NCBI RefSeq assembly: GCF_020193575.1
Contig: NZ_JADYVD010000019.1
Location: 62,001-126,000, forward strand
Direction of reading: 5' to 3'
Length of the DNA stretch: 64,000 nt
From: Ensifer sp. IC4062
GTDB taxonomy: Bacteria > Pseudomonadota > Alphaproteobacteria > Rhizobiales > Rhizobiaceae
This document shows, piece after piece, positions 1 through 64,000 of the stretch; within the stretch, counting starts at the first letter, position 1; each line of letters starts with the position of its first letter. The translations under genes were made by a program, and so were the position numbers. The notes under the pieces were generated by a model, which did no database searches, was not told the DNA's origin, and saw nothing but the letters and a program-made list of their open reading frames with translations.

Positions 1-1572
1 GCGATCGAGGTTGAGGTAAAAGGCGACGCCGACCAGCAGAGTGACAGCGGAAAGGAGCAGCGGCGCGCCGATATGCGGCGCGAGCGAGATCGTCACCGTT
101 CGCGGTTCGCCGGCAATGGCGGAAGACATCGGCGAAGAGATCAGGCGATGGGCAAGGCCGGACATAAGCGCAATCGACAGCCCCTTCAGAGCCAGAATCG
201 CTGGACCGAGCCATAGGAGTACCGGCGCCTCGTGGGCATGCCTCGGCGTTTCTACCTTTAATCCCAGGAATGGTTTCAAGGCTATGGCGAAAGCGACGGC
301 AAACATCAGGGCGTTGCCGAGAACGGTAAGCCCTGCAAAGACCATGGAGCGCCGGTCGAAGCTCGACAGGGCCTCGTAGATCTCTTCCTTCGCGAGGAAA
401 CCGAAAAAGGGCGGCAGACCGCCCATCGAAAGCGCGGCGGCAAGGGCAATCGCAAAAGTCAGCGGCATGGCCGAGCGTAGCCCGCCGAGCTTTGTCAGGT
501 CGCGCGCGCCTGTCTCGTGATCGATAATGCCGGCAACCATGAACAGTGCGCCCTTGAACAGCGCATGCGCCACGAGATAGAGCGCCGCCGCCTCGATCGC
601 GTGCGGCGAACCGAGGCCTGTCAGCAGGACCAGAAGACCGAGCGATGCCATCGTGGTATAGGCAAGCATCAGCTTGAGGTCGGTCTGGCGCACCGCCAGG
701 GCCGCACCGGTCACGAGCGTCGCCACCCCGAATAAGGGCAGCAGGATCTGCCATTCCGGCGTGCCCCCGAGCACAGGGTTGAGCCGCATCAGCAGGTAGA
801 CGCCTGCCTTCACCATCGTTGCGGAATGCAGATAGGCCGAAACCGGCGTCGGCGCCTCCATGGCATTCGGCAACCAGAAATGAAACGGGAACTGCGCAGA
901 CTTGGTGACAGCTCCGCCCAGCACGAGAAGAAGTGCAGCGAGATAGAAGGGGCTTTCCTTCAACTCCCCGCCGAAGGAGAGAAGCAAAGAGAACTGGGTA
1001 ATGCCGCTCATGTTCCAGAGGATGAGAAGCCCGGCAAGCAGCAGCAGGCCTCCTCCCCCCGTCACGACCAATGCCTGCAACGCCGCGCGCCGCGCAGCCT
1101 CGCGACCGTGATCGAAACCAATCAGCAGGAAGGACGTAATCGACGTCAATTCCCAAAAGACGAAGAGCATCAGGAAGCTGTCCGAAAGGACGAGCCCCTG
1201 CATGGAGCCCATGAACATCAGGATGAAGGAGAAAAACCGACCCTGATGCGGATGGCCCTTTAGATAACCGCCCGAGTAGAGGACGATCAGCGCCCCTATG
1301 CCGGAAATCAAAAGAGCGAAAGTCAGCGATAGGCCGTCGATTAGCCAGGAGAAGCTGACGTTGAAGGAGGGAATCCAGGCATAGCCGCCGGTCACGATTT
1401 CACCGCTGGCGATTTCCGGAAGGAAGCGGAGGAAATGCACGAAGATCGCGACCGGTGCGAGAGCCAAGAGCCAGGCCGCGTTGTGACCGAGAAACCGCGT
1501 CAGCACCGGGGCCACGAGTGCCGCGACGAAGGGGAGACCGAGGGCCAGAAATGTCAGGGCCGCGATATCCAT
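1..1572 (-). CDS. mrpA: Na+/H+ antiporter subunit A (MrpA/MnhA/PhaA type), 5' part of the gene
   Basis: This is the N-terminal portion, about 524 residues, of the large NuoL-like subunit of a multisubunit monovalent cation/proton antiporter in the inner membrane. Read on the minus strand it is open to the window edge. It is a continuous series of hydrophobic helices and includes the family motif YLHSATMVKAGVYLLMR, where MrpA and NuoL carry the conserved helix with the functional lysine, and further on AYTTMASLGLL. The MrpA wording (SATMVKAG) separates it from respiratory NuoL, which usually has AATMVTAG. I chose the ATG at 1572 (MDIAALTF...), with AAGGAG about 12 bases upstream; an in-frame ATG at 1605 is possible. 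The C-terminal part and the partner subunits lie outside the window. Confidence 0.85.
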   Translation of the reverse strand, partial: MDIAALTFLALGLPFVAALVAPVLTRFLGHNAAWLLALAPVAIFVHFLRFLPEIASGEIVTGGYAWIPSFNVSFSWLIDGLSLTFALLISGIGALIVLYSGGYLKGHPHQGRFFSFILMFMGSMQGLVLSDSFLMLFVFWELTSITSFLLIGFDHGREAARRAALQALVVTGGGGLLLLAGLLILWNMSGITQFSLLLSFGGELKESPFYLAALLLVLGGAVTKSAQFPFHFWLPNAMEAPTPVSAYLHSATMVKAGVYLLMRLNPVLGGTPEWQILLPLFGVATLVTGAALAVRQTDLKLMLAYTTMASLGLLVLLTGLGSPHAIEAAALYLVAHALFKGALFMVAGIIDHETGARDLTKLGGLRSAMPLTFAIALAAALSMGGLPPFFGFLAKEEIYEALSSFDRRSMVFAGLTVLGNALMFAVAFAIALKPFLGLKVETPRHAHEAPVLLWLGPAILALKGLSIALMSGLAHRLISSPMSSAIAGEPRTVTISLAPHIGAPLLLSAVTLLVGVAFYLNLDR

Positions 1573-1605
1573 CGTCTTGGCAAGCTCCTTCGCCGTTTTG
1601 ACCAT

Positions 1606-2181
1606 CCGATCAAATTGCTACCGGACATAAGATAAGGCCTGTTCCGCCTCAAGAGTGAATCGGCACGAATCGGAGTTGCGCGACAGTAATACAATGCAAT
1701 GCGCAGGCAAATCTTGGAGTATCGCGTCACCTCCGGACAATGGCACCGAGCACCTCTTGCCGGGCCTTCAATAATCAGAAGATCGGCCCCGACACCTGCG
1801 CCTGCTGCAGCCCGGCTCCTTTCCGATCGGATGCGAAGTCCAATTCCGCTTGCGCTGGCCAAGCTATCGCGCACCCATCGACGAGCAAACGATCAGAGAA
1901 TATGATCGCGCTCATTTCATGGTGCGGACTGAAATCCGCTTCGCGAAGTGGGACGGCATCTCGGCCCTGATAGTACTCCAGCGACAAGCTCGCGCTGTTG
2001 CTTGGACGGCACGGCATACCTTCGAAGAGGATTGACAGCGCGACAAGGAAGCAGTGCCATAAGCGCGAGCGCTGCTTTGTGTTGAACACGCTTCGCTCCG
2101 CCTGTTCCAGGAGAATCAGCAAGGGCTTCGGGGCTGGGCTGCGAGGAGCGGCAGATCGAAGCAAGCCAAGAGGATGCCCGC
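1606..2181. other. Intergenic stretch without a recognised gene
   Basis: About 575 bases separate the divergent mrpA and the small secreted-protein gene. Several overlapping open frames exist on both strands, but none has a credible ribosome binding site, known motif or consistent codon bias. No hairpin with a T-run was seen. Both flanking promoters should lie here, but I could not assign them. Confidence 0.5.
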
Positions 2182-2682
2182 ATGCGCCGCGCTTTCTTCG
2201 CCCTCACTCTCCTTACGGGGCTCGCGTTCCCGGCAGCCGCGGAGGACGACTGGCACCCCTATGCTAATCCTCGCTTCGGCTACACGGTCGAGATCCCGCC
2301 GGGGTTCGAGCTGCGCCAGAACGCATCCGACGATGGCGACGGCGCGAGTTTCCATGCGGACGATAACGGAGCGACGCTTGCCGTGTTCGGAAGCCATCCG
2401 CCGGATGGCGATTTCGAAACGGATGTCGCCGACCGCATCAGCCTTGAGACGCAGGATGATTGGAGAATGCTGTTTTCGCGCGTAACGCCTGCCTGGGCCA
2501 GTTTCTCCGGTGCACGTAACGGCGAAGTGTTCTATGCCCGGGCGATCGCCCTTTGCGACGGCAGTGCCGCCTATTTCCGTCTCCAATATCGCAAGAACCC
2601 GCTGACGAGTTTCGACGGGATCATTTCGCGCATGGCGGCGGCGCTTAGGCCGTCCGACGGCTGCCGGCCCGCGCCGGAATGA
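2182..2682 (+). CDS. Secreted hypothetical protein
   Basis: The 166-residue product starts with a clear Sec signal peptide (MRRAFFALTLLTGLAFPAAA, cleavage probably before EDDW) and is predicted to be periplasmic. The mature part begins with a short segment (NPRFGYTVEIPPGFE) like that of many small rhizobial periplasmic proteins in which a peptide is threaded into a beta-rich fold. I do not recognise a characterised family. The ATG has AAGAGGA at a proper distance. The gene converges on the hemolysin-III gene, with only five bases between the stop codons. Two cysteines in the mature part (in ALCDG and DGCRP) could form a disulfide. Confidence 0.75.
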   Translation: MRRAFFALTLLTGLAFPAAAEDDWHPYANPRFGYTVEIPPGFELRQNASDDGDGASFHADDNGATLAVFGSHPPDGDFETDVADRISLETQDDWRMLFSRVTPAWASFSGARNGEVFYARAIALCDGSAAYFRLQYRKNPLTSFDGIISRMAAALRPSDGCRPAPE

Positions 2683-2687
2683 GAGGG

Positions 2688-3377
2688 TCAGGAGAGCGCG
2701 GCGCCGCTGAAGCAGGTCACGACCGCCGAGTAATGAACCGCCGAACCTGCAACGACGAAACCATGCCAGATCGCGTTCTGGAAGCGCAGGCGTTCCCAGA
2801 CATGGAAGATCACTCCGGTCGAGTAGATAACGCCGCCGATCAGGATTAAGACCAATGTCGTTGCCGTCAGCGTGGATAGAAGCGACCGGGCGGCAAGCAC
2901 GCCGCTCCAGCCCAAGCCGAGATAGAGCAGGATCGCGAGCCGGTCGAACCGCCCGGGGAAGAGACACTTGATCACTATCCCGAGGGCGGCGATGGCCCAG
3001 ATGCCGATCAGCATTCTGGAAAGGAACGGATTGTCCCAGCCGCGCTGGAGAAACGGCGTATAGGTCGCCGCGATCAGCACGAAGATCGAGGAATGGTCGA
3101 GCCGACGCAAAAGCCACTTCACCCGGCAGATCGGGAAGAGATTGTAGAGGAAGGATACCGATAAGGTAGTGACGAGCCCGAGGCCGTAAATCCAGGCGGC
3201 GGCGAGCTGGCCGGACGTGCTCCAAAGCGTTGCATAGAAGATGAGCGCCGTGACACCGCAAAGCGCTGCCGCAAGACCGATGCCATGAACGATTCCATCT
3301 GCAATCAATTCGGACCGGTCATAGTTCCACTTGACACCGTCAATCTCCACGCTCCCTCCCCTCGACGCCAGCGTCAT
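2688..3377 (-). CDS. trhA: Hemolysin III / TrhA (PAQR-like) family membrane protein
   Basis: The 229-residue protein has seven predicted membrane helices and the family's layout: an N-terminal ELIADGIVHGIG segment carrying the conserved His, the central RRLDHSSIFVLIAATYTP block with Asp-His, and a C-terminal IWHGFVVAGSAVHYSAV block with the metal-ligand-like histidines. This family is related to PAQR receptors and ceramidases. Bacterial members (YqfA/TrhA) influence membrane lipid homeostasis, and the haemolysin name is historical. The ATG at 3377 is used here. A GTG at 3350, preceded by a much stronger GGGGAGGG, may be the true start and would remove nine residues. Confidence 0.85.
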   Translation of the reverse strand: MTLASRGGSVEIDGVKWNYDRSELIADGIVHGIGLAAALCGVTALIFYATLWSTSGQLAAAWIYGLGLVTTLSVSFLYNLFPICRVKWLLRRLDHSSIFVLIAATYTPFLQRGWDNPFLSRMLIGIWAIAALGIVIKCLFPGRFDRLAILLYLGLGWSGVLAARSLLSTLTATTLVLILIGGVIYSTGVIFHVWERLRFQNAIWHGFVVAGSAVHYSAVVTCFSGAALS

Positions 3378-3687
3378 ACACCTCTTGGACGCACAAAGGG
3401 CCGCTCATGCCTGGGATCCGCAGCAACCGGCAATTCACACAATTTCCCCATCGCGGCTGATGTTCGGTCCGGTACAGGCACGTGTTCTACCCGTTTAACG
3501 TGCCACGGTACGCGCCCGCGGCAAAGAGCCGCCGAACGACGAAAGGATCAATTTTTGCAACCGATTACAACAATCGGCTGATGTCCCGGAAAGTGGACGC
3601 AATTTGCCTCCCGGTTAGCTATCGAAACGGCATCCTTCGCGCTCACGTGCGTCAACGATCGAGAGCGGCGCAAAACGTGGGCCCAGC
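3378..3687. other. Intergenic stretch, no gene seen
   Basis: This 310-base gap lies upstream of the hemolysin-III gene and downstream of the dksA-like gene. The only structure noticed is a 7-bp inverted repeat (GGCACGT at 3477-3483 and ACGTGCC at 3498-3504). It has no T-run and is too weak to call a terminator. Confidence 0.4.
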
Positions 3688-4029
3688 TTATTTTGCGCGT
3701 GCTACCTCCGCCGCACAGGTCTGGCAAAGCGGGGCATGCGGTACCGCGTGTAATCTTTCCGGCGAAATCGGGTCGCCGCAGCGCACACAGGTGCCGAAGG
3801 TTCCGGACTCAATTCGGTCCAGAGCGGCGTCAATGGCGCGGATTTCGCCCTGACCTGCGAGGCCGAGGCCCTCCAATACCTCGTCGTTTTCTCGTTCGGT
3901 AACGCGATCCGGTACGTCGGCATTCATCGGTTGATCGAGATCCTCCTCGATCTTCACCAGCCGGCCATAAAGCTCATGTTTGCGGCGGAGAAGCTGTTCG
4001 CGAAAGTCATCAAGCGCGGACTTATCCAT
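3688..4029 (-). CDS. DksA/TraR family zinc-finger protein
   Basis: The 113-residue protein has an N-terminal coiled-coil half (residues 1-75, rich in Arg, Glu and Leu) followed by a zinc finger C-x2-C-x17-C-x2-C (CVRCGDPIS ... LCQTC, about residues 82-106). The GTFGTCVRCG lead-in is typical of short DksA-like proteins. Full DksA binds the RNA polymerase secondary channel and modulates stringent-response promoters. This short form is probably a stress-linked paralogue rather than the housekeeping DksA. It lies 61 bases downstream of the universal stress protein gene on the same strand, so the two are likely cotranscribed behind the FNR/FixK site upstream. Confidence 0.85.
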   Translation of the reverse strand: MDKSALDDFREQLLRRKHELYGRLVKIEEDLDQPMNADVPDRVTERENDEVLEGLGLAGQGEIRAIDAALDRIESGTFGTCVRCGDPISPERLHAVPHAPLCQTCAAEVARAK

Positions 4030-4090
4030 TTGCAGGGCTCCTTGGTCGCGGCGTAGCTCGAACCACGCCGCCTTCTTGTTCTTGGCATTT

Positions 4091-4513
4091 TTACCGGTCG
4101 ACGAGTACGGCGCAGGGGCAATGGCTGACGACGCGGCTGGCGGTCGAACCGATAAAGTAATCGATCAAACCCGGCCGATGCGAAGCAATGATCACGAGAT
4201 CCGCATTCTCTTCCCTGGCGAGAGCGTTGATGGTGCCGGCCGCTCCGCCGGTACGGATTTCGATGCGCCCCTTGATCCCATGCTTGGTCTTCAACGCCTC
4301 CAACGTCTTGATGGCATGTTTGCGCGACTCCTCGATCATCTCCAGCGGAAAATCGACAATCATGTATCCCTGCGCATAGGCGTTGAGGTCCTCGACCACG
4401 TTGAGCAGGACGATTTCGCCCCCTTCATCGACCAGCTTCTCGGCGATGCTGAGGACGGATTCGCCATGCTCCAGTTGATCCATGGCGATCGGGACGATGA
4501 TTTTTTTGTACAT
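4091..4513 (-). CDS. Universal stress protein (UspA family)
   Basis: The 140-residue single-domain Usp starts MYKKIIVPIAMD and ends with the ATP-binding signature of the family (ASHRPGLIDYFIGSTASRVVSHCPCAVLVDR region; the glycines and GST follow the G-x2-G-x9-G-S/T pattern). Such ATP-binding Usps are induced by energy limitation or low oxygen and act in the cytoplasm. The ATG has AAGGAGTGCAGT just upstream on the minus strand, a strong ribosome binding site. The gene precedes the dksA-like gene and has an FNR/FixK palindrome about 140 bases upstream, which suggests microaerobic induction. Confidence 0.9.
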   Translation of the reverse strand: MYKKIIVPIAMDQLEHGESVLSIAEKLVDEGGEIVLLNVVEDLNAYAQGYMIVDFPLEMIEESRKHAIKTLEALKTKHGIKGRIEIRTGGAAGTINALAREENADLVIIASHRPGLIDYFIGSTASRVVSHCPCAVLVDR

Positions 4514-4649
4514 ACTGCACTCCTTCTGTTGCGTTCCCGGGTCGCCATGTGGCGAGGCCAGCCCCTAAGCGTGGATCAGGGAGAAAGCCTGTCTTCACTT
4601 CTCCCGTTTCCGCGCCAACATGAATTCGCGCGGAGGCGATGTTCCAGCA

Positions 4650-4663
4650 TTGATTGAAATCAA
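4650..4663. promoter_or_regulatory. FNR/FixK-type anaerobox
   Basis: TTGATTGAAATCAA matches the TTGAT-N4-ATCAA consensus of the Crp/Fnr-family regulators FNR and FixK at all ten defined bases. It lies in the divergent region between the usp-dksA pair (minus) and the VOC dioxygenase gene (plus). Its distance from usp, about 140 bases, leaves room for a start site about 41 bases downstream plus a 5' leader. Rhizobial FixK regulons commonly contain usp genes, so usp is the more likely target; this is inference. Confidence 0.7.
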
Positions 4664-4859
4664 ATCGGCCGCCACCGTCGTATTAGCATTACTGAAAGAT
4701 CAGGTAGTGCGATGGTCACGGCTGTCAACGCTCGTCGAACACAACATCAAGTAATATAATAGCTTTCCTGAACGCGGTCACGGATCCATATTCATGGCAG
4801 TTTAAAGAAGTGCGACCGGCAGCCACGGGCGTGCCGGTCCGGCCCCGAAAGGCGACGTG

Positions 4860-5750
4860 ATGCAAGATACAACCCAGTCGCGCCCGACAATCAGCATGCC
4901 TGCGGACCACGCGATCGCGATGCCCGCCTATGTCGATCGGTCCCACCTCGTCGTCCAGGACCTGCCGATGGTTTCTGCCTGGTACCAGAGAATTCTGGGC
5001 CTCAGTCCGATCGAGACCGGCACCAACGGCGAAACCCTCGGCGTCGCCGGCAGACCTCTGTTGACACTGACGACCGAAGGGAACGCGGCGAGAGCGCCGC
5101 GCAACGCGCCGGGTCTGTTCCACACGGCTTTTTTGGTTCCCAATCGGCGCGAACTCGGACGCTGGCTTGCGCACGCGGTGCGCAACAACACTCGCCTGCA
5201 AGGCGCATCCGACCACTTGGTCAGCGAGGCGATCTATCTCGCTGATCCGGAGGGTAACGGCATCGAGGTCTATCGCGATCGCCCGCGCGGCGAGTGGGAC
5301 TACCAGCCCGATGGCACGGTGGCGATGAGCACCCTGCCGCTCGATCTGCGGGCCCTCTATGAGGAAGCACCGAACGACCACTGGGACGGCCTCGCCGAAG
5401 GCACGACGATCGGCCATATCCATCTGCAAGTCTCCGACATCCCAGAGGCGGACGCGTTTTTCCGTGACGTGCTCGGGCTGGATCTGATGGCGCGCTACCC
5501 CGGGGCAAGCTTCTTCGCCTCAGGCAATTATCATCACCACGTAGCCGCCAACATCTGGAACTCCCGGGGTGCGCCCAAACGGCAGAGTAACATGACGGGC
5601 CTCGCGGATTATACCATCCGCTTCAGCGATGCTGCGAAGCTCGCAACGGCGCTGGGCAACCTCGATGAAGTGGAAATACGGGTTAACAAGGAAGGCAGCG
5701 TCCACAGTCTTGTCGACCCATGGGGTATCGGCCTTAAGCTCGCGTCATAA
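4860..5750 (+). CDS. VOC-family dioxygenase, catechol 2,3-dioxygenase (CatE) like
   Basis: The roughly 296-residue protein contains two VOC (glyoxalase/extradiol dioxygenase) modules. The first runs about residues 25-135 (VDRSHLVVQDLPMVSAWYQRILGL ... YLADPEGNGIEVYRDRP) and the second about 180-290 (GHIHLQVSDIPEADAFFRDVLGL ... SVHSLVDPWGIGLKL). His in HLVVQD and HIHLQV and Glu in GIEVYR fit metal-ligand positions. It resembles the YfiE/CatE group of ring-cleaving dioxygenases, but the substrate is unknown. The ATG at 4860 follows AAAGGCGAC; a GTG immediately before it (4857) is also in frame. An 8-bp hairpin (4814-4839) lies in the presumed leader. Confidence 0.8.
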   Translation: MQDTTQSRPTISMPADHAIAMPAYVDRSHLVVQDLPMVSAWYQRILGLSPIETGTNGETLGVAGRPLLTLTTEGNAARAPRNAPGLFHTAFLVPNRRELGRWLAHAVRNNTRLQGASDHLVSEAIYLADPEGNGIEVYRDRPRGEWDYQPDGTVAMSTLPLDLRALYEEAPNDHWDGLAEGTTIGHIHLQVSDIPEADAFFRDVLGLDLMARYPGASFFASGNYHHHVAANIWNSRGAPKRQSNMTGLADYTIRFSDAAKLATALGNLDEVEIRVNKEGSVHSLVDPWGIGLKLAS

Positions 5751-5868
5751 AAGGGCGGCGAGCACTCCCCGATGAGCGCCAATAGGAACAAGGAGCGCCT
5801 GCTTTCTGCTTGATCGCTGCGACGGCGCTCTCTATCTCATGGTCTCCCATCAAATCCGGAGACGCGCC

Positions 5869-7977
5869 TTGTCTGCTTTCAAGAACCTGCCCACCGCCCC
5901 CGTCGCTCCGAAGAAGCCGGTCACCGATACACGCCACGGCATTTCCCGCACCGACGACTATGCCTGGCTCCGGGCGGACAATTGGCAGGCTATGTTCAAG
6001 GATCCTTCCACTCTCGATCCGGAGATCCGCAAGCATCTCGAAGCGGAAAACGCGTATATGAACGCGGCAATGGCGGACACGAAGGAATTGCAGAAGGCGC
6101 TCTTTGGCGAAATGCGCGGCCGCATCAAGGAGGACGATTCTTCCGTCCCGATGAAGGACGGGGCCTTCGCTTATGGGACCTCCTACGTGACCGGCGGCGA
6201 ACAGCCCCGCTACTTCCGGATCCCGCGCGACGGCAACCCTAAGGATGAGGGGATCCGTCACGTGCTGCTCGACGGCGACAAGGAAGCCGATGGCAAGGCC
6301 TATTTCCGCCTCGCCGGCATAGACCATTGCAGCGACCATTCCCGCGGCATCTGGGGCTACGACGACAAGGGGTCGGAATATTTCACGTTGAAAGTGCGCG
6401 ATCTTTCAACGGGCGAGGATCTGCCTGATCTGATCGAGAATACCGGTGGTGGCGGCGCATGGGCGCCGGACGGCAAGAGCTTCTTCTATACCGTTCTCGA
6501 CGAGAACCATCGGCCGTCGAAGATCTTCCACCACATCATCGGCACGCCACAGAAGGGCGACCGGCTCGTCTACGAGGAAAAGGACCCGGGCTTCTTCATG
6601 TCAGTCGGTGGGTCGCTGCTCGACGACTTCATCTACATCGACATCCATGACCACGAAACCAGCGAATACCGGCTGCTCTCGACCTCGGACCTGACGGCCG
6701 AGCCGCGGCTCGTGGCTGAAAGGGTAACCGGCCTCGAATACTCGATGACGGAAGGCGGCGATGTTTTCTACATCCTCACCAATGCCGCCGGCGCCAAGGA
6801 TTTCAAGATCATGGAAGCGCCTGTAGAAGCGCCGCAGAAGGAAAACTGGCGCGAGGTCGTGCCGCACAAGCCAGGTACGCTGATCCTCAATCACATGGCC
6901 TATGCCCGCCATCTGGTCTGGCTGCAGCGGCGCGAGGGTTTGCCGGAAATCGTCATCCGTGACCGCAAGACCGGCGAGGAACACGCGATCGCCTTTGCCG
7001 AGGAAGCATATTCCTTGGGGCTCTCGGGCGCTGCCGAATACGACACCGACGTCATCCGCTTCTCCTACTCGTCGATGACGACGCCGTCGCAACTCTTTGA
7101 CTACAACATGGCTACGCGTCAGCGCACGCTCCTGAAGACCCAGGAAGTGCCCTCCGGCCACAATCCGGACGACTATGTGACCCGCCGCGTCTTCGCGCCG
7201 TCCTGGGATGGCGTCGAGGTGCCCGTCACCCTGCTCTACCGCAAGGATATGCCACTCGACGGTTCCGCCCCTTGCCTGCTCTACGGTTACGGCGCCTACG
7301 GCATCACCATTCCGGCGGGCTTCAACACCAACTGCCTCTCGCTCGTCGACCGCGGCTTTGTCTATGCAATCGCACATATTCGCGGCGGCAAGGACAAAGG
7401 CTTCCAATGGTACGAAGACGGCAAAATGGCGAAGAAGACCAATACCTTCAAAGACTTCATCGCTGCCGCTGACTATTTGAATCAGGAGAAGTTCACGTCT
7501 TACGCGAACATCATCGCCGAAGGCGGCTCGGCCGGCGGCATGCTGATGGGGGCGGTCGCCAATATGGCGCCGGAGAAGTTCAAGGGCATCATCGCTGCCG
7601 TTCCCTTCGTCGACGTCTTGAACACCATGCTCGACGACACGCTGCCGCTCACCCCGCCGGAATGGCCGGAATGGGGCAATCCGATCGAAAGCGCCGAATT
7701 CTACAACATCATCGCCGGCTACTCGCCCTACGACAATGTGGAGGCGAAGCCCTATCCGGCGATCCTGGCGCTCGGCGGCCTGACCGATCCGCGCGTGACC
7801 TATTGGGAGCCGGCGAAGTGGGTGGCGAAACTCCGGGAGAAGACCACCGGCAGCGCTCCGATCCTGATGAAAACCAACATGGATGCCGGCCATGCTGGCG
7901 CCGCCGGACGTTTCCAGCGGCTGGAGGAAATCGCTTTCGAATACGCCTTCGCCATCAAGGTCGCGGGTAAAATGTAG
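5869..7977 (+). CDS. ptrB: Oligopeptidase B (prolyl oligopeptidase family S9A)
   Basis: This is a cytoplasmic serine peptidase that cleaves short peptides after basic residues. The N-terminal beta-propeller half begins LPTAPVAPKKP...DDYAWLRADNW, typical of S9A. The C-terminal alpha/beta hydrolase half carries the nucleophile motif GGSAGGMLMG (Ser about residue 553), the Asp in GGLTDPRVTYWEPAKW and the His in NMDAGHAGAAGR. About 702 residues is the usual family length. I prefer the TTG start at 5869 because CGGAGA lies just before it and the protein then starts MSAFKNLP. An ATG at 5839 in the same frame has no ribosome binding site. The DUF1697 gene follows 17 bases after the stop. Confidence 0.9.
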   Translation: MSAFKNLPTAPVAPKKPVTDTRHGISRTDDYAWLRADNWQAMFKDPSTLDPEIRKHLEAENAYMNAAMADTKELQKALFGEMRGRIKEDDSSVPMKDGAFAYGTSYVTGGEQPRYFRIPRDGNPKDEGIRHVLLDGDKEADGKAYFRLAGIDHCSDHSRGIWGYDDKGSEYFTLKVRDLSTGEDLPDLIENTGGGGAWAPDGKSFFYTVLDENHRPSKIFHHIIGTPQKGDRLVYEEKDPGFFMSVGGSLLDDFIYIDIHDHETSEYRLLSTSDLTAEPRLVAERVTGLEYSMTEGGDVFYILTNAAGAKDFKIMEAPVEAPQKENWREVVPHKPGTLILNHMAYARHLVWLQRREGLPEIVIRDRKTGEEHAIAFAEEAYSLGLSGAAEYDTDVIRFSYSSMTTPSQLFDYNMATRQRTLLKTQEVPSGHNPDDYVTRRVFAPSWDGVEVPVTLLYRKDMPLDGSAPCLLYGYGAYGITIPAGFNTNCLSLVDRGFVYAIAHIRGGKDKGFQWYEDGKMAKKTNTFKDFIAAADYLNQEKFTSYANIIAEGGSAGGMLMGAVANMAPEKFKGIIAAVPFVDVLNTMLDDTLPLTPPEWPEWGNPIESAEFYNIIAGYSPYDNVEAKPYPAILALGGLTDPRVTYWEPAKWVAKLREKTTGSAPILMKTNMDAGHAGAAGRFQRLEEIAFEYAFAIKVAGKM

Positions 7978-7994
7978 AGCGGATGGGGAACGGC

Positions 7995-8522
7995 ATGCCA
8001 GTCTATGTCGCTCTGCTGCGGGCGATCAATGTCGGAGGGACCGGTACGCTTCCGATGGCGGAGCTGAAGGCCATCTGCGAGAGCCTCGGCTTCACCGATG
8101 TGAAGACCTATATCCAGAGCGGCAATGTGCTTTTTCGGTCCGAGCTCTCCGAAGCCAAGGTACAGAAAGGGCTCGAAGATGCTCTGGCTGAACGAATGGG
8201 CAAGGCGCCCGGCGTCATCTTGCGCGACCGTGGCGAACTGCAAAGGGTCGTCAACGAGGCGCCGTTCGCGAACGCCAAGCCGAATTTTCTGCTCGTGACC
8301 TTCCTGCCCGAGCCACCGCCGGCCGACGCACTTGACAAGCTCGTCGCGCCGGACGGCGAAGAGGTGCAGATCAGCGGTAGAGAGATCTATATCCATTTCC
8401 CCAACGGCTCGGGAAAGTCCAAGCTTAAGCTGCCCGCGCTCAAGCGGGGTACGGCCCGCAATCTCAACACCGTCCGGAAACTCGCCGAACTCGCGGCCGA
8501 GCTCGAGGGTGGTCGGGCCTGA
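7995..8522 (+). CDS. DUF1697 family protein
   Basis: The 175-residue protein starts MPVYVALLRAINVGG, the hallmark opening of DUF1697, followed by the conserved FTDVKTYIQSGNVLF segment and a C-terminal RNLNTVRKL block. The function of the family is unknown; it is predicted to be cytoplasmic and alpha/beta. The start at 7995 is preceded by GGGGAA at good spacing. A start four codons upstream (7983) is possible. It is probably translated from the ptrB transcript, given the short gap. Confidence 0.85.
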   Translation: MPVYVALLRAINVGGTGTLPMAELKAICESLGFTDVKTYIQSGNVLFRSELSEAKVQKGLEDALAERMGKAPGVILRDRGELQRVVNEAPFANAKPNFLLVTFLPEPPPADALDKLVAPDGEEVQISGREIYIHFPNGSGKSKLKLPALKRGTARNLNTVRKLAELAAELEGGRA

Positions 8523-8528
8523 ACGCCA

Positions 8529-9149
8529 TCAGGCCTGCGCGATCGGCTGGAATAGCAACCGCACGAAGGTGCGGAACACGAGCAACTGGTCGGGCAGGCT
8601 CTTTGGCTCTTTCAGCGCCTTTGATAGAACGATGCCGCCCTCGAGCACGGTCGAGACCATGTCGGCCAGCTGGTCGGCGTCGAGCGCTTCACGCGGGCGG
8701 TAGTGGCGCATGATGTCCCGGAACATCCCGCCGAAGCGCCGGCGCCACATCAGTGCCGCCTGCCGGTTGATCTCCTGGATCTCGCGGTCAAAGGCGCGCT
8801 CCTGCGTGCACATCGTTGCGACAAGGCAACCGGGATGGCCGTTCGGCAGGTCCGACAGCAATTCCGACAGCAACTTCAGTCCGAGCAAAAAGGCTTGCAG
8901 GGGATCATCCGAGAGCTCGTGTGCGCGACTGAAGATCTCGTCATAGATCCGTTCGTCGTTTTCGATGTACCGTTCGAGGAGTGCCTTGGCGAGCTCATTC
9001 TTGTCGCGGAAATGATAGAAGAAACCGCTCTTGGTGATGCCGGTTTCGGCGATCAGTTCGTCGATCGAGGTCGCCCCAAATCCCTTTGCCAACACGGCCG
9101 CTTCGGCGACATCGAGGAGCCTCGTCCGCGTTTCCTCACCCTTTCGCAT
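8529..9149 (-). CDS. TetR/AcrR family transcriptional regulator
   Basis: The 206-residue regulator has an N-terminal helix-turn-helix (TRTRLLDVAEAAVLAKGFGATSIDELIAETGITKSGFFYHFRDKNELAKALLERY, about residues 6-60) typical of TetR, and a C-terminal ligand domain containing HPGCLVATMCTQE, as in the TetR_C_33/YcdC-like group that often senses electrophiles or lipids. The ATG at 9149 follows AGGAG on the minus strand. The frame runs 40 codons further upstream, but that part has no family similarity. A GTACC-N3-GGTAC palindrome lies directly in front, so autoregulation is likely. It is divergent from the homocysteine methyltransferase gene. Confidence 0.9.
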   Translation of the reverse strand: MRKGEETRTRLLDVAEAAVLAKGFGATSIDELIAETGITKSGFFYHFRDKNELAKALLERYIENDERIYDEIFSRAHELSDDPLQAFLLGLKLLSELLSDLPNGHPGCLVATMCTQERAFDREIQEINRQAALMWRRRFGGMFRDIMRHYRPREALDADQLADMVSTVLEGGIVLSKALKEPKSLPDQLLVFRTFVRLLFQPIAQA

Positions 9150-9160
9150 GGTCTGCTCCT

Positions 9161-9173
9161 GTACCGCCGGTAC
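9161..9173. promoter_or_regulatory. Candidate operator of the adjacent TetR regulator
   Basis: GTACCGCCGGTAC is a perfect inverted repeat (GTACC, three-base centre, GGTAC). It ends 12 bases upstream of the tetR start codon and overlaps the region just before its ribosome binding site. TetR proteins usually repress from such dyads. The assignment is inferred from position only. Confidence 0.45.
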
Positions 9174-9379
9174 GGTTTTCGGCTTAGAAAACGCCTCCCA
9201 CGTCCCCCGCCGCCAGCCGATCTCAACGGCAAGTGTCTGTTTTCGCATCAAAATGGGGATCTCCCGCAAGTAGTATACCGCAACTCCTCTAGTTTAGCAG
9301 ATGATAAAAAGGCAGAAATTCATCCGATCCCTGACGCGGGAGATCCGTGAAGATCAGGGGGAAGAGGGTGGAGCAAAAG

Positions 9380-10336
9380 ATGGCCAAGTACAGAGAAAAC
9401 CTGCCGCTGCTGAACGGAGGCACATTCCTCAGTGATGGCGGCATGGAGACGACGCTAATCTTTCATGACGGCGTCGAGCTTCCGCATTTCGCTTCCTTCG
9501 TGCTCTTGTCGTCGGCCGAGGGCCGCCGGAAGCTTCTGCAATATTACAAGCATTATCTCGACGTCGCCCGACGCCACGATACTGGCTTCGTCCTCGACAC
9601 CGCCACGTGGCGAGCCAATGCCGATTGGGGCGAGAAGCTCGGCTACGATGCGGCTGCCCTGGCAACGGCCAACCGCAATGCGCTCGATCTGCTGACCGCG
9701 TTGCGCACTGAATACGAGCGGCCGCAAGCGCCCATTGTCCTCAATGGCGTGATCGGCCCACGCGGCGACGGCTACAAAGCGGGTAAGATGAACGCCGACG
9801 AGGCGGAAGACTACCACGGGGCCCAGATCGCCACCTTCGCCGCAAGCGAGGCCGATATGATATCAGGTGTTACATTGAACAATATCGACGAGGGTGTCGG
9901 TATTGCTCGCGCGGCCAGAATACATGGCATGCCCTGCGCCATCTCCTTCACGGTCGAGACCGATGGGCGGCTGGTGACCGGCCAGTCACTGCGCGATGCG
10001 ATAGAGACGGTGGACGCGGAGACGGATGGGTATCCGCACTACTACATGGTCAACTGCGCGCATCCGAGCCATTTCGATGGCGCGCTCGACCAGGGCGAGG
10101 CCTGGGTCAAGCGAATCGGCGGTATTCGCGCCAATGCCTCGATGATGAGCCATGCCGAACTCGACGAGAGCGAGACGCTCGATGCGGGTGATCCGGCAGA
10201 TCTCGCCCGGCGCTATCAGTCCCTGACCGGCCGGATGCCACAACTGCGTGTCCTCGGCGGCTGCTGCGGCACTGACCACCGCCACATCGCGGCGATTTGC
10301 GAAGCCTGCCTCCCTCGCACAGCGCTAAGCGCCTGA
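9380..10336 (+). CDS. Homocysteine S-methyltransferase family protein
   Basis: The 318-residue cytoplasmic protein belongs to the zinc-dependent homocysteine methyltransferase family (MmuM/BHMT-like). It starts with the substrate-pocket motif FLSDGGMETTLIF, has the first zinc cysteine in HYYMVNCAHPSHF and the paired zinc cysteines in RVLGGCCGTDHRHI near the C terminus. The methyl donor (S-methylmethionine, betaine or another) cannot be read from the sequence. The ATG at 9380 has GGTGGAG upstream; an ATG at 9347 in frame is possible. A strong stem-loop lies just after the stop. Confidence 0.88.
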   Translation: MAKYRENLPLLNGGTFLSDGGMETTLIFHDGVELPHFASFVLLSSAEGRRKLLQYYKHYLDVARRHDTGFVLDTATWRANADWGEKLGYDAAALATANRNALDLLTALRTEYERPQAPIVLNGVIGPRGDGYKAGKMNADEAEDYHGAQIATFAASEADMISGVTLNNIDEGVGIARAARIHGMPCAISFTVETDGRLVTGQSLRDAIETVDAETDGYPHYYMVNCAHPSHFDGALDQGEAWVKRIGGIRANASMMSHAELDESETLDAGDPADLARRYQSLTGRMPQLRVLGGCCGTDHRHIAAICEACLPRTALSA

Positions 10337-10349
10337 CGCGGCGATAGAA

Positions 10350-10386
10350 CCGTCACCTCTCCGGCAAGACACCGGAGAGGTGACGG
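10350..10386. terminator. 15-bp perfect stem-loop downstream of the methyltransferase gene
   Basis: CCGTCACCTCTCCGG and CCGGAGAGGTGACGG form a perfect 15-bp stem with a 7-base loop, 13 bases after the methyltransferase stop. There is no T-run after it (GATAAAGTC follows), so it may be a processed 3' end or a Rho-assisted stop rather than a classical intrinsic terminator. Confidence 0.5.
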
Positions 10387-10483
10387 ATAAAGTCTCTGCC
10401 TCGCGGAACAATCGGCGCTCGTGTAGACTTGTCCTGAGAGCGTGGCTCGTCGGCACCGTCCGGCGCACGCAACGGGACCAGGA

Positions 10484-11992
10484 ATGATGAACCACATACC
10501 CCCGCAATCCGCCTCGGAAACGGCTCCCTTCCCCTTCGACAACAGCTATGCGCGGCTGCCCGCGAATTTCTATGCTCGTGTCGAGCCTACACCAGTTGCG
10601 GAGCCTTGGCTGATCAAGTTCAACCGAAAGCTCGCTGAAGAGCTGGGCCTGGACGCGAAAGCGCTAGAACGCGATGGCGCGGTGATCTTTTCGGGCAACA
10701 AAGTGCCGCCTGGCGCAGAGCCGCTTGCCATGGCCTACGCGGGACACCAATTCGGTACCTTCGTCCCGCAGCTCGGAGATGGGCGCGCGATCCTGCTTGG
10801 CGAGGTGATCGACCGCGACGGAAAAAGGCGCGACATCCAGCTCAAGGGATCCGGCCAGACACCCTATTCCCGCCGCGGCGACGGACGGGCCGCACTTGGA
10901 CCGGTGCTGCGGGAATACATCGTCAGCGAAGCGATGTACGCGCTGGGCGTGCCGACGACCCGCGCGCTCGCCGCCACTGTTACCGGCCAGCCGGTCTATC
11001 GTGAGCAAATCCTGCCCGGCGCGGTTTTCACCCGCGTCGCCGCAAGCCATATCCGGGTCGGTACGTTTCAATTCTTCGCCGCCCGTGGCGACATGGAGTC
11101 GGTCAAGGCCTTGGCCAACTACGTGATCGAACGCCATTACCCCGAGTTGAAGGATGGCGAACAGCCGTATTTTTCGCTGTTCAAGGCGGTCGCCGCTCGG
11201 CAGGCGGCACTGATCGCTCGTTGGCTTCATGTCGGCTTCATCCACGGGGTGATGAACACAGACAACATGGCAGTATCAGGCGAGACCATCGATTTCGGCC
11301 CCTGCGCTTTCATGGATGCCTATGATCCGAAGAAAGTGTTCAGCTCGATTGACCAGTTTGGCCGCTATGCCTATGCCAACCAGCCGGCCATCGGCCAGTG
11401 GAACCTTGCGCGTCTCGCCGAAACACTGGTGCCGCTGTTCGACCCGGTTGCCGATACGGCGGTCAACCTGGCCAATGATGCGCTTACCGAATACGGATCG
11501 ATCTTCCAGAAGCACTGGCTCGACGGCATGCGCCGCAAGATCGGACTTTCGACCGAAGAAGATGGCGACCTCGATCTGATCCAATCGCTCCTCACCCTGA
11601 TGCACGAGGGCAATGCGGATTTCACCTTGGTCTTCCGGCGCCTCGCGGCATCGGCCGAGAGCGAGGGCGCTGACCCGGCTCTCGTCGAGCTTTTCGAAAG
11701 GTCGGACGCAGTTTCGCCCTGGCTTCGCGATTGGCGCGGGCGGCTGGCCCGCGAAACACTCGACGCCGGCGCGCGCGCCGAGGCGATGCGATCCGTCAAT
11801 CCGATGTTCATTCCGCGCAACCACCGCGTGGAACAGGCGATCGAAGCGGCAACGCGCGAAGCGGATTTCTCGCTGTTCGAAGCGCTACTCGACGTCACGT
11901 CCCGACCCTATGAAGACCAACCCGAGCATGCGGCCTATGCTGCGCCGCCTGAGCCTGGCGAAGAAGTGCTGCAGACCTTCTGCGGTACATGA
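10484..11992 (+). CDS. selO: Protein adenylyltransferase SelO (YdiU/UPF0061 family)
   Basis: The 502-residue pseudokinase-fold enzyme transfers AMP from ATP to Ser, Thr or Tyr of target proteins. Family blocks are all visible: NSYARLPANFYARV at the N terminus, MAYAGHQFGTFVPQLGDGRA, the ATP-site block DIQLKGSGQTPYSRRGDGRAALG, and the metal/catalytic block HGVMNTDNMAVSGETIDFGPCAFMD. The C-terminal selenocysteine/Cys-containing tail is also present (VLQTFCGT, ending in Cys as in bacterial SelO). ATG codons at 10484 and 10487 are both close to AGGA; I used the first. SelO of bacteria acts on redox proteins during oxidative stress. Confidence 0.93.
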   Translation: MMNHIPPQSASETAPFPFDNSYARLPANFYARVEPTPVAEPWLIKFNRKLAEELGLDAKALERDGAVIFSGNKVPPGAEPLAMAYAGHQFGTFVPQLGDGRAILLGEVIDRDGKRRDIQLKGSGQTPYSRRGDGRAALGPVLREYIVSEAMYALGVPTTRALAATVTGQPVYREQILPGAVFTRVAASHIRVGTFQFFAARGDMESVKALANYVIERHYPELKDGEQPYFSLFKAVAARQAALIARWLHVGFIHGVMNTDNMAVSGETIDFGPCAFMDAYDPKKVFSSIDQFGRYAYANQPAIGQWNLARLAETLVPLFDPVADTAVNLANDALTEYGSIFQKHWLDGMRRKIGLSTEEDGDLDLIQSLLTLMHEGNADFTLVFRRLAASAESEGADPALVELFERSDAVSPWLRDWRGRLARETLDAGARAEAMRSVNPMFIPRNHRVEQAIEAATREADFSLFEALLDVTSRPYEDQPEHAAYAAPPEPGEEVLQTFCGT

Positions 11993-12219
11993 GCTGCCGG
12001 CCGCCGCAATCAGTCGCAAAAATTCGCGGCGCTTTGCGGCCTCCGTATTTTTGCAACCCCACAGAGTGCGGTCATTGAAAGGCACGCTCCATGCGTTAGC
12101 TTTTCAGAGGGCGTTGTCGTCCCAGGGGCGGTAAGCGGCCTCCCGGGTCCGGGCGGCCGCACTTGCCGCAGGATTCGGTCGCACAGCTCGGCACCGCACT
12201 TGAATTCGGGGATCAACTG

Positions 12220-14556
12220 ATGCTCATCATACTAACAGCCATTCTCTTCGCCCTGATCGGTCTTGCGATCGGCGCGGGAGGTATCAGGCTCCTGATGCTC
12301 GACGGCAGTGCCTACTACCTGATCGCGGGCCTCGGCTTCCTGCTGACAGCCCTTCTGCTTTACTACCGTCGCGCCGCCGCGCTTTGGGTCTATGCGCTCG
12401 TCGTCGTGGGCTCGCTCGCCTGGGCGGTCTGGGAGGTCGGCTTCGACTGGTGGCAGCTCGGTCCTCGGGGCGGTGTCATCATCCTGCTCGGGCTGTGGCT
12501 GCTTACACCGTGGATCCGACGCCCCCTCGGCTTCGTCAGCCCCTCCGGGGAGCACTACAGCGCCGCGGCGTGGCCGCTCGCTCTCGCCAGCCTCATTTCG
12601 ATCGGCGTCGCGGCGTTCGCCATGACGCAGGATCCGCACGACATCCGCGGCGAGCTGCCGCGCGGCGCAATCGCGGCTCGGGCCAATCTTGGCGGCAATG
12701 TGCCGCCCGGCGAGTGGCACCAGTACGGCCGCACGCCGTTTGGGCAACGCTACTCGCCCCTCGACCAGATCAATGCGGAAAACGTCGCAGGCCTGAGGGT
12801 CGCCTGGCAATACCAGACGGGTGACGTCAAGCGGCCGGACGATGTCGGCGAGACCACCTATCAGGTGACGCCGCTCAAAGTGAAGGACACGCTCTATCTC
12901 TGCACACCGCACAACTGGGCGATCGCGCTCGACGCCGCGACCGGCCGGGAAAAATGGAAATATGATTCCAACTCCGGCATGAACCCGGACCGCCAGCACC
13001 AGACCTGCCGCGGCGTCACCTATTGGGCCGATCCGGCGGCCACACCGGGCAGCGCCTGTGCCGAGCGCGTCTACCTGCCGACTTCCGATGCGCGCCTGAT
13101 CGCGCTCGACGCCGCAAACGGCGAGGTTTGCACGAGCTTTGCCGACAATGGCGTGCTGCATCTAGAACAGGGCATGCGATACAATCCGGCTGGCTACTAC
13201 TACTCGACATCGCCGCCGGTTGCGGTCGGCGACAAGATCATCATCGGCGGAGCGGTCAACGACAACTATTCGACCATGGAACAGTCGGGTGTGATTCGCG
13301 CCTTCAACGTCAGCACCGGCGCGCTTATCTGGAATTGGGATAGCGGGAATCCTGACGTCACGACACCGCTCGCTCCGGGGCAAACCTACACCACCAATTC
13401 GCCCAACAGCTGGTCAGTCTTCAGCTACGACGAGTCCCTCGGCCTCGTCTACATTCCCATGGGAAATCAAGTGCCGGACCAGCTTGGCATGGGGCGGAGC
13501 GAGCACGTGGAGAAATATTCCTCCTCGATCGTCGCGCTCGACATCAACACCGGTGCCGTGCGGTGGGTACGGCAGACCGTGCATCACGACCTTTGGGACA
13601 TGGACGTACCGGCGCAACCGTCGCTCATCGATATCACGAAGGAGGATGGAACGGTCGTTCCGGCGCTCGTCGGCCCGACCAAGCAGGGCGACCTCTACGT
13701 GCTCGACCGGCGGAGTGGCGAACCGATCATTCCGGTTGAGGAAGTGGCCGCACCCGGCGGCGCCATCGCCGAGGACTTTACAGCGCCGACACAGCCGGTC
13801 TCGGCTCTCACCTTCATGCCGGCGCCACTGCAAGAGCGGGATATGTGGGGCATCTCGATGTTCGACCAGCTCGCTTGCCGCATCGCTTTCAGGTCACTCA
13901 AATACGAGGGCCGCTATACACCGCCTTCACTCGAAGGGACCCTGGTTTATCCCGGCAATTTCGGCACCTTCAACTGGGGCTCGGTGGCGGTCGACCCGGA
14001 GCGGCAGGTGCTATTCGGGATGCCGACCTATCTCGCGTTCACATCCCGGCTGGTTCCGCGCGACCAGATCCCGCCAAAGCAGGCCGGCGAAACGGGTAGC
14101 GAGCAGGGCCTCAATCGCAACGAAGGTGCGCCGTACGGCGTATTCATGGGACCGTTCCTCGGTCCGCTGCAGATCCCCTGCCAGGCACCACCGTGGGGCT
14201 ATGTCGCTGGCGCCGACCTCAGGACCGGCAAGATCGCTTACAGGCACAAGAACGGCACCGTCTACGACATGACGCCGCTGCCGTTGCCCCTCAAAGTGGG
14301 TGTGCCGGGCATCGGCGGACCGATGATCACCAAGGGCGGCGTCGCCTTTCTGGGCGCAGCGGTCGATAACTATTTGAGGGCCTACGACCTCACCACCGGC
14401 TCTCAGCTCTGGGAAGCGCGGCTGCCGGCAGGCGGGCAATCGACTCCGATGACGTACGCGGTTGGCGATAAGCAATATGTGCTGATGGTTGCCGGCGGCC
14501 ACGGTTCGGTCGGCACAAAGCCGGGCGACTACGTCATTGCCTACACCCTTCCCTGA
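12220..14556 (+). CDS. gcd: Membrane-bound PQQ-dependent glucose dehydrogenase
   Basis: This quinoprotein of about 778 residues oxidises aldoses to the lactone in the periplasm and feeds ubiquinone. The first 140 residues contain five hydrophobic membrane helices. The rest is a quinoprotein propeller beginning NVPPGEWHQYGRTPFGQRYSPLDQI and containing the tryptophan-docking repeats and VRQTVHHDLWDMDVPAQPSL, a block with residues that contact PQQ and calcium. Length and architecture equal E. coli Gcd. I chose the ATG at 12220, which puts the first membrane helix at the N terminus; the frame extends 19 codons upstream. Apo-enzyme activity depends on PQQ made elsewhere. Gluconate production can solubilise phosphate. 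Confidence 0.93.
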   Translation: MLIILTAILFALIGLAIGAGGIRLLMLDGSAYYLIAGLGFLLTALLLYYRRAAALWVYALVVVGSLAWAVWEVGFDWWQLGPRGGVIILLGLWLLTPWIRRPLGFVSPSGEHYSAAAWPLALASLISIGVAAFAMTQDPHDIRGELPRGAIAARANLGGNVPPGEWHQYGRTPFGQRYSPLDQINAENVAGLRVAWQYQTGDVKRPDDVGETTYQVTPLKVKDTLYLCTPHNWAIALDAATGREKWKYDSNSGMNPDRQHQTCRGVTYWADPAATPGSACAERVYLPTSDARLIALDAANGEVCTSFADNGVLHLEQGMRYNPAGYYYSTSPPVAVGDKIIIGGAVNDNYSTMEQSGVIRAFNVSTGALIWNWDSGNPDVTTPLAPGQTYTTNSPNSWSVFSYDESLGLVYIPMGNQVPDQLGMGRSEHVEKYSSSIVALDINTGAVRWVRQTVHHDLWDMDVPAQPSLIDITKEDGTVVPALVGPTKQGDLYVLDRRSGEPIIPVEEVAAPGGAIAEDFTAPTQPVSALTFMPAPLQERDMWGISMFDQLACRIAFRSLKYEGRYTPPSLEGTLVYPGNFGTFNWGSVAVDPERQVLFGMPTYLAFTSRLVPRDQIPPKQAGETGSEQGLNRNEGAPYGVFMGPFLGPLQIPCQAPPWGYVAGADLRTGKIAYRHKNGTVYDMTPLPLPLKVGVPGIGGPMITKGGVAFLGAAVDNYLRAYDLTTGSQLWEARLPAGGQSTPMTYAVGDKQYVLMVAGGHGSVGTKPGDYVIAYTLP

Positions 14557-14646
14557 CATCGATGAAACCCGCTGGGTGGTTGCATCGAAAGTCTCGCGCA
14601 AGCCGTGATAGACAAGCTCCCCCGGACTTCACATCCGGGGATTCCC

Positions 14647-15108
14647 ATGAAAATCGAAAGTAGCCTTTCCAACTACTACCTTTCGCAGCGCCGCTCCGTC
14701 GCAAGCGGCCTTCCCTCGCTCGACGACATCGGCGGTGATCAAGCGCAACGCCGTACTCCATCCACCATTGCTCCCGCCTCGCCCTCTGTCTCGCTTTCAA
14801 GCGCACTTTGGCAGTCACTCGCCGAGGTCGAAACGGCCGCTCCCTCGATTACAGAGGGCAAGTCGCCGTTCGGCTCGAGCGTTGCCGATGAGTTCCTTGA
14901 ATGGTCGGGGATGTCCCTCGCCGAAAAAATCCGGGCGCAGTATCTCGAAGCACATGGGCTGACGGAGGAAAGCCTGGAGGCGATGCCGCCCGAGGAACGC
15001 GCAGCAATCGAGGACGAAATCCGCAAGGCCATCGCCGAAAGCCTCGGCATCGAGGAACAGGCGAGCGAGACGGCATCGGACATCGCAGAAAGCGCTGCCG
15101 ACGCCTGA
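14647..15108 (+). CDS. Hypothetical protein, Ser/Glu-rich
   Basis: The 153-residue soluble protein has no signal peptide and no family I recognise. The first half is low-complexity and Ser/Pro-rich. The second half (about residues 75-150) is acidic and probably helical (EFLEWSGMSLAEKIRAQYLEAHGLTEESLEAMPPEER). The latter resembles C-terminal segments of other rhizobial hypothetical proteins. The start at 14647 follows CCGGGGATTCCC. It lies downstream of gcd and converges on the beta-lactamase gene with 14 bases between them. Confidence 0.7.
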   Translation: MKIESSLSNYYLSQRRSVASGLPSLDDIGGDQAQRRTPSTIAPASPSVSLSSALWQSLAEVETAAPSITEGKSPFGSSVADEFLEWSGMSLAEKIRAQYLEAHGLTEESLEAMPPEERAAIEDEIRKAIAESLGIEEQASETASDIAESAADA

Positions 15109-15122
15109 TGCCGTCGGCGTGA

Positions 15123-16013
15123 TCAAATCATTCCCGCAATGATCTTTCCGACCTCGGCGAAGACGGGATTCAGTTCCTTCACCGGCGCCTTGGCCTCGGC
15201 GATATAGACCGTGATCAGGACGGGCCCGCGGTCCCTCGGCCAAACAACGGCAATATCCGACGCGGCGCCTGTCGCGCTCGTCCCCGTCTTGTCGCCGATG
15301 CGCCAATCCTTCGGCATGCCGGCCCGAAGGCGCGCGTCGCCGGTTTTGTTGGCGACCATCCAGTCGGTGAATTGCATCCGAGAGCTCTCCGAAAGAACCG
15401 GACCGAGCGCCAGATTGCCGAGCGTTTCCAGCATGGCAGCCGGCGTCGTCGTGTCACGCGGGTCCCCTGGCCTCGCTTCGTTAAGCTCTGGCTCGGTGCG
15501 GTCAAGCCGTGTCGTCTGATCGCCAATCGACCGCAGCCATCCCGTCAATCCTTCCGGCCCACCGAAACTTTCGAGCAGCAGGTTGCCCGCGGCGTTATCG
15601 CTGACCGTCACCGCCGCCTCGCAAAGCTCGGCGACCGTCATGCCGTCGCCTCCCGCGTGTTTTTCGGTCACCGGCGAATAGGGAACCAGTGCGTCCTTCC
15701 CGAACTTGATGCGCCGGTCGAGCTTTTCCTCGCCCCGGTCCACACGGGCCAGGACACAGGCCGCGGCCAACGCCTTGAAGGTCGAGCACATGGCAAAGCG
15801 CTCGGTTTCCCGCTGGCCGAAGGAAATATTCGTTTCCGTGTCGAGCACGGCGACGCCGAGGCGACCGCCAGTACGCTTTTCGAGTTCGCCAAGCTGCTTC
15901 GAGACGTCGCCATCCGTACTGGAAACGGCGCGCGCGGTGCCGGGCAGAACGAGTGCCGGATAGAGCATCGCGGAGCCGACGAGCATGGTGCGGCGATTGA
16001 TAAAGAGGGGCAC
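15123..16013 (-). CDS. bla: Class A beta-lactamase with twin-arginine signal
   Basis: The roughly 296-residue serine beta-lactamase carries all class A motifs: S-T-F-K at residues 77-80 (Ambler 70-73), SDN at 138-140, E-x-x-L-N at 174-178 (Ambler Glu166) and KTG at 242-244. The leader contains INRRTMLVGSAML followed by a hydrophobic stretch and an ARA cleavage site, so export is probably by the Tat route to the periplasm. I chose the GTG at 16013 because GGAGGAAGAAC lies directly before it. The frame continues 22 codons to an ATG at 16079, but that would bury the signal. No ampR-like regulator is adjacent. Confidence 0.9.
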   Translation of the reverse strand: MPLFINRRTMLVGSAMLYPALVLPGTARAVSSTDGDVSKQLGELEKRTGGRLGVAVLDTETNISFGQRETERFAMCSTFKALAAACVLARVDRGEEKLDRRIKFGKDALVPYSPVTEKHAGGDGMTVAELCEAAVTVSDNAAGNLLLESFGGPEGLTGWLRSIGDQTTRLDRTEPELNEARPGDPRDTTTPAAMLETLGNLALGPVLSESSRMQFTDWMVANKTGDARLRAGMPKDWRIGDKTGTSATGAASDIAVVWPRDRGPVLITVYIAEAKAPVKELNPVFAEVGKIIAGMI

Positions 16014-16394
16014 GTTCTTCCTCCGTCCTGGGCGTGCGGCCTTTGCCACATCAACCTCTAAATTATTGATAGTGAACATTTATTTATCCGCCGCCGCGAC
16101 AGCGGCAAGCGACGCAAATCGCTAAGCGGCAAATATGGCGGGCTTGTGCTCGCGCGGATCGCGTTCCGAGCCTGGCCCTCTGCTTGCGGGCCGTCGAGTG
16201 AAAATGCTATGGCAAGGCCGTTGAACTTGAAGGACGAGATCCGTGCGCCTCATCCGTTAGCGACGTTGCCTGGCAAGCCGAACCGCCGCTGTAAGCGCTG
16301 TCTTGCGAGCGCTTACTTGCGGCTGCTTTTGCCAGACCGTGACGGATGCACAACAGGGACGCGCGCCCCAGCGGTCGTTTCAAGGATCAAAATC
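16014..16394. other. Divergent intergenic region with a 9-bp dyad
   Basis: The gap between bla and the hydrolase gene holds no credible gene. It contains an inverted repeat, GTAAGCGCT (16291-16299) and AGCGCTTAC (16308-16316), perfect over nine bases with an 8-base centre, about 80 bases before the hydrolase start. It could be an operator or an mRNA leader hairpin. There is also an AT-rich patch next to bla (16050-16095). Confidence 0.45.
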
Positions 16395-17264
16395 ATGACA
16401 ATCAACAAGGACCATTCCTTCGGAGCCGGACACCTCAGATCCGGCCCGTTCGAGCTCGGCTACAGAATCGAAGGCAGCGGCCCCCCGGTGCTCGTCATTG
16501 GCAGCGCCGTCTATTATCCAAGGACGTTTTCAGCAGCGCTTCGGCAACACCTGCGGCTGGTCTTTGTCGACCACCGCGGTTTCGCACCCGTTCGAGGCAA
16601 GCTGTCGACGGTCGAGGCCAGCTTCGAGGCAGTCATCGAGGATATCGATCGCATGAGGGCGCATATCGGGCTTGAGCGCTTCGCCATCCTCGGCCATTCC
16701 GGCCACGGCTATATGGCTCTCGAATATGCGAAGCGTCATCCGGACCGCGTCAGCCATGTCGTAATGGTCGCAACCGGTCCGAGCCATTCGCCACGGCACA
16801 TGGCCGCGGCCGATCGGCTCTGGGCGGAGACGGTGGCGCCTGAGCGCAAGGCCATTTTCGAACGCGAGATGGCTCTCCTCGGCAGCGACATTGCAGAAAG
16901 GCCGGACGAGCGGTTCAAGTCGCTGCTGATTAGGTTGGGCGCCAAAAGCTGGTACGATGCGGCTTTCGATGCCCGCCCGCTCTGGGAAGGCGTTACGGTC
17001 AACAATCTCGTCTTCGATCATCTGTGGGGTGAGGTCTTCCGCGATATCGACATAAGGCCGGGCTTCGATCGGCTGAAAATGCCGATTCTGCTTGCACTCG
17101 GTCGCTTCGACTATCTCGTTGCGCCCCCGAGCACCTGGGACGAATACCGCGCTGATGTTTCCGATCTGACCATCCGCCTTTTCGAAAGGAGCGGCCACAC
17201 GCCGCAACTGGAGGAAAGCGGGGCTTTCGACGACGCGCTTCTCGAGTTTCTTTTGCGCCGCTGA
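16395..17264 (+). CDS. Alpha/beta hydrolase
   Basis: The 289-residue alpha/beta-fold hydrolase has an oxyanion/VLVIGSAVYYPRTF segment near residue 30, the nucleophile elbow GHSGHG (Ser about residue 99), an Asp in LGRFDYLVAPP and a His in SGHTPQLEE near the C terminus, giving a complete Ser-Asp-His triad. The proline-iminopeptidase/BioH-like layout is common, and the substrate cannot be deduced. The ATG at 16395 follows AAGGA. An upstream extension of 83 codons in frame looks non-coding. Confidence 0.85.
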   Translation: MTINKDHSFGAGHLRSGPFELGYRIEGSGPPVLVIGSAVYYPRTFSAALRQHLRLVFVDHRGFAPVRGKLSTVEASFEAVIEDIDRMRAHIGLERFAILGHSGHGYMALEYAKRHPDRVSHVVMVATGPSHSPRHMAAADRLWAETVAPERKAIFEREMALLGSDIAERPDERFKSLLIRLGAKSWYDAAFDARPLWEGVTVNNLVFDHLWGEVFRDIDIRPGFDRLKMPILLALGRFDYLVAPPSTWDEYRADVSDLTIRLFERSGHTPQLEESGAFDDALLEFLLRR

Positions 17265-17364
17265 GAAGCAGGGAGGTCCTCTCAAGGATCTCCCCAATCT
17301 ATTGATGAGAGAATGCCTCGGCCCTATCTAAACACTCCAGCGACTATAGATATGTGGAGACAAC

Positions 17365-17778
17365 ATGTATTCGATCGGTGACCTCTCTCGCCGCACCGGC
17401 GTCAAGATCCCGACCATTCGCTATTACGAGCAGATGGGACTGATCGACGCGCCGGAACGGTCGGAAGGCAATCAACGGCGTTATGAAAAACGCGAGCTCG
17501 AACGACTGGCCTTCATCCGTCACGCCCGCGACCTCGGACTCTCGATCGACGCGATCCGCGACCTGCTGGCGCTCAGCGAACATCCGGAACGCCCTTGCGG
17601 CGAGGCGGACCGCATCGCCACCGAACACCTCGCGTCAGTGCGGGAGAGGATCGCCAGGCTGCGAAAGCTGGAAAGCGAACTCGAACGCATCGTCGCCTGC
17701 CATGGCGACCACACGATCGGCGACTGCTACGTCATCCGGGCGCTCGCCGACCACTCGATGTGCGAGAGTGAGCACTGA
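17365..17778 (+). CDS. MerR-family regulator with ZntR-like cysteines
   Basis: The 137-residue regulator has the N-terminal winged helix (YSIGDLSRRTGVKIPTIRYYEQMGLI, residues 2-27) and a dimerisation coiled coil (about 80-110). Cys78 and Cys112-x8-Cys121 match the divalent-metal pattern of ZntR, CadR and PbrR (Cys79, Cys114/115, Cys124) better than the Cys-x7-Cys of copper sensors. An extra Cys133 is near the end. No metal pump is adjacent, so its target may lie elsewhere. An imperfect dyad (TATCTA ... TAGATA, about 17320-17352) precedes the start. Confidence 0.85.
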   Translation: MYSIGDLSRRTGVKIPTIRYYEQMGLIDAPERSEGNQRRYEKRELERLAFIRHARDLGLSIDAIRDLLALSEHPERPCGEADRIATEHLASVRERIARLRKLESELERIVACHGDHTIGDCYVIRALADHSMCESEH

Positions 17779-17804
17779 GGCCCGCCGCTCGCGAGAATTC
17801 CCCG

Positions 17805-17833
17805 TTGACAAAATCACGGAAATCGCGAATCTA
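17805..17833 (+). promoter_or_regulatory. Promoter of the leader-peptide attenuator
   Basis: A perfect -35 hexamer TTGACA (17805-17810) is followed after 17 bases by a poor -10 (AATCTA, 17828-17833). A start site five to six bases further on would be the A of the leader-peptide ATG at 17839. This would give a leaderless transcript, as described for trpL of Sinorhizobium meliloti. The -10 match is weak, so the exact start needs mapping. Confidence 0.5.
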
Positions 17834-17838
17834 CGCGC

Positions 17839-17889
17839 ATGATCAAGAACGCACCCATCTCCAGCGTGTATTTTTGGCTGTTCCGATAG
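17839..17889 (+). CDS. Candidate leader peptide MIKNAPISSVYFWLFR
   Basis: This 16-codon open frame ends in a run of Tyr-Phe-Trp-Leu-Phe codons before Arg and a TAG stop. It has no Shine-Dalgarno, but it sits exactly where a transcript from the TTGACA promoter would begin, so leaderless translation is plausible. The aromatic run overlaps segment 1 of a three-hairpin attenuator immediately downstream. The natural reading is a sensing peptide for charged tRNA-Tyr, tRNA-Phe or tRNA-Trp. It is shorter than usual gene-prediction limits and is probably unannotated. Confidence 0.6.
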   Translation: MIKNAPISSVYFWLFR

Positions 17890-17941
17890 GAGCGGCCTGC
17901 TGATCGTATTCAACAAGGCCGCCATCAGGCGGCTTTTGTTT
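17877..17941 (+). promoter_or_regulatory. Transcription attenuator ahead of the GNAT/PfpI genes
   Basis: Three mutually exclusive pairings can be drawn. Segment 1 (17877-17884) pairs with segment 2 (17889-17896) over eight pairs including two G-U. GCGGCCT (17892-17898) pairs perfectly with AGGCCGC (17916-17922) as antiterminator 2:3. GCCGCC (17918-17923) pairs with GGCGGC (17928-17933) as terminator 3:4, followed by TTTTGTTTTT. Segment 1 starts in the Trp codon of the leader peptide, so a ribosome stalled on the Tyr-Phe-Trp codons would free segment 2 and favour antitermination. Confidence 0.6.
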
Positions 17942-17942
17942 T
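17915..17942 (+). terminator. Intrinsic terminator (attenuator 3:4 hairpin)
   Basis: A GC-rich stem GCCGCC/GGCGGC with an ATCA loop, extended by AAG/TTT pairs, is followed by TTTTGTTTTT. It stands 125 bases downstream of the merR gene and about 40 bases upstream of the GNAT start codon. It could end both the merR transcript and the short leader RNA. Confidence 0.8.
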
Positions 17943-17981
17943 TCACGGCACCTGATGGCGGCAGAACCACAGGAGCCGAGA

Positions 17982-18485
17982 ATGCTGCAGACCGCCACCC
18001 CTTCCCTTCATCCCTTGCCGTCGGCTCGTCCACCGATGGTGACGATCCGCTGTGCCAAACCGCGCGATCTTCCCGAGCTGCACGAGATGATCGTCGAGCT
18101 CTCCGCGCATCACGGTGACGCCGCACCGCTAACGCCGGAACGGCTTGAACGCGACCTTTTCAGCCGCTCCCCCTGGATCACGGCGCTTGTCGCCGAAGCC
18201 GGCAACCAGTTGATCGGCTACGCCATCCTTGTGCCGACCTATCGGGCAGCCGAAGGCATGCGCGGTATGGAACTGCATCACCTTTTCGTTCGTCCCGGCC
18301 ATCGTGGCACCGGCATCGGCCGGCACCTCGTTGCCAAGGCGCGCGAGCAGGCGCGAATGGCTGGCTGCGAGTATCTTTCCGTCAGCGCCGCCACCGGCAA
18401 TTTCCAGGCGCATCGCTTCTACGAATCCGAACGCTTCGTGCCTCGACCTGTCACCGGCATGCGCTATATGCAGAAACTTGGCTGA
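17982..18485 (+). CDS. GNAT family N-acetyltransferase
   Basis: The roughly 167-residue protein begins with a short variable tail and enters the GNAT fold at MVTIRCAKPRDLPELHEMI. The acetyl-CoA binding motif A is seen in HHLFVRPGHRGTGIGRHLVAKAREQA (R-x-x-G-x-G/A pattern), and motif B ends with FQAHRFYESERFVP. The substrate is unknown. The ATG at 17982 has CAGGAG eight bases upstream. The DJ-1/PfpI gene follows 12 bases after the stop, so the two are cotranscribed. The attenuator upstream suggests expression tied to the charging of aromatic tRNAs, so an amino-acid-like substrate is worth testing. Confidence 0.88.
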   Translation: MLQTATPSLHPLPSARPPMVTIRCAKPRDLPELHEMIVELSAHHGDAAPLTPERLERDLFSRSPWITALVAEAGNQLIGYAILVPTYRAAEGMRGMELHHLFVRPGHRGTGIGRHLVAKAREQARMAGCEYLSVSAATGNFQAHRFYESERFVPRPVTGMRYMQKLG

Positions 18486-18497
18486 ACGGGAGGGCTC

Positions 18498-19076
18498 ATG
18501 CGCCTCGCAATCGTCCTGACTGAAGGTTTTGCCGACTGGGAATGCGCGCTGCTGATGGCCACGGCGCGCACCGAACTTGGGCTTGACGTGCTGATCGCCA
18601 CGCCCGGCGGCACCGTGGTGACGTCGATGGGCGGCCTTCACATCACGCCGCACCTGCCGACGAAAACGCTGGCACCGGCGGAGTTCGACGCGCTTGTGCT
18701 CTGCGGCGGCTCAACCTGGGAAACCGCCGCGGCCCCCAATCTCACTGCTGTTATCCATGCCTTCCATGCAAAGGGCCGCGTCGTCGCAGGGATTTGCGGG
18801 GCGACGCTTGCGCTTGCCGCCAGCGGCATTCTCAACGAAACGGACCACACGGGCAACTCGGCCGAAAGTCTTTCAGCGGTCGCCGGCTATCGCGGTCACC
18901 GGCACTACCGTGACCAACCGCAGGCCCTTCGCAGCGACCGATTGGTGACGGCTGCGGGCACAGCGCCGGTCAGCTTTACGGCCGAGATTTTCCACGCGCT
19001 CGGCCTCGGGTCCTCCGCGCTCGACGACTATCTTTCGCTCTACTCAAAGGAACATGTTGTTCGCGCGGCACGATAG
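18498..19076 (+). CDS. DJ-1/PfpI family protein
   Basis: The 192-residue class I glutamine-amidotransferase-like protein has a conserved Glu near the N terminus (IVLTEGFADWE), the ALVLCGGSTWE segment and the nucleophile elbow VAGICGATLALA, with the reactive cysteine in GICGAT. Family members act as glyoxalases, deglycases, amidohydrolases or regulators, and the sequence alone does not decide. It is the second gene of the attenuator-controlled unit and converges on the cytochrome genes. Confidence 0.88.
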   Translation: MRLAIVLTEGFADWECALLMATARTELGLDVLIATPGGTVVTSMGGLHITPHLPTKTLAPAEFDALVLCGGSTWETAAAPNLTAVIHAFHAKGRVVAGICGATLALAASGILNETDHTGNSAESLSAVAGYRGHRHYRDQPQALRSDRLVTAAGTAPVSFTAEIFHALGLGSSALDDYLSLYSKEHVVRAAR

Positions 19077-19095
19077 TGCAAATCCTGCAACCTGG

Positions 19096-20010
19096 TCAAA
19101 GCGGCGGGATCGCCTTCAGGTAGGCGGCGATCGCCTCGCGGTCGGAGGGCGAAAGCCGCGCCATGTTTTTCTGTACGTCGACCATCAAACCGCCAACGGT
19201 ATCGAAATCCGGCGTGAACCCGGTCTCCAGATAGGAGGCAATGTCGGATGCACTCCAGTTGCCTACGCTCCTCGAGCCCGGCGTGATGTCTGGGATGCGG
19301 CCTTCGCCCTCGGGGTTCGGCGCGCCGGCCAACCACCTGCCCTGCTCAAATCCGCCGATCGCGTTTCGCGGCGTGTGACACTCGCCGCAATGGCCGGGAC
19401 CTTCAACCAGATACTGTCCGCGGGCGAGCTTCGCATCCGCCGTATTCACCTCGACGCGCGGCTCGTCCGTGAAGAACAAGAGCTTCCAGGCGCCGAGCGC
19501 CAGGCGGATGTTGTAGGGAAACCGCAAGTCATGCGGCGCCGCCACATTGCCGCTCTTCGGCAGCGTCTGCAGATATCCCCAGAGATCATTGATATCCTTC
19601 GCGGTCATGCGTGCGTAGGAACCGTAGGGGAAAGAGGGATAAAGGTGCTCGCCACCTTTCCCGACACCGCGCGTCATGGCGTTGCCGAATTCGGCCAACG
19701 TCCAGTCACCGATGCCGGCGCTTTCATCGGGCGAGATGTTCGGAACATGGAAGGTACCGAAGGGACTTTTCAGTGCCCGGCCGCCGGAAAGCACGAGCCG
19801 CGCGTCATCCTGTGCCCCCGGCGCAGCATGGCAGCTGGCACAGCCGCCTGCCCAGAAGACCTGTTCGCCGTTGGCGAGATCCGGTTCGCCGAGCCCTTGC
19901 CAATGGGCTTCGTCCCACGGCGCAGGTTTCGTCAGCCACCAAAAACCGCCGGCGCCGGCAAGAACCAGCGCGACCAGACCAGACAGCAGTTTCGTTGTTC
20001 GCCGGCCCAT
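19096..20010 (-). CDS. Membrane-anchored dihaem cytochrome c
   Basis: The roughly 304-residue protein has an N-terminal membrane segment (LLSGLVALVLAGAGGFWWL) and two haem c sites, CASCH at about residue 55 and CGECH at about residue 205, each opening a cytochrome c domain. It resembles the electron-transfer cytochrome subunits of periplasmic dehydrogenases (alcohol/gluconate dehydrogenase type), although those usually have three haems. Haems face the periplasm. The start at 20010 follows GGGAGG on the minus strand. It lies downstream of the cytochrome c-prime gene in the same direction (86 bases apart) and is probably cotranscribed. Confidence 0.87.
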   Translation of the reverse strand: MGRRTTKLLSGLVALVLAGAGGFWWLTKPAPWDEAHWQGLGEPDLANGEQVFWAGGCASCHAAPGAQDDARLVLSGGRALKSPFGTFHVPNISPDESAGIGDWTLAEFGNAMTRGVGKGGEHLYPSFPYGSYARMTAKDINDLWGYLQTLPKSGNVAAPHDLRFPYNIRLALGAWKLLFFTDEPRVEVNTADAKLARGQYLVEGPGHCGECHTPRNAIGGFEQGRWLAGAPNPEGEGRIPDITPGSRSVGNWSASDIASYLETGFTPDFDTVGGLMVDVQKNMARLSPSDREAIAAYLKAIPPL

Positions 20011-20096
20011 CGGGCCTCCCTTCATGCTGGGAAGACAAAGCAGGATGCGCCAGCAGTGCCGACGCATCGCAAACGGTCAGAATGAAGGATCGCCTC

Positions 20097-20546
20097 TCAG
20101 TCTTTTTTCAGGCGATAGGTCTCGTGACAGCTGGAACAATCCTTGCCGAGAATGCCCAGGGCAGCGCCAACGCCGGCCTTGTCGGCAGGAAGCTGGGCAA
20201 GCAACGCGCTCGCGTCGGTGCCGAGCTTGGCGGCCTTGGCCTTGAAGTCTTCCATGTTTTCCCAGATTTTTGGGCTCGCTTCGGTTTCCGAGCCGGTCTC
20301 TGAGCCCGCCGGGAAATGACTCGGGAAGATCTTCACCGTCTCGCTGATCGTCGTCAGCGATGCCTTGACGATTTCCGCGTCGTAGGGTTTTTCACCCTTT
20401 GCAATGCCGTTCAACGCACCCGCAGCCTGCCCTACTTTTTTCATCAGCTGCTGGCGCACCGCCTGCGGCTCGTCCGCCGCCACCCCGCCGGTGACGCCCA
20501 CCCCTGCGAGGACGGCGGCAAGCATAAAAGCTCGTATCTTCATCAT
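20097..20546 (-). CDS. Cytochrome c' (cytochrome c556 family)
   Basis: The 149-residue protein has a signal peptide (MMKIRAFMLAAVLAGVGVTGGVAA) and a four-helix cytochrome c-prime domain, starting AVRQQLMKKVGQAAGALN and ending with the C-terminal haem site CSSCHETYRLKK. Cytochromes c' are soluble periplasmic proteins that bind nitric oxide or carry electrons. The ATG pair at 20546/20543 follows GGGAGACC. It is the first gene of a two-cytochrome unit with the dihaem cytochrome, which suggests they exchange electrons. This is inference. Confidence 0.9.
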   Translation of the reverse strand: MMKIRAFMLAAVLAGVGVTGGVAADEPQAVRQQLMKKVGQAAGALNGIAKGEKPYDAEIVKASLTTISETVKIFPSHFPAGSETGSETEASPKIWENMEDFKAKAAKLGTDASALLAQLPADKAGVGAALGILGKDCSSCHETYRLKKD

Positions 20547-20767
20547 GGTCTCCCGGTCATTCGAACCCGCTTCTGCGGCTTCCTGTTGAAGGCGCCGGCA
20601 TGATGGCATCTTGATCTTTCCACGGAAGTAACATTTTTTTGATGTTCTTGTCCTTTCAACATAATTTCGCTTCAACGGCCGTACTGTCGGCGTTTGTCGT
20701 ACGCCGGAAACAGCTTGAACAGGACAGCCGTGCCTTAAATACTTGGGAGTGACCGTCACCCGCTTCC

Positions 20768-21406
20768 TCACCGGACTGCGGCCCAGCCATGCCATACGGT
20801 GAAGGCGGCAACGGCGATCAGCACGAGACCCGCCGTCCGCCCGATTGCCACCGTTGCGGCTGGACTGCCGACGAGCAGATCACGGCCGCGGCCGGCGGCA
20901 AGCGCAAGCCCGCCATAGACCGCGAGCTGCGTCAGCGCGATCATCAGTGCCATGACCGCGGCCTGCGACCAGATCGGGCCGAATTGCGGCTTAAGGAACT
21001 GCGGGTAGACCGCCAGCATGAAAAGATAGGCCTTGGGATTCATCAGGCTTGTCAGCGCGCCCTGACGAAAACTCGCCCAGCGCGACAAGTGCACCGCCTT
21101 TTCGATACCGCCGATGGTGATCGCACTGCGCAACAACGAGAAGCCGATCCAGGCGATATAGAGGGAACCGGCGAGGAGCAGCACGTTGAAAAGCTGCGGC
21201 ACCAGATGCAGGACGACGCTGACTCCGAGCGCGGCATAGAGCGTGTGCAGCACGCCGCCAGCCATGATGCCAGCTGTCGCCGACAGGCCGGAGGCTCGCC
21301 CGCCGGTCAATGAATTGGCCAGGACGAAGACCATGTCCATGCCGGGCACGATGATGATGCCGAAGAGAAGGGTGAAGAAAAGCCAGAGGTTTTCCGCGTA
21401 ACTCAT
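20768..21406 (-). CDS. LysE family amino-acid exporter
   Basis: The 212-residue inner-membrane protein has about six hydrophobic helices and the LysE/RhtB signature: an N-terminal LLFGIIIVPGMDMVFVLANSLTGGRASGLSATAGIMAG block, then LLLAGSLYIAWIGFSLLR and SLMNPKAYLFMLAVYPQF. The substrate (amino acid or related metabolite) is unknown. Starts at 21406 and 21430 are both in frame and neither has a strong ribosome binding site. The frame stays open far upstream, but that part overlaps the divergent regulator and is not coding. A CTGACA-N6-TGTCAG dyad lies in the shared promoter region. Confidence 0.87.
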   Translation of the reverse strand: MSYAENLWLFFTLLFGIIIVPGMDMVFVLANSLTGGRASGLSATAGIMAGGVLHTLYAALGVSVVLHLVPQLFNVLLLAGSLYIAWIGFSLLRSAITIGGIEKAVHLSRWASFRQGALTSLMNPKAYLFMLAVYPQFLKPQFGPIWSQAAVMALMIALTQLAVYGGLALAAGRGRDLLVGSPAATVAIGRTAGLVLIAVAAFTVWHGWAAVR

Positions 21407-21492
21407 GTCAGTTGTCCGTGAAATTTCCATGTGGATGCGTGGCCGGATAGTCAATTTTTCAATCCGTTGACACGTGTTATATCGCTGCCCAA

Positions 21493-21510
21493 CTGACAGG
21501 GATTTGTCAG
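21493..21510. promoter_or_regulatory. Candidate operator of the WYL regulator
   Basis: CTGACA and TGTCAG form a perfect 6-bp inverted repeat with a 6-base centre. It lies between the divergent lysE and WYL-regulator genes, 28 bases before the regulator's start codon. A position between the two genes fits a site for this regulator controlling both directions. Confidence 0.5.
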
Positions 21511-21538
21511 GAGCCTTTGAGGCGATGGAGGTTTTTCC

Positions 21539-22249
21539 GTGCGTAAGGCGTCGCGCTTGTTTGAAATCATCCAGATCCTGCGGCTTGCCAGGAAGCCCGT
21601 AACGGCCGCGGAGATTGCCGAAACGCTGGAGGTGACGCCACGCTCGATCTACCGCGACATCGCCGCCCTGCAGGCGATGCGGGTGCCGATCGAGGGCGAA
21701 CGCGGCCTCGGCTATGTCTTGAGACCCGGTTTCGATCTGCCGCCCTTGATGTTCACGATCGAAGAGACCGAGGCGATCGTGCTGGCGTTGGCGCTGCTGG
21801 CACGCACGGGCGACGAGGAACTCAAGGCGGCCGCGCGACGCGTGAACCAGAAGATCACCGGCGCTGTTCCCGCGCCGCTCCGCCAGGCGTTCCAGTCCCA
21901 GGCGCTGCACGCCTGGGGCACTGTTGCAGCGCCGCCGCCCGCCATCGATCTCGCCATGGTCCGCCGAGCGATCCGCGACGAGCAGAAGCTCGCGCTCGAC
22001 TATCGCGACGAACTCGGGCGGGCGAGCGAACGCACGGTGCGCCCGCTGGCGCTCATCTATTCGGAACACGCGATGATGGTCGCCTGGTGCGAACTGCGCC
22101 AAGACATCCGCAACTTCCGCGCCGACCGGGTGGAGCATTGCGAACCCGTCGACGCCTTCTTCCGCGGCGAGGGCAACGATCTCAGGCAGTTGTGGATCAG
22201 CGGCTGGAAGATCAATGCCGCGCGGCCCGTTGGGGCGGAAGATGCATAG
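21539..22249 (+). CDS. YafY-type HTH/WYL-domain transcriptional regulator
   Basis: The 236-residue protein has an N-terminal winged helix (RKPVTAAEIAETLEVTPRSIYRDIAALQAMRVPI, residues 18-52) followed by a WYL ligand domain (about 140-215; LALDYRDELGRASERTVRPLALIYSEHAMMVAWCELRQDIRNFRADRV) in which the WYL triad is replaced by MVAW-C, a usual variation. Such proteins are one-component repressors or activators of a neighbouring transporter or enzyme. The start is GTG, supported by GGAGG nine bases upstream. It is divergent from the LysE exporter. Confidence 0.88.
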   Translation: MRKASRLFEIIQILRLARKPVTAAEIAETLEVTPRSIYRDIAALQAMRVPIEGERGLGYVLRPGFDLPPLMFTIEETEAIVLALALLARTGDEELKAAARRVNQKITGAVPAPLRQAFQSQALHAWGTVAAPPPAIDLAMVRRAIRDEQKLALDYRDELGRASERTVRPLALIYSEHAMMVAWCELRQDIRNFRADRVEHCEPVDAFFRGEGNDLRQLWISGWKINAARPVGAEDA

Positions 22250-22288
22250 TCATCGTATGCTTCGAGTCAGAGACCGCAACGAAAAACG

Positions 22289-22310
22289 GCCCGGCGCGAG
22301 CGCCGGGCCG
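22289..22310 (-). terminator. Intrinsic terminator of the superoxide dismutase gene
   Basis: GGCCCGGCG and CGCCGGGCC form a perfect 9-bp stem with a CGAG loop. On the minus strand it is followed by GTTTTTCG, so it ends the sod transcript 29 bases after its stop. It may also limit readthrough from the convergent WYL gene. Confidence 0.8.
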
Positions 22311-22338
22311 AATTGCTTGTCGAGCCGAAAGCAGCCGC

Positions 22339-22941
22339 TTACTTCGTGGCAGCCTCGTACATTTCGAGCACGTAATCCCAGTTAATGAGATTGTCGACGA
22401 AAGCCTCGAGGTATTTCGGGCGGGCGTTGCGGTAATCGATGTAGTAGGAATGCTCCCAGACATCGACGCCGAGGATCGGCGACGCGCCGTGGACGAGCGG
22501 GTTTTCGCCGTTCGGAGTCTTCGAGATTTCAAGTTTGCCGTTCTTGACCGAGAGCCAGGCCCAGCCGGAGCCGAATTGGCTGGTGCCGGCGGCGATGAAA
22601 TCCGCGCGGAACTTGTCGTAGCCGCCGAGGTCGGACTTGACGGCCGCGTCGAGCTTGCCCGGCAGGCTCGTGCCGCCGCCGCCCTTCTTCATCCACTTCC
22701 AGAAGTGGATGTGGTTGTAGTGCTGGCCGGCGTTGTTGAACAGCGGCTGATTGGTCCCATAGGACTTCTTGACGACCTCCTCGAGCGAAAGACCGGAAAG
22801 ACCGGCGTCCTCGGCGAGCTTGTTGCCGTTCGTCACGTAAGCGAGGTGATGCTTGTCGTGATGATATTCGAGCGTTTCGCGCGACATATAAGGCGCGAGC
22901 GCATCGTAGTCATAGGGAAGGTTCGGCAATTCGAAAGCCAT
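22339..22941 (-). CDS. sodB: Superoxide dismutase (Fe/Mn type)
   Basis: The 200-residue cytoplasmic enzyme is a complete Fe/Mn superoxide dismutase. Metal ligands are visible in YHHDKHHLAYV (His27 region), FNNAGQHYNHIHFWKWM (second His), and DVWEHSYYIDYRNARPKYL (Asp and His). The QFGSGWAWLSVKNG block is the usual C-terminal domain core. Sequence alone does not settle Fe versus Mn; the enzyme of S. meliloti is reported as cambialistic. The ATG has AGGAGATGCCACA upstream on the minus strand. A strong terminator follows the gene. Confidence 0.95.
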   Translation of the reverse strand: MAFELPNLPYDYDALAPYMSRETLEYHHDKHHLAYVTNGNKLAEDAGLSGLSLEEVVKKSYGTNQPLFNNAGQHYNHIHFWKWMKKGGGGTSLPGKLDAAVKSDLGGYDKFRADFIAAGTSQFGSGWAWLSVKNGKLEISKTPNGENPLVHGASPILGVDVWEHSYYIDYRNARPKYLEAFVDNLINWDYVLEMYEAATK

Positions 22942-23159
22942 TGTGGCATCTCCTCTTGGTATGGATTTCGTCAAGGAAATCTGTGAGCGGGAACATAGGC
23001 ACCGGCATAGACCGAGGCAACCGATGCGGTGCCAAAATTTCTCTGCCACACGCAAAATACTTTCGTTGCGTTTCTGCCGAACCATTCTCCTTGGCAAATT
23101 CTCGTCAAGATCGACGTGCTACCTGCCCGCGCATTCCAGCAAATCATATGAGGAACCAA

Positions 23160-23483
23160 ATGCGGATACGCCCTACCTCGATCCTGAGCCTCTTTGCGGC
23201 AGCAAGCCTTGTGGCTGCGGCACATGCCTCGTCAGGAGACGCATGGGAGGAGCTCCGGGCAGACGTATCGGCCAGGTGCATTGCCGCCGCCGAATCGCTT
23301 GAGGGCGCCAGCGCAGTCGTTGATCCTTTCGGCACCGAAAGCTACGGACTGGCGCTCGTCTCCGGCAAGCCGAAAGACGGCGACGGGAGCGTGACGCAGA
23401 TTTGCGTCTACGACAAGCAGACCAAGGCCGTGGAGCTCGGCGGTGAGATCGGCGCTCAGCTGGTACCGGTGTCCAAGCCGTAA
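23160..23483 (+). CDS. Small secreted hypothetical protein
   Basis: The 107-residue protein has a signal peptide (MRIRPTSILSLFAAASLVAAAHA) and a short mature domain with two cysteines (RCIAAAESL and ICVYDKQTKAVELGGE), the layout of many rhizobial periplasmic proteins of unknown role. The ATG at 23160 follows AGGAACCAA; another ATG four codons upstream (23148) is in frame. It lies between sod and a TetR gene on the plus strand, with no sign of an operon with either. Confidence 0.7.
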   Translation: MRIRPTSILSLFAAASLVAAAHASSGDAWEELRADVSARCIAAAESLEGASAVVDPFGTESYGLALVSGKPKDGDGSVTQICVYDKQTKAVELGGEIGAQLVPVSKP

Positions 23484-23577
23484 TCGAGAAGCCCATAGGG
23501 TGCCCGCGCTTCCGTCGCTGGAGGTGGTGCGCGGGCCTGCCGTCACGATCTTGTGAGATTGACGCGCTTGTTTCTCG

Positions 23578-23591
23578 ACCAACTAGTTGGT
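23578..23591. promoter_or_regulatory. TetR operator, copy 1
   Basis: ACCAACTAGTTGGT is a perfect 14-bp palindrome, 10 bases upstream of the tetR start codon. A second copy with one mismatch (ACCAACTAGTCGGT) lies before the next gene. A repeated palindrome in front of a TetR gene and its neighbour is the classical sign of an autoregulated local pair. Confidence 0.7.
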
Positions 23592-23601
23592 AGGTTTTGC
23601 C

Positions 23602-24189
23602 ATGGCAAGCGAGACATATGACAAAATCCTGGATGCGGCGGAGGACCTCATGGTTTCGAGAGGCTACAACGCGTTCAGCTATGCGGACATTTCAGCCGAA
23701 GTCGGCGTCGGCAAGGCAACCATCCATCACCATTTCCCGACCAAGGCCGACCTCGCCGAGAAGGTCTTGGCGCGCTATCGCGAGAAGAACCGGCGGGCCG
23801 TCGAGGAGTTGCTTTCAGCGGTGTCGAATCCGGCCGAGCGGCTTGGCGCCTATGTCGGCTACTGGGAAGACTGCATCCGCAGAAAGGAGAGACCTTTCTG
23901 CATCGGTGCCCTGCTTGCCTCGGAAATTCCTTCGCTGCCGGAGGGTGTCGTGCGGCAGGTGCAAGGCCACTTTTCGGACGTTGCCTCGTGGCTTGGCGCT
24001 GTAATCGATGGCGGGAATCGCGCCGGCAAACTCGAGACGGAAAAGGGAGCCACTGCCGAGGCGGAAATGCTCATGGCAACCGTTCACGGAGCCATGCTCG
24101 CAGCGCGTGTCGCGGGATCGGACCCTGAGGTGTTTTCCGCCATCGCCCGCCGCGCAGTCGAACAGATCATGCAACGGCCGAGAAAATAG
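23602..24189 (+). CDS. TetR/AcrR family transcriptional regulator
   Basis: The 195-residue regulator has an N-terminal helix-turn-helix (YDKILDAAEDLMVSRGYNAFSYADISAEVGVGKATIHHHFPTKADLAEKVL, residues 5-55) and a ligand domain with the TetR_C feature RPFCIGALLASEIPSLPEGV, resembling the AcuR/NemR-like group that responds to electrophilic or unsaturated compounds. The start at 23602 is preceded by GGTAGG. It sits between two matching palindromes and is followed after 63 bases by a small membrane protein gene, presumably its target. Confidence 0.88.
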   Translation: MASETYDKILDAAEDLMVSRGYNAFSYADISAEVGVGKATIHHHFPTKADLAEKVLARYREKNRRAVEELLSAVSNPAERLGAYVGYWEDCIRRKERPFCIGALLASEIPSLPEGVVRQVQGHFSDVASWLGAVIDGGNRAGKLETEKGATAEAEMLMATVHGAMLAARVAGSDPEVFSAIARRAVEQIMQRPRK

Positions 24190-24216
24190 GCGCATCATTT
24201 TTTTAAGTGAATACCA

Positions 24217-24230
24217 ACCAACTAGTCGGT
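24217..24230. promoter_or_regulatory. TetR operator, copy 2
   Basis: ACCAACTAGTCGGT differs at one position from the perfect palindrome before the tetR gene. It stands 22 bases upstream of the membrane-protein start codon, where bound repressor would block transcription or early elongation. Confidence 0.65.
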
Positions 24231-24252
24231 ACATACGCAAAGGAGCACGAAA

Positions 24253-24774
24253 ATGGCCAACCCGCTCTCCACTCTCGGGTTCATCCATACGGCGATCAGC
24301 CTCGCGCCCGTCGTTGCAGGCCTTTACGGCTTTGCGCGCCACGGCGCGATTCTGCCGGAGAGACGTTCGGGCAAATTCTATCTCTCCTCGTTGGTGCTCT
24401 CGGTGTTGACATCCTTTGGACTGTCGAGCACTGGCGGCCTCAACGAGGCGCATGCGCTCGGCATCATGACGCTCATTGCCATCGCAGGCAGCCTTGTCGT
24501 CGCACGTACGGGCAGACTTAGCCGTTTGAAGCCCTATCTCTCGAACTTCGGACTAAGCTTCAGCTTTTTCCTGCTGATCGTACCGGCCATCAATGAGTCG
24601 CTGACGCGGCTGCCTGTTTCCCAACCGCTGGCGAGCGGACCGGATTCGCCGATCGTGCAGACGAGCCTGGCGGTGTGGCTCGTGGTTTTCCTCTCGGGCG
24701 CCTCGCTTCAGGCCTATTTAATGCGCAGGCGCGCTGTAGCGGTGAAAGCCGCCCGCGCTCCCCTCTCCCGCTGA
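24253..24774 (+). CDS. Hypothetical inner-membrane protein under TetR control
   Basis: The 173-residue protein has four hydrophobic segments (about residues 8-25, 43-60, 75-92 and 95-118, with a last one near 140-160) and positively charged loops. It resembles small DUF2306-like or DoxX-like membrane proteins, but I cannot assign a family with confidence. The ATG follows AAAGGAG. The matching operators upstream and in front of tetR indicate that it is the regulated partner, perhaps for detoxification or export of the inducer. That role is inference. Confidence 0.7.
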   Translation: MANPLSTLGFIHTAISLAPVVAGLYGFARHGAILPERRSGKFYLSSLVLSVLTSFGLSSTGGLNEAHALGIMTLIAIAGSLVVARTGRLSRLKPYLSNFGLSFSFFLLIVPAINESLTRLPVSQPLASGPDSPIVQTSLAVWLVVFLSGASLQAYLMRRRAVAVKAARAPLSR

Positions 24775-24791
24775 CCGCGGAAGAAGCCGTC

Positions 24792-24898
24792 TCTTTAGTG
24801 CCGCGCGTCCGATCGGACGCGCAATGCTCGCTGTAGCACTTTGAATTGCATGATTTTATCCTTAAAATCGCTTCCGATTTGAAGAACCATGCAGCAGG
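24792..24898 (-). repeat. RIME1-like intergenic element, copy A (reverse orientation)
   Basis: About 107 bases carry the 20-bp palindrome GCGCGTCCGATCGGACGCGC (24803-24822) and the outer CTGTAGCACTTTGAAT segment. Read on the minus strand it aligns over its whole length with the element at 60588-60695. The size and palindromic arms agree with RIME1, the 108-bp intergenic mosaic element described in Rhizobium/Sinorhizobium. Confidence 0.75.
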
Positions 24899-25011
24899 GC
24901 CGCCTCGAAAGCGACATTTGTTTCCCGCTGCCCGGCAGCCGCATCGACATCCTGCATAAGGGTCCTATGTCTTCCAGGATCCGTGCACAGGACAAGCAAG
25001 CGGAGGATGTT

Positions 25012-25422
25012 ATGGAATTCCATCAGGGGCGGCTACTCGATCATGTGCATCTCCGCGCAAGAGACCTCGCCGCCAGCAAGCGTTTCTATCGCGCAATTCT
25101 TGCTTCGCTCGGCCATAAGCCGACCTTCGAGACCGAGCAGGCGATTGCGTTCGACGAACTCTACATCGATCAGGCCGAAAGCTATCGCAGCCATGTTCAC
25201 ATCGCCTTTCAGGCGATCGAACCGGATGGAGTTCGCCGCTTCTATGAAGCCGGCCTTGCGAACGGCGGAACGGACAATGGCGAGCCCGGCGAGCGGCCCT
25301 ATCATCCCGGCTATTTCGCCGCCTTTCTCCTCGATCCCGACGGCAACAACATCGAGGCGGTCTATCATGGACCGACGACGCGCTCGGCCGCCGATGTTGT
25401 CATCCATCCGCTTGGAGACTGA
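25012..25422 (+). CDS. VOC (glyoxalase/dioxygenase) family protein
   Basis: The 136-residue single-module VOC protein starts LLDHVHLRARDLAASKRFYRAILASLG and ends with AFLLDPDGNNIEAVYHG, which carry the His and Glu metal-ligand positions of the fold. The substrate is unknown. The ATG at 25012 has a strong GGAGGATGTT. The frame continues upstream into the RIME-like element, which argues against an earlier start. The YdeI-like gene follows three bases after the stop, so the two are translationally linked. Confidence 0.85.
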   Translation: MEFHQGRLLDHVHLRARDLAASKRFYRAILASLGHKPTFETEQAIAFDELYIDQAESYRSHVHIAFQAIEPDGVRRFYEAGLANGGTDNGEPGERPYHPGYFAAFLLDPDGNNIEAVYHGPTTRSAADVVIHPLGD

Positions 25423-25425
25423 AGC

Positions 25426-25692
25426 GTGACGGGGACAGGCAACGGCATGGCAAGTCTCAGGCGCGCCATCCAGCCGATGCCCGACGATATCGCCGCACGG
25501 CTGCATGACAGCGGGCTTCAGGCCGCCTATACTGCGCGCCCCGCTTATCAGCGCAACGACTATCTCGCCTGGATCGCTCGCGCTAAACGCGACCAAACTC
25601 GCGAAAAGCGTATCGCCCAGATGCTTGCCGAACTTGCAGCCGGAGACGCCTACATGCGCATGCCCTATCGCAACCGGTGCGGCGAGAAATAG
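25426..25692 (+). CDS. YdeI/OmpD-associated (OmdA) family protein
   Basis: The 88-residue protein matches the C-terminal OmdA domain: pairs of helices with QRNDYLAWIARAKRDQTREKRIAQMLAELAAG. In other bacteria the domain has been linked to antimicrobial peptide tolerance; its biochemistry is unknown. It lacks the N-terminal DUF1905-like half of longer members, so it is a short form. The GTG start at 25426 follows GGAGACTGAAGC and lies next to the stop of the VOC gene. An ATG at 25447 is an alternative. Confidence 0.75.
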   Translation: MTGTGNGMASLRRAIQPMPDDIAARLHDSGLQAAYTARPAYQRNDYLAWIARAKRDQTREKRIAQMLAELAAGDAYMRMPYRNRCGEK

Positions 25693-25768
25693 CGTCAGCC
25701 GCAACTGTTCGACGCGTCACGGCGCGTCGCTCCTGGGCGGGGGCCGTGCCAAACGAGCGATCGCGCCG

Positions 25769-26650
25769 TCAAACGTCCCGACTCGAATGCGCCCAGTCCA
25801 TGTAAAGGTCGCGCGCCTTGACGGCGATCGGGCCGGCCTGGAGGTCGCGGTCGTCAAGGCGAGTCACCGGCAGCACCTTGGAATAGTTGCCGGTGGTAAA
25901 GATCTCGTCCGCCGTTTCGAAATCGGCCATCGTCATCGTGGTCTCGACCACTTCGAAGCCTGCCTCGCGCAAGAGGCTCATGACGCGGAAGCGGGTGATG
26001 CCGGCCAGGAAAGTCTTGTTGGCGGCCGGCGTGAAGACGACGCCGTCCTTCACCATGAAGATGTTGGATGATCCGGTCTCGGCGATATTGCCGAGCATGT
26101 CGCGCACAAGCGCATTGTCGAAGCCGCGCGAGCGCGCTTCGTTGAGGATCCGGGCATTGTTGGGATAGAGGCAGCCAGCCTTTGCATCCGTCGGCATGCA
26201 CTCGATCGTCGGCCGGCGGAAGGGTGACAGGGTCAGCGATGAGCCGCCATGAGCGTTGCCCATCGGTGCCTCGAACAGGCAGAGCGCGAAACGGGTCGAT
26301 TCCGGATCGGCCGCCACGACGCTCCAGGAGCCGTGCTCGCCCCAATACATCGGCTTGACATAGATCGCCGTCTTGCCGTCGAATTTCTTCACGCCCTCCC
26401 AGGTCAGCGCCTCGATCTCTTCGGCGGCCATGGTGGGCTTGAGGCCCAGCGATACGGCCGAACGATTGACGCGCTGGCAATGCAGATCAAGATCCGGCGC
26501 GATGCCGTCAAACCAACGGGCGCCGTCGAAAACCGTGGAGCCGAGCCACATCGCATGGGAAGTCGGCCCGATCAGCGGGGGATTGCCGGAAAGCCACTCA
26601 CCGTCGACATAGGTCCAGGTGGTTGAGCGGGGGGATGTATCGACGGCCAT
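25769..26650 (-). CDS. Branched-chain amino-acid aminotransferase-like (PLP fold type IV)
   Basis: The 293-residue aminotransferase has the class IV fold. The N-terminal WTYVDGEWLSGNPPLIGPTSHAMWLGSTVFDGARWF is typical, the PLP lysine is in MPTDAKAGCLYPNNARI, and the cofactor-phosphate loop is in NIAETGSSNIFMVKDG. It is called IlvE-like; D-amino-acid transaminase activity cannot be excluded, as rhizobial paralogues differ in substrate. The ATG follows GGAGAG on the minus strand. It is divergent from the alcohol dehydrogenase gene, with a GntR-like dyad between them. Confidence 0.87.
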   Translation of the reverse strand: MAVDTSPRSTTWTYVDGEWLSGNPPLIGPTSHAMWLGSTVFDGARWFDGIAPDLDLHCQRVNRSAVSLGLKPTMAAEEIEALTWEGVKKFDGKTAIYVKPMYWGEHGSWSVVAADPESTRFALCLFEAPMGNAHGGSSLTLSPFRRPTIECMPTDAKAGCLYPNNARILNEARSRGFDNALVRDMLGNIAETGSSNIFMVKDGVVFTPAANKTFLAGITRFRVMSLLREAGFEVVETTMTMADFETADEIFTTGNYSKVLPVTRLDDRDLQAGPIAVKARDLYMDWAHSSRDV

Positions 26651-26719
26651 CGGGCTCTCCTCTCGTTATCGTCCGTTCGGCCGCGACCTTCTTTCGGCTG
26701 GATCAATCCAACCGCCATA

Positions 26720-26740
26720 GTGGTCGGACCTACTGGTCAG
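26720..26740. promoter_or_regulatory. GntR/FadR-like dyad
   Basis: TGGTCGGACCT contains the perfect palindrome GGTC-G-GACC, followed four bases later by another GGTC (ACTGGTCAGT). This resembles FadR/GntR sites (TGGTNNNACCA). It lies between the divergent aminotransferase and alcohol dehydrogenase genes. No GntR gene is present in the window, so the regulator is unknown. Confidence 0.35.
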
Positions 26741-26907
26741 TGCGAAGCGCGGCCGGGAAAAGCGGACATTTTTCCCTGATCCAGCTCTAGCCGAAAAACA
26801 CAGCATCGGGGTGAATGGGTACATCAAAAAATGTCATGCCGTCCATTGTGGAACCGGCCGAACCGCCATGCCAAAATAGCCGTACGAGCACAGGAGCCAG
26901 ACCAGTC

Positions 26908-27948
26908 ATGAAAGCGATGTATTACGACGCGTTCGAAAAGACGCCGGAGATCAAGGTTTTGCCGGATCCGAAGCCGATCGAAAACGGAGTCGTCATCAAG
27001 GTCGAGGCGACCGGCCTTTGCCGCAGCGATTGGCACGGCTGGATGGGACACGACGCCGACATTCGTTTGCCGCATGTGCCCGGCCACGAACTCGCCGGAA
27101 CCATTGCGGCCACCGGACGCGGTGTCCTGCGCTACAAGGTCGGGGACCGCGTGACCGTTCCGTTCGTTTCCGGCTGTGGCCGTTGCGCGGAATGCCGCTC
27201 GGGCAACCAACAGGTTTGCGAGGCGCAGTTCCAGCCGGGCTTCACCCATTGGGGCTCGTTTGCCGAATATGTGGCGATCGACTTTGCCGACCAGAACCTC
27301 GTGCACCTGCCGGAGAGCATGGATTTTGCGACCGCCGCAAGCCTCGGCTGCCGCTTCGCCACATCCTTCCGTGCGGTCGCCGACCAAGCCCGCGTCAAGG
27401 GCGGTGAATGGGTGGCGGTGCACGGCTGCGGCGGCGTCGGCCTCTCAGCGATCATGATCGCCGCGGCGCTCGGCGCCAACCCGATCGCGATCGACATTTC
27501 CGAGGAAAAGCTCGCCTTTGCCCGCAAACTTGGCGCCGTGGCCGCGATCAACGGCAAGGAAACGGGAGACGTTGCCGAGGCCGTAAGAGAAATCACCAAG
27601 GGCGGCGCCCATGTCTCGATCGACGCGCTCGGTTCGCCGGTCACCTGCTTCAATTCTATCAAGAACCTGCGCCGGCGCGGGCGCCATGTGCAGGTGGGCC
27701 TGATGCTCGCCGAACATGCCACACCGCAGATCCCGATGGCACAGGTTATCGGCCACGAACTCGAGATCTACGGCAGCCACGGCATGCAGGCCTGGCGCTA
27801 TGACGCGATGCTGTCGATGATCACCGCCGGCAAGCTGAACCCGAAACAACTGATCGGCCGCGAGATCTCGCTCGAAGAGGCCGTGCCGGCGCTGGTGACC
27901 ATGGACCGGGCAACAGACCTCGGCATCAGCGTGATCACCCGGTTCTGA
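26908..27948 (+). CDS. Zinc-dependent alcohol dehydrogenase
   Basis: The 346-residue medium-chain dehydrogenase has a catalytic zinc Cys in [15 protein letters not shown] and the following GHELAG. Structural zinc is held by [15 protein letters not shown] (C-x2-C-x2-C-x7-C), and the NAD(P) fold has [10 protein letters not shown]. The order and length fit the family well. The substrate is not evident. The start at 26908 follows CAGGAG at slightly long spacing; the frame extends 31 codons upstream without homology. Confidence 0.9.
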
Positions 27949-28020
27949 TCAGGGATTCCGATTGCCGCACTGCGCTGTTATGGTTTTCGCAAGCAAGACG
28001 AATCAACGAGGGGTCCCGTC

Positions 28021-28515
28021 ATGGCGCTTGCGGCTCGAACCACCGAAAGTGAACTCTATCGGCCTGTTCTCGGCAGCAACTCCCGGCATCCGAACGGCTG
28101 GCCGATACGCGTGATCGTCAGTTCGCAGACCGAGGCGCGCCACAACCGCCATCTTTGGGCGCCGACGCATCTCGTCTCGATCCGCGCGCCCGCAAGCCGG
28201 CTACTCTCCATGATCGAACTGCCGCCCGAGCGGCATCTGGAGCTTTACTTTGGCGATGCGACCGACCCGGACTCACCCGATGCCGCACGGGCGGAGGCGA
28301 TCGAGGCAACCTTTGCTTTCATCGACACGCTGCCCGGGGACGCACATCTGCTCGTCCACTGTCTTCGGGGCTTCGGCAGATCGACCGCGCTGACCCTCGG
28401 CATTCTGGCGCGCTACATGGCGCCTGAGAAAGCGGCCGCCGCCCTTCATGCGCTGCGCCCGGACGCCAAGCCGAACCGGCATGTCGTCGGGCTCTGCGAT
28501 GCCGCCCTGGGCTGA
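28021..28515 (+). CDS. Tyrosine/dual-specificity phosphatase-like protein
   Basis: The 164-residue protein contains the phosphatase loop HCLRGFGRST (Cys114-x5-Arg120), followed by a helix typical of cysteine-dependent phosphatases. An acidic loop (FGDATDPDSPDA) upstream may supply the general acid. It resembles rhizobial and other proteobacterial tyrosine phosphatases annotated as protein-tyrosine-phosphatase. It is soluble, without a signal peptide. The ATG follows GAGGGG. It stands alone between alcohol dehydrogenase and dehalogenase genes. Confidence 0.82.
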   Translation: MALAARTTESELYRPVLGSNSRHPNGWPIRVIVSSQTEARHNRHLWAPTHLVSIRAPASRLLSMIELPPERHLELYFGDATDPDSPDAARAEAIEATFAFIDTLPGDAHLLVHCLRGFGRSTALTLGILARYMAPEKAAAALHALRPDAKPNRHVVGLCDAALG

Positions 28516-28744
28516 AGGGAAAACTTGCAAAGCAGGCGCTGCGTTTTCCGACAAAAGACTGGAAAGGCTAATTAAATTCGCATTGCTCCGCATGATGACA
28601 TTGTGCGCCGCACAAAGTTTTGACATGATCCCAGGAAACAACTGACGAAGCGTTGCGCCTACCGCACCGGGGCCGAGGTCGGAACCGATTTTCAGCGAGC
28701 ACGATGCGTGATGCGCCGCTGAATGGTGATGACGGGAGAGTTCG

Positions 28745-29407
28745 ATGTCTCTGGCGGCCTATGTCTTCGATGCCTATGGCACGCTTTTCGATGTGCATGC
28801 GGCGGTGCGACGGCATGCCGAAGCGATCGGCCCCGACGGCCAGGCCTTTTCCGAACTCTGGCGCGCCAAGCAGCTCGAATATTCCTGGGTGCGCTCGCTG
28901 ATGGGCGCCTATGTCGATTTCTGGCAACTGACCGAGCAATCGCTCGACTACGCCTTTCAGCGCTTCCCCTCGGCCGATCCGAAGCTCAAGAAGTCGCTGC
29001 TCGATGCATATTGGGAGCTTGACTGCTATCCGGAAGTTCCGGCCGTGCTCAGAGGTTTGAAGGAGCGCGGCGCCCGCATTGCCATTCTTTCCAATGGCTC
29101 ACCGGCCATGCTCGCATCGGCGGTGAAGAACGCAGCGCTCGACATCGTCATCGACGATGTGTTCTCGGTCGACGCGGTCAAGGCGTTCAAGACGGCGCCC
29201 ACGGTCTACGATCTGGTGACGACTAAGTACCGGCTTTATCCGCACGCGGTTTCGTTCCAGTCGTCGAACCGCTGGGACGTTGCCGGAGCAACAAAATTTG
29301 GCTTCCGCACCGTCTGGATCAACCGTTACGACATGCCGGACGAATACAAGGACTATGGTCCGGCGCTCATTCTCCCCTCGCTCGAAAGTCTGCAATTCGG
29401 CATCTGA
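28745..29407 (+). CDS. Haloacid dehalogenase, type II (L-2-haloacid dehalogenase)
   Basis: The 220-residue HAD-superfamily enzyme opens with the nucleophile motif FDAYGTLFD (Asp9). It has Arg40 in WRAKQLEYSW, Ser-Asn at 116-117 in LSNGS, Lys149 in FKTAPTVY and the SSNRWDVAGA block, which are the residues used by type II dehalogenases to hydrolyse (S)-2-haloacids. Position 150 is Thr where the family often has Pro, a minor change. The ATG has GGGAGAG upstream. Natural substrate is uncertain. Confidence 0.9.
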   Translation: MSLAAYVFDAYGTLFDVHAAVRRHAEAIGPDGQAFSELWRAKQLEYSWVRSLMGAYVDFWQLTEQSLDYAFQRFPSADPKLKKSLLDAYWELDCYPEVPAVLRGLKERGARIAILSNGSPAMLASAVKNAALDIVIDDVFSVDAVKAFKTAPTVYDLVTTKYRLYPHAVSFQSSNRWDVAGATKFGFRTVWINRYDMPDEYKDYGPALILPSLESLQFGI

Positions 29408-29462
29408 GCCTGTAAGCGCGCACTCGAACGAATTCGACAGGGAGCGGCGGATATTTTTTGCC

Positions 29463-29575
29463 CTCATTCCTGTGCTTGTCATAGGAATCCAGCCAGCCGA
29501 AGTCTTTGGGCTGAAAGAAGTTTTCCGCGCCGCAGACGCGGCGCTGCTGGATCCTGTGACAAGCACAGGGATGAG
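29463..29575. repeat. 113-bp cloverleaf-like palindromic element
   Basis: Imperfect inverted arms of about 30 bases (29463-29493 and 29546-29575, three differences) enclose two further hairpins, CAGCC/GGCTG (about 29492-29512) and GCGCCGC/GCGGCGC (29527-29533 and 29538-29544). The whole can fold as a cloverleaf. It matches the pattern of large palindromic intergenic repeats in rhizobia (RIME2-like). No coding potential is seen. Confidence 0.7.
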
Positions 29576-29604
29576 AAGGAGAGCCTTGCCGCACTCACAC
29601 ATTA

Positions 29605-29692
29605 GGCGACATGCATCTTTGGGCGACATGCATCTTTGCTTTATGCCTGTCGCTGTCCCAAGACCGCTGCACACTGTTGGGCGACATGCATC
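29605..29692. repeat. Three direct copies of GGCGACATGCATC
   Basis: Identical 13-mers are found at 29605-29617, 29622-29634 and 29680-29692. The last copy runs into the stop codon of the LysR gene on the opposite strand. This motif follows the palindromic element directly and is probably part of the same intergenic mosaic. Confidence 0.65.
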
Positions 29693-30584
29693 AGATCTTC
29701 TCGACCAGGAAATCGATGAAAGCGCGGATGCGGGCGGCAAGGTGTTCATGCCCGGCATAGACGGCGTGCACCCGTTCTATGTCTTCGGGATTGTGGTCTT
29801 CCAGCACCGGCACCAATCGGCCCGCGTCGATATCCGGCTGCACATGGAACTGACCGACGCGGCCGAGGCCGAGACCCGCAATGCAGAGATTTCGAACGAT
29901 TGCGCCGCTGTTTGCCTGCATGTTGCCGGTCACCGGGCGCACATAGACGTTGGACGAGCCCGGGTCGCGGAAAGGCCAGCCGTCGAGACTGCGACGGAAA
30001 TTGAAGGTGAAGCAATTGTGTTGGGTGAGGTCATCCGGCGTCCGCGGCACGCCATGGGCCTCGAGATAGGCCGGTGCGGCGACAATCACCTGCCGGCTCT
30101 CCAACAGCTTGCGCGCCTTGAGCGTGGAATCGCGCATCGGACCGGAGCGGATGGCGATGTCTGTCCGTTCCTCGATCAGGTCGATGGTACTGTCGGTTAG
30201 AGAGAGGTCCAGTTGCACGTCGGGATAGCGCGCGAGGAATTCCGCGGCAAGCGGCAGGATATAGCGATCGCCGAAGCCGACGGATGCGTTCACCCGTAGT
30301 GGACCCCGCGGCATCGAGCGACCGCCGCCGGATACCACCTGTTCCGTCTCGGCGATCGCCATAACGATGCGTTGCGCGCGCTGAAGGTAGACTTCTCCCT
30401 CCGGCGTCAGCTGCAGCATGCGGGTGGAGCGCATGACGAGCCGCGTCCCGAGTCTGTCCTCGATCCGCGAGACAAGTTTGCTGACTGCAGAGGGCGACAG
30501 TTTCAGCCGCCGGCCGGCGGCGGAAAAGCTGCGCAGTTCAGCGGCGGCAACAAAGACTTCCATTTCGCCGGCGCGATTGTCCAT
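29691..30584 (-). CDS. LysR family transcriptional regulator
   Basis: The 297-residue protein has the N-terminal LysR helix-turn-helix (MEVFVAAAELRSFSAAGRRLKLSPSAVSKLVSRIEDRLGTRLVMRST, residues 8-55) and a periplasmic-binding-like effector domain starting near residue 90 (GPLRVNASVGFGDRYILPLAAEFLARYPDVQLDLSL). It is divergent from an MFS exporter gene, the usual arrangement of a LysR activator or repressor and its target. The C-terminal end abuts a GGCGACATGCATC repeat. Confidence 0.9.
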   Translation of the reverse strand: MDNRAGEMEVFVAAAELRSFSAAGRRLKLSPSAVSKLVSRIEDRLGTRLVMRSTRMLQLTPEGEVYLQRAQRIVMAIAETEQVVSGGGRSMPRGPLRVNASVGFGDRYILPLAAEFLARYPDVQLDLSLTDSTIDLIEERTDIAIRSGPMRDSTLKARKLLESRQVIVAAPAYLEAHGVPRTPDDLTQHNCFTFNFRRSLDGWPFRDPGSSNVYVRPVTGNMQANSGAIVRNLCIAGLGLGRVGQFHVQPDIDAGRLVPVLEDHNPEDIERVHAVYAGHEHLAARIRAFIDFLVEKI

Positions 30585-30739
30585 TTTGCATCACCTTTGA
30601 ATCCAGTTCACAGGCATTTATCCATTCCTGCGGATTATCACACAAGTCCGATCGATCCATATTCCCGGTCATCAATCACTCAACCGCGGCACGACCGCAA
30701 AGCTCAGCCCGCATCGCGTGCGGGCCGGAAGGTATTTCT

Positions 30740-31921
30740 ATGCCCATCGCTCTCTTTGCCTTGACGATCGCGGCCTATGCGATCGGAACAACGGAATTCG
30801 TGATCGTCGGTCTCCTGCCGACGGTCGCCTCCGATCTTCACATCTCCCTGCCGCTCGCCGGCCTCATCGTCAGCGTTTATGCCCTCGGCGTCACTTTCGG
30901 CGCGCCGGTGCTGACTGCGCTCACCGGCCGGATCAAGCGCAAACCCTTGCTGCTTGGCCTGATGGCCCTCTTCATCATCGGCAACGCCGCCGCGGCGCTT
31001 TCGCCCAGCTACGAACTGCTGCTCGTCGCACGGGTCCTGTCGGCGTTCGCACATGGCGTCTTTTTCTCCGTCGGCTCCACGATTGCCGCCGATCTTGTGC
31101 CCGAAAATCGCCGCGCCTCGGCGATCGCGATGATGTTCATGGGGCTGACGGTCGCAATCGTCACCGGCGTGCCGCTCGGTACCTATATCGGCCAGACCTT
31201 CGGTTGGCGCGCCACCTTCTGGGCGGTCACCGCGCTCGGCGCCATCGCCTTCATCGGCATCGCGGCCTTGCTGCCGAATACGCTGACCAAAGCGGCCGCG
31301 GCGCGTCTCGTCGATCAGGTTCGCGTGCTCGGATCCGGCCATCTGCTTATCGTCTTCGCCATGACCGCGCTGGGCTATGGGGGCACCTTCGTCGCCTTCA
31401 CGTTCCTCGCACCGATCCTGCAGGAAATAACAGGCTTCTCCGAAGGCAGCGTCAGCCTCATCCTGGTGCTCTATGGCATCGCCATCGCGATTGGTAATAT
31501 CATCGGGGGAAAGATCGCCAACCGCGATCCGGTAAAGGCACTGATCGGGCTCTTTGTCGCCCAAGCAACCGTGCTCGTGCTCTTCACCTTCACGGCCCCT
31601 TCTCCAGCACTGGCGCTGGTTACCCTGGCGGCGCTCGGCTTCCTTTCCTTCGCCAATGTGCCCGGCCTGCAGCTCTATGTCGTCCAGCTTGCCAAGCAGT
31701 ATCGCCCCGGCGCCGTCGATGTCGCCTCGGCGCTCAACATTGCTGCCTTCAATCTCGGCATTGCGGTCGGCGCCTGGCTCGGCGGCGTTGTGGTCTCCTC
31801 GCCACTGGGTCTCGGTTCGACGCCCTTCGTCGGCGCGATGCTGGTTGTGGTCGCCCTGGTTCTGACGTTGTGGAGCGGCGCGCTCGACCGGCGCGCGGTT
31901 CTCGTCGCGCAGCCGGCTTGA
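30740..31921 (+). CDS. MFS transporter, DHA1 (AraJ/PbuE-like) family
   Basis: The 393-residue protein has twelve predicted membrane helices. The start FALTIAAYAIGTTEFVIVGLLPTVASDLHISLPLAG is typical of the sugar-efflux/arabinose-efflux subgroup of DHA1 exporters. The cytoplasmic loop motif A is seen as GAPVLTALTGRIKRKPLLLG. Exported substrates of this group include sugars, nucleosides and drugs. The ATG has GGAAGG upstream. It is divergent from the LysR gene and followed after 83 bases by an aldo/keto reductase gene that may be cotranscribed. Confidence 0.88.
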   Translation: MPIALFALTIAAYAIGTTEFVIVGLLPTVASDLHISLPLAGLIVSVYALGVTFGAPVLTALTGRIKRKPLLLGLMALFIIGNAAAALSPSYELLLVARVLSAFAHGVFFSVGSTIAADLVPENRRASAIAMMFMGLTVAIVTGVPLGTYIGQTFGWRATFWAVTALGAIAFIGIAALLPNTLTKAAAARLVDQVRVLGSGHLLIVFAMTALGYGGTFVAFTFLAPILQEITGFSEGSVSLILVLYGIAIAIGNIIGGKIANRDPVKALIGLFVAQATVLVLFTFTAPSPALALVTLAALGFLSFANVPGLQLYVVQLAKQYRPGAVDVASALNIAAFNLGIAVGAWLGGVVVSSPLGLGSTPFVGAMLVVVALVLTLWSGALDRRAVLVAQPA

Positions 31922-32004
31922 ACCTTCGTCCGGCCACCACAAGTATAGAATGTCGAATTCTCGCCCGGCACCTTGCCGGGCCTCTCCAACCTAGGAGCTT
32001 TTCC

Positions 32005-32838
32005 ATGCACGCAGTCAATTCCAACGGCGCCAATATTCCCGCCCTCGGTTTCGGTACCTTCCGCATGCCGGGCGCCGACGTTCTTCGCATTCTGCCCGAA
32101 GCTCTCAAGCTCGGCTTTCACCACGTCGACACGGCGCAGATCTACGGCAACGAGGCGGAAGTCGGTGAAGTGATCCACAAGTCAGGCGTTCGGCGCGCCG
32201 ATATTTTCCTGACGACGAAGGTATGGGTCGACAATTATCGCCACGAAGCCTTCCTCGCCTCCGTCGACGAGAGCCTGAAAAAGCTGAAGACGGACTACGT
32301 GGATCTGCTCCTCCTGCACTGGCCGGGCAGCGACGTGCCGATGACCGAGCGCATCGGCGCACTGAACGAAGTGCAAAAGGCCGGCAAAGTGCGCCATATC
32401 GGCGTGAGCAACTTCAATATTGCCCAGATGGAGGAAGCAGTCCTGTTGAGCGACGCGCCAATCGCTACGAATCAGGTCGAATACCACCCCTACCTCGACC
32501 AGACCAAGGTTCTGCAAGTTGCGCGCCGGCTCGGCATGTCACTGACAGCCTACTATGCCATGGCCAATGGCAAGTCACCCTCCGATCCGCTGCTCAAGGA
32601 CATCGGCGCGCGCCACGGCAAGACGGCGGCACAGGTAGCCTTGCGCTGGCTTGTACAGCAGAAGGACGTGATCACGCTGTCGAAGACGGCGACGGAGGCT
32701 CGGCTCAAGGAAAACTTTGCGATCTTTGATTTCGCACTGACGCCTGAGGAAATGGCGGAGATCCGCAAGCTTGCCCGCCCGGACGGCCGGATCGTCAGCC
32801 CCGCGGGTCTGGCGCCGGAATGGGACAAAGCGGCCTGA
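32005..32838 (+). CDS. Aldo/keto reductase
   Basis: The 277-residue (alpha/beta)8-barrel NADPH-dependent reductase has the full catalytic tetrad: Asp42 and Tyr47 in HHVDTAQIYGNE, Lys72 in TTKVWVDN and His105 in LLLLHWPG. The GVSNFNIAQMEEAV block is the family's second signature. It resembles the 2,5-diketo-D-gluconate reductase/AKR5 group. The start at 32005 follows TAGGAG. It sits downstream of the MFS gene on the same strand, so export and reduction of a common carbonyl compound is possible but unproven. Confidence 0.9.
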   Translation: MHAVNSNGANIPALGFGTFRMPGADVLRILPEALKLGFHHVDTAQIYGNEAEVGEVIHKSGVRRADIFLTTKVWVDNYRHEAFLASVDESLKKLKTDYVDLLLLHWPGSDVPMTERIGALNEVQKAGKVRHIGVSNFNIAQMEEAVLLSDAPIATNQVEYHPYLDQTKVLQVARRLGMSLTAYYAMANGKSPSDPLLKDIGARHGKTAAQVALRWLVQQKDVITLSKTATEARLKENFAIFDFALTPEEMAEIRKLARPDGRIVSPAGLAPEWDKAA

Positions 32839-32878
32839 GTGACCGCATCGCGACGCTCGCGATCAGACGAACGAAACG

Positions 32879-32908
32879 CGCACCCGCTGGATCATTCCCG
32901 CGGGTGCG
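32879..32908. terminator. Stem-loop between convergent genes
   Basis: CGCACCCGC (32879-32887) and GCGGGTGCG (32900-32908) form a perfect 9-bp stem with a 12-base loop, in the 89-base gap between the convergent aldo/keto reductase and DUF2267-like genes. There is only a short TT on the plus side, so it may serve both directions weakly. Confidence 0.5.
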
Positions 32909-32927
32909 TTCTGTGTGGATCGAACAA

Positions 32928-33320
32928 TCAGACGAATTGGCTAAGACCCGGCACGGAGGCGACGACTTCATCGACGACCTCGTCGCCCGCCTTTTCCTTG
33001 GCGAAAGCGATCGTTTCCTTGGCGAGCGCGGTGATTTCGCCCATGCCGAGGCCCTGGCTCATCAACTGCTGGCCGAGCGCCATGACGCCACCGCCGCCGA
33101 TCGCCGACATCAAGCCCCCGAGCAGACCGCCACCGTTGCCGCCTTCGCCATTGTACTGGGCGACCAATTCCGGCGCGCCCGGGATGGCTTCGATCATCCT
33201 GGCAACCGGACCCTCCGCCGCCTCGCGCTGCAGAAAGCCGAGAATCATACCGACCGCCTTTTCGGCCGTTGCAGGTTCGATGCCGACATTTTCCGCCACG
33301 CGCGTGACCAGCTCACTCAT
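32928..33320 (-). CDS. DUF2267/DUF937-like small protein
   Basis: The 130-residue protein has an N-terminal helical domain with MSELVTRVAENVGIEPATAEKAVGMILGFLQREA, similar to DUF2267, a Gly-rich linker (about residues 58-78; GEGGNGGGLLGGLMSAIGGGG) and a C-terminal helix pair. Function is unknown. The ATG is preceded by GAGGAGATTTTC on the minus strand. A perfect 16-bp palindrome lies 21 bases upstream of the start codon, overlapping the likely promoter. Confidence 0.75.
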   Translation of the reverse strand: MSELVTRVAENVGIEPATAEKAVGMILGFLQREAAEGPVARMIEAIPGAPELVAQYNGEGGNGGGLLGGLMSAIGGGGVMALGQQLMSQGLGMGEITALAKETIAFAKEKAGDEVVDEVVASVPGLSQFV

Positions 33321-33341
33321 GAAAATCTCCTCATTTGAATT

Positions 33342-33357
33342 TTGACGTTAACGTCAA
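33342..33357. promoter_or_regulatory. Palindrome TTGACGTTAACGTCAA, MerR-type operator candidate
   Basis: This perfect 16-bp palindrome lies between the minus-strand DUF2267 start and the divergent ATPase gene. On the minus strand it contains TTGACG, usable as a -35. Such ACGT-N2-ACGT palindromes placed at the promoter are typical of MerR-family sites (for example LiuR). A diverged copy is found at 46787-46807, also just upstream of a small minus-strand frame. Confidence 0.45.
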
Positions 33358-33609
33358 GGTAAATGACCGCCTCCGAAATAACAAGCGGCAGCGAACAGTT
33401 CATGACGCAGTCAGACCGCCGCCGAAAGAGCCTGAGGCACATACCCAAGCGCATCGTTTCACGGACCGTCGCCCTTGGCAACGCACTCGATCGAGCAACA
33501 TGTTGCCGCGCCTAGTTGCACCGCCTATAACAGAAATGCACGATATTTCAGTGACGGCGCAGCGCAATGAAACGCCGGCTTTCATAGGCAAAACGGAGAT
33601 CAAGCCCAC
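33358..33609. other. Intergenic, no gene seen
   Basis: The rest of the divergent gap between the DUF2267 gene and the ATPase gene (about 250 bases) shows no gene, repeat or clear hairpin. It should contain the ATPase promoter. Confidence 0.35.
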
Positions 33610-35157
33610 ATGCTGCAAGAAGGCAAGCTCTATATCGGAACCAGCCGCAAGCCGGACGATTCGATCAACAAGGGCGAATATCTGGAGCTGAAGTTCGGCA
33701 ACCGCCACGGATTGATCACCGGTGCCACCGGCACCGGCAAGACGGTGACACTGCAGATCCTCGCGGAGGGTTTCTCCAATGCCGGCGTTCCGGTCTTCTG
33801 CGCCGACATAAAAGGCGATCTTTCCGGTATCGGCGCGATCGGCGAACCGAAGGATTTCCTTGTCAAGCGCGCCGACCAGATTGGCCTTACACCCTACGAC
33901 TTCCAGGAATTTCCGGTGATCTTCTGGGATCTCTATGGTGAGAAAGGTCACAGGGTCCGCACGACCATGGCAGAGATGGGACCGCTGCTCCTGTCACGGC
34001 TGATGAATGCCACCGACGCGCAGGAAGGTGTGCTGAACATCGCCTTCAAGATCGCCGACGAAGGCGGGCTGCCACTCCTCGACCTCAAGGACCTGCAGGC
34101 GCTGCTCAACTACATGGGCGACAATGCAAGCGAGCTTTCCAACCAATTCGGCTTCATTTCCAAGTCCTCAGTCGGTTCGATCCAGCGCGAGCTGCTGATC
34201 CTCGAGCAGCAGGGTGCGGAGCACTTCTTCGGTGAACCGGCGCTGAAAATCACCGACATCATGCGCACGACAAACGACGGGCGCGGCGCGATCTCGGTGC
34301 TCGCCGCCGACAAGCTGATGATGAACCCGCGACTTTACGCAACCTTCCTTCTTTGGCTCCTGTCCGAACTTTTCGAGGAGCTGCCGGAAGTCGGCGATCC
34401 CGACAAGCCGAAGCTGGTATTCTTCTTCGACGAAGCGCATCTGCTCTTCAACGACGCGCCGAAAATGCTCGTCGAGCGCGTCGAACAGGTGGTGCGCCTA
34501 ATCCGATCCAAAGGCGTCGGCGTCTACTTCGTGACTCAGAACCCGCTCGACGTGCCGGAAACGGTGCTGGCGCAGCTCGGAAACCGTGTGCAGCATGCGT
34601 TGCGCGCCTATTCGCCGCGCGAACAGAAGGCGGTAAAGACCGCGGCCGACACCTTCCGTCCCAACCCGGACTTCAACTGCGCCGAGGTGATCACCAATCT
34701 CGGCACCGGCGAGGCGCTCGTTTCCACTATCGAGGGCAAGGGCTCGCCGTCGATGGTCGAAAGGACTCTGATACGCCCGCCGGCATCGCGCCTTGGTCCG
34801 CTGACGGAGGCCGAACGACAAAAGGTCATCGATGTCAGTCCCGTGCGCGGGCTCTATGATGAGGATTTCGATCGGGAATCGGCTTACGAGCTGCTTGCCA
34901 AACGCGCCGCGAAGGCTGCCGAACAGGCCGAGGCCGCAAGACAAGCGGAGGAAACGTCCGGCGGCAGGCGCTGGACCCTGCCCGGCTTCGGCGACGATGA
35001 ACCGGCGGCGCCCTCCGGCAGACAGGCGCGGCCGCGTTCATCCGGCTATCAGCGCGAGACCATCGTCGAGGCGGCGATGAAGTCCGTTGCCCGCACGGTC
35101 GCAACGCAGGTCGGCCGCGCCCTGGTGCGGGGCATCCTCGGCAGCCTGAAACGATAA
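33610..35157 (+). CDS. HerA-like ATPase, DUF853 (YjgR) family
   Basis: The 515-residue cytoplasmic ATPase of the HerA/FtsK superfamily has Walker A GATGTGKT (residues 38-45), Walker B LVFFFDEAHLLF (about 273-284), an arginine-finger-like region and the YFVTQNPLDVPETVLAQLGNRVQHALRAYSP sensor block. A charged coiled-coil-like stretch follows (about 425-450). DUF853 proteins are conserved in proteobacteria without a known substrate and are not paired here with the NurA nuclease that accompanies archaeal HerA. The start ATG stands at the beginning of the conserved part (MLQEGKLYIGTS). Confidence 0.88.
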   Translation: MLQEGKLYIGTSRKPDDSINKGEYLELKFGNRHGLITGATGTGKTVTLQILAEGFSNAGVPVFCADIKGDLSGIGAIGEPKDFLVKRADQIGLTPYDFQEFPVIFWDLYGEKGHRVRTTMAEMGPLLLSRLMNATDAQEGVLNIAFKIADEGGLPLLDLKDLQALLNYMGDNASELSNQFGFISKSSVGSIQRELLILEQQGAEHFFGEPALKITDIMRTTNDGRGAISVLAADKLMMNPRLYATFLLWLLSELFEELPEVGDPDKPKLVFFFDEAHLLFNDAPKMLVERVEQVVRLIRSKGVGVYFVTQNPLDVPETVLAQLGNRVQHALRAYSPREQKAVKTAADTFRPNPDFNCAEVITNLGTGEALVSTIEGKGSPSMVERTLIRPPASRLGPLTEAERQKVIDVSPVRGLYDEDFDRESAYELLAKRAAKAAEQAEAARQAEETSGGRRWTLPGFGDDEPAAPSGRQARPRSSGYQRETIVEAAMKSVARTVATQVGRALVRGILGSLKR

Positions 35158-35236
35158 TGCACCAGTGAACAAGGCGCGCCGCCTGCGCGCGCTGCAGCGC
35201 GTCGCACCAGACTGCATTGCTCAGACAAGACCGATC

Positions 35237-35447
35237 TTGGAAGTCAAGGATTCGAACGGCGCCGTCCTTAAGGACGGCGACAACGTCGCGCTGACAAAGG
35301 ATCTGAAGGTGAAAGGAACCTCCACCACGCTGAAACGCGGCACGCTGGTGAAGGGTGTTCGCCTGACCGACGATCCGGACGAGTCGAATGCCGGGTCGAA
35401 AGATCAAGGGGCTGGTGCTGCGCGCCGAGTTCCTCAAGAAAGCTTGA
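35237..35447 (+). pseudogene. phnA: Frameshifted remnant of phnA/yjdM
   Basis: The frame from 35165 contains VKDSNGAVLKDGDNVALTKDLKVKGTSTTLKRGTLVKGVRLTDD, the C-terminal domain of PhnA/YjdM proteins. It then loses similarity near 35390. In the +1 frame the family's ending continues as KIKGLVLRAEFLKKA and a stop at 35447. The N-terminal zinc ribbon of PhnA (two C-x2-C pairs) is absent; the upstream residues are unrelated. One net frameshift and loss of the zinc domain point to a decayed gene, although a sequencing error at the shift cannot be excluded. Confidence 0.7.
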
Positions 35448-35558
35448 GGCGGCGGGCGAAGGGAGCCGTCGACCCCTTCGTTCGGTTCGCATTCAAGGAC
35501 GCTGCCGTCAATATTCGAAGCCCGGTGAAATCCCCAGGCTTCAGTATATTTTGAATAC

Positions 35559-35608
35559 GCAATTCCGGACAGAAAACCGTTACACACTTTTCCTGGAATT
35601 GCTCTAGC
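35559..35608. repeat. Palindromic intergenic repeat
   Basis: GCAATTCC (35559-35566) and GGAATTGC (35595-35602) bracket a segment with GAAAACCGTTACACACTTTT, ending in TCTAG. This composite is a common interspersed repeat in Rhizobiales intergenic DNA. It separates the phnA remnant from the ohr gene. Confidence 0.65.
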
Positions 35609-35622
35609 CAATCACCCTCGCC

Positions 35623-36045
35623 TTAAGCCACCGTCAGCTTCACGTCGACATTGCCCCTGGTCGCGTGGCTGTAGGGGCACACGATATGCGCCTTCTGGAC
35701 CAGGTCCTCAAGGACGGCCTTGTCCGCGCCGGGCGAAGAGATCTCAAGCGCCGCGTCAATGTAGAAGCCCGTGCCATCATCGCGCGGACCGATCCCGACC
35801 GTGCCCGTCACTTTCGTGTCTTCAGCAAGTTTCACCTTTTCCTTGCCGGCAACGAATTTCAACGCGCCAAGGAAGCAGGCGGAATAGCCGGCAGCGAAGA
35901 GCTGCTCCGGATTGGTGCCGCGGGCACCGTCGCCACCAAGCTCTTTCGGAACAGCGAGGCTAACGTCGAGGATGCCGTCGGCGCTCTTGGCCTGGCCGGC
36001 GCGGCCGCCGGTTGCGGAGGCGGTGGTGCGATAGAGGATAGGCAT
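35623..36045 (-). CDS. ohr: Organic hydroperoxide resistance peroxidase Ohr
   Basis: The 140-residue OsmC-fold thiol peroxidase reduces organic and fatty-acid hydroperoxides. Catalytic cysteines are Cys57 ([13 protein letters not shown]) and Cys123 ([12 protein letters not shown]), with the conserved Arg and Glu in [10 protein letters not shown]. The start at 36045 follows AAGGAGACTGCC; the frame extends 16 codons further without homology. It is divergent from ohrR, and a near-perfect 30-bp palindrome lies in the shared promoter. Confidence 0.95.
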
Positions 36046-36090
36046 GGCAGTCTCCTTCGGATGGTCGTTGTCGATGATTATTCCATACCG

Positions 36091-36120
36091 CAAAATTAAA
36101 TTGCACGCAAATTAATTTTG
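36091..36120. promoter_or_regulatory. OhrR operator
   Basis: Fourteen-base arms CAAAATTAAATTGC (36091-36104) and GCAAATTAATTTTG (36107-36120) form an inverted repeat with one mismatch, centred between ohr and ohrR. AT-rich palindromes of this type are the known OhrR boxes, including in S. meliloti. Further AAATTGC half-sites follow to 36129. Confidence 0.8.
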
Positions 36121-36159
36121 CAAATTGCATTTCGGCCGTGAATTTGCGACAATGCGATC

Positions 36160-36636
36160 ATGACCACCAAGCCCGCACAATTTGAGGCAATACCCGAGGA
36201 GGCGCTGACGCTAGGCCAGCAACTCTGTTTCGCGGTCTATTCGGCGGGGCACGCCTTCAACCGCACCTATAAGCCGCTGCTAGACCGCTTTGGGCTCACT
36301 TACCCGCAGTACCTCGTGCTGCTTGCGCTTTGGCAGCAGGACAAAATGACGGTGAAACGGATTGGCGAGGAGATGGGCCTCGATTCCGGCACGCTTTCCC
36401 CCCTCTTGAAGCGGCTGGAATCCGCCGGTTACGTCAGCCGCCTCCGCGATCGCGACGACGAGCGGCAGGTAATCGTCAGCCTCACCGAGAAAGGGCGAAG
36501 CCTGAAGACCGAGGCCTTCGGCATCCTTGCCGATATCGGCAAGGCGACCGGATGCACTTTGGAGGAAGTCCGCGAGCTGCGCGAGGCGCTGCAGCACCTG
36601 ACCCAGCGGCTGACCGGCAGTCACCAGGAAAGCTGA
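36160..36636 (+). CDS. ohrR: Peroxide-sensing MarR-family repressor OhrR
   Basis: The 158-residue MarR-type repressor has the reactive Cys23 in TLGQQLCFAVYSAGHAFNRTYKPLL, the sensing motif of OhrR, and a second cysteine (Cys132) suited to a two-cysteine mechanism. The winged helix is seen at about residues 60-100 (MTVKRIGEEMGLDSGTLSPLLKRLESAGYVSRLRDRDDERQ). It represses ohr and itself until oxidised by organic hydroperoxides. The ATG at 36160 follows the palindromic operator closely. Confidence 0.95.
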   Translation: MTTKPAQFEAIPEEALTLGQQLCFAVYSAGHAFNRTYKPLLDRFGLTYPQYLVLLALWQQDKMTVKRIGEEMGLDSGTLSPLLKRLESAGYVSRLRDRDDERQVIVSLTEKGRSLKTEAFGILADIGKATGCTLEEVRELREALQHLTQRLTGSHQES

Positions 36637-36687
36637 CTGAATTCGCGAAGGATGGTCGTTCTAAGCTGAAATGCCTCACTCAGTTGG

Positions 36688-37470
36688 TTAGATCACCAGA
36701 ATCGGCGCCTTGCTGCGGACGCGATCGTAGAGGTCCATTACATCCTGGTTGAGCATGCGGACGCAGCCGGAGGAAACGGCCTTGCCGATAGATTGCCACT
36801 CTGGCGTTCCGTGTACGCGGTACAAGGTGTCCTGGCCGTTCTGGAAAATGTAGAGGGCGCGTGAGCCGAGCGGATTGTTCAGTCCCGGCGGCATGCCGCC
36901 GGCGCTTTCCGAGTAGCGCGCAAGCTCCGGTTGGCGTTCGATCATCGAACCCGGCGGCGTCCAGCGCGGCCATTTCTGCTTCCACTGAATGACGCCGCGC
37001 CCCGACCAGGCGAAGCCCTCACGACCGAGGCCGACACCATAACGCATGGCCCTTCCGCCCGGCTGGACCAGATAGAGAAAGCGATCCGCGGTGTCGACCA
37101 CGATCGTGCCCGGCTGCTCGCCGAACGGGTCGTCGACTTCCTGGCGGTAAAATCGAGCGTCGATCTGCTGATAGGGAACCGCCGGGACGAGATAGCCGCC
37201 ATCGTCCACTGCGGCATAAATTTGCGAGTAATAAGGATCCTGCGGTGGCAGCCCGATCGGCAGTGCCGCCTCCTCGACGGGCCCCTCCAGCAAAGCGCCG
37301 GTACGCGGATCGATCCAGCGTCCCTCTAGCGCCGGATTGCGGTAAACCGGCATAGTTTGCTGACGGAAGCGGTCCGTGTTCATTGACGACGTGCAACTCG
37401 CAAGCCCAGTCGAGACGATTGCGAGTCCGGATGTTCGAAGAAACTGGCGGCGAGAAAGGATGGGGGGCAT
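36688..37470 (-). CDS. L,D-transpeptidase (YkuD family), Tat/lipoprotein-type leader
   Basis: The 260-residue exported enzyme has a leader with SRRQFLRTSG, a twin-arginine motif, ending in GLASC, which looks like a lipobox. The YkuD domain occupies about residues 115-260, and the catalytic block is HGTPEWQSIGKAVSSGCVRMLNQDVMDLYDRV with the nucleophile Cys in SSGCVRM. Such enzymes form 3-3 peptidoglycan cross-links or attach outer-membrane proteins to peptidoglycan, which is common in Rhizobiales. The start lies 51 bases from the convergent ohrR stop in the opposite direction. Confidence 0.88.
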   Translation of the reverse strand: MPPILSRRQFLRTSGLAIVSTGLASCTSSMNTDRFRQQTMPVYRNPALEGRWIDPRTGALLEGPVEEAALPIGLPPQDPYYSQIYAAVDDGGYLVPAVPYQQIDARFYRQEVDDPFGEQPGTIVVDTADRFLYLVQPGGRAMRYGVGLGREGFAWSGRGVIQWKQKWPRWTPPGSMIERQPELARYSESAGGMPPGLNNPLGSRALYIFQNGQDTLYRVHGTPEWQSIGKAVSSGCVRMLNQDVMDLYDRVRSKAPILVI

Positions 37471-37721
37471 CGAACTCTAGCGGGTTATATGCGAGCAGAA
37501 GTGGCGCGATCCGCATTCGCGACTCACACCTCCCCGCTCCGGGCCGGACCTAGATCACGATGATCCTGGAAAAAAGCAACCCAAATCATCGCGATCGATT
37601 CTCAGTCGAATGTAAGCGGAATGGTTTTAATTTTCCCTCGCCTCTCGGTCGATCACCGCATCTACGGCTGGAACGAAACTTATGTCAGCAAACGTCCAAT
37701 CACAATCGCGGCATCGCACGC

Positions 37722-40070
37722 TCACCCGCGCCGCGTTTCGTCAAATTCATCTGCGTGCGTGGTCCGGCCAAGCAGTGCCTCGAAATCCTGGGCGACAAGG
37801 GGCGGGCTGACGAAATAGCCCTGAATCTCATCACAACCGCTTTGCCGCAGGAAATCGATCTGCGCCCCCGTTTCCACGCCTTCGGCGATGACCCGCAGAC
37901 CGAGGTTCTGCGCGAGTGATATGATCGCCGAGGTAATGGCCTTGTCGTCGTCGTCGGCAGGAATGTCCTCGACGAACGAGCGGTCGATCTTCAGCCGCTG
38001 CACGGGGAATCGTTTTAGCGCGCTGAGGCTTGAATAGCCTGTCCCGAAGTCGTCGATCGCAAGATGCACGCCGATCGCCTCCAGCTCATGCATCGTCGCG
38101 ATCGCGCCGGGCACGTCCTGCATGATTAGGCTCTCGGTGAGTTCGAGTTCGAGATAGCGCGCCTCCAGGCCGGTTTCCGCGAGCACAGCCGCCACGCGCG
38201 TCGCCCAGTTGCGCTCGAGGAACTGTCGAGCGGAAACATTGACGCTGATCATTAGCGGCGGCAGACCGGCTTTCTGCCAGGCCTTGCACTGACGGCATGC
38301 GGTTTTCAGGACCCAATCACCGATCGGCACGATCAGGCCGGTTTCCTCCGCCAGCGGGATAAATGCACCGGGCGAGATCACGCCATGCACCGGGTGCTGC
38401 CAGCGCAGCAACGCCTCTGCGGCGAAGATGCGACCGCTCGAGAGATTCACTTGCGGTTGGAAATGCAGGAGAAATTCGTCGCGGGCGATCGCCTTGCGCA
38501 GTTCCTCCTGCCGCAAAAGCTTCTCATGAGCCTTAGCCGCCATGTCTTCGGTGAAGACCTGCAGGTTGTTGCGCCCGAGTTCCTTGGCGCGGTACATGGC
38601 CGCATCGGCATTGGCAAGCAACTCGCTAACCGTACGGCCCTGATCGGGAAAGCAGGCGACGCCCATACTGCAAGTCACCTGCAGGTTGCGGCCACTGATT
38701 TGGACCGGCGCGGCAATGGCCGCGCGGATTTCCTCGAGGCGCGACAGGACGACGTCGCGCTCCGTCGGCACGCCATTCAGCAGAAGGATGAACTCGTCGC
38801 CGCCGACCCGTACGACCATATCGGACTTGCGCACGGCCGAGCGCATGCGCTCGGAAACAGCCTTCAGCAATTCGTCGCCGGCTGAATGGCCGAGGCTGTC
38901 ATTGATGAACTTGAAATTGTCCAGATCCAGAAAGGCGAGCACAGCCCACTGATCGCGTCCGCGAATCGCCTCTAGCACGCCGACTACCTGCTCCTCGAAC
39001 AGGACGCGATTGGGAAGGCCTGTCAGGGCGTCGTGATGCGCCATGAAGCTTATTCTGTCTTCGGCTCGCTTGCGCTCGATCGCAATCCCGGCGAGATACG
39101 TCGCCATGGCGATCAGCTCCTTCTGCTGCTCGCTCGGAACACCGGACTCTTGCGAATAGAGTGCGAACGTTCCAAGCACCTTGCGGTCGTGCGAATGAAT
39201 CGGCGTCGACCAGCAGGAACGAAAGCCATAGGGCTTCACAACATCGGTGTAGCCCTCCCACAAAGGGTCGGCAAACACATCCGCAACGATCACCTGCTCG
39301 CCACGCCAGGCCGCCGTTCCACACGAACCGACTCTTGGGCCAATCTCGACTCCATGGATCGTCGCGCAAAACACTTCGTCCAGACTTGGGGCAGCGCCAT
39401 GCAGGAGATGCCGGTCGTCCTCCGAAAGAAGCAGGATGGAACCCTTGACGCCGGGCAGCAGCAATTCGATCAGCAAGATGAGGTCGGTGAAGAACTGATC
39501 GAGCGGCTGGCCCCTTGCGATCATCTCCAGCAGCCGCGCCTGTCCTTCGAGCAAGCGCTCTGCCGCCTTTCGATCGCTGATGTCGCGTGAAACACCGACG
39601 ATGCCGACGATCTTGCCGCTCTTGTTGCGCAGCGGCACCTTGGACGTCATCAACCAGCGATCGCGCCCCTTGGTGACAAGCGCCCGCTCTTCTATCCCGA
39701 AGATCGGTTCGCCGGTCTCGATCACGCGCTGTTCCACGTCGGCGATCGCCTGGGCGAACTTCGTCGGGTGAAGGTCGAAATCCGTCTTGCCGACAAGATC
39801 CTGAAGACTTCCAAGCCCGTTATCGGCGACGGTCACCTCATTGGCGATGAGAAACCGGCCGTTGGTATCTTTGGCATAGATATAATCCGGGACGTGATTG
39901 ATCATCGTCTCCAGCCAATAGTGCCGGTCGGCGATGTCAGGCTCGGAAGGAAAAATGCGTGCCACCTCTTCCGCCAGCCGATTGCCGGCGTCGATCAGCC
40001 GGCGCGTCTCCACGTTGTCTCCGGCATTAAGTGCGGCATAGCGGGTATTGCGGGACGTTTTCCTTGCCAA
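37722..40070 (-). CDS. PAS-GAF-GGDEF-EAL cyclic-di-GMP protein
   Basis: The 782-residue cytoplasmic signalling protein has these domains in order: PAS (about 50-165, NHVPDYIYAKDTNGRFLIAN), GAF (about 180-335), GGDEF (about 342-505, intact RVGGDEF at 423-427) and EAL (about 515-770, EALLRW at 552-554, with DDFGTGYSSL and EGVET). Both catalytic motifs are intact, so synthesis and breakdown of cyclic-di-GMP are both possible. No membrane segments are seen. I prefer the TTG at 40070 because GGAGG lies just before it. A second TTG at 40097 is less well supported, and no ATG occurs before the PAS domain. Confidence 0.88.
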   Translation of the reverse strand: MARKTSRNTRYAALNAGDNVETRRLIDAGNRLAEEVARIFPSEPDIADRHYWLETMINHVPDYIYAKDTNGRFLIANEVTVADNGLGSLQDLVGKTDFDLHPTKFAQAIADVEQRVIETGEPIFGIEERALVTKGRDRWLMTSKVPLRNKSGKIVGIVGVSRDISDRKAAERLLEGQARLLEMIARGQPLDQFFTDLILLIELLLPGVKGSILLLSEDDRHLLHGAAPSLDEVFCATIHGVEIGPRVGSCGTAAWRGEQVIVADVFADPLWEGYTDVVKPYGFRSCWSTPIHSHDRKVLGTFALYSQESGVPSEQQKELIAMATYLAGIAIERKRAEDRISFMAHHDALTGLPNRVLFEEQVVGVLEAIRGRDQWAVLAFLDLDNFKFINDSLGHSAGDELLKAVSERMRSAVRKSDMVVRVGGDEFILLLNGVPTERDVVLSRLEEIRAAIAAPVQISGRNLQVTCSMGVACFPDQGRTVSELLANADAAMYRAKELGRNNLQVFTEDMAAKAHEKLLRQEELRKAIARDEFLLHFQPQVNLSSGRIFAAEALLRWQHPVHGVISPGAFIPLAEETGLIVPIGDWVLKTACRQCKAWQKAGLPPLMISVNVSARQFLERNWATRVAAVLAETGLEARYLELELTESLIMQDVPGAIATMHELEAIGVHLAIDDFGTGYSSLSALKRFPVQRLKIDRSFVEDIPADDDDKAITSAIISLAQNLGLRVIAEGVETGAQIDFLRQSGCDEIQGYFVSPPLVAQDFEALLGRTTHADEFDETRRG

Positions 40071-40331
40071 GCAAAGCCTCCGGAAGAGCAACGCCAACCT
40101 ATTGCGGTCATTCCGATCTTCGGTCTAGCCAATAGAGGTTATGCTTCTCTAAATGTTGCGGGAAAAAATCGTCTAAAGGTTGCATTCTGGTCATGATGGC
40201 CGGAACAGGTACATCCGAACGCGCAGGGCTTTCATCAATAGATTTCATGAGCGACATCAATCACGGACGCTTCTGCAGGCTTCGGCAATCGCCTATTGAA
40301 TGCGCATCGCTACGGGCGGGAGGAGGCCAAA

Positions 40332-40991
40332 ATGCTGACGATCTACGGAGTCTATCGTTCGCGCGCATCACGCAACTACTGGATGGCGCGCGAGCTTGGC
40401 ATTCCCTTCACATCCGTACCGGTGATCCAGGCGCGCCGCGTTGCCGATCCGCTCGCCGCCGATGCGCCGTTCAACACCAAGTCGCCGAAATTTCTGGCGA
40501 TCAATCCGATGGGCCTCATCCCGGCAATCGAGGACGACGGTCTGATCCTGACGGAGTCCCTCGCCAACAATCTCTATCTCGCCCGTAAATATGGCGGTCC
40601 TCTCGCGCCAGCCGATCTCAGCGAGGATGGACAGATGGGCAACTGGACGATGTGGGCGGCGACGGAGGTGGAGCCACACGCGGTCAAGATCGTTCTCGCC
40701 TATGACGACGGCATCGAGAATACGCCGGAGGGTCAAGCGCGCATTGCTGCTTGCGCCCAAGCACTCGAGAAAGCCTTCGCGGTTCTCGAAGCGCATCTTG
40801 AGAGCTGCGATTATGTCGTCGGCAATCGCTTCACCGTTGCCGATCTCAACCTTGCCGAGGTTTTCCGCTACGCGATGAGCCAGACTGCGCTGTTCGACCG
40901 CCATCCGCGCATCAAGGCGTGGCTTGCGCGCTGCCAGTCCCGCCCTTGCTTCATCGCCATGATGAAAGAGCGGCTGAAGGAGCCGGAATGA
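40332..40991 (+). CDS. Glutathione S-transferase
   Basis: The 219-residue protein has an N-terminal thioredoxin-like domain ([54 protein letters not shown] with the Glu-Ser glutathione contact) and an all-helical C-terminal domain ([19 protein letters not shown]). The class is not clear; it is near the beta/theta-like bacterial GSTs. The start at 40332 follows GGAGGAGGCCAAA; the frame extends 12 codons upstream. It is convergent with the LysR gene. Confidence 0.88.
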
Positions 40992-41009
40992 GATTGCCAA
41001 GCATCTGGC

Positions 41010-41933
41010 TCACCTGCCGAGATAGCTGGCAACCTTGGCGTCAAGTAGCCGCATCCCCTCTTCGACCTCATCGCGCACCCAGCGCTTGAAAGCCAAGGCG
41101 GCCTTGCTCTCGCGTCGGGATGGTGACCGCACGAAATAATGACCGAAGCCGGTCTTTGCCCGGATACCGAACGGCGCAACCAGACTGCCTTCGGTTACGG
41201 CAAAACCGGCAAGCGTCTGCCAGGCGAGCATAACACCCTGCCCCGCAATCGCGGCATCGAGTACGAGCGAGGCTTCGTTGAAGGTGTGGCGTACGGTCAT
41301 CTCGCAGCCGGAGAGACCAGCCTCCTTGAACCACGTTTCCCAGGTGAACATCGAGTGGCCGTCGATCACCGCCGGCAGCTTTAGAATATCTGCAGGAGTG
41401 CGCAGGCCTGCGGCCATGCTCGGCGAACAAACAGGGAAGACCTCCTGCTCCAGCAGCAGTTCGGCATGCACACCTGGCCAGTTACCGCTGCCGACGCGGA
41501 TGCCGACATCTACGTCGGAGGTGTCCAGGTTCACCAAGGTGGTCGTCGCGTCGATCCTCAGTCGGATATCCGGATGCCGCTCGGCAAAACGGTTCAATCG
41601 GTAAACCAGCCACCGGGCCGCAAAAACCGGCGCCACTGAGATCGTCAGCACCGATTCATCCCGGCGGCGCGCCGATGCCACCGCGTCGGCAAGTTCACCG
41701 AAGGCATTTGAAAGACGCGCGAGGAACAGGCGCCCGAAATCCGTGGCGACGAGCCCGCGGGCGGTGCGCTCGAACAGCATGCGGCCGAGTTGCGCTTCCG
41801 TCTTGGCAATCTGCTGGCTGACGGCGCCGGCCGTGACGCCCAGTTCTTCCGCGGCACTCGCCAACGAACCCAGGCGACCGGCCGCCTCGACCGCACGTAG
41901 CCCGTTGAGATGGATGGCGTTCAACTCCCTCAT
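41010..41933 (-). CDS. LysR family regulator (GcvA-like)
   Basis: The 307-residue protein has the LysR helix-turn-helix (LNGLRAVEAAGRLGSLASAAEELGVTAGAVSQQIAKTEAQLGRMLFERT, residues 9-57) and effector domain (from about 92: VLTISVAPVFAARWLVYRLNRFAERHPDIRLRID), features of the GcvA subgroup. It is divergent from the small DUF1127-like gene, about 90 bases apart. Its target is unknown. The ATG lies close to an AT-rich patch. Confidence 0.88.
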   Translation of the reverse strand: MRELNAIHLNGLRAVEAAGRLGSLASAAEELGVTAGAVSQQIAKTEAQLGRMLFERTARGLVATDFGRLFLARLSNAFGELADAVASARRRDESVLTISVAPVFAARWLVYRLNRFAERHPDIRLRIDATTTLVNLDTSDVDVGIRVGSGNWPGVHAELLLEQEVFPVCSPSMAAGLRTPADILKLPAVIDGHSMFTWETWFKEAGLSGCEMTVRHTFNEASLVLDAAIAGQGVMLAWQTLAGFAVTEGSLVAPFGIRAKTGFGHYFVRSPSRRESKAALAFKRWVRDEVEEGMRLLDAKVASYLGR

Positions 41934-42023
41934 ATAGTTTTTCTAAACTGCGCCGCTGGCAACCTCAATTGAAATCTTGGCGCAACGGGCGGATGCTCGG
42001 CAGCATCGAAAGGATGATCCGCC

Positions 42024-42218
42024 ATGCTGAAGATTCTATCGATATTCAACCGTGCCGCATCGAACCCAGGCAATCGAGTCGAAACATTGCTCAACTGGCA
42101 ACGCGATCCGCTGCAGCATCCGGACGTCGCCCGCATGGACGAACGCGAGCTTGCGGATCTGCCGTTTCCCGGCTGGCCATGGCCACGCATCGTCGGTGAC
42201 CATTGCGACTGCGCCTGA
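42024..42218 (+). CDS. DUF1127-like small protein
   Basis: The 64-residue basic N terminus (MLKILSIFNRAASNPGNRVETLLNWQRDPL) is followed by QHPDVARMDERELADLPFPG, which resembles the MDxRELADI-type segment of DUF1127 proteins. Small Arg-rich DUF1127 proteins bind RNA or influence phosphate and carbon metabolism in Agrobacterium and relatives. This one has fewer arginines, so the assignment is tentative. The ATG follows AAGGATGATCCGCC. It is divergent from the LysR gene. Confidence 0.6.
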   Translation: MLKILSIFNRAASNPGNRVETLLNWQRDPLQHPDVARMDERELADLPFPGWPWPRIVGDHCDCA

Positions 42219-42271
42219 TCTGAAGGTATCTTCGTCCACACTGCGATGCGCAACGCAGGCGGTGGTGAGAC

Positions 42272-42637
42272 ATGAACAATGATCTCGAACGCTCTTTCGA
42301 GCGCGTGCGACGGTTGGCTCAGGTGGCGGGGCTCCCCGAAACGACCGTCGGCACTTCCTATGGAACACCGGCGCTGCTCGTCAAAGGCAAGAGCTTTGTT
42401 CGGATGAAGGACGCGCAAACACTGGTGGTCATGTGCGCGCTCGAAGAGAAGGAAATGTTGATGGAACTCGATCCATCGCTTTTCTTCGAGACCGACCACT
42501 ACAAGGGATGGCCGGCAATGTTGGTCCGGCTCGCGTCAATCGACGACGAAGCTCTGACGCGAAGGCTGATTGCCGCCTGGCGCGAAAAAGCGCCGAGGCG
42601 TCTCGCCAGCCGCTTCGACACGACAAAGTCGAACTGA
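42272..42637 (+). CDS. MmcQ/YjbR family protein
   Basis: The 121-residue protein matches the YjbR/MmcQ fold: LPETTVGTSYGTPALLVKGKSFVRMKDAQTLVVMCALEEKEMLMELDPSLFFETDHYKGWPAMLVRLASIDDEAL, with the CyaY-like DNA-binding fold seen in E. coli YjbR. Function is unknown. The ATG follows GGTGGTGAGAC. It stands between the DUF1127-like gene and an intergenic repeat. Confidence 0.85.
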   Translation: MNNDLERSFERVRRLAQVAGLPETTVGTSYGTPALLVKGKSFVRMKDAQTLVVMCALEEKEMLMELDPSLFFETDHYKGWPAMLVRLASIDDEALTRRLIAAWREKAPRRLASRFDTTKSN

Positions 42638-42695
42638 ACCGAATTCTTGAAATTCGGTCGGTCGGAACCCGCTGCGCAGTTTCTCCTGAAATTAC

Positions 42696-42802
42696 TTAGA
42701 GCGCCGTGCGTTCAGATGAACGCACAAAGGATGCTCTAGCACTTTGATTCTAGAGCATCTTGTCCGCTTACAGTGATTCCACTTGAAAGCGGGATGCTCT
42801 AG
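42696..42802. repeat. Intergenic palindromic repeat with GATGCTCTAG motifs
   Basis: This contains the perfect hairpin GTGCGTTC/GAACGCAC (42706-42713, 42718-42725) and the perfect inverted repeat GATGCTCTAG/CTAGAGCATC (42730-42739, 42750-42759). A third GATGCTCTAG follows at 42793-42802. It is typical of interspersed elements in Rhizobiales. The last CTAG supplies the stop codon of the GST gene on the minus strand. Confidence 0.7.
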
Positions 42803-43419
42803 GCCTGTACCGCAGCAAGAACCTTGGCGACGGCCGGCCGCGCGACCATGCGGTTGCGATGGTCAAGAACTTTCGGGAAGCGCCCTGGGTCGACACCATC
42901 GCCCTCCAACCAGTTAGCGATCGTGAAGAGATAGGGATCGGCGATCGAATAGACCTCACCCATTACGAAGGGACCGGCAAACATCTTGCTTTCGATCAGC
43001 GCGAAGCAATCGCCCATGTTCTGCGGCACCTTGGCCTTCATCGCCTCATGCGCCGCCGGATCGTCCGCCCATCTCGGACCGCGCCGAGCATGGGCATGGG
43101 CGACGTGCACCGTCGAGCAGAGATAGCTCAGGAACGACTGTAGCCGCGCAAACTCGAATGGGTCGTCGAGGGGCGCAAGCCGCTTCTCGGGAAAGCTCTG
43201 GGCGACATAGGCGAGAATAGCGGGCGTTTCGGTCAGGATCCCGCGGTCCGTCACGAGCGCAGGCACCCGCCCCTTCGGATTGATGGCGAGATATTCGGGA
43301 GTGGTCTGTTCGGCCTTCGCGAAATCGACGCGCCGCGCTTCATAGGCCGCTCCAGCCTCCTCGAGCGCAATGTGCGAGGCGAGCGAACATGTTCCGGGCG
43401 CATAAAACAGTTTCAGCAT
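42799..43419 (-). CDS. Glutathione S-transferase (GstB-like)
   Basis: The 206-residue protein starts MLKLFYAPGTCSLASHIALEEAGAAYEARRVDF, the signature of beta-class bacterial GSTs with Cys10 in the active site. INPKGRVPALVTDRGILTETPAILAYVAQSFP supplies the cis-Pro and the Glu-Thr glutathione contacts. The C-terminal domain is all-helical. The start at 43419 has GGAGGCAGAACG upstream on the minus strand. The TAG stop lies inside a repeat element, so the original C terminus may have been altered slightly. Confidence 0.9.
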   Translation of the reverse strand: MLKLFYAPGTCSLASHIALEEAGAAYEARRVDFAKAEQTTPEYLAINPKGRVPALVTDRGILTETPAILAYVAQSFPEKRLAPLDDPFEFARLQSFLSYLCSTVHVAHAHARRGPRWADDPAAHEAMKAKVPQNMGDCFALIESKMFAGPFVMGEVYSIADPYLFTIANWLEGDGVDPGRFPKVLDHRNRMVARPAVAKVLAAVQA

Positions 43420-43543
43420 CGTTCTGCCTCCGACGACGGTATTGCGGCGCAGTGCCGCAAGTTCGCCAGCAGAAATAATGAAATAGCTGCCGTTGGCAAG
43501 GCCCTGAACGCCCCGGTTGCCGCAATCCGCCGCGCTTCCCGTG

Positions 43544-43915
43544 TCACGCGGCTTCCGTTCCCGCACAGCCCGGCACGTCTTCGAGCCGGTAGTAGACTGG
43601 AATGCCGCGCTCGCGGGCGATGCGCACATCGTTATCCGCGCCTTTGGACTCGCCCGGCAACCGCAGGACTGCGTCACAGAGCGCAAGCAGGCGGCCGGCA
43701 ACGGGGTGGAAGATCTCCTCGTAAAGTTCGTCTCCCACTCGGCTTCCGCCAGCCGCATGCCACACGGGCAAGGCCACCCACTCCCCTATCATCGGCACGT
43801 GCCCGGCCTTGAAGAGCGCATGGGACGGCTCCTCAAGACGTCTCAAGTTTTCCGCCATTTTCGCCGGGTCGTCACCCGTGCCCGAGCGATAGGGACCTGC
43901 AATTAAAATCAACAT
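43544..43915 (-). CDS. DUF4406 (nucleoside deoxyribosyltransferase-like) protein
   Basis: The 123-residue Rossmann-like protein starts MLILIAGPYRSGTGDDPAKMAENLRRLEEPSHALFKAGHVPMIGEWVALPVW. It matches DUF4406, which is related to nucleoside 2-deoxyribosyltransferases. Function is unknown. The ATG at 43915 follows GGAG at nine bases; an extension upstream overlaps the divergent DeoR promoter and is not coding. Divergence from the DeoR regulator makes it a plausible target. Confidence 0.75.
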   Translation of the reverse strand: MLILIAGPYRSGTGDDPAKMAENLRRLEEPSHALFKAGHVPMIGEWVALPVWHAAGGSRVGDELYEEIFHPVAGRLLALCDAVLRLPGESKGADNDVRIARERGIPVYYRLEDVPGCAGTEAA

Positions 43916-44008
43916 AGCCGTTCTCCAAGTTATTACACGGAATTTCCTGATATTTCTGGAATACTGTGATAATTCGTGCAATATCGTGGACGAGTCAAGG
44001 AAGAATCG

Positions 44009-44758
44009 ATGCTGACGACACAAAGACGCGCGATGATCTCGGCAAGGCTTGCCCGTGACGGGCAAATCGTCGCCAAGGCGCTTGCGGACGAACTGGAGCT
44101 TTCCGAGGACACAATCCGCCGCGATCTCAGGGAAATGGCGGCCGAGGGTCTGCTTAGGCGGGTTCATGGAGGAGCCTTACCCCTCGCGCCGCCGCTTCCG
44201 GATTTCGCCGCACGCCAGGCGATCGCCAGCGACCTCAAGCGCCAGCTCGGGCGACGGGCGGCAGACCTCGTCAAGACCGGGCAAACGGTCTTTCTGGACG
44301 GCGGCACGACCAATGCCGAAATCGCACGTGCTTTGCCGCGGGACTTGAAGGTAACCGTCGTCACGCACAGCCCGACAATCGCCGCGGAGTTCGAGCACCA
44401 CGACGCCGAGGTGATCCTAATTGGCGGCAGGCTCTACAAGCATTCAATGGTGGCCACCGGTGCGGCGGCGGTCGCGGCGATCGAACAGATCCGCGTCGAC
44501 ATTTTTTTCCTTGGTGTCACCGCCATCCATCCGACGCAGAGGCTCTCGACCGGAGACTACGAGGAGATGGCGGTCAAGCGTGCGATCGCCGGCCAAGCGG
44601 CGGACACATACGTGCTCGCAACACCTGAGAAGTTCGGCGCTGCCTCGCCTTACCGCATCATGTGCGTCAGCGAACTTGCCGGACTCATCGTGCACGCGGA
44701 GACGCCTGACGAAGCCCTGTCGCCCTATCGCGATTGCACTACTTTGATCATTGCTTAG
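44009..44758 (+). CDS. DeoR family transcriptional regulator
   Basis: The 249-residue protein has an N-terminal DeoR helix-turn-helix (RRAMISARLARDGQIVAKALADELELSEDTIRRDLREMAAEGLLRRVHGGALP, residues 6-58) and a sugar-phosphate-binding sensor domain (GQTVFLDGGTTNAEIARALPRDLKVTVVTHSPTIAAEFEHHDAEVILIGGRLYKHSMVATGAAAV). The usual ligand is a phosphorylated sugar. The start at 44009 has AAGGAAGAATCG upstream. Its 3' end overlaps the asparaginase gene on the opposite strand by four bases. Confidence 0.9.
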   Translation: MLTTQRRAMISARLARDGQIVAKALADELELSEDTIRRDLREMAAEGLLRRVHGGALPLAPPLPDFAARQAIASDLKRQLGRRAADLVKTGQTVFLDGGTTNAEIARALPRDLKVTVVTHSPTIAAEFEHHDAEVILIGGRLYKHSMVATGAAAVAAIEQIRVDIFFLGVTAIHPTQRLSTGDYEEMAVKRAIAGQAADTYVLATPEKFGAASPYRIMCVSELAGLIVHAETPDEALSPYRDCTTLIIA

Positions 44759-45762
44759 GCGGAAAAGGCTTCTGTCACGCGCACGTCGCCCACATGGATG
44801 CCGTTCCAGTTGCGCATCGAATGGTTGGCCTGCGCCATCAGCGCCGTGTGAAGCTGCGGGTCGTCGGCGAAGAACCGCGCAAGCGTCGCGGTCACCATTG
44901 CCTCCGCGGCGCGGGTCGTTCCGTCTTCGCATTTCAGAGCAATCGCGATCCCCTTCTCTGGGATCGCCGCGCAGAAGACGCCTTCAGCGCCGGTCTTGGC
45001 GAAAATGCGGCCCGGCGCGGTCTTCATCATCCGCGTGCAGGCACGCTTCGTACCCGCGACGTAGAAGGGCTCAGCCATGCAGGCCTCGATCAGCCGCCGG
45101 GAAGCGCGCGCGCGCTCGGCCGCAAGCCCTGCCCCTGTCGCCATCTTGGCGAAGCCATGGGCAAGCCCTTTCAAGGGCACGGCATAGGTCGGGATCGAGC
45201 AGCCGTCGACCCCGCAATTGTCGTGCGCAAGGATTGCACCGGTCAGGCTTTCCATGACGCCGCGGATTTCCTGCTGGATCGGATGGTCGTAGCCGGCATA
45301 GCCACGGACGTCCGTGCCCGAATGGCAGCAGGCGCAGACGAAACCCGCATGCTTGCCGGAACAATTGTTGTGCAAGGCGCTCGGCGCCTCGATCGAGCGC
45401 GCCTGCCCGATTAAGGTCTTCTGATCGAAGGACCAATGCGCGCCGCATTCGAGTGCATCGACATCGCGGCCAGCCGCCGCCAGCATTTCGGCCGCAAGCG
45501 CGACATGTTCCGGTTCACCGGAATGCGAGGCACAGGCGAGAGCCAGCGCCTTGGCGCCGAACCCGTAGGCGTCCGCGGCGCCGCTTTCGATCAGCGGCAG
45601 CGCCTGCATGGCCTTGCAGGCCGAACGCGGGAAGACGGCAGCATCTGTATCGCCCAACGAAAACACGGTGTTGCCGTCGCCATCGACAGCGATGACCGTG
45701 CCGCGATGACGGCTTTCGACAAGATTTCCGCGAGTTACTTCGACCAGGACGGGATTAGACAT
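44755..45762 (-). CDS. L-asparaginase, rhizobial (R. etli ReAV-like, class 3) type
   Basis: The 335-residue enzyme has the arrangement of rhizobial asparaginases, unlike the E. coli type I/II enzymes: tandem Ser-x2-Lys in VFPRSACKAMQALPL, a second Ser in CASHSGE, and CSGKHAGFVCACC with the zinc-binding cysteine and lysine. It hydrolyses asparagine to aspartate and ammonia in the cytoplasm. The start at 45762 follows GAGGGCAAGC on the minus strand. It is convergent with the DeoR gene and divergent from the DUF3750 gene. Confidence 0.88.
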   Translation of the reverse strand: MSNPVLVEVTRGNLVESRHRGTVIAVDGDGNTVFSLGDTDAAVFPRSACKAMQALPLIESGAADAYGFGAKALALACASHSGEPEHVALAAEMLAAAGRDVDALECGAHWSFDQKTLIGQARSIEAPSALHNNCSGKHAGFVCACCHSGTDVRGYAGYDHPIQQEIRGVMESLTGAILAHDNCGVDGCSIPTYAVPLKGLAHGFAKMATGAGLAAERARASRRLIEACMAEPFYVAGTKRACTRMMKTAPGRIFAKTGAEGVFCAAIPEKGIAIALKCEDGTTRAAEAMVTATLARFFADDPQLHTALMAQANHSMRNWNGIHVGDVRVTEAFSA

Positions 45763-45833
45763 GCTTGCCCTCAAATTTCCTCTTTCGCCTCTGCATTTAT
45801 CAGGAATCCGACCGCTGGGAACCGGGGTGTGCG

Positions 45834-46571
45834 ATGAAATTCATCCGCAGGCTGTTTGTCGCCTTTATGCTCATCTACCTGCTTCCGGCGCTTGCCTCGG
45901 CCGGCTGGTGGTACATGAAGGAGAGGCCGCAGAGCTGGCGAGATGCGGATTGGTCGTCCGCCGGCCTTCTTGCCACACCGACCGCAAGTCCCGAGGCTGC
46001 GATCTATATCCTCTCGGCAACGACCGGCGGCATGAAGGGGGCCGTCGCCAGCCACGCGTGGATCGTCACCAAGGACGAAGGAGCGTTGGCTTATACCCGC
46101 TACGAAAAGGTCGGCTGGGGGAAACCGATCCGCAAGAACGCCTACCAGGCCGACAGCCGCTGGTATTCGAACGAGCCGCGCATCGTCTCGATGATCAAGG
46201 GAGAGGCGGCGCAGCGGCTGATCCCTAAGGTCGAGCAAGCCATCGCCGACTACCCCTATTCCTCGCCCGGCACTTATAGGCTCTGGCCGGGCCCGAACTC
46301 CAACACCTTCGTGGCGCATGTGCTTCGTTCAGTGCCCGAGCTCGATGCCGTGCTGCCGCCGAACGCCGTCGGCCGCGACTACCTGCCGGAGGGTAAACTT
46401 TTTCAGATTGACGCCGATAGCCGCGACCTGCACGCAACGCTCTACGGGCTGGCCGGCATATCCGCCGGCTGGCGAAGCGGTCTGGAACTGCATTTCATGG
46501 GATTGGTGGCCGGGTTTGACGTTGCACGGCCCGGCATCAAGATACCGGCGCTTGGCCGCTATGGCATCTGA
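45834..46571 (+). CDS. DUF3750 family protein, membrane-anchored
   Basis: The 245-residue protein has an N-terminal membrane segment (LFVAFMLIYLLPALASAGWWYM) and a periplasmic DUF3750 domain beginning AAIYILSATTGGMKGAVASHAWIVTKDEGA. Function is unknown; the family is found mainly in alphaproteobacteria. His and Cys patterns suggestive of a papain-like hydrolase are incomplete here (no obvious nucleophile Cys), so I infer no activity. The start at 45834 follows GGGGTG. Confidence 0.8.
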   Translation: MKFIRRLFVAFMLIYLLPALASAGWWYMKERPQSWRDADWSSAGLLATPTASPEAAIYILSATTGGMKGAVASHAWIVTKDEGALAYTRYEKVGWGKPIRKNAYQADSRWYSNEPRIVSMIKGEAAQRLIPKVEQAIADYPYSSPGTYRLWPGPNSNTFVAHVLRSVPELDAVLPPNAVGRDYLPEGKLFQIDADSRDLHATLYGLAGISAGWRSGLELHFMGLVAGFDVARPGIKIPALGRYGI

Positions 46572-46612
46572 ATACGGGCTCCAGCGCTTCTCGAGAACAT
46601 GCCGGAAAAGGA

Positions 46613-46635
46613 AAAGGGCCGCGTCAGCGACCCTT
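46613..46635 (-). terminator. Intrinsic terminator on the minus strand
   Basis: Read on the minus strand, AAGGGTCGC and GCGGCCCTT pair with one G-U around a TGAC loop and are followed by TTCCTTTT. On the plus strand the stem has a C-A mismatch and no T-run. The terminator therefore belongs to a minus-strand transcript in a place where no annotated gene points that way except the small frame at 46692-46763. Confidence 0.55.
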
Positions 46636-46691
46636 CCATGAGCATTTGGCCTGTGACGGCCCGGGCTTTTCCAGCCCAAGGAAGGCGGGTA

Positions 46692-46763
46692 TCAAGCCGA
46701 AGGCTGCCTCGACTCCTTCACCTCTCCCATGCCTGTCACGAGGACCGAAATCTCACTAGACAT
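46692..46763 (-). CDS. Candidate 23-residue small protein or leader peptide
   Basis: The frame MSSEISVLVTGMGEVKESRQ (plus PSA) starts at an ATG with GGAAGGTGATCC in front, a convincing ribosome binding site. It is followed by a small hairpin (GGGCT/AGCCC, 46663-46677) and the terminator at 46613-46635. A TTGACGTTA-containing motif (46787-46807), like the palindrome before the DUF2267 gene, lies 24 bases upstream. Together they outline a short transcription unit of about 190 bases. I do not recognise the peptide. It could be a small protein, a remnant of a larger gene, or a regulatory RNA. Confidence 0.4.
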   Translation of the reverse strand: MSSEISVLVTGMGEVKESRQPSA

Positions 46764-46786
46764 TGGATCACCTTCCTTTCTGTTCG

Positions 46787-46807
46787 TTGACGTTAGCTCA
46801 AAGGTAA
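46787..46807. promoter_or_regulatory. Diverged copy of the MerR-type palindrome
   Basis: TTGACGTTAGCTCAAAGGTA at 46787-46806 shares the first nine bases and the final AAGGTAA with the sequence starting at 33342, but the palindrome is no longer perfect. It lies upstream of the small minus-strand frame at almost the same distance as the other copy lies from the DUF2267 start. Confidence 0.35.
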
Positions 46808-46875
46808 GTCATTCCCGCCTGAATACAAGACCGACCATCGTCGAAGGCATCGATGGGTAGACTTGTCAGGCATCC

Positions 46876-47883
46876 TTAGGATCGGCCCATGGTCATCACG
46901 ATCTTGCCGATATGATCGCCTTCTTCCATCAGACGGTGGCCATCGGCGACCCTTTCGAAGGGTAGAACCTGATGGATGACCGGCGCCACCGCGCCTCCTT
47001 CCAGCAATGGCCATACCCTTGCCGCAAGCCCCTCACGTATTGCCTGTTTTTCCGCGGATGTGCGCGGGCGAAGCGCGGACCCCATGACATGCAGGCGCTT
47101 CGTCAGGATCGGTCCGATATTGGCGCTTTCCACGCGCGCCCCGCCCAGAAAGGCGATAATCGACAGACGGCCGTCCTTTGCGAGCGAGCCGACATTGCGG
47201 TCGAAGTAGCGGCCGCCGACCATGTCGAGAATGACGTCCACGCCTCGCCCGCCGGTCTCATCGAGCGCAACGGTCTTGAAATCTTCCTCGCGATAGTTGA
47301 TCGCCCGCTTCGTCCCGAGCGCCTCGCAGGCTTTGCACTTCTCGGCGCTGCCGGCGGTCGCCAGAACATCAGCGCCGAAGGCTTTGGCGAGTTGGATTGC
47401 GGTGGTGCCGATACCGCTCGATCCGCCATGAACCAGGATCGTTTCACCCGCCTTGAGCCCGGCCATATCGAAGACATTGGCCCAGACCGTGAAGAAAGTT
47501 TCCGGCAGCGCCGCAGCCCTTGTCGCGTCATAGCCCTTTGGCCAGGCGAGTGCCTGCGTCGCCGGCACGGCACAATATTCCGCATAGCCGCCGCCATTGG
47601 CGAGCGCGCAAACCTTGTCTCCGATCGAGAAGCCGGTTGCGCTGTCGCCGAGAGCCACGACCTCACCGGCCACTTCAAGGCCGAGGATCGGGCTTGCACC
47701 GGGCGGGGGCGGATAGTCGCCCTTGCGCTGCAGCACGTCGGGCCGATTGATGCCGGCTGCCTCGACACGGATCAGGATATCCCCGGCTTTGACGTCCGGC
47801 AGCGGCCCGCGCGCCAAAACCATATTTTCCGGCCCACCCGGGCTCGGCAGGTCCACATAGGTCATTTCGGTCGGAAGGGTCAT
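46876..47883 (-). CDS. NAD(P)H:quinone oxidoreductase (zeta-crystallin/PIG3-like)
   Basis: The 335-residue medium-chain reductase lacks zinc ligands. The N-terminal part has [34 protein letters not shown], typical of the PIG3/TP53I3 subgroup, and the NADPH-binding motif is [17 protein letters not shown]. It reduces quinones or enones by one or two electrons in the cytoplasm. The start ATG at 47883 is used. The gene stands alone between the small transcription unit and a cyclic-di-GMP gene on the same strand. Confidence 0.9.
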
Positions 47884-47964
47884 GGCGGCATCCTCGCAAG
47901 CTTCGTTGCGACTATACCTATAGCCTGCTTGCGGTTCCGGAAAGTCGAACCCCGACCCAGTCGG

Positions 47965-49764
47965 TCAATCTACGTGGAGCAGCTCGAGCACGAGACCGCT
48001 TTCGCTCGCCTTGGCACGCGCCTTGATTTCGGCGATCTTCGCGCTGACCGTCTGGCTGTCCGAAAGAATGAAGCCTTGCGGCAACACGAGAACGGCGATC
48101 GAACAACGCATCAGCGGGAAATTCTTGCTGGCACCGTCGCGGCCGTACCCACTGATCCGTCCTTCCGCCTGATGCTGCGCGGAATAAAGCTGGCGGACGT
48201 CCGAGCGGAAGTCAGCGATGAGGCGCATAAGGACGGCGTGGATTTCCCCTTCGTCGCAGCCGCTGACGCCGACGAAGAAATCGTCGCCGCCAACATGCCC
48301 CAAGAACTTCTCTTCGCCGATGAAGTGGCGTCGAAGCAAGGCGGCAAACAACGTAATCGCCAAGTCGCCCTTCTGGAAGCCATAGGTGTCGTTGAAGGGT
48401 TTGAAGTCGTCAAAGTCGCAATAGCAGAAGTAGCGCGTCTCATCTCCGTCGAGGATCGCATCCTGCACATAGTCGCGGATCGCGCGATTGCCCGGCAGGC
48501 CCGTCAGCGGGTTTTGCTCCTGCGCCGTCTTCAACTGTTTCTCGTTGATGATCTTCAGCAGCGACGAAGCGGAAAGAATGCCGGCGTAGCGCATGTTTTC
48601 CGTCAGGATCACACAGTCGCTGCCGTCCATGCCGGCGAAGATTTTCAGCATCTCGTCAGCGGGCGTGTCGAGATCGGCAATCGGCGCGGGACTGACGAAA
48701 TGCGAGATCCGCCGCTGGTAGATGCGGTTCTTCAGCAGATCCCGGCCGAAGGGATGATAGATCATTTCCTTGACGTGATATTCGTGCAGGATGCCGCGCG
48801 GCTCGCCGTTGGCGTTCAGCACGGGAAAGAAAGCCTGGCGCGGATTGAGCCGGAATAGATCGAACACGGATTCGAGTTCATCGCTTTCCCTGACGGCCGG
48901 AAGCTGTTCGACCTGTTTTCTGATGAGGATGCTGTCGAGCGTCGCGGAAGAGCGCCGTGCTGCGCCGCTCAATTCCAGATGGGGATAAATCGGCTGCAGT
49001 TCGCTTAAGTGTGTGGTGGGGCGGGCAATGAAATAACCCTGAACCAGGTCGCAGCCGAGATCGCGACACGCGAGAAACTCGGCTTCCGTCTCCACGCCCT
49101 CCGCAATCACCCGCGTTCCGAGCACATGGGCGGTGTTGACCGTGTGGCGGACGAGGTGGCGCTTGCGCGGGTCCCGTTCGATACCGGAGATGAAATGCCG
49201 ATCGATCTTGACGTAGTCGACGGGCTGGTCGCACAGCAATTTCAAGCCGTTGAATCCCGCGCCAAAATCATCGATCGCCAGTTTGAACCCGGCAAGCCGC
49301 AATTGCCGGACCAGTGCGGAAAAATCCGGCATCTTTCCACTGTCGAAGCGCTCCGAAAGCTCGAAGCAGAGCGAGGACGGGGCAATGTTGGCGCGCTTGA
49401 GATGGTTGACGAGCCGCTCGACGAGATCGTCCTCGCCACCGACCAGCCTCGAATCGAAATTCAGAAAAAGTGTCCGTGCCGAAAAATCGGGAATTGTCGC
49501 GAAGGCGGCGACGGCGCGGCTATTGATAAGGTGTTCGAGCGCCAGAAGCTGGCCCACCTCCTCCGCCTTGTCCAGCAATTCGAGCGGTGAGGAAAAGCCC
49601 AGACGCTGGAACCCCCGCATCAGCGATTCATAACCGAAGACGGCGCCGGTCGCGGCCTCGACGATCGGCTGGAAGGCATTTTCGATGACGGTTTTCGCAA
49701 GCGTGACAATCTGGTCGTCGCCGAAGCGGCGAAGCGAGACGATTTCGGCGGGGGCGACGGACAT
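47965..49764 (-). CDS. EAL-CBS-GGDEF cyclic-di-GMP protein
   Basis: The 599-residue protein has an unusual order: EAL first (about 25-255), a CBS-type pair (about 290-405, FFPVLNANGEPRGILHEYHVKEMIY and CVILTENMRYAGILSASSLLKII), then GGDEF (about 420-560). The EAL motif is ESL (46-48), but DDFGAGFNGL, VKIDRHFI and AEGVETEAE are intact, so phosphodiesterase activity is likely. The GGDEF motif is GGDDF (492-496), a conservative change that often lowers cyclase activity. CBS domains may bind adenine nucleotides. The ATG at 49764 follows CTGGAG; the frame extends to a GTG at 49893 without support. Confidence 0.87.
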   Translation of the reverse strand: MSVAPAEIVSLRRFGDDQIVTLAKTVIENAFQPIVEAATGAVFGYESLMRGFQRLGFSSPLELLDKAEEVGQLLALEHLINSRAVAAFATIPDFSARTLFLNFDSRLVGGEDDLVERLVNHLKRANIAPSSLCFELSERFDSGKMPDFSALVRQLRLAGFKLAIDDFGAGFNGLKLLCDQPVDYVKIDRHFISGIERDPRKRHLVRHTVNTAHVLGTRVIAEGVETEAEFLACRDLGCDLVQGYFIARPTTHLSELQPIYPHLELSGAARRSSATLDSILIRKQVEQLPAVRESDELESVFDLFRLNPRQAFFPVLNANGEPRGILHEYHVKEMIYHPFGRDLLKNRIYQRRISHFVSPAPIADLDTPADEMLKIFAGMDGSDCVILTENMRYAGILSASSLLKIINEKQLKTAQEQNPLTGLPGNRAIRDYVQDAILDGDETRYFCYCDFDDFKPFNDTYGFQKGDLAITLFAALLRRHFIGEEKFLGHVGGDDFFVGVSGCDEGEIHAVLMRLIADFRSDVRQLYSAQHQAEGRISGYGRDGASKNFPLMRCSIAVLVLPQGFILSDSQTVSAKIAEIKARAKASESGLVLELLHVD

Positions 49765-49917
49765 GCCGGGCTCCAGGGAACATACACAGACAAGGGCGGC
49801 GCCAGCATCGCGGGCAAGCGTCAACGAAATCTTTCGCGAATGTGAAAGTTTGATGAAGGAATCACCGACTGAATAGAGTGTATCGGTATGCACGCTTTAT
49901 GGTTGCACGGGTCTTCC

Positions 49918-50466
49918 TCAGCCCTTCGCGAGAACGCCGAAGGCGATCGAGGCAAGCCCCTGCATGACGAGATCGACGGCCAGGAACAGACCGAGGATCC
50001 ATAGGCTGTTGACGGGCCAACCGGCGGCGATGACGAGGCCGGCGACGAGCGTAACGAGACCGCCGACGACCATCCAGCCCCATCCGCCGAGCGGCCGGAG
50101 CCTGAAGCCGACCCAGACGCGGAAGCAGCCCGCGACGATCAGCGCCACGGCCATCAAGAAGGTCAAGACCGCGGAGGCAAGCACCGGATTGATGAAGGCG
50201 AAGAGGCCGGCCGCCGCGTAGAAGGCAGCGCTCAAGACCCAATAGAGAACGCTTCCCCAGCTCTTGACCTGGAAGGCATGAGCGAGATTGAGCAGACCGC
50301 CAATCAGCATGATGACGCCCACATAGTAGACGGAGGCGACCGTCGCCATGAGCAAATTGCCGAAGGCAATGCCACCGCACATGATCAGGATCACGCCGAG
50401 GGCGACGAACCAGACCCATTTTCCGGCGACAGCCTCTCTACCGGCGGGATCGAATGTGTGGGCCAT
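49918..50466 (-). CDS. HdeD family membrane protein (DUF308)
   Basis: The 182-residue protein has six predicted membrane helices arranged as repeats (WFVALGVILIMCGGIAFGNLLMATVASVYYVGVIMLIGGLLNLAHAF). It matches HdeD, the acid-resistance-associated membrane protein. The start at 50466 follows GGAGGTTGAAG on the minus strand. It is divergent from betI, and the shared region contains the BetI palindrome and a half-site copy near the hdeD start (50506-50515), so BetI might affect it; this is inference. Confidence 0.88.
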   Translation of the reverse strand: MAHTFDPAGREAVAGKWVWFVALGVILIMCGGIAFGNLLMATVASVYYVGVIMLIGGLLNLAHAFQVKSWGSVLYWVLSAAFYAAAGLFAFINPVLASAVLTFLMAVALIVAGCFRVWVGFRLRPLGGWGWMVVGGLVTLVAGLVIAAGWPVNSLWILGLFLAVDLVMQGLASIAFGVLAKG

Positions 50467-50562
50467 CTTCAACCTCCAGTCTTATCGGCGAGCATGAACG
50501 CCACCTCTCGATTGAGCCGGATTTCTCAGCAAAAAGAAAGAGAAAAAGCGACAAAGTTTTTA

Positions 50563-50582
50563 TTGATTGATGGCTCAATCAA
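50563..50582. promoter_or_regulatory. BetI operator
   Basis: TTGATTGA and TCAATCAA form a perfect 8-bp inverted repeat around TGGC, 32 bases before the betI start. A partial copy in reverse orientation (GATTGAGCC, 50508-50516) lies nearer hdeD. BetI of enteric bacteria and rhizobia is a TetR repressor acting in its own promoter region, so this is the natural site. Confidence 0.65.
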
Positions 50583-50614
50583 AAATAAACTGAAAGCATT
50601 CGATGGGGTTTAGG

Positions 50615-51214
50615 ATGCCGAAAATCGGAATGGAGCCTGTACGCCGAAAGGCGTTGGTGGACGCGGCGCTGCGCGTGATTGGCGATCAGGGCACGCTCTC
50701 GGTCACCATGTCGGACATCGCCAGAACCGCCGGCGTCTCACCGGCGCTCGCGCACCACTACTTCGGCAGCAAGGAACAATTGTTGATCGCGACGATCCGC
50801 AGTCTTTTGGCGCAGTTGCGCGACGACGCGGTCGCTGCGCTGCAGGCGGCGGCGACGCCGCGCGAAAGGCTGAGCGCGCTGATCCGCGTGAGCTTCAGGG
50901 CTGAGCAGTTCGCGCCCGAGACGATCGCCGCCTGGCTCGCCTTCTATTCCGAGGCGCAGCGCTCGGAGGATGTTCGCCGTCTCCTCGTGATCTATGCACG
51001 GCGGCTGCGTTCCAATCTGTTGGCGAGTCTCAAGTTGCTTTGTGCTTTCGATGACGCGGAGCGCATCGCCGAGGGCGCGGCTGCGATGATCGACGGACTC
51101 TATATCCGCCAAAGTCTGCGCTCGGCTCCGATCAGCATCGAAGCTTCGATCGCGCTGACGGAGGACTATGTAACCACCCATCTCGAGCAACTCTACCAAG
51201 GACGGGCATCGTGA
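50615..51214 (+). CDS. betI: Choline-responsive repressor BetI
   Basis: The roughly 199-residue TetR-family repressor starts MPKIGMEPVRRKALVDAALRVIGDQGTLSVTMSDIARTAGVSPALAHHYFGSKEQLL, the characteristic BetI N terminus. The C-terminal domain includes the choline-sensing region (ETIAAWLAFYSEAQRSEDVRRLL). It represses the bet operon in the absence of choline. The start at 50615 is chosen by family similarity; the frame begins four codons earlier. Its end overlaps the betC start by four bases (GTGA), so the two are translationally coupled. Confidence 0.95.
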   Translation: MPKIGMEPVRRKALVDAALRVIGDQGTLSVTMSDIARTAGVSPALAHHYFGSKEQLLIATIRSLLAQLRDDAVAALQAAATPRERLSALIRVSFRAEQFAPETIAAWLAFYSEAQRSEDVRRLLVIYARRLRSNLLASLKLLCAFDDAERIAEGAAAMIDGLYIRQSLRSAPISIEASIALTEDYVTTHLEQLYQGRAS

Positions 51215-52746
51215 CCGCCAGACCAAATATACTGATCATCATGGTGGACCAGCTGAACGGAAAGTTTTTTCCGGACGGCCCCGCCGACTTCCTGCATGCG
51301 CCGAACCTCAAGGCGCTGGCCAAACGCTCGGCTCGCTTCCGCAACAACTACACCGCGTCGCCCTTGTGTGCTCCCGCCCGCGCGTCGTTCATGGCCGGGC
51401 AATTGCCGAGTCGCACCCGCGTCTACGACAATGCCGCCGAGTACCAGTCCTCGATCCCCACCTACGCCCATCACCTGCGTCGGGCCGGATACTACACGGC
51501 GCTTTCCGGCAAGATGCATTTCGTCGGGCCGGATCAACTGCACGGCTTCGAAGAGCGCCTCACGACCGACATCTATCCGGCCGATTTCGGCTGGACGCCG
51601 GACTACCGCAAGCCTGGCGAGCGGATCGACTGGTGGTACCACAATCTTGGTTCCGTCACCGGCGCCGGCGTCGCGGAAATCACCAACCAGATGGAATATG
51701 ACGACGAGGTGGCGTTCCTGGCGAACCAGAAGCTCTACCAGCTCTCGCGCGAGAACGACGACGAAGGTCGTCGCCCCTGGTGCCTCACCGTCTCCTTCAC
51801 CCATCCGCACGACCCTTATGTCGCACGACGCAAGTTCTGGGACCTCTACGAGAACTGCGAGCATCTGCTGCCCGAGGTCGGCGAATTCCCCTTCGATCGG
51901 CAGGACCCGCACTCGCGCCGCATCATGCTCTCCTGCGACTACGAAAACTTCGCGATTACCGAGGAAAACATACGCCGGTCGCGGCGGGCATATTTCGCCA
52001 ACATCTCCTACCTCGACGAAAAAGTGGGAGAACTCATCGACACGCTCACGCGGACGCGGATGCTCGATGACACGCTCGTCCTCTTCTGTTCCGACCATGG
52101 CGACATGCTTGGGGAGCGCGGTCTCTGGTTCAAGATGAATTTCTTCGAAGGCTCGGCGCGTGTGCCATTGATGATCGCTGGACCGGGCGTCGCAGCCGGC
52201 CTGCACTTGACGCCGACCTCGAACCTCGACGTGACGCCGACGCTTGCCAACCTCGCCGGCATTTCCATGGATGAGGTAAAGCCGTGGACCGACGGCATCA
52301 GCCTCCTGCCGGTGGTAAACGGTGCGGAACGCACGGAACCGGTGCTCATGGAATATGCGGCGGAGGCATCCTACGCGCCGCTCGTCGCGATCCGCGAAGG
52401 CAAGTGGAAATACGTCCACTGCGCGCTCGACCCGGACCAGCTCTACGACCTCGAGGCCGATCCGCTGGAGCTCACCAATCTTGCAGAAAACCCGCGAGGG
52501 CCTGTCGATCAGGCGACGCTCAGGGCCTTCCGCGACATGCGCGCCGCCCACTGGGACATGGAGGGCTTCGACGCGGCCGTACGCGAAAGCCAAGCGCGGC
52601 GCTGGGTGGTCTACGAGGCGCTCAGAAACGGCGCCTATTACCCCTGGGACCACCAGCCACTGCAGAAGGCATCCGAGCGCTACATGCGCAACCACATGAA
52701 CCTCGACAATCTCGAGGAGTCCAAGCGCTACCCGCGGGGAGAATGA
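51211..52746 (+). CDS. betC: Choline sulfatase BetC
   Basis: The 511-residue sulfatase of the alkaline-phosphatase superfamily hydrolyses choline-O-sulfate to choline and sulfate. The formylglycine cysteine is Cys53 in LCAPARAS (C-x-A/P-x-R), metal ligands are in [12 protein letters not shown] (Asp) and CSDHGDMLG (Asp-His), and the C-terminal choline-sulfatase tail is present. It starts at GTG overlapping betI. It supplies choline to BetB and BetA and sulfate to the cys pathway in the same region of the chromosome. Confidence 0.96.
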
Positions 52747-52747
52747 C

Positions 52748-54211
52748 ATGAGAGCCCAACCGAAAGCCTCGCACTTCATCGACGGCGAATATGTCGAGGA
52801 TACCGCCGGTACCGTGATCGAGAGCATCTATCCGGCAACCGGCGAGGTGATCGCCCGCCTCTATGCAGCGACGCCTTCGATCGTCGAAAAGGCGATCGCC
52901 GCTGCGAAGCGGGCGCAGCCGGAATGGGCCGCGATGAGCCCGACGGCACGCGGCCGCATCCTGAAGCGCGCTGCCGAAATCATGCGCGAGCGCAACCGCG
53001 AGCTCTCCGAACTCGAGACGCTCGATACCGGAAAGCCGATCCAGGAAACGATCGTTGCAGACCCCACCTCGGGCGCCGACAGCTTCGAGTTCTTCGGCGG
53101 CGTCGCGGCGGCGGCGCTCAACGGAGACTATATCCCGCTCGGCGGCGACTTCGCCTATACCAAGCGGGTGCCGCTCGGCGTCTGCGTCGGAATTGGCGCC
53201 TGGAACTATCCCCAACAGATCGCCTGCTGGAAGGGCGCGCCGGCGCTCGCCGCCGGCAATGCCATGGTCTTCAAGCCTTCGGAAAACACGCCGCTCGGCG
53301 CGCTGAAGATCGCCGAGATCCTGATCGAGGCGGGCCTGCCAAAGGGCCTCTACAATGTCATCCAGGGCGACCGCTCCACCGGTCCACTGCTCGTCAATCA
53401 TCCCGACGTCGCGAAGGTTTCTCTCACCGGCTCGGTGCCGACCGGCAAGAAGGTGGCGGGGGCGGCTGCAGCTGAGCTCAAGCACGTCACCATGGAACTC
53501 GGCGGCAAGTCGCCGCTCGTCGTTTTCGACGACGCCGATCTCGAAAGCGCCATTGGCGGCGCGATGCTCGGCAACTTCTATTCGACAGGCCAAGTTTGCT
53601 CGAACGGCACGCGCGTCTTCGTGCAGAGGAAGATAAAGGATGCCTTCCTTTCTCGGCTCAAGGAGCGCACCGAGGCGATCGTCATCGGCGATCCGATGGA
53701 CGAGGCCACGCAGCTTGGGCCGATGGTTTCGAAGGCGCAGCGCGACAAGGTCTTCTCCTATATCGAGAAGGGCAAGGCGGAAGGCGCACGCCTCGTCACC
53801 GGCGGCGGCATTCCGAATGCCGTCAATACCGAGGGCACCTATATCCAGCCGACTGTCTTCGCCGATGTCACCGACGATATGACGATCGCGCGCGAGGAGA
53901 TCTTCGGGCCGGTCATGTGCGTGCTCGACTTCGACGACGAGGCAGAGGTCGTCACCCGGGCGAACGCGACCGAATTCGGCCTCTCCGCCGGCGTCTTCAC
54001 CGCAGACCTCACCCGTGCGCATCGGGTGGTCGATCAGCTCGAGGCGGGTACGCTCTGGATCAACACCTACAATCTCTGCCCCGTCGAGATCCCCTTCGGC
54101 GGATCGAAGCAATCGGGCTTCGGACGGGAGAATTCGGTCGCGGCGCTCAACCACTACACCGAGCTCAAGACCGTCTATGTGGGCATGGGGAAGGTCGACG
54201 CGCCGTATTGA
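52748..54211 (+). CDS. betB: Betaine aldehyde dehydrogenase BetB
   Basis: The 487-residue NAD(P)-dependent aldehyde dehydrogenase oxidises betaine aldehyde to glycine betaine. Catalytic Cys284 lies in [16 protein letters not shown], the general-base Glu in [13 protein letters not shown], and the cofactor block in [24 protein letters not shown]. The start codon comes one base after the betC stop, so the genes are coupled. The gap to betA is 196 bases and contains repeat elements. Confidence 0.96.
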
Positions 54212-54217
54212 TAAGTT

Positions 54218-54375
54218 TGCCCCTCACCCTAACCCTCTCTCCGCTTGCGGGAGAGGGGACTGGAGGGCGCGGCAAGCCCTCTCTCCGGAAGTGAGCAAGG
54301 GTTTTCGCGGCGAGGGCCGCGAGTCCCTTTTCCCCGCGAGCGGGGAGAAGGTGGCGGCAGCCGGATGAGGGGCAG
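54218..54375. repeat. Paired palindromic intergenic repeats between betB and betA
   Basis: Two modules are present. One reads CCCCTCACCCTAACCCTCTC with an internal CTCTCCGCTTGCGGGAGAG hairpin. The other reads in the opposite sense (CCCCGCGAGCGGGGAGAAGG then GGCGGCAGCCGGATGAGGGG). Their ends CCCCTCA and TGAGGGG form the outer inverted repeat of the element. These are abundant REP-like intergenic sequences in Rhizobiales and can form hairpins in the betB-betA mRNA. Confidence 0.7.
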
Positions 54376-54407
54376 CCGAGGGCATCCAAATAAAGAAAGA
54401 AACGAGA

Positions 54408-56057
54408 ATGCAGGCAGATTTCGTCATCATCGGTTCCGGTTCGGCTGGCTCCGCGCTTGCCTATCGTCTGTCGGAGGACGGCAAGCACTCGGTCATCGTG
54501 CTGGAGTTTGGTGGCTCGGATATCGGCCCGTTCATCCAGATGCCGGCAGCGCTCGCCTGGCCGATGAGCATGGACCGCTACAATTGGGGCTATCTCTCCG
54601 AGCCGGAGCCGAACCTTAACAACCGGCGCATCACGGCGCCGCGGGGCAAGGTGATCGGCGGTTCCTCCTCGATCAACGGCATGGTCTATGTGCGCGGCCA
54701 CGCGGAAGACTTCAATCGCTGGGAGGAGCTGGGCGCCCAAGGCTGGGCCTATGCCGATGTGCTGCCCTACTTCAAGCGGATGGAACATTCGCATGGCGGT
54801 GAAGACGGCTGGCGCGGCACGCAGGGACCGCTGCATATCCAGCGCGGCAGCGTCAGGAACCCACTCTTTCACGCCTTCATCCAGGCAGGACAGCAGGCGG
54901 GGTTCGAACTCACTGACGACTATAACGGCTCCAAGCAGGAAGGCTTCGGGCTGATGGAGCAGACGACCTGGCGAGGCCGGCGCTGGTCGGCCGCTTCTGC
55001 CTATCTGAAGCCGGCGCTCAAGCGTCCGAATGTCGAACTGGTCCGCTGCCTCGCCCACAAGATCGTCATCGAGAACGGCCGCGCGACCGGTGTCGAGATC
55101 GAGCGCAATGGCCGGACCGAGGTGGTGAAGGCCAATCGTGAGGTGATCGTCTCCGCCTCGTCCTTCAACTCGCCGAAGCTGTTGATGCTCTCCGGCATCG
55201 GACCGGCGGCCCATTTGAAGGAAATGGGTATCGAGGTGAAGGCCGATCGGCCGGGCGTTGGCCAGAACCTCCAGGACCACATGGAGTTCTATTTCCAGCA
55301 GGTGAGCACGAAACCGATATCGCTCTATTCCTGGCTGCCATGGTTCTGGCAGGGCGTCGCCGGCGCGCAGTGGCTGTTATTCAAGAGAGGCCTCGGTGTT
55401 TCCAACCAGTTTGAGGCCTGCGCCTTCCTGCGCTCGGCACCTGGCGTCAAACAGCCCGATATCCAGTACCATTTCCTGCCGGTGGCGATCAGCTACGACG
55501 GTAAGGCGGCCGCCAACACGCACGGCTTCCAGGTGCATGTCGGCTATAACCTCTCGAAGTCGCGCGGCAGCGTCACTCTTCGCTCGTCCGACCCGAAGGC
55601 CGACCCGGTGATCCGCTTCAACTACATGAGCCACCCGGAGGACTGGGAGAAATTCCGCCACTGCGTCCGGCTCACGCGCGAGATTTTTGGCCAGAAGGCT
55701 TTCGACCAGTATCGCGGACCGGAAATCCAGCCGGGCGACAAAGTCCAGACGGACGACGAGATCGACGCCTTCCTGCGCGAGCATCTAGAAAGCGCCTATC
55801 ACCCATGCGGCACCTGCAAGATGGGCGCCAAGGACGATCCGATGGCGGTCGTGGATCCGGAAACGCGGGTGATCGGTGTCGATGGCCTGCGTGTCGCCGA
55901 CTCCTCGATCTTCCCGCATGTCACCTATGGCAACCTCAACGGTCCTTCGATCATGACGGGCGAGAAGGCGGCCGACCACATCCTCGGCAAGCAGCCGCTC
56001 GCCCGCTCCAACCAGGAGCCGTGGGTCAATCCGCGCTGGGCGCTAAGCGACCGGTAA
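54408..56057 (+). CDS. betA: Choline dehydrogenase BetA
   Basis: The 549-residue GMC-family flavoenzyme oxidises choline to betaine aldehyde (and on to betaine) at the membrane face, feeding the respiratory chain. FAD binding is by [17 protein letters not shown] near the N terminus, GMC signatures are in [18 protein letters not shown] and [18 protein letters not shown], and the catalytic His is in [12 protein letters not shown] with Asn in [16 protein letters not shown]. It is the last gene of the bet operon. The ATG follows AAAGAAACGAGA, a weak ribosome binding site. Confidence 0.96.
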
Positions 56058-56059
56058 GT

Positions 56060-56545
56060 TTATTCCAACAGGAAGCCGATCCAGCGGCCGGCGAGGACCG
56101 CTCCGGTCCAGATCGCCATGGAAAGCAGCGCCGAAAGGCGGACCCTCAAGGAGAGCGGTCCGCCTTTGACGGCCGCGCGCCATTGCGGCGTCATGTGCAA
56201 TAGCACGGCGTTGACGGTGCCAAGCGAGAGCAGCGTGATCTTCGTCAGAAAGGCCGGATTGCCGGCATATTCAACCGGCCGAACGCTGAAGAGACAAAAG
56301 CCGGTGACGATCGCCAGCGCTATGCCGACCGCCGCCGCGCGCGACAGATATGGCCCGACGACCGCAACCGGCACCTTCCCGAAGAAACCCAGCAGCCTGA
56401 GGTCAAGCGGCAGGATCGCACCGACGATAATCCCGATCGACAGGATATGCGCGGCATTCGCGAAGAGGTACAGGGTCGCCGAGCGCCGTATCGCCACAGC
56501 AAAAGGCAGGGCGCCGATCCATTCCAGCACCTCCGCCCCGCTCAT
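56060..56545 (-). CDS. DUF2214/DUF6644-like membrane protein
   Basis: The 161-residue protein has four hydrophobic helices and an N-terminal IRRSATLYLFANAAHILSIGIIVGAILPLDLRLLGFFG segment with His and Asp typical of small alphaproteobacterial membrane proteins of DUF2214 type. Function is unknown. Its start overlaps the stop of the DUF6152 gene (TGATG), so the two genes are translationally coupled and probably work together at the membrane. It is convergent with betA, three bases apart. Confidence 0.72.
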   Translation of the reverse strand: MSGAEVLEWIGALPFAVAIRRSATLYLFANAAHILSIGIIVGAILPLDLRLLGFFGKVPVAVVGPYLSRAAAVGIALAIVTGFCLFSVRPVEYAGNPAFLTKITLLSLGTVNAVLLHMTPQWRAAVKGGPLSLRVRLSALLSMAIWTGAVLAGRWIGFLLE

Positions 56546-56931
56546 CAGTTCGTCTGTATCCGGTCGGGATAAATGTCGTAGACCTTTCCGGCGACCGTGA
56601 TCCGAACCGCCTTCATTCGCTTTTCACTATGGTCAAGCGAGCGGTTGCCGAGGGCGACGATCGGATCGCCGACCTTCGCGACACCCTCGACGAAACCGGA
56701 GCGTTGTGTCAGCCGCGGATTGCCGAGCTCGACCCGCCAGACACCGTCATTCGCTGTCTCCACCCGAAGAGTCGGATGCGGCGGCGCCATGGAAATCGCA
56801 CGGATCGTTCCCGAAAGCTCCATCTGTTCGGCCTCCGCCCAGGACCAGCCATGGTGCGCATAGGCGCCTGTCGCGACAAGCAGCCCGAAGACGCCCCCGG
56901 CGAGGAGTCGAGCGGATAAGGACGTGGCCAT
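56545..56931 (-). CDS. DUF6152 family secreted protein
   Basis: The 128-residue protein has a signal peptide (LLAGGVFGLLVATGAYA) followed by HHGWSWAEAEQMELSGTIRAISMAPPHPTLRVE, the opening of DUF6152 proteins with conserved His residues after the cleavage site. Those histidines and the small beta domain could bind a metal, but that is inference. The start at 56931 has GGAGACAAGAG upstream on the minus strand; a longer frame is not supported. It is coupled to the downstream membrane protein. Confidence 0.78.
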   Translation of the reverse strand: MATSLSARLLAGGVFGLLVATGAYAHHGWSWAEAEQMELSGTIRAISMAPPHPTLRVETANDGVWRVELGNPRLTQRSGFVEGVAKVGDPIVALGNRSLDHSEKRMKAVRITVAGKVYDIYPDRIQTN

Positions 56932-57106
56932 CTCTTGTCTCCTTTTATGGGATCGCAGAACCAGCCTGAACCTGGAGCGCGGGAAACGGAAGGACAGGGC
57001 ATTCAACAATTCTTGAACGGCGGGCGCCGGCGCGCGAGCGCCACTTCGCCTCTTTCTCCCGACCGGGTATAATCTACTAAATTACTAGGTTTTCTTAGAA
57101 CTTTAT

Positions 57107-57133
57107 GGATCAGAGAGATATTTGCTCTGATCC
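57107..57133. promoter_or_regulatory. 9-bp dyad in the cysH leader
   Basis: GGATCAGAG (57107-57115) and CTCTGATCC (57125-57133) form a perfect 9-bp inverted repeat with a 9-base centre, 80 bases upstream of cysH. Just before it lies CTACTAAATTACTAGG (57074-57089), an AT-rich patch. It may be an operator for a sulfur regulator or a leader hairpin. Confidence 0.5.
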
Positions 57134-57213
57134 TTGAGCAATAGAAATCCGTTTTTCTGTCCTTTGTCATGAACGGCTGCGATATTCCGTGCAAATTGCA
57201 ACAGGATTGAGCC

Positions 57214-57969
57214 ATGACCACGCAATCCCTCGAAGCCAAAGCGAAGGCCCTGAACGACAAGCTCGCTGGCTTGGACCTTGCCGGGCGGCTGGCGCTCGTC
57301 GCCGATCTCGAAGGCCGCGCGGTCTTCACGACGTCGCTCGGGATCGAGGATCAGGTGATCACCGCCGCGATCGGCAGCAACCGTCTCGACATCGAAGTCG
57401 CGACGCTGAAGACAGGTCGCCTCTTCAACGAGACGGTGGCCCTCATCGACAAGACCGAAGAGACCTACGGCATTCTCATCAAGCGCTATCACCCTGAAAA
57501 GAGCGACGTCGAAACCTACGTGGCGCAATACGGCATGAACGGCTTCTACGAAAGCGTCGAGGCCAGACATGCCTGTTGCGGCGTGCGCAAGCTGAAGCCG
57601 CTGGCGCGTGCGCTCGAGGGGGCAAGCTACTGGATCACCGGCCTTCGCCGCGGTCAGTCGGGCAATCGTGCCGCTACTCCGTTTGCCGAAGCCGACATCG
57701 AACGCGGGCTCATCAAGATCAATCCGCTCGCGGATTGGGACATCGAGACGATCCGCGCCCATGTCGCGGCACAGGCCATCCCGATCAACCCGCTGCACAA
57801 CCGCGGCTATCCGTCGATCGGTTGCGAGCCCTGCACCCGCGCGATAAAGCCCGGCGAGCCGGAGCGCGCCGGACGCTGGTGGTGGGAGAACGACGAAAAG
57901 CGCGAGTGCGGCCTGCACGTGCCGGAAGCAGCCACCTCCATCGTTCCCAACGCCAGCAACGCCGCCTGA
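57214..57969 (+). CDS. cysH: Adenylylsulfate (APS) reductase CysH
   Basis: The 251-residue iron-sulfur enzyme reduces APS to sulfite with thioredoxin. The iron-sulfur cysteines are Cys121-Cys122 ([13 protein letters not shown]) and Cys204-x2-Cys207 ([11 protein letters not shown]), and the redox cysteine Cys232 is in RECGLH. The presence of the CC/C-x2-C set identifies APS, not PAPS, as substrate. The ATG follows AGGATTGAGCC. It heads the cysHDN unit; cysD follows after 46 bases. Confidence 0.95.
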
Positions 57970-58015
57970 GCGCAGCCGGCGCAGCAAGAGACAAGTACCC
58001 TCCCCGGAGTTCGAA

Positions 58016-58969
58016 ATGCCCCATAACCTTCCGGAAACGGAACTGCATAATCCGCAGAGCACGAAGCCGCCGCTCGATCCGCATCTGAAGGCGCTCGAAA
58101 ACGAAGCGATCCACATTTTCCGTGAGGTTGCCGCCGAATTCGAACGTCCCGTGATGCTCTATTCGATCGGCAAAGATTCGTCCGTATTGCTGCATCTTGC
58201 GCGCAAGGCCTTCTATCCGGGCCGCGTGCCCTTCCCCCTGCTTCATATCGATACCGGCTGGAAGTTTCAGGAGATGATCGCGTTTCGCGACGAGATGGTC
58301 GAAAAATACGATCTCGACCTGGTCGTCCATACCAACCCACGCGGGGCGGCAGAAAACGTGACTCCCTTCTCGCACGGCTCGGCGCTCTATACGGACATCA
58401 TGAAGACCGAAGCGCTGCGCCAGGCGCTTGATGCCGGCCAGTACGATGCCGCTTTCGGCGGGGCACGCCGCGACGAGGAAGCAAGCCGCGCCAAGGAGCG
58501 GATCTATTCGTTCCGCACACCGGATCATCGCTGGGATCCGCGCAACCAGCGCCCCGAGCTCTGGAACATCTATAACGGCATGATCCGCAAGGGCGAGAGC
58601 GTGCGCGCCTTCCCGCTCTCCAACTGGACCGAGGTCGATATCTGGCGCTACATCCAGGCGGAAGAGATCCCGATCGTGCCGCTCTACTTTGCCAAGAAGC
58701 GTCCGATCGTCGAGCGCGACGGCATGATGATCCTTGCCGAAGATCCGCGTCTGGAACTCCTTCCCGGCGAGGCGAAGCGCGAGGAAGTGATCCGCTTCCG
58801 CACGCTCGGCTGTTTCCCGCTGACGGGGGCCATCCGGTCCGGCGCCACGACGCTCAACGACATCATTTCCGAACTTGAAACCGCGACCGTCTCCGAACGG
58901 CAGGGACGCGCCATCGACCGGGACCAGTCCGGCTCGATGGAAAAGAAAAAACGCGAGGGATATTTCTGA
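58016..58969 (+). CDS. cysD: Sulfate adenylyltransferase subunit 2 CysD
   Basis: The 317-residue ATP sulfurylase small subunit forms APS from sulfate and ATP with CysN. The PP-loop ATP pyrophosphatase motif is [18 protein letters not shown]. The family blocks [37 protein letters not shown] and [13 protein letters not shown] are intact. The stop overlaps the cysN start (TGATG), so translation is coupled. Confidence 0.97.
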
Positions 58970-60471
58970 TGACCGCACCCGCAATCGCGAACGCCGCCCT
59001 GGACGACGCAACCGCAGTATCGGCCCATCCGGCGCAGGAGCCGGTGCGCGCCACCCGCGATTCCCGCCCCCTTCGCCTCATCACCTGCGGTAGCGTCGAC
59101 GACGGCAAATCGACGCTGATCGGCCGGCTGCTATGGGACACCAAGGCGGTAAAGGAAGACCAGGCCGCGACGCTGCAGCGCGATTCCAACGGCAAGCAGA
59201 ATGATCTCGGCCTGCCCGACTTCGCGCTGCTCCTGGACGGACTGCAAGCCGAGCGCGAACAGGGCATCACCATCGATGTCGCCTATCGCTACTTCTCGAC
59301 AGACAAACGCTCCTTCATCGTCGCCGACACGCCCGGGCACGAGCAATATACCCGCAACATGGCGACCGGTGCCTCGACCGCCGATCTCGCCGTGCTGCTT
59401 GTCGATGCGCGCGTCGGCCTCCTGGAGCAGACCCGCCGCCACGCGACGATCGCAACGTTGATGGGCATCCGTCAGTTCGTGCTTGCCGTCAACAAGATCG
59501 ACCTAACCAATTACGACCGCGCCCGCTTCGAGCAGATCTCGCACGAGTTCAAGGAACTCGCCCTCTCGCTCGGCGTGCGGCAGGTCACAGCGATTCCGGT
59601 CTCGGCGCTCAAGGGCGAGAACGTCGTCTATGACGGCAGCGGCTCCATGCCATGGTACGATGGCCCAACGCTGATCGAGGTCCTGGAACTGGCGACGACC
59701 CGCTCCGCCCAGACCGTCGGCTTCCGCTTGCCCGTGCAGCGCGTATCGCGGCCGGGCGAGAGCTTCCGCGGTTATCAGGGCACCGTTGCCGGCGGTTCGG
59801 TGAAGCCCGGCGACTCCGTCGTGATCCTGCCGTCCGGCATGGTTGCCAACGTCACCAAGATCGTCACCTTCGACCTCGTGCGCAATGCGGCCGTCGCCGG
59901 CGATGCGATCACACTGGTGCTCGACCGCCAGGTCGACGTTTCGCGTGGTGACATGATCGCGGCAATCGACAGCCAGCCGATGACCGGGCTCGCCTTCGAC
60001 GCCCAGCTCGTTGCCCTTCAGCCGGAGGGTATCCAGCCCGGCAAGCGCTATTGGCTCAAATCCGGCAGCCGCCGCCAGCGCGTGCAGGTTCAGCCCGCAA
60101 GCCAGCTCGATCTCAAAACCGGCAAGTGGAACCACGCGGACGAACTGCCGATGAATGCCATCGGCAAGGTTCACCTCTTCTTCGATGAACAGGCGATCTT
60201 CGACGCTTACGAACAGAACCGCACCACCGGCGCCTTCATTCTGATCGATCCGGACACCAACAACACGGTTGCCGGCGGCATGATCACCGCCAAGCGCGCT
60301 GCCCTTGGCGGTATCCATGCGGAGGAAAGCCGAGTGATCCTGTCGCTGCCGGCGGACCTCGCCGATCAACTGATGGCCACGGAACTTTTCGCGGGCCGGC
60401 GCGAGGACGTGGAGGTCCGTCGCGTCAATGCCGGCAAGGCGGCCGAAATCATCGACGCGATCGACGGCTGA
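58969..60471 (+). CDS. cysN: Sulfate adenylyltransferase subunit 1 CysN
   Basis: The 500-residue GTPase subunit is related to elongation factor Tu. GTP-binding motifs are GSVDDGKSTLIGRLL (G1), DTPGHEQYTRNM (G3) and VNKIDLTNY (G4). Its length shows it lacks the C-terminal APS-kinase (CysC) domain found in fused CysNC or NodQ. APS from this pair feeds CysH directly. The intrinsic terminator after it ends the unit. Confidence 0.97.
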   Translation: MTAPAIANAALDDATAVSAHPAQEPVRATRDSRPLRLITCGSVDDGKSTLIGRLLWDTKAVKEDQAATLQRDSNGKQNDLGLPDFALLLDGLQAEREQGITIDVAYRYFSTDKRSFIVADTPGHEQYTRNMATGASTADLAVLLVDARVGLLEQTRRHATIATLMGIRQFVLAVNKIDLTNYDRARFEQISHEFKELALSLGVRQVTAIPVSALKGENVVYDGSGSMPWYDGPTLIEVLELATTRSAQTVGFRLPVQRVSRPGESFRGYQGTVAGGSVKPGDSVVILPSGMVANVTKIVTFDLVRNAAVAGDAITLVLDRQVDVSRGDMIAAIDSQPMTGLAFDAQLVALQPEGIQPGKRYWLKSGSRRQRVQVQPASQLDLKTGKWNHADELPMNAIGKVHLFFDEQAIFDAYEQNRTTGAFILIDPDTNNTVAGGMITAKRAALGGIHAEESRVILSLPADLADQLMATELFAGRREDVEVRRVNAGKAAEIIDAIDG

Positions 60472-60485
60472 CCACCCTATCGAAT

Positions 60486-60521
60486 GCGAAAAAAGGGGCC
60501 GCTTTAGGCCCCTTTTTTCGC
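60486..60521 (+). terminator. Intrinsic terminator of cysHDN
   Basis: GCGAAAAAAGGGGCC and GGCCCCTTTTTTCGC form a perfect 15-bp stem with a GCTTTA loop, and the right arm contains the TTTTTT run. It lies 14 bases after the cysN stop. Being symmetrical, it could also act against transcription from the right. Confidence 0.9.
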
Positions 60522-60587
60522 TCCCGGTCCATCGGTTGCCGGCGCTCGTCTTGCTTGGCTTCCTCTCTTTCAAACCGTCGCCACAGC

Positions 60588-60695
60588 CCTGCTGCATGAT
60601 TCCTTAAGTCGGATCCGATTTAAGGACAAAATCAGCAGCGATTCAAAGTGCTACAGCGACCTTTGCGCGTCCGGTTGGACGCGCGGCGCTGTAGC
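60588..60695 (+). repeat. RIME1-like element, copy B (108 bp)
   Basis: The copy carries the hairpin GCGCGTCC (60665-60672)/GGACGCGC (60677-60684) inside CTACAGCG and CGCTGTAG outer arms and a GATCCGATTTAAGGACAAAA segment. It aligns along its length with the reverse complement of 24792-24898. Its 108 bp equals the published RIME1 size. Confidence 0.8.
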
Positions 60696-60726
60696 TTTTC
60701 GCCCGGCATCGCAGGGAGGCGCAGCT

Positions 60727-60918
60727 ATGGCTGGCATCAACGCGAAGGAAACGCCCACCGGTGGCTTAGACGGCCGCACGATGACGATCGAAGCATTTGC
60801 GCGGAAATACCGCCTGGATGAGGAAGAGGCCAGTCGACTGGAAGACGAATTCGGGTCTGCTGCACCCGAACTCGTTCTGCTCAAAGCTGCACGACGCAAC
60901 GGACTTCCCGAGGAGTGA
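60727..60918 (+). CDS. Small hypothetical protein
   Basis: The 63-residue soluble protein has an acidic helical part (FARKYRLDEEEASRLEDEFG) and no known domain. The ATG follows GGGAGGCGCAGCT, a strong ribosome binding site, and codon use is like its neighbours. It resembles small rhizobial hypothetical proteins of unknown role. It stands alone after the RIME-like element. Confidence 0.6.
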   Translation: MAGINAKETPTGGLDGRTMTIEAFARKYRLDEEEASRLEDEFGSAAPELVLLKAARRNGLPEE

Positions 60919-60938
60919 GGGAGCCCATCGCGGATTAG

Positions 60939-61082
60939 TCAAGCGCGCCGCTCGATCGGGGCCAATTGAATCGTTAGCGGCGGCGGATCGCCGTTGCGCC
61001 AAAGCTGATAGCCGACGACGCTACCTATAATGGCCGACCAGATAACGATTTCGCGCAGCGTGAAAATTGGTTCCTTCAACAT
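60939..61082 (-). CDS. Small single-span membrane protein
   Basis: The 47-residue frame has one hydrophobic segment (IVIWSAIIGSVVGYQLW) and a charged C-terminal tail (PIERRA). The ATG at 61082 is preceded by GTGAGGTCGTT on the minus strand, a reasonable ribosome binding site. No family is recognised. It is convergent with the other small gene, 20 bases apart. Confidence 0.4.
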   Translation of the reverse strand: MLKEPIFTLREIVIWSAIIGSVVGYQLWRNGDPPPLTIQLAPIERRA

Positions 61083-61431
61083 AACGACCTCACGGCAATG
61101 CGTTTGTTGAAGGCATAGTGACGCCAACTGTTCACCCTGAATAGACAACATTTGGTTTACGGTCTATTCCGCAGTGAACAACAAAGAGCTGCCTGCATCG
61201 GCTTAGGGCGCCGGGACAAAGTCGCCGGAACTACGTAGCACTGCGGGATCGAAGCCAGAAACGCTTCGTCTTGTGTCCGCCCCTAAGAAATTGGGATTTT
61301 AAACCCGACCGCCTATTCGTAGTTTGCCGTATCGATCATGATGATCGATAGGACTGTTTCACCGTTTCCGAACGCCGTGGGACAGTCCGCCTGACCGCAA
61401 GCCGCCATTGCCGGATAAGACGCACTCACTG
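61083..61431. other. Intergenic, no gene seen
   Basis: About 350 bases upstream of the small membrane protein gene hold no convincing frame. A short CGATCATGATGATCG palindrome (about 61335-61349) was noticed but has no clear context. Confidence 0.4.
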
Positions 61432-61487
61432 CATTTCAAGGTGCTATAGCGACGTTAGCGCGTTCGATTGGACGCGCGGCGCTGTAG
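61432..61487 (+). repeat. RIME1-like element, partial copy C
   Basis: The segment CATTTCAAGGTGCTATAGCG with GCGCGTTC (61458-61465) and GGACGCGC (61470-61477) and the closing GGCGCTGTAG matches the right half of copy B. The left half is missing, so it is a partial element. It lies just before tRNA-Pro. Confidence 0.7.
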
Positions 61488-61581
61488 GGCTTGCGCCACG
61501 CGGTTCCCTAACGGACCGCGAATGCCACCACCGGGCGGACCTCGCGGCCGCATCGACAATTTTGTAAGTGATGGATTTGAC

Positions 61582-61658
61582 TGGTCGGAGTGGCGTGATT
61601 CGAACACGCGACCCCCACGTCCCGAACGTGGTGCGCTACCAGACTGCGCTACACTCCG
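61582..61658 (-). tRNA. tRNA-Pro, anticodon CGG
   Basis: On the minus strand the acceptor arms CGGAGTG and CACTCCG pair, the anticodon stem CCACG/CGTGG encloses the loop TTCGGGA (anticodon CGG at positions 34-36, reading CCG), and the T-arm has GTTCGAATC. The 3' CCA is encoded (61582-61584). Total is 77 bases. Confidence 0.95.
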
Positions 61659-61672
61659 TGACCAGCGGCGCC

Positions 61673-61701
61673 TCTATAGAACAGCATTTTCGATTTCACA
61701 A
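61673..61701 (-). promoter_or_regulatory. Promoter of tRNA-Pro
   Basis: On the minus strand TTGTGA (61701-61696) is followed after 17 bases by TATAGA (61678-61673), about 15 bases before the mature tRNA end. This is a good housekeeping-sigma match. Confidence 0.65.
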
Positions 61702-61948
61702 GCGCTCAACGTAAAAAAGAATGCCGGCTGCCGCAAAAATTTGGACCAGTGGAAAACCGACGGCCCGCCTCCCGCGAAGGGGCAATAGGGCGTTTCTGCA
61801 ACGCTTCATATTTTCCTGAAACTCAGCGGCCAGGGCGGATTTTCTTTCGCACGCTTTGGCGCTAGAGGCTCTGCGGAAAGCTAGGAAATCCGGGGGGTAC
61901 GGGCTTCCGCGCCGCAAATTTCAGAACGAGACTCAAAGGGACAAAAAC

Positions 61949-62362
61949 ATGAACTTCCGCATGATGACGGTCGCCGGCTTTGTGCTGGCCCTTGCCGGCT
62001 GCACGACGACCTCAGGGGTGGCGAGAAACGCGGTCGAGACGCAATGGCTGGGCAAGCCTGCGGGCACCTTCTTCGCCCAGTTCGGACCCCCAATCGCCGA
62101 CGTAGAAACCGGCGACGAGACTGTCTACAGTTGGAAGGGCGGCTATAAGACCCGCAAGATCCCGGCCGAGTACGAAAAGACCGCCGATGGCAAACGCGGC
62201 AAGCGCATCTCCGCCGCCCGCACGGAATACTTGAGCTGCTCCGTGCAACTTACCGTCTCGTCCGACTACGTCATCCGCGCCGTCCGCCTCGTCGGCGACC
62301 GCAAGCGCGCCAACGGCCCGACCTGGTGCGAGGAATTCTTGGGTGGCGCCAAGGCGGAGTGA
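61949..62362 (+). CDS. Small lipoprotein, hypothetical
   Basis: The 137-residue lipoprotein has signal and lipobox MMTVAGFVLALAGC (LAGC, Cys18) and a mature domain with AVETQWLGKPAGTFFAQFGPPIADVETGDETVYSWKGG, a segment shared by many rhizobial outer-membrane lipoproteins of unknown role. Two further cysteines (YLSCSVQL and TWCEEF) may form a disulfide. The start at 61949 follows AAAGGGAC; the frame extends upstream without support. A strong terminator follows. Confidence 0.82.
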   Translation: MNFRMMTVAGFVLALAGCTTTSGVARNAVETQWLGKPAGTFFAQFGPPIADVETGDETVYSWKGGYKTRKIPAEYEKTADGKRGKRISAARTEYLSCSVQLTVSSDYVIRAVRLVGDRKRANGPTWCEEFLGGAKAE

Positions 62363-62387
62363 GATTTACCTCAGCGACCGCTCGACG

Positions 62388-62418
62388 ACCCGTCGGCAAG
62401 GGCCGGCGGGTTTTTTTT
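62388..62418 (+). terminator. Intrinsic terminator of the lipoprotein gene
   Basis: ACCCGTCGGC (62388-62397) and GCCGGCGGGT (62402-62411) pair with one G-U around an AAGG loop and are followed directly by TTTTTTTT. It lies 25 bases after the stop. Confidence 0.9.
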
Positions 62419-62599
62419 GCGACCCGCGGCGGCGAGCGAATGGCAAGATCCGGCGTACGATCGACTCCCTGCGACCCGCTCCGTGCTTTATCTCAGTCGC
62501 GCACTGGTGAGCCCATGTAACCCCCGCCTTTCCATCCGGCTGGCATAGGCATAGGCTCCGGGTCCTGCGTATTCCTCGATACTCCCGGAGTTCCAGCCC

Positions 62600-64000
62600 A
62601 TGCGTGACCTGCACCTGCCCGGCCGTTCCGTCGTCATGGGTCGGCATGGCGCCGCCGCCACCTCGCATTTTCTTTCAACGCTCACCGCCATCGAGATTCT
62701 GCGTCGCGGCGGCAACGCCGCCGACGCCGCGATCGCCGCCTGCGCGGTGCAGTGCGTGGTCGAGCCGGGCTCGACCGGCATTGGCGGCGACAATTTCGTT
62801 CTCTTCGCCCCCGCCCGTAGCGATCCGGCAGGCAAAGTCTATGGCCTGAACGGCTCGGGCCGCGCGCCCAGGGGTCTTACAACCGAGCATCTTTTGAAGC
62901 AGGGATTGAAAGAAATCGGGCTGACCTCGGTGCATGCCGTCACCATTCCCGGCGCGGTCGATGCCTGGAGCAAGCTGAACCGGCGCTTCGGCTCCATGCC
63001 ACTCGCCGAGCTGCTGCAGCCTGCTATCCGCTATGCAGAGGAAGGCTTTATAGTGACCGAGCGCGTCGCCACAGACTGGCACCGCAACGAAGACAAGCTG
63101 AAGGCGGACGCCAACAGCGCGCGCATGTGGTTGAAGGAGGGCAGCCGCTCCCTGAGGGACGGCGAGATCTTCCGCCAGCCCGAGCATGCAAAAGTCTTCC
63201 GCGAGATCGCCGCCAAGGGTCGCGACGGCTTTTACACCGGCTGGGTCGCCGAGGACATCGTGGCCTACTTGCGCAGCCTGGGCGGCCTGCATGCGCTGGA
63301 GGATTTCGCCACGCAAGAGGCTTTTTGGGTCGAGCCTATTTCGACGACCTACCGCGGCATCGAGCTCTTCGAGATTCCGCCGAGCGGCGTCGGTATCACG
63401 ACATTGCTGATGCTCAACATCCTGAGCGGCTTCGACCTCAGCAAATATGATCCGGTCGGCGTCGAGCGTTTCCACATCGAAGCCGAGGCTACGAGACTGG
63501 CCTTCGAGGCGCGCGAAAAGTATGTCGCCGACCCCGTCTTTGCCGACGTGCCTGTGCAGAAGTTGCTCTCTGCCGGTTTCGCCGACGAGCTTCGCGGCCG
63601 CATCGACGTGAAGAAGGCCATGCCGGCGCTGTGCGCGGCCGCCGGCACCACCACGCATCGCGATACGGTCTATATCAGTGTGGTCGACGAGGAGGGCAAT
63701 GCCTGCTCCTTCATCAACTCGCTGTTCTGGTCCTATGGCACCGGCCTCAGCAGCCCGAAGACCGGCGTGCTCCTGCAGAACCGCGGTACCGGTTTCAGCC
63801 TCGATGCCGAGCACCCCAATTGCGTAGCGCCACAGAAGCGTCCGCTGCACACGATCATCCCGGCAATGGCCATGAAGGACAGCAAACCCTGGCTCTGCTT
63901 CGGCGTAATGGGCGGCGGCTTCCAACCGGTCGGCCAAAGCCATGTGCTGACGAACATCCTCGACTTCGGCATGAATGTTCAGGAAGCCATCGACTGCGCC
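62600..64000 (+). CDS. ggt: Gamma-glutamyltransferase, 5' part of the gene
   Basis: The first 467 residues of a Ntn-hydrolase gamma-glutamyltranspeptidase-family protein are open to the window edge. Family blocks are HGAAATSHFLSTLTAIEILRRGGNAADAAIAACAVQCVVEPGSTGIGGDNFVLF and the autocleavage site with the predicted nucleophile Thr356 in RDTVYISVVDEEGNACSFINSLF, followed by GTGLSSPKTGVLLQNRG. The start lacks an obvious signal peptide, so this may be one of the cytoplasmic or acylase-like members (MRDLHLPGRSVVMGR). The ATG at 62600 has CCGGAG about ten bases upstream. A 422-codon frame on the other strand is its shadow. Confidence 0.92.
   Translation, partial: MRDLHLPGRSVVMGRHGAAATSHFLSTLTAIEILRRGGNAADAAIAACAVQCVVEPGSTGIGGDNFVLFAPARSDPAGKVYGLNGSGRAPRGLTTEHLLKQGLKEIGLTSVHAVTIPGAVDAWSKLNRRFGSMPLAELLQPAIRYAEEGFIVTERVATDWHRNEDKLKADANSARMWLKEGSRSLRDGEIFRQPEHAKVFREIAAKGRDGFYTGWVAEDIVAYLRSLGGLHALEDFATQEAFWVEPISTTYRGIELFEIPPSGVGITTLLMLNILSGFDLSKYDPVGVERFHIEAEATRLAFEAREKYVADPVFADVPVQKLLSAGFADELRGRIDVKKAMPALCAAAGTTTHRDTVYISVVDEEGNACSFINSLFWSYGTGLSSPKTGVLLQNRGTGFSLDAEHPNCVAPQKRPLHTIIPAMAMKDSKPWLCFGVMGGGFQPVGQSHVLTNILDFGMNVQEAIDCA

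Follow-up and report, generated by a model that had tools for sequence, protein, structure and literature searches.

The acetyltransferase gene at positions 17982–18485 on the forward strand of the window, the whole 64,000-nt stretch of Ensifer sp. IC4062 DNA analyzed here, is preceded by a conserved leader that we hold, with good confidence, to be a ribosome-mediated attenuator. The attenuator would act on a leaderless transcript and respond to how far tRNA-Tyr and tRNA-Phe are charged, tRNA-Trp being the usual third input, and a second layer of control at the Shine-Dalgarno (SD) sequence of the gene is likely. The gene encodes a GNAT-family protein (PF00583, 5.6e-17), and its SD sequence, AGGAG, lies at 17971–17975. 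The leader, its codons, its pairings, and its linkage to the gene were all brought out by the comparison of relatives described below.

The leader follows a promoter on the forward strand (17805–17833) that consists of TTGACA (17805–17810), a 17-nt spacer, and AATCTA (17828–17833). AATCTA ends five bases 5' of an ATG (17839–17841), so that the expected transcription start is the A of this ATG, at 17839. The putative leaderless ORF that begins there (17839–17889, forward strand) encodes MIKNAPISSVYFWLFR followed by a stop codon, and its control codons, TAT TTT TGG (17869–17877), are located immediately 5' of the first hairpin in the window and in the relatives. The TTGACA box and the small frame beginning at the expected start, which the initial annotation had reported, were thus borne out. 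Among the best 80 of 388 GNAT relatives, the leader ATG was located 34–36 nt downstream of the start of TTGAC in 79 loci, with the single exception giving 11, and this spacing places the expected start at the leader ATG, lending comparative support to the proposed leaderless initiation. A sigma-70 scan of the region did not return the leader promoter, whose −10 element breaks the rule of that scan. In the same 80 loci, TAT TTT was kept throughout and was followed by TGG in 61 and by ACG in 19; all 80 leader peptides contained Trp, and the ACG forms listed carry TGG directly 5' of TAT (WYFT). The Phe codon after Tyr was TTT in all 80 loci; in seven genes of the window, this codon accounts for the minority of Phe codons (14 of 68). 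In three leaders outside the 80-locus set (L031, L049, and L061), TAC replaces TAT.

Three core pairings lie on the forward strand behind the control codons. Hairpin 1:2 comprises 9 bp (17876–17884/17889–17897) and showed changes on both sides in seven of its nine pairs; it is slightly longer than the 17877–17884/17889–17896 first given for it. The antiterminator 2:3 (17892–17898/17916–17922) was found exactly as first described, and a helix of 4–9 bp was present at this place in all 87 distinct loci, a count made without a shuffle control. The intrinsic terminator 3:4 with its T-rich tail (17915–17941), recognized from sequence and covariation, was also present, with a stem at about 17915–17923/17928–17936 rather than 17918–17933. 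The GNAT ATG (17982) is located about 45 nt beyond it. These data confirmed that the leader frame and the three pairings observed earlier are real. The 104-nt leader folds with −42.1 kcal/mol versus −26.9 (sd 3.08) for shuffled sequences (z −4.94), and none of 200 shuffles folded as well. In an alignment of 61 leaders, changes on both sides occurred in 12 of 25 pairs versus 7.0 in shuffled alignments, with a covariation score of 0.170 versus 0.103, and none of 500 shuffles reached any of five whole-structure measures; the alignment and the covariance models were fitted to a given structure, and the covariation result therefore leans towards that structure. The mutually exclusive 1:2, 2:3, and 3:4 pairings were conserved in relatives, and a U-tract terminator precedes the gene, as in attenuators of the trp type.

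The distribution of the leader was examined by several searches. A DNA search of 100 genomes found the leader in all 33 genomes of the genus, the genome of the window included, and a clear leader homologue before GNAT in three further genera. A covariance model built from ten sequences and run on 247 Rhizobiaceae genomes gave 57 matches of at least 56 bits, followed by a gap to 38 bits; a match in G123, at 37 bits, is also a leader. An independent protein search of these 247 genomes identified GNAT orthologs (E ≤ 1e-25) in 55 of them, in 23 of 109 genera, and the leader was located directly upstream of all 55, with the GNAT match starting 36–149 nt behind it. Only 3 of the 58 family leaders were not before GNAT, two of them preceding second tyrosyl-tRNA synthetase (TyrRS) genes and one being an orphan site. 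Likewise, the leader was upstream of GNAT in 80 of 80 loci among the best 80 of 388 GNAT relatives, which are labeled Sinorhizobium, Ensifer, Pararhizobium, Rhizobium, Neorhizobium, Agrobacterium, or Ciceribacter, or for some only Rhizobiales bacterium. The initial annotation had staked its reading on conservation of the small frame and the pairings in relatives, and both were conserved, with compensatory changes and with this linkage; the acetyltransferase is, as it had claimed, the main target.

The same data bear on two other explanations of the site. One is that it is an ordinary constitutive terminator joined to a chance frame, which would suit the outcome of a simple terminator scan of the region (chance level, 2 found versus 2.4 expected); this is contradicted by the linkage in 55 of 55 and in the best 80 loci, the near-invariant codons, and the covariation, and its probability is negligible. 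The other is that the terminated leader RNA, the leader peptide, or both are the main product and act in trans, as rnTrpL and peTrpL do in S. meliloti. The proposed leaderless design is as in rnTrpL (PMC7298713 and PMC10117765), and the nucleotide conservation is strong; against this, 57 of the 58 family leaders precede a gene, and the conservation tracks cis pairings that extend to the GNAT SD sequence, so that a product acting mainly in trans appears very unlikely.

Several weaker matches were read and set aside. Seven matches at 30–38 bits besides that in G123 were among the family matches listed; five of these were read (L097, L098, L101, L102, and L103, with L099 and L100 excepted), and none was a leader. 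The match in G045 (L035) resembles the terminator only, lacks such a frame, and was dropped, and searches of the order and class also returned rows that proved to be ordinary terminators with no comparable frame (L140, L143–L145, L147, L149–L154, L156–L158, L172, L173, L175–L178, and L260). With so many ordinary terminators rejected, single matches near E 1e-5 are often false. A search of the leader against Rfam 15, its amino-acid leader families included, gave no match at gathering score and two chance-level matches (E 1.1 and 4.8), and the only Rfam match in the window was a tRNA.

To compare the codons of related leaders, 347 genomes of the order were searched with models R2 and R3, and 337 genomes of the class with R3 only. 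The related leaders were picked by reading, and their downstream genes were identified by Pfam or NCBIfam, or by sequence for L069, L034, and L136; the class counts leave out the ordinary-terminator rows and three matches without a locus in G604, G085, and G409. Leaders before prephenate dehydrogenase carried tandem Tyr codons (YY) in all eight loci and Trp in none. Those before TyrRS (11 loci, nine distinct peptides, with the truncated copy L034 counted in) had YY in ten loci and likewise no Trp. The four leaders before genes of isochorismatase-domain proteins carried FYW, or YW plus F; these F, Y, and W codon leaders (L161, L163, L164, and L165) come from two other families of the order. Trp was present in 47 of the 48 distinct GNAT leader peptides (62 loci), with L092 as the single exception, and in none of the 17 distinct prephenate dehydrogenase and TyrRS peptides, a contrast with a Fisher p of 1e-14 when relatedness is ignored. 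Tyr occurred in every distinct peptide counted in all four classes. With Tyr common to all classes and Trp confined to the GNAT side of this contrast, the sequences suggest that Tyr is the common input, joined in the GNAT leaders by Phe and, in nearly every case, by Trp. The controlled gene belongs to the metabolism of the encoded amino acid for the prephenate dehydrogenase and TyrRS relatives, which is not apparent for GNAT.

A WYF leader was also seen in all four loci of a second GNAT group, 27–33% identical to the window GNAT, in other families of the class (L168–L171), which suggests that the link between leader and GNAT is old or arose repeatedly.

The comparison supports both a trp-type attenuator, with related tandem-Tyr leaders preceding prephenate dehydrogenase and TyrRS, and the proposed sensing of Tyr, Phe, and Trp charging, with adjacent Tyr and Phe codons plus Trp in all of the best 80 of 388 loci. 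It may be asked whether Tyr alone is sensed, that is, whether GNAT captured a leader of the tandem-Tyr type in which Phe and Trp are kept for hairpin 1 or for codon context. The presence of Tyr in every distinct peptide of the four classes, the tandem Tyr before prephenate dehydrogenase and most TyrRS genes, and the overlap of the W, L, and F codons with hairpin 1 in the window would all agree with this. However, Trp persists beside Tyr-Phe, after it in some loci and before it in others (YFW in 61 and WYFT in 19 of the best 80 of 388), the Trp codon of the WYFT form is located outside hairpin 1, and none of the 17 distinct prephenate dehydrogenase and TyrRS peptides carries Trp. We therefore regard a Tyr-only sensor as unlikely. 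An even less probable reading, to which we give very little weight, is a drug-inducible leader of the erm or cat kind, in which ribosome stalling at a specific peptide, brought about by an antibiotic, would switch on a resistance acetyltransferase. GNAT folds do include drug acetyltransferases (NCBIfam matches were weak and far below cut-off), and the C-terminus of the leader peptide is conserved in Rhizobiaceae; however, what is conserved is aromatic content rather than an arrest sequence (YFWLFR, WYFTLLP, YYATSP, KFYWRFL, and others), and leaders of the same build are found before genes for tyrosine biosynthesis and TyrRS.

The TyrRS genes behind leaders were considered separately. G224 and G285 (L069 and L070) each have two TyrRS genes, one of them behind a tandem-Tyr leader; the other TyrRS is housekeeping-like in both genomes and 55–56% identical to the L070 protein. 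In G020 a full TyrRS gene is located elsewhere, and only a 98-residue matching stretch lies behind the leader (L034), while G142 has one full TyrRS gene and an orphan leader (L074). The housekeeping TyrRS was rejected as the home of the leader, as no match, even at E 10, was found in 30 tyrS loci scanned of the 100 found in 101 genomes of the family.

Beyond the initial account, we observed a paired 5' AUG, a post-terminator segment, and an alternative pairing of this segment over the GNAT ribosome-binding site. By folding and covariation, a 5' closing helix (17839–17907, forward strand) pairs AUGAUCA (17839–17845) with UGAUCGU (17901–17907), so that in the window fold the AUG, within the first seven bases, pairs with the stretch behind segment 2. 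A helix of at least six pairs was present in 88 of the 116 loci examined (out of 121, five being without a recognized terminator), with p ≤ 0.05 against shuffles in only 55 of the 116. The distant members L168 and L169 retain the closing helix with other letters.

The post-terminator segment, segment 5, takes part in two further helices on the forward strand. In helix 3:5 (17918–17962), found by comparison, GCCGCCATCAGG (17918–17929) pairs with CCTGATGGCGGC (17951–17962) over 12 bp, and p ≤ 0.05 against shuffles was reached in 90 of the 116 loci. In hairpin 5:6 (17946–17978), seen by covariation, CGGCACCT (17946–17953) pairs over the GNAT SD region AGGAGCCG (17971–17978). Both were evaluated on 65 sequences out of the 79 left from 87 distinct loci after omission of eight that aligned badly (L058, L063, L085, L086, L088, L089, L094, and L095), an omission that favors both helices: L085, L088, and L095 have no significant 3:5, and the SD sequence is poorly paired in L085 and L095. 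In this set, 94.8% of the 3:5 cells were paired versus at most 53.4% when the segments were slid, and changes on both sides were present in 26 cells versus 8.5 in shuffles; the tallies of changed pairs and pair types were near the shuffle level, with 53 and 146 of the 500 shuffles doing as well. For 5:6, 76.5% of cells were paired versus at most 51.1% when slid, changes on both sides numbered 50 versus 26.2, and the covariation score was 0.223 versus 0.113 in shuffles, with changed pairs and pair types again near the shuffle level (reached by 47 and 309 of 500). When the post-terminator stretch of the 87 loci was folded alone, the mean SD pairing probability was 0.73 versus 0.52 for shuffles, with p ≤ 0.05 in only 20 loci and p ≤ 0.25 in 73. 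In modeled folds of the same loci, mean SD pairing was 0.71 with 3:4 forced and 0.56 with 2:3 forced; forcing 2:3 instead of 3:4 lowered SD pairing by more than 0.2 in 30 loci and raised it as much in three. In the window itself SD pairing rises from 0.80 to 0.96 with 2:3 forced, and segment 4 covers the SD sequence in the modeled fold. These shifts are modest. The data thus support helices 3:5 and 5:6, while the modeled coupling of termination to SD exposure is supported only partly and fails for the window itself. Taken together, the sequences suggest that the post-terminator segment pairs with either the 5' arm of the terminator or the GNAT ribosome-binding site and so may form a translational layer.

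From these comparisons we infer how ribosome stalling, readthrough, and an SD switch would operate in the preferred model. When aromatic tRNAs are charged, the ribosome would reach the stop codon of the leader, terminator 3:4 would form, and an RNA of about 100 nt would be released. In a shortage of charged aromatic tRNAs, it would stall on the Tyr-Phe-Trp codons (17869–17877) and mask segment 1, whereupon 2:3 would form and RNA polymerase would continue into GNAT. If the leader is not translated, 1:2 would form with the 5' AUG paired, and transcription would terminate. In the likely second layer, segment 5 would either cover the GNAT ribosome-binding site (5:6, off), giving poor translation of leaky transcripts, or pair with the 5' arm and loop of the terminator (3:5), leaving the SD sequence free.

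The function of the GNAT protein was approached through its closest relatives. A profile search placed SSAT2/thialysine and diamine N-acetyltransferases among its closest solved relatives (2bei, 1.6e-13), and the fold list for its AlphaFold model was headed by 2fe7 and SSAT structures at 25–30% identity, both in agreement with a GNAT of the SSAT/thialysine type, although at a pLDDT of 78.6 the fold ranks do not fix the substrate. A more distant relative is PA4866, whose deposition names it a putative phosphinothricin N-acetyltransferase. Because an aromatic-consuming enzyme made during aromatic shortage would be odd, our preferred but unproven guess is that the protein detoxifies an inhibitor that is an amine or resembles an amino acid; most likely the enzyme would act on a small compound of this kind that coincides with failing aromatic supply or charging. 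A more far-reaching scheme, which we offer as a tentative possibility, is a six-segment dual switch in which the three aromatic aminoacyl-tRNAs report failure of the shikimate pathway or poisoned aromatic synthetases, shared segments open both transcription and translation of GNAT, the GNAT enzyme inactivates the inhibitor, and the extra TyrRS present in some Ensifer-group strains serves as a second arm of the response.

The gene neighborhood of GNAT is variable. A DJ-1/PfpI-family gene (18498–19076, forward strand; PF01965, 9.1e-25) follows GNAT as an optional second gene, and a MerR-family regulator gene (17365–17778, forward strand), nearest to CadR/CueR models and below all NCBIfam cut-offs, is a frequent upstream neighbor. 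By tblastn in the flanks of the 55 loci, some of them short, a same-strand PfpI relative was found in 28 and a MerR relative in 29, with both in 15 and neither in 13; in S. meliloti Ak57, MerR and GNAT are adjacent, and no PfpI is annotated after GNAT. The control of the DJ-1/PfpI gene that had been proposed therefore looks incidental. Further out, the window carries a class A beta-lactamase gene (15123–16079, reverse strand; NF033103 above cut-off, 337 bits), which is also annotated beside MerR-GNAT in Ak57. A long ORF (12163–14556, forward strand) has at its Ak57 counterpart position an annotated membrane-bound PQQ-dependent dehydrogenase of the glucose/quinate/shikimate family. A cytochrome c gene (19096–20067, reverse strand; PF00034) is convergent with the GNAT-PfpI unit, with cytochrome c annotated there in Ak57 too.

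The classical place of an aromatic attenuator is before biosynthesis genes, and a small acetyltransferase is an unexpected target for one, here in bacteria of soil and plant nodules. Within Alphaproteobacteria, members of a single leader family stand before genes for prephenate dehydrogenase, TyrRS, an isochorismatase-domain protein, and GNATs of two groups, and the leader codons change with the target (YY versus Y, F, and W), so that leader codons hint at what an uncharacterized enzyme responds to. In the legume rhizosphere, the acetyltransferase may protect against naturally occurring inhibitors of aromatic metabolism. Two features lend themselves to direct tests: the apparent translational layer, for which an arm of the terminator itself is reused, and the pairing of the start codon in a putatively leaderless RNA. 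A literature search, by record listing, turned up no description of this leader in front of GNAT, nor of any rhizobial leader with Tyr/Phe/Trp codons, and the words acetyltransferase and GNAT were absent from the main text of PMC10117765, on rnTrpL/peTrpL.

Among known systems, the B. subtilis trp leader, which is controlled by TRAP, has an SD-blocking hairpin that provides a backup translational block on readthrough transcripts. Its sensor is a protein, whereas a ribosome is the proposed sensor of the GNAT leader, where the coupling is only modeled. The S. meliloti trpL (rnTrpL) leader shares with the GNAT leader a small ORF with control codons, mutually exclusive hairpins, and a T-tailed terminator, and its RNA begins with ATG (PMC7298713 and PMC10117765), a leaderless start that is also expected for the GNAT leader from its promoter spacing. 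A pattern search for the trpL start in the genome of the window gave no match. The two leaders differ in that trpL has consecutive Trp codons before trpE, whereas the GNAT leader has one Trp codon together with Tyr and Phe and GNAT downstream, and in that the latter, unlike trpL, adds the downstream 3:5 helix and the SD hairpin. For the TyrRS branch of the family, B. subtilis tyrZ is a second TyrRS gene under a T box (Williams-Wagner 2015; PMC9437257, on duplicated synthetases), that is, a spare TyrRS behind an RNA that responds to Tyr-tRNA, to be compared with the second TyrRS genes of G224 and G285. The T box of tyrZ would have its counterpart there in a leader peptide read by the ribosome.
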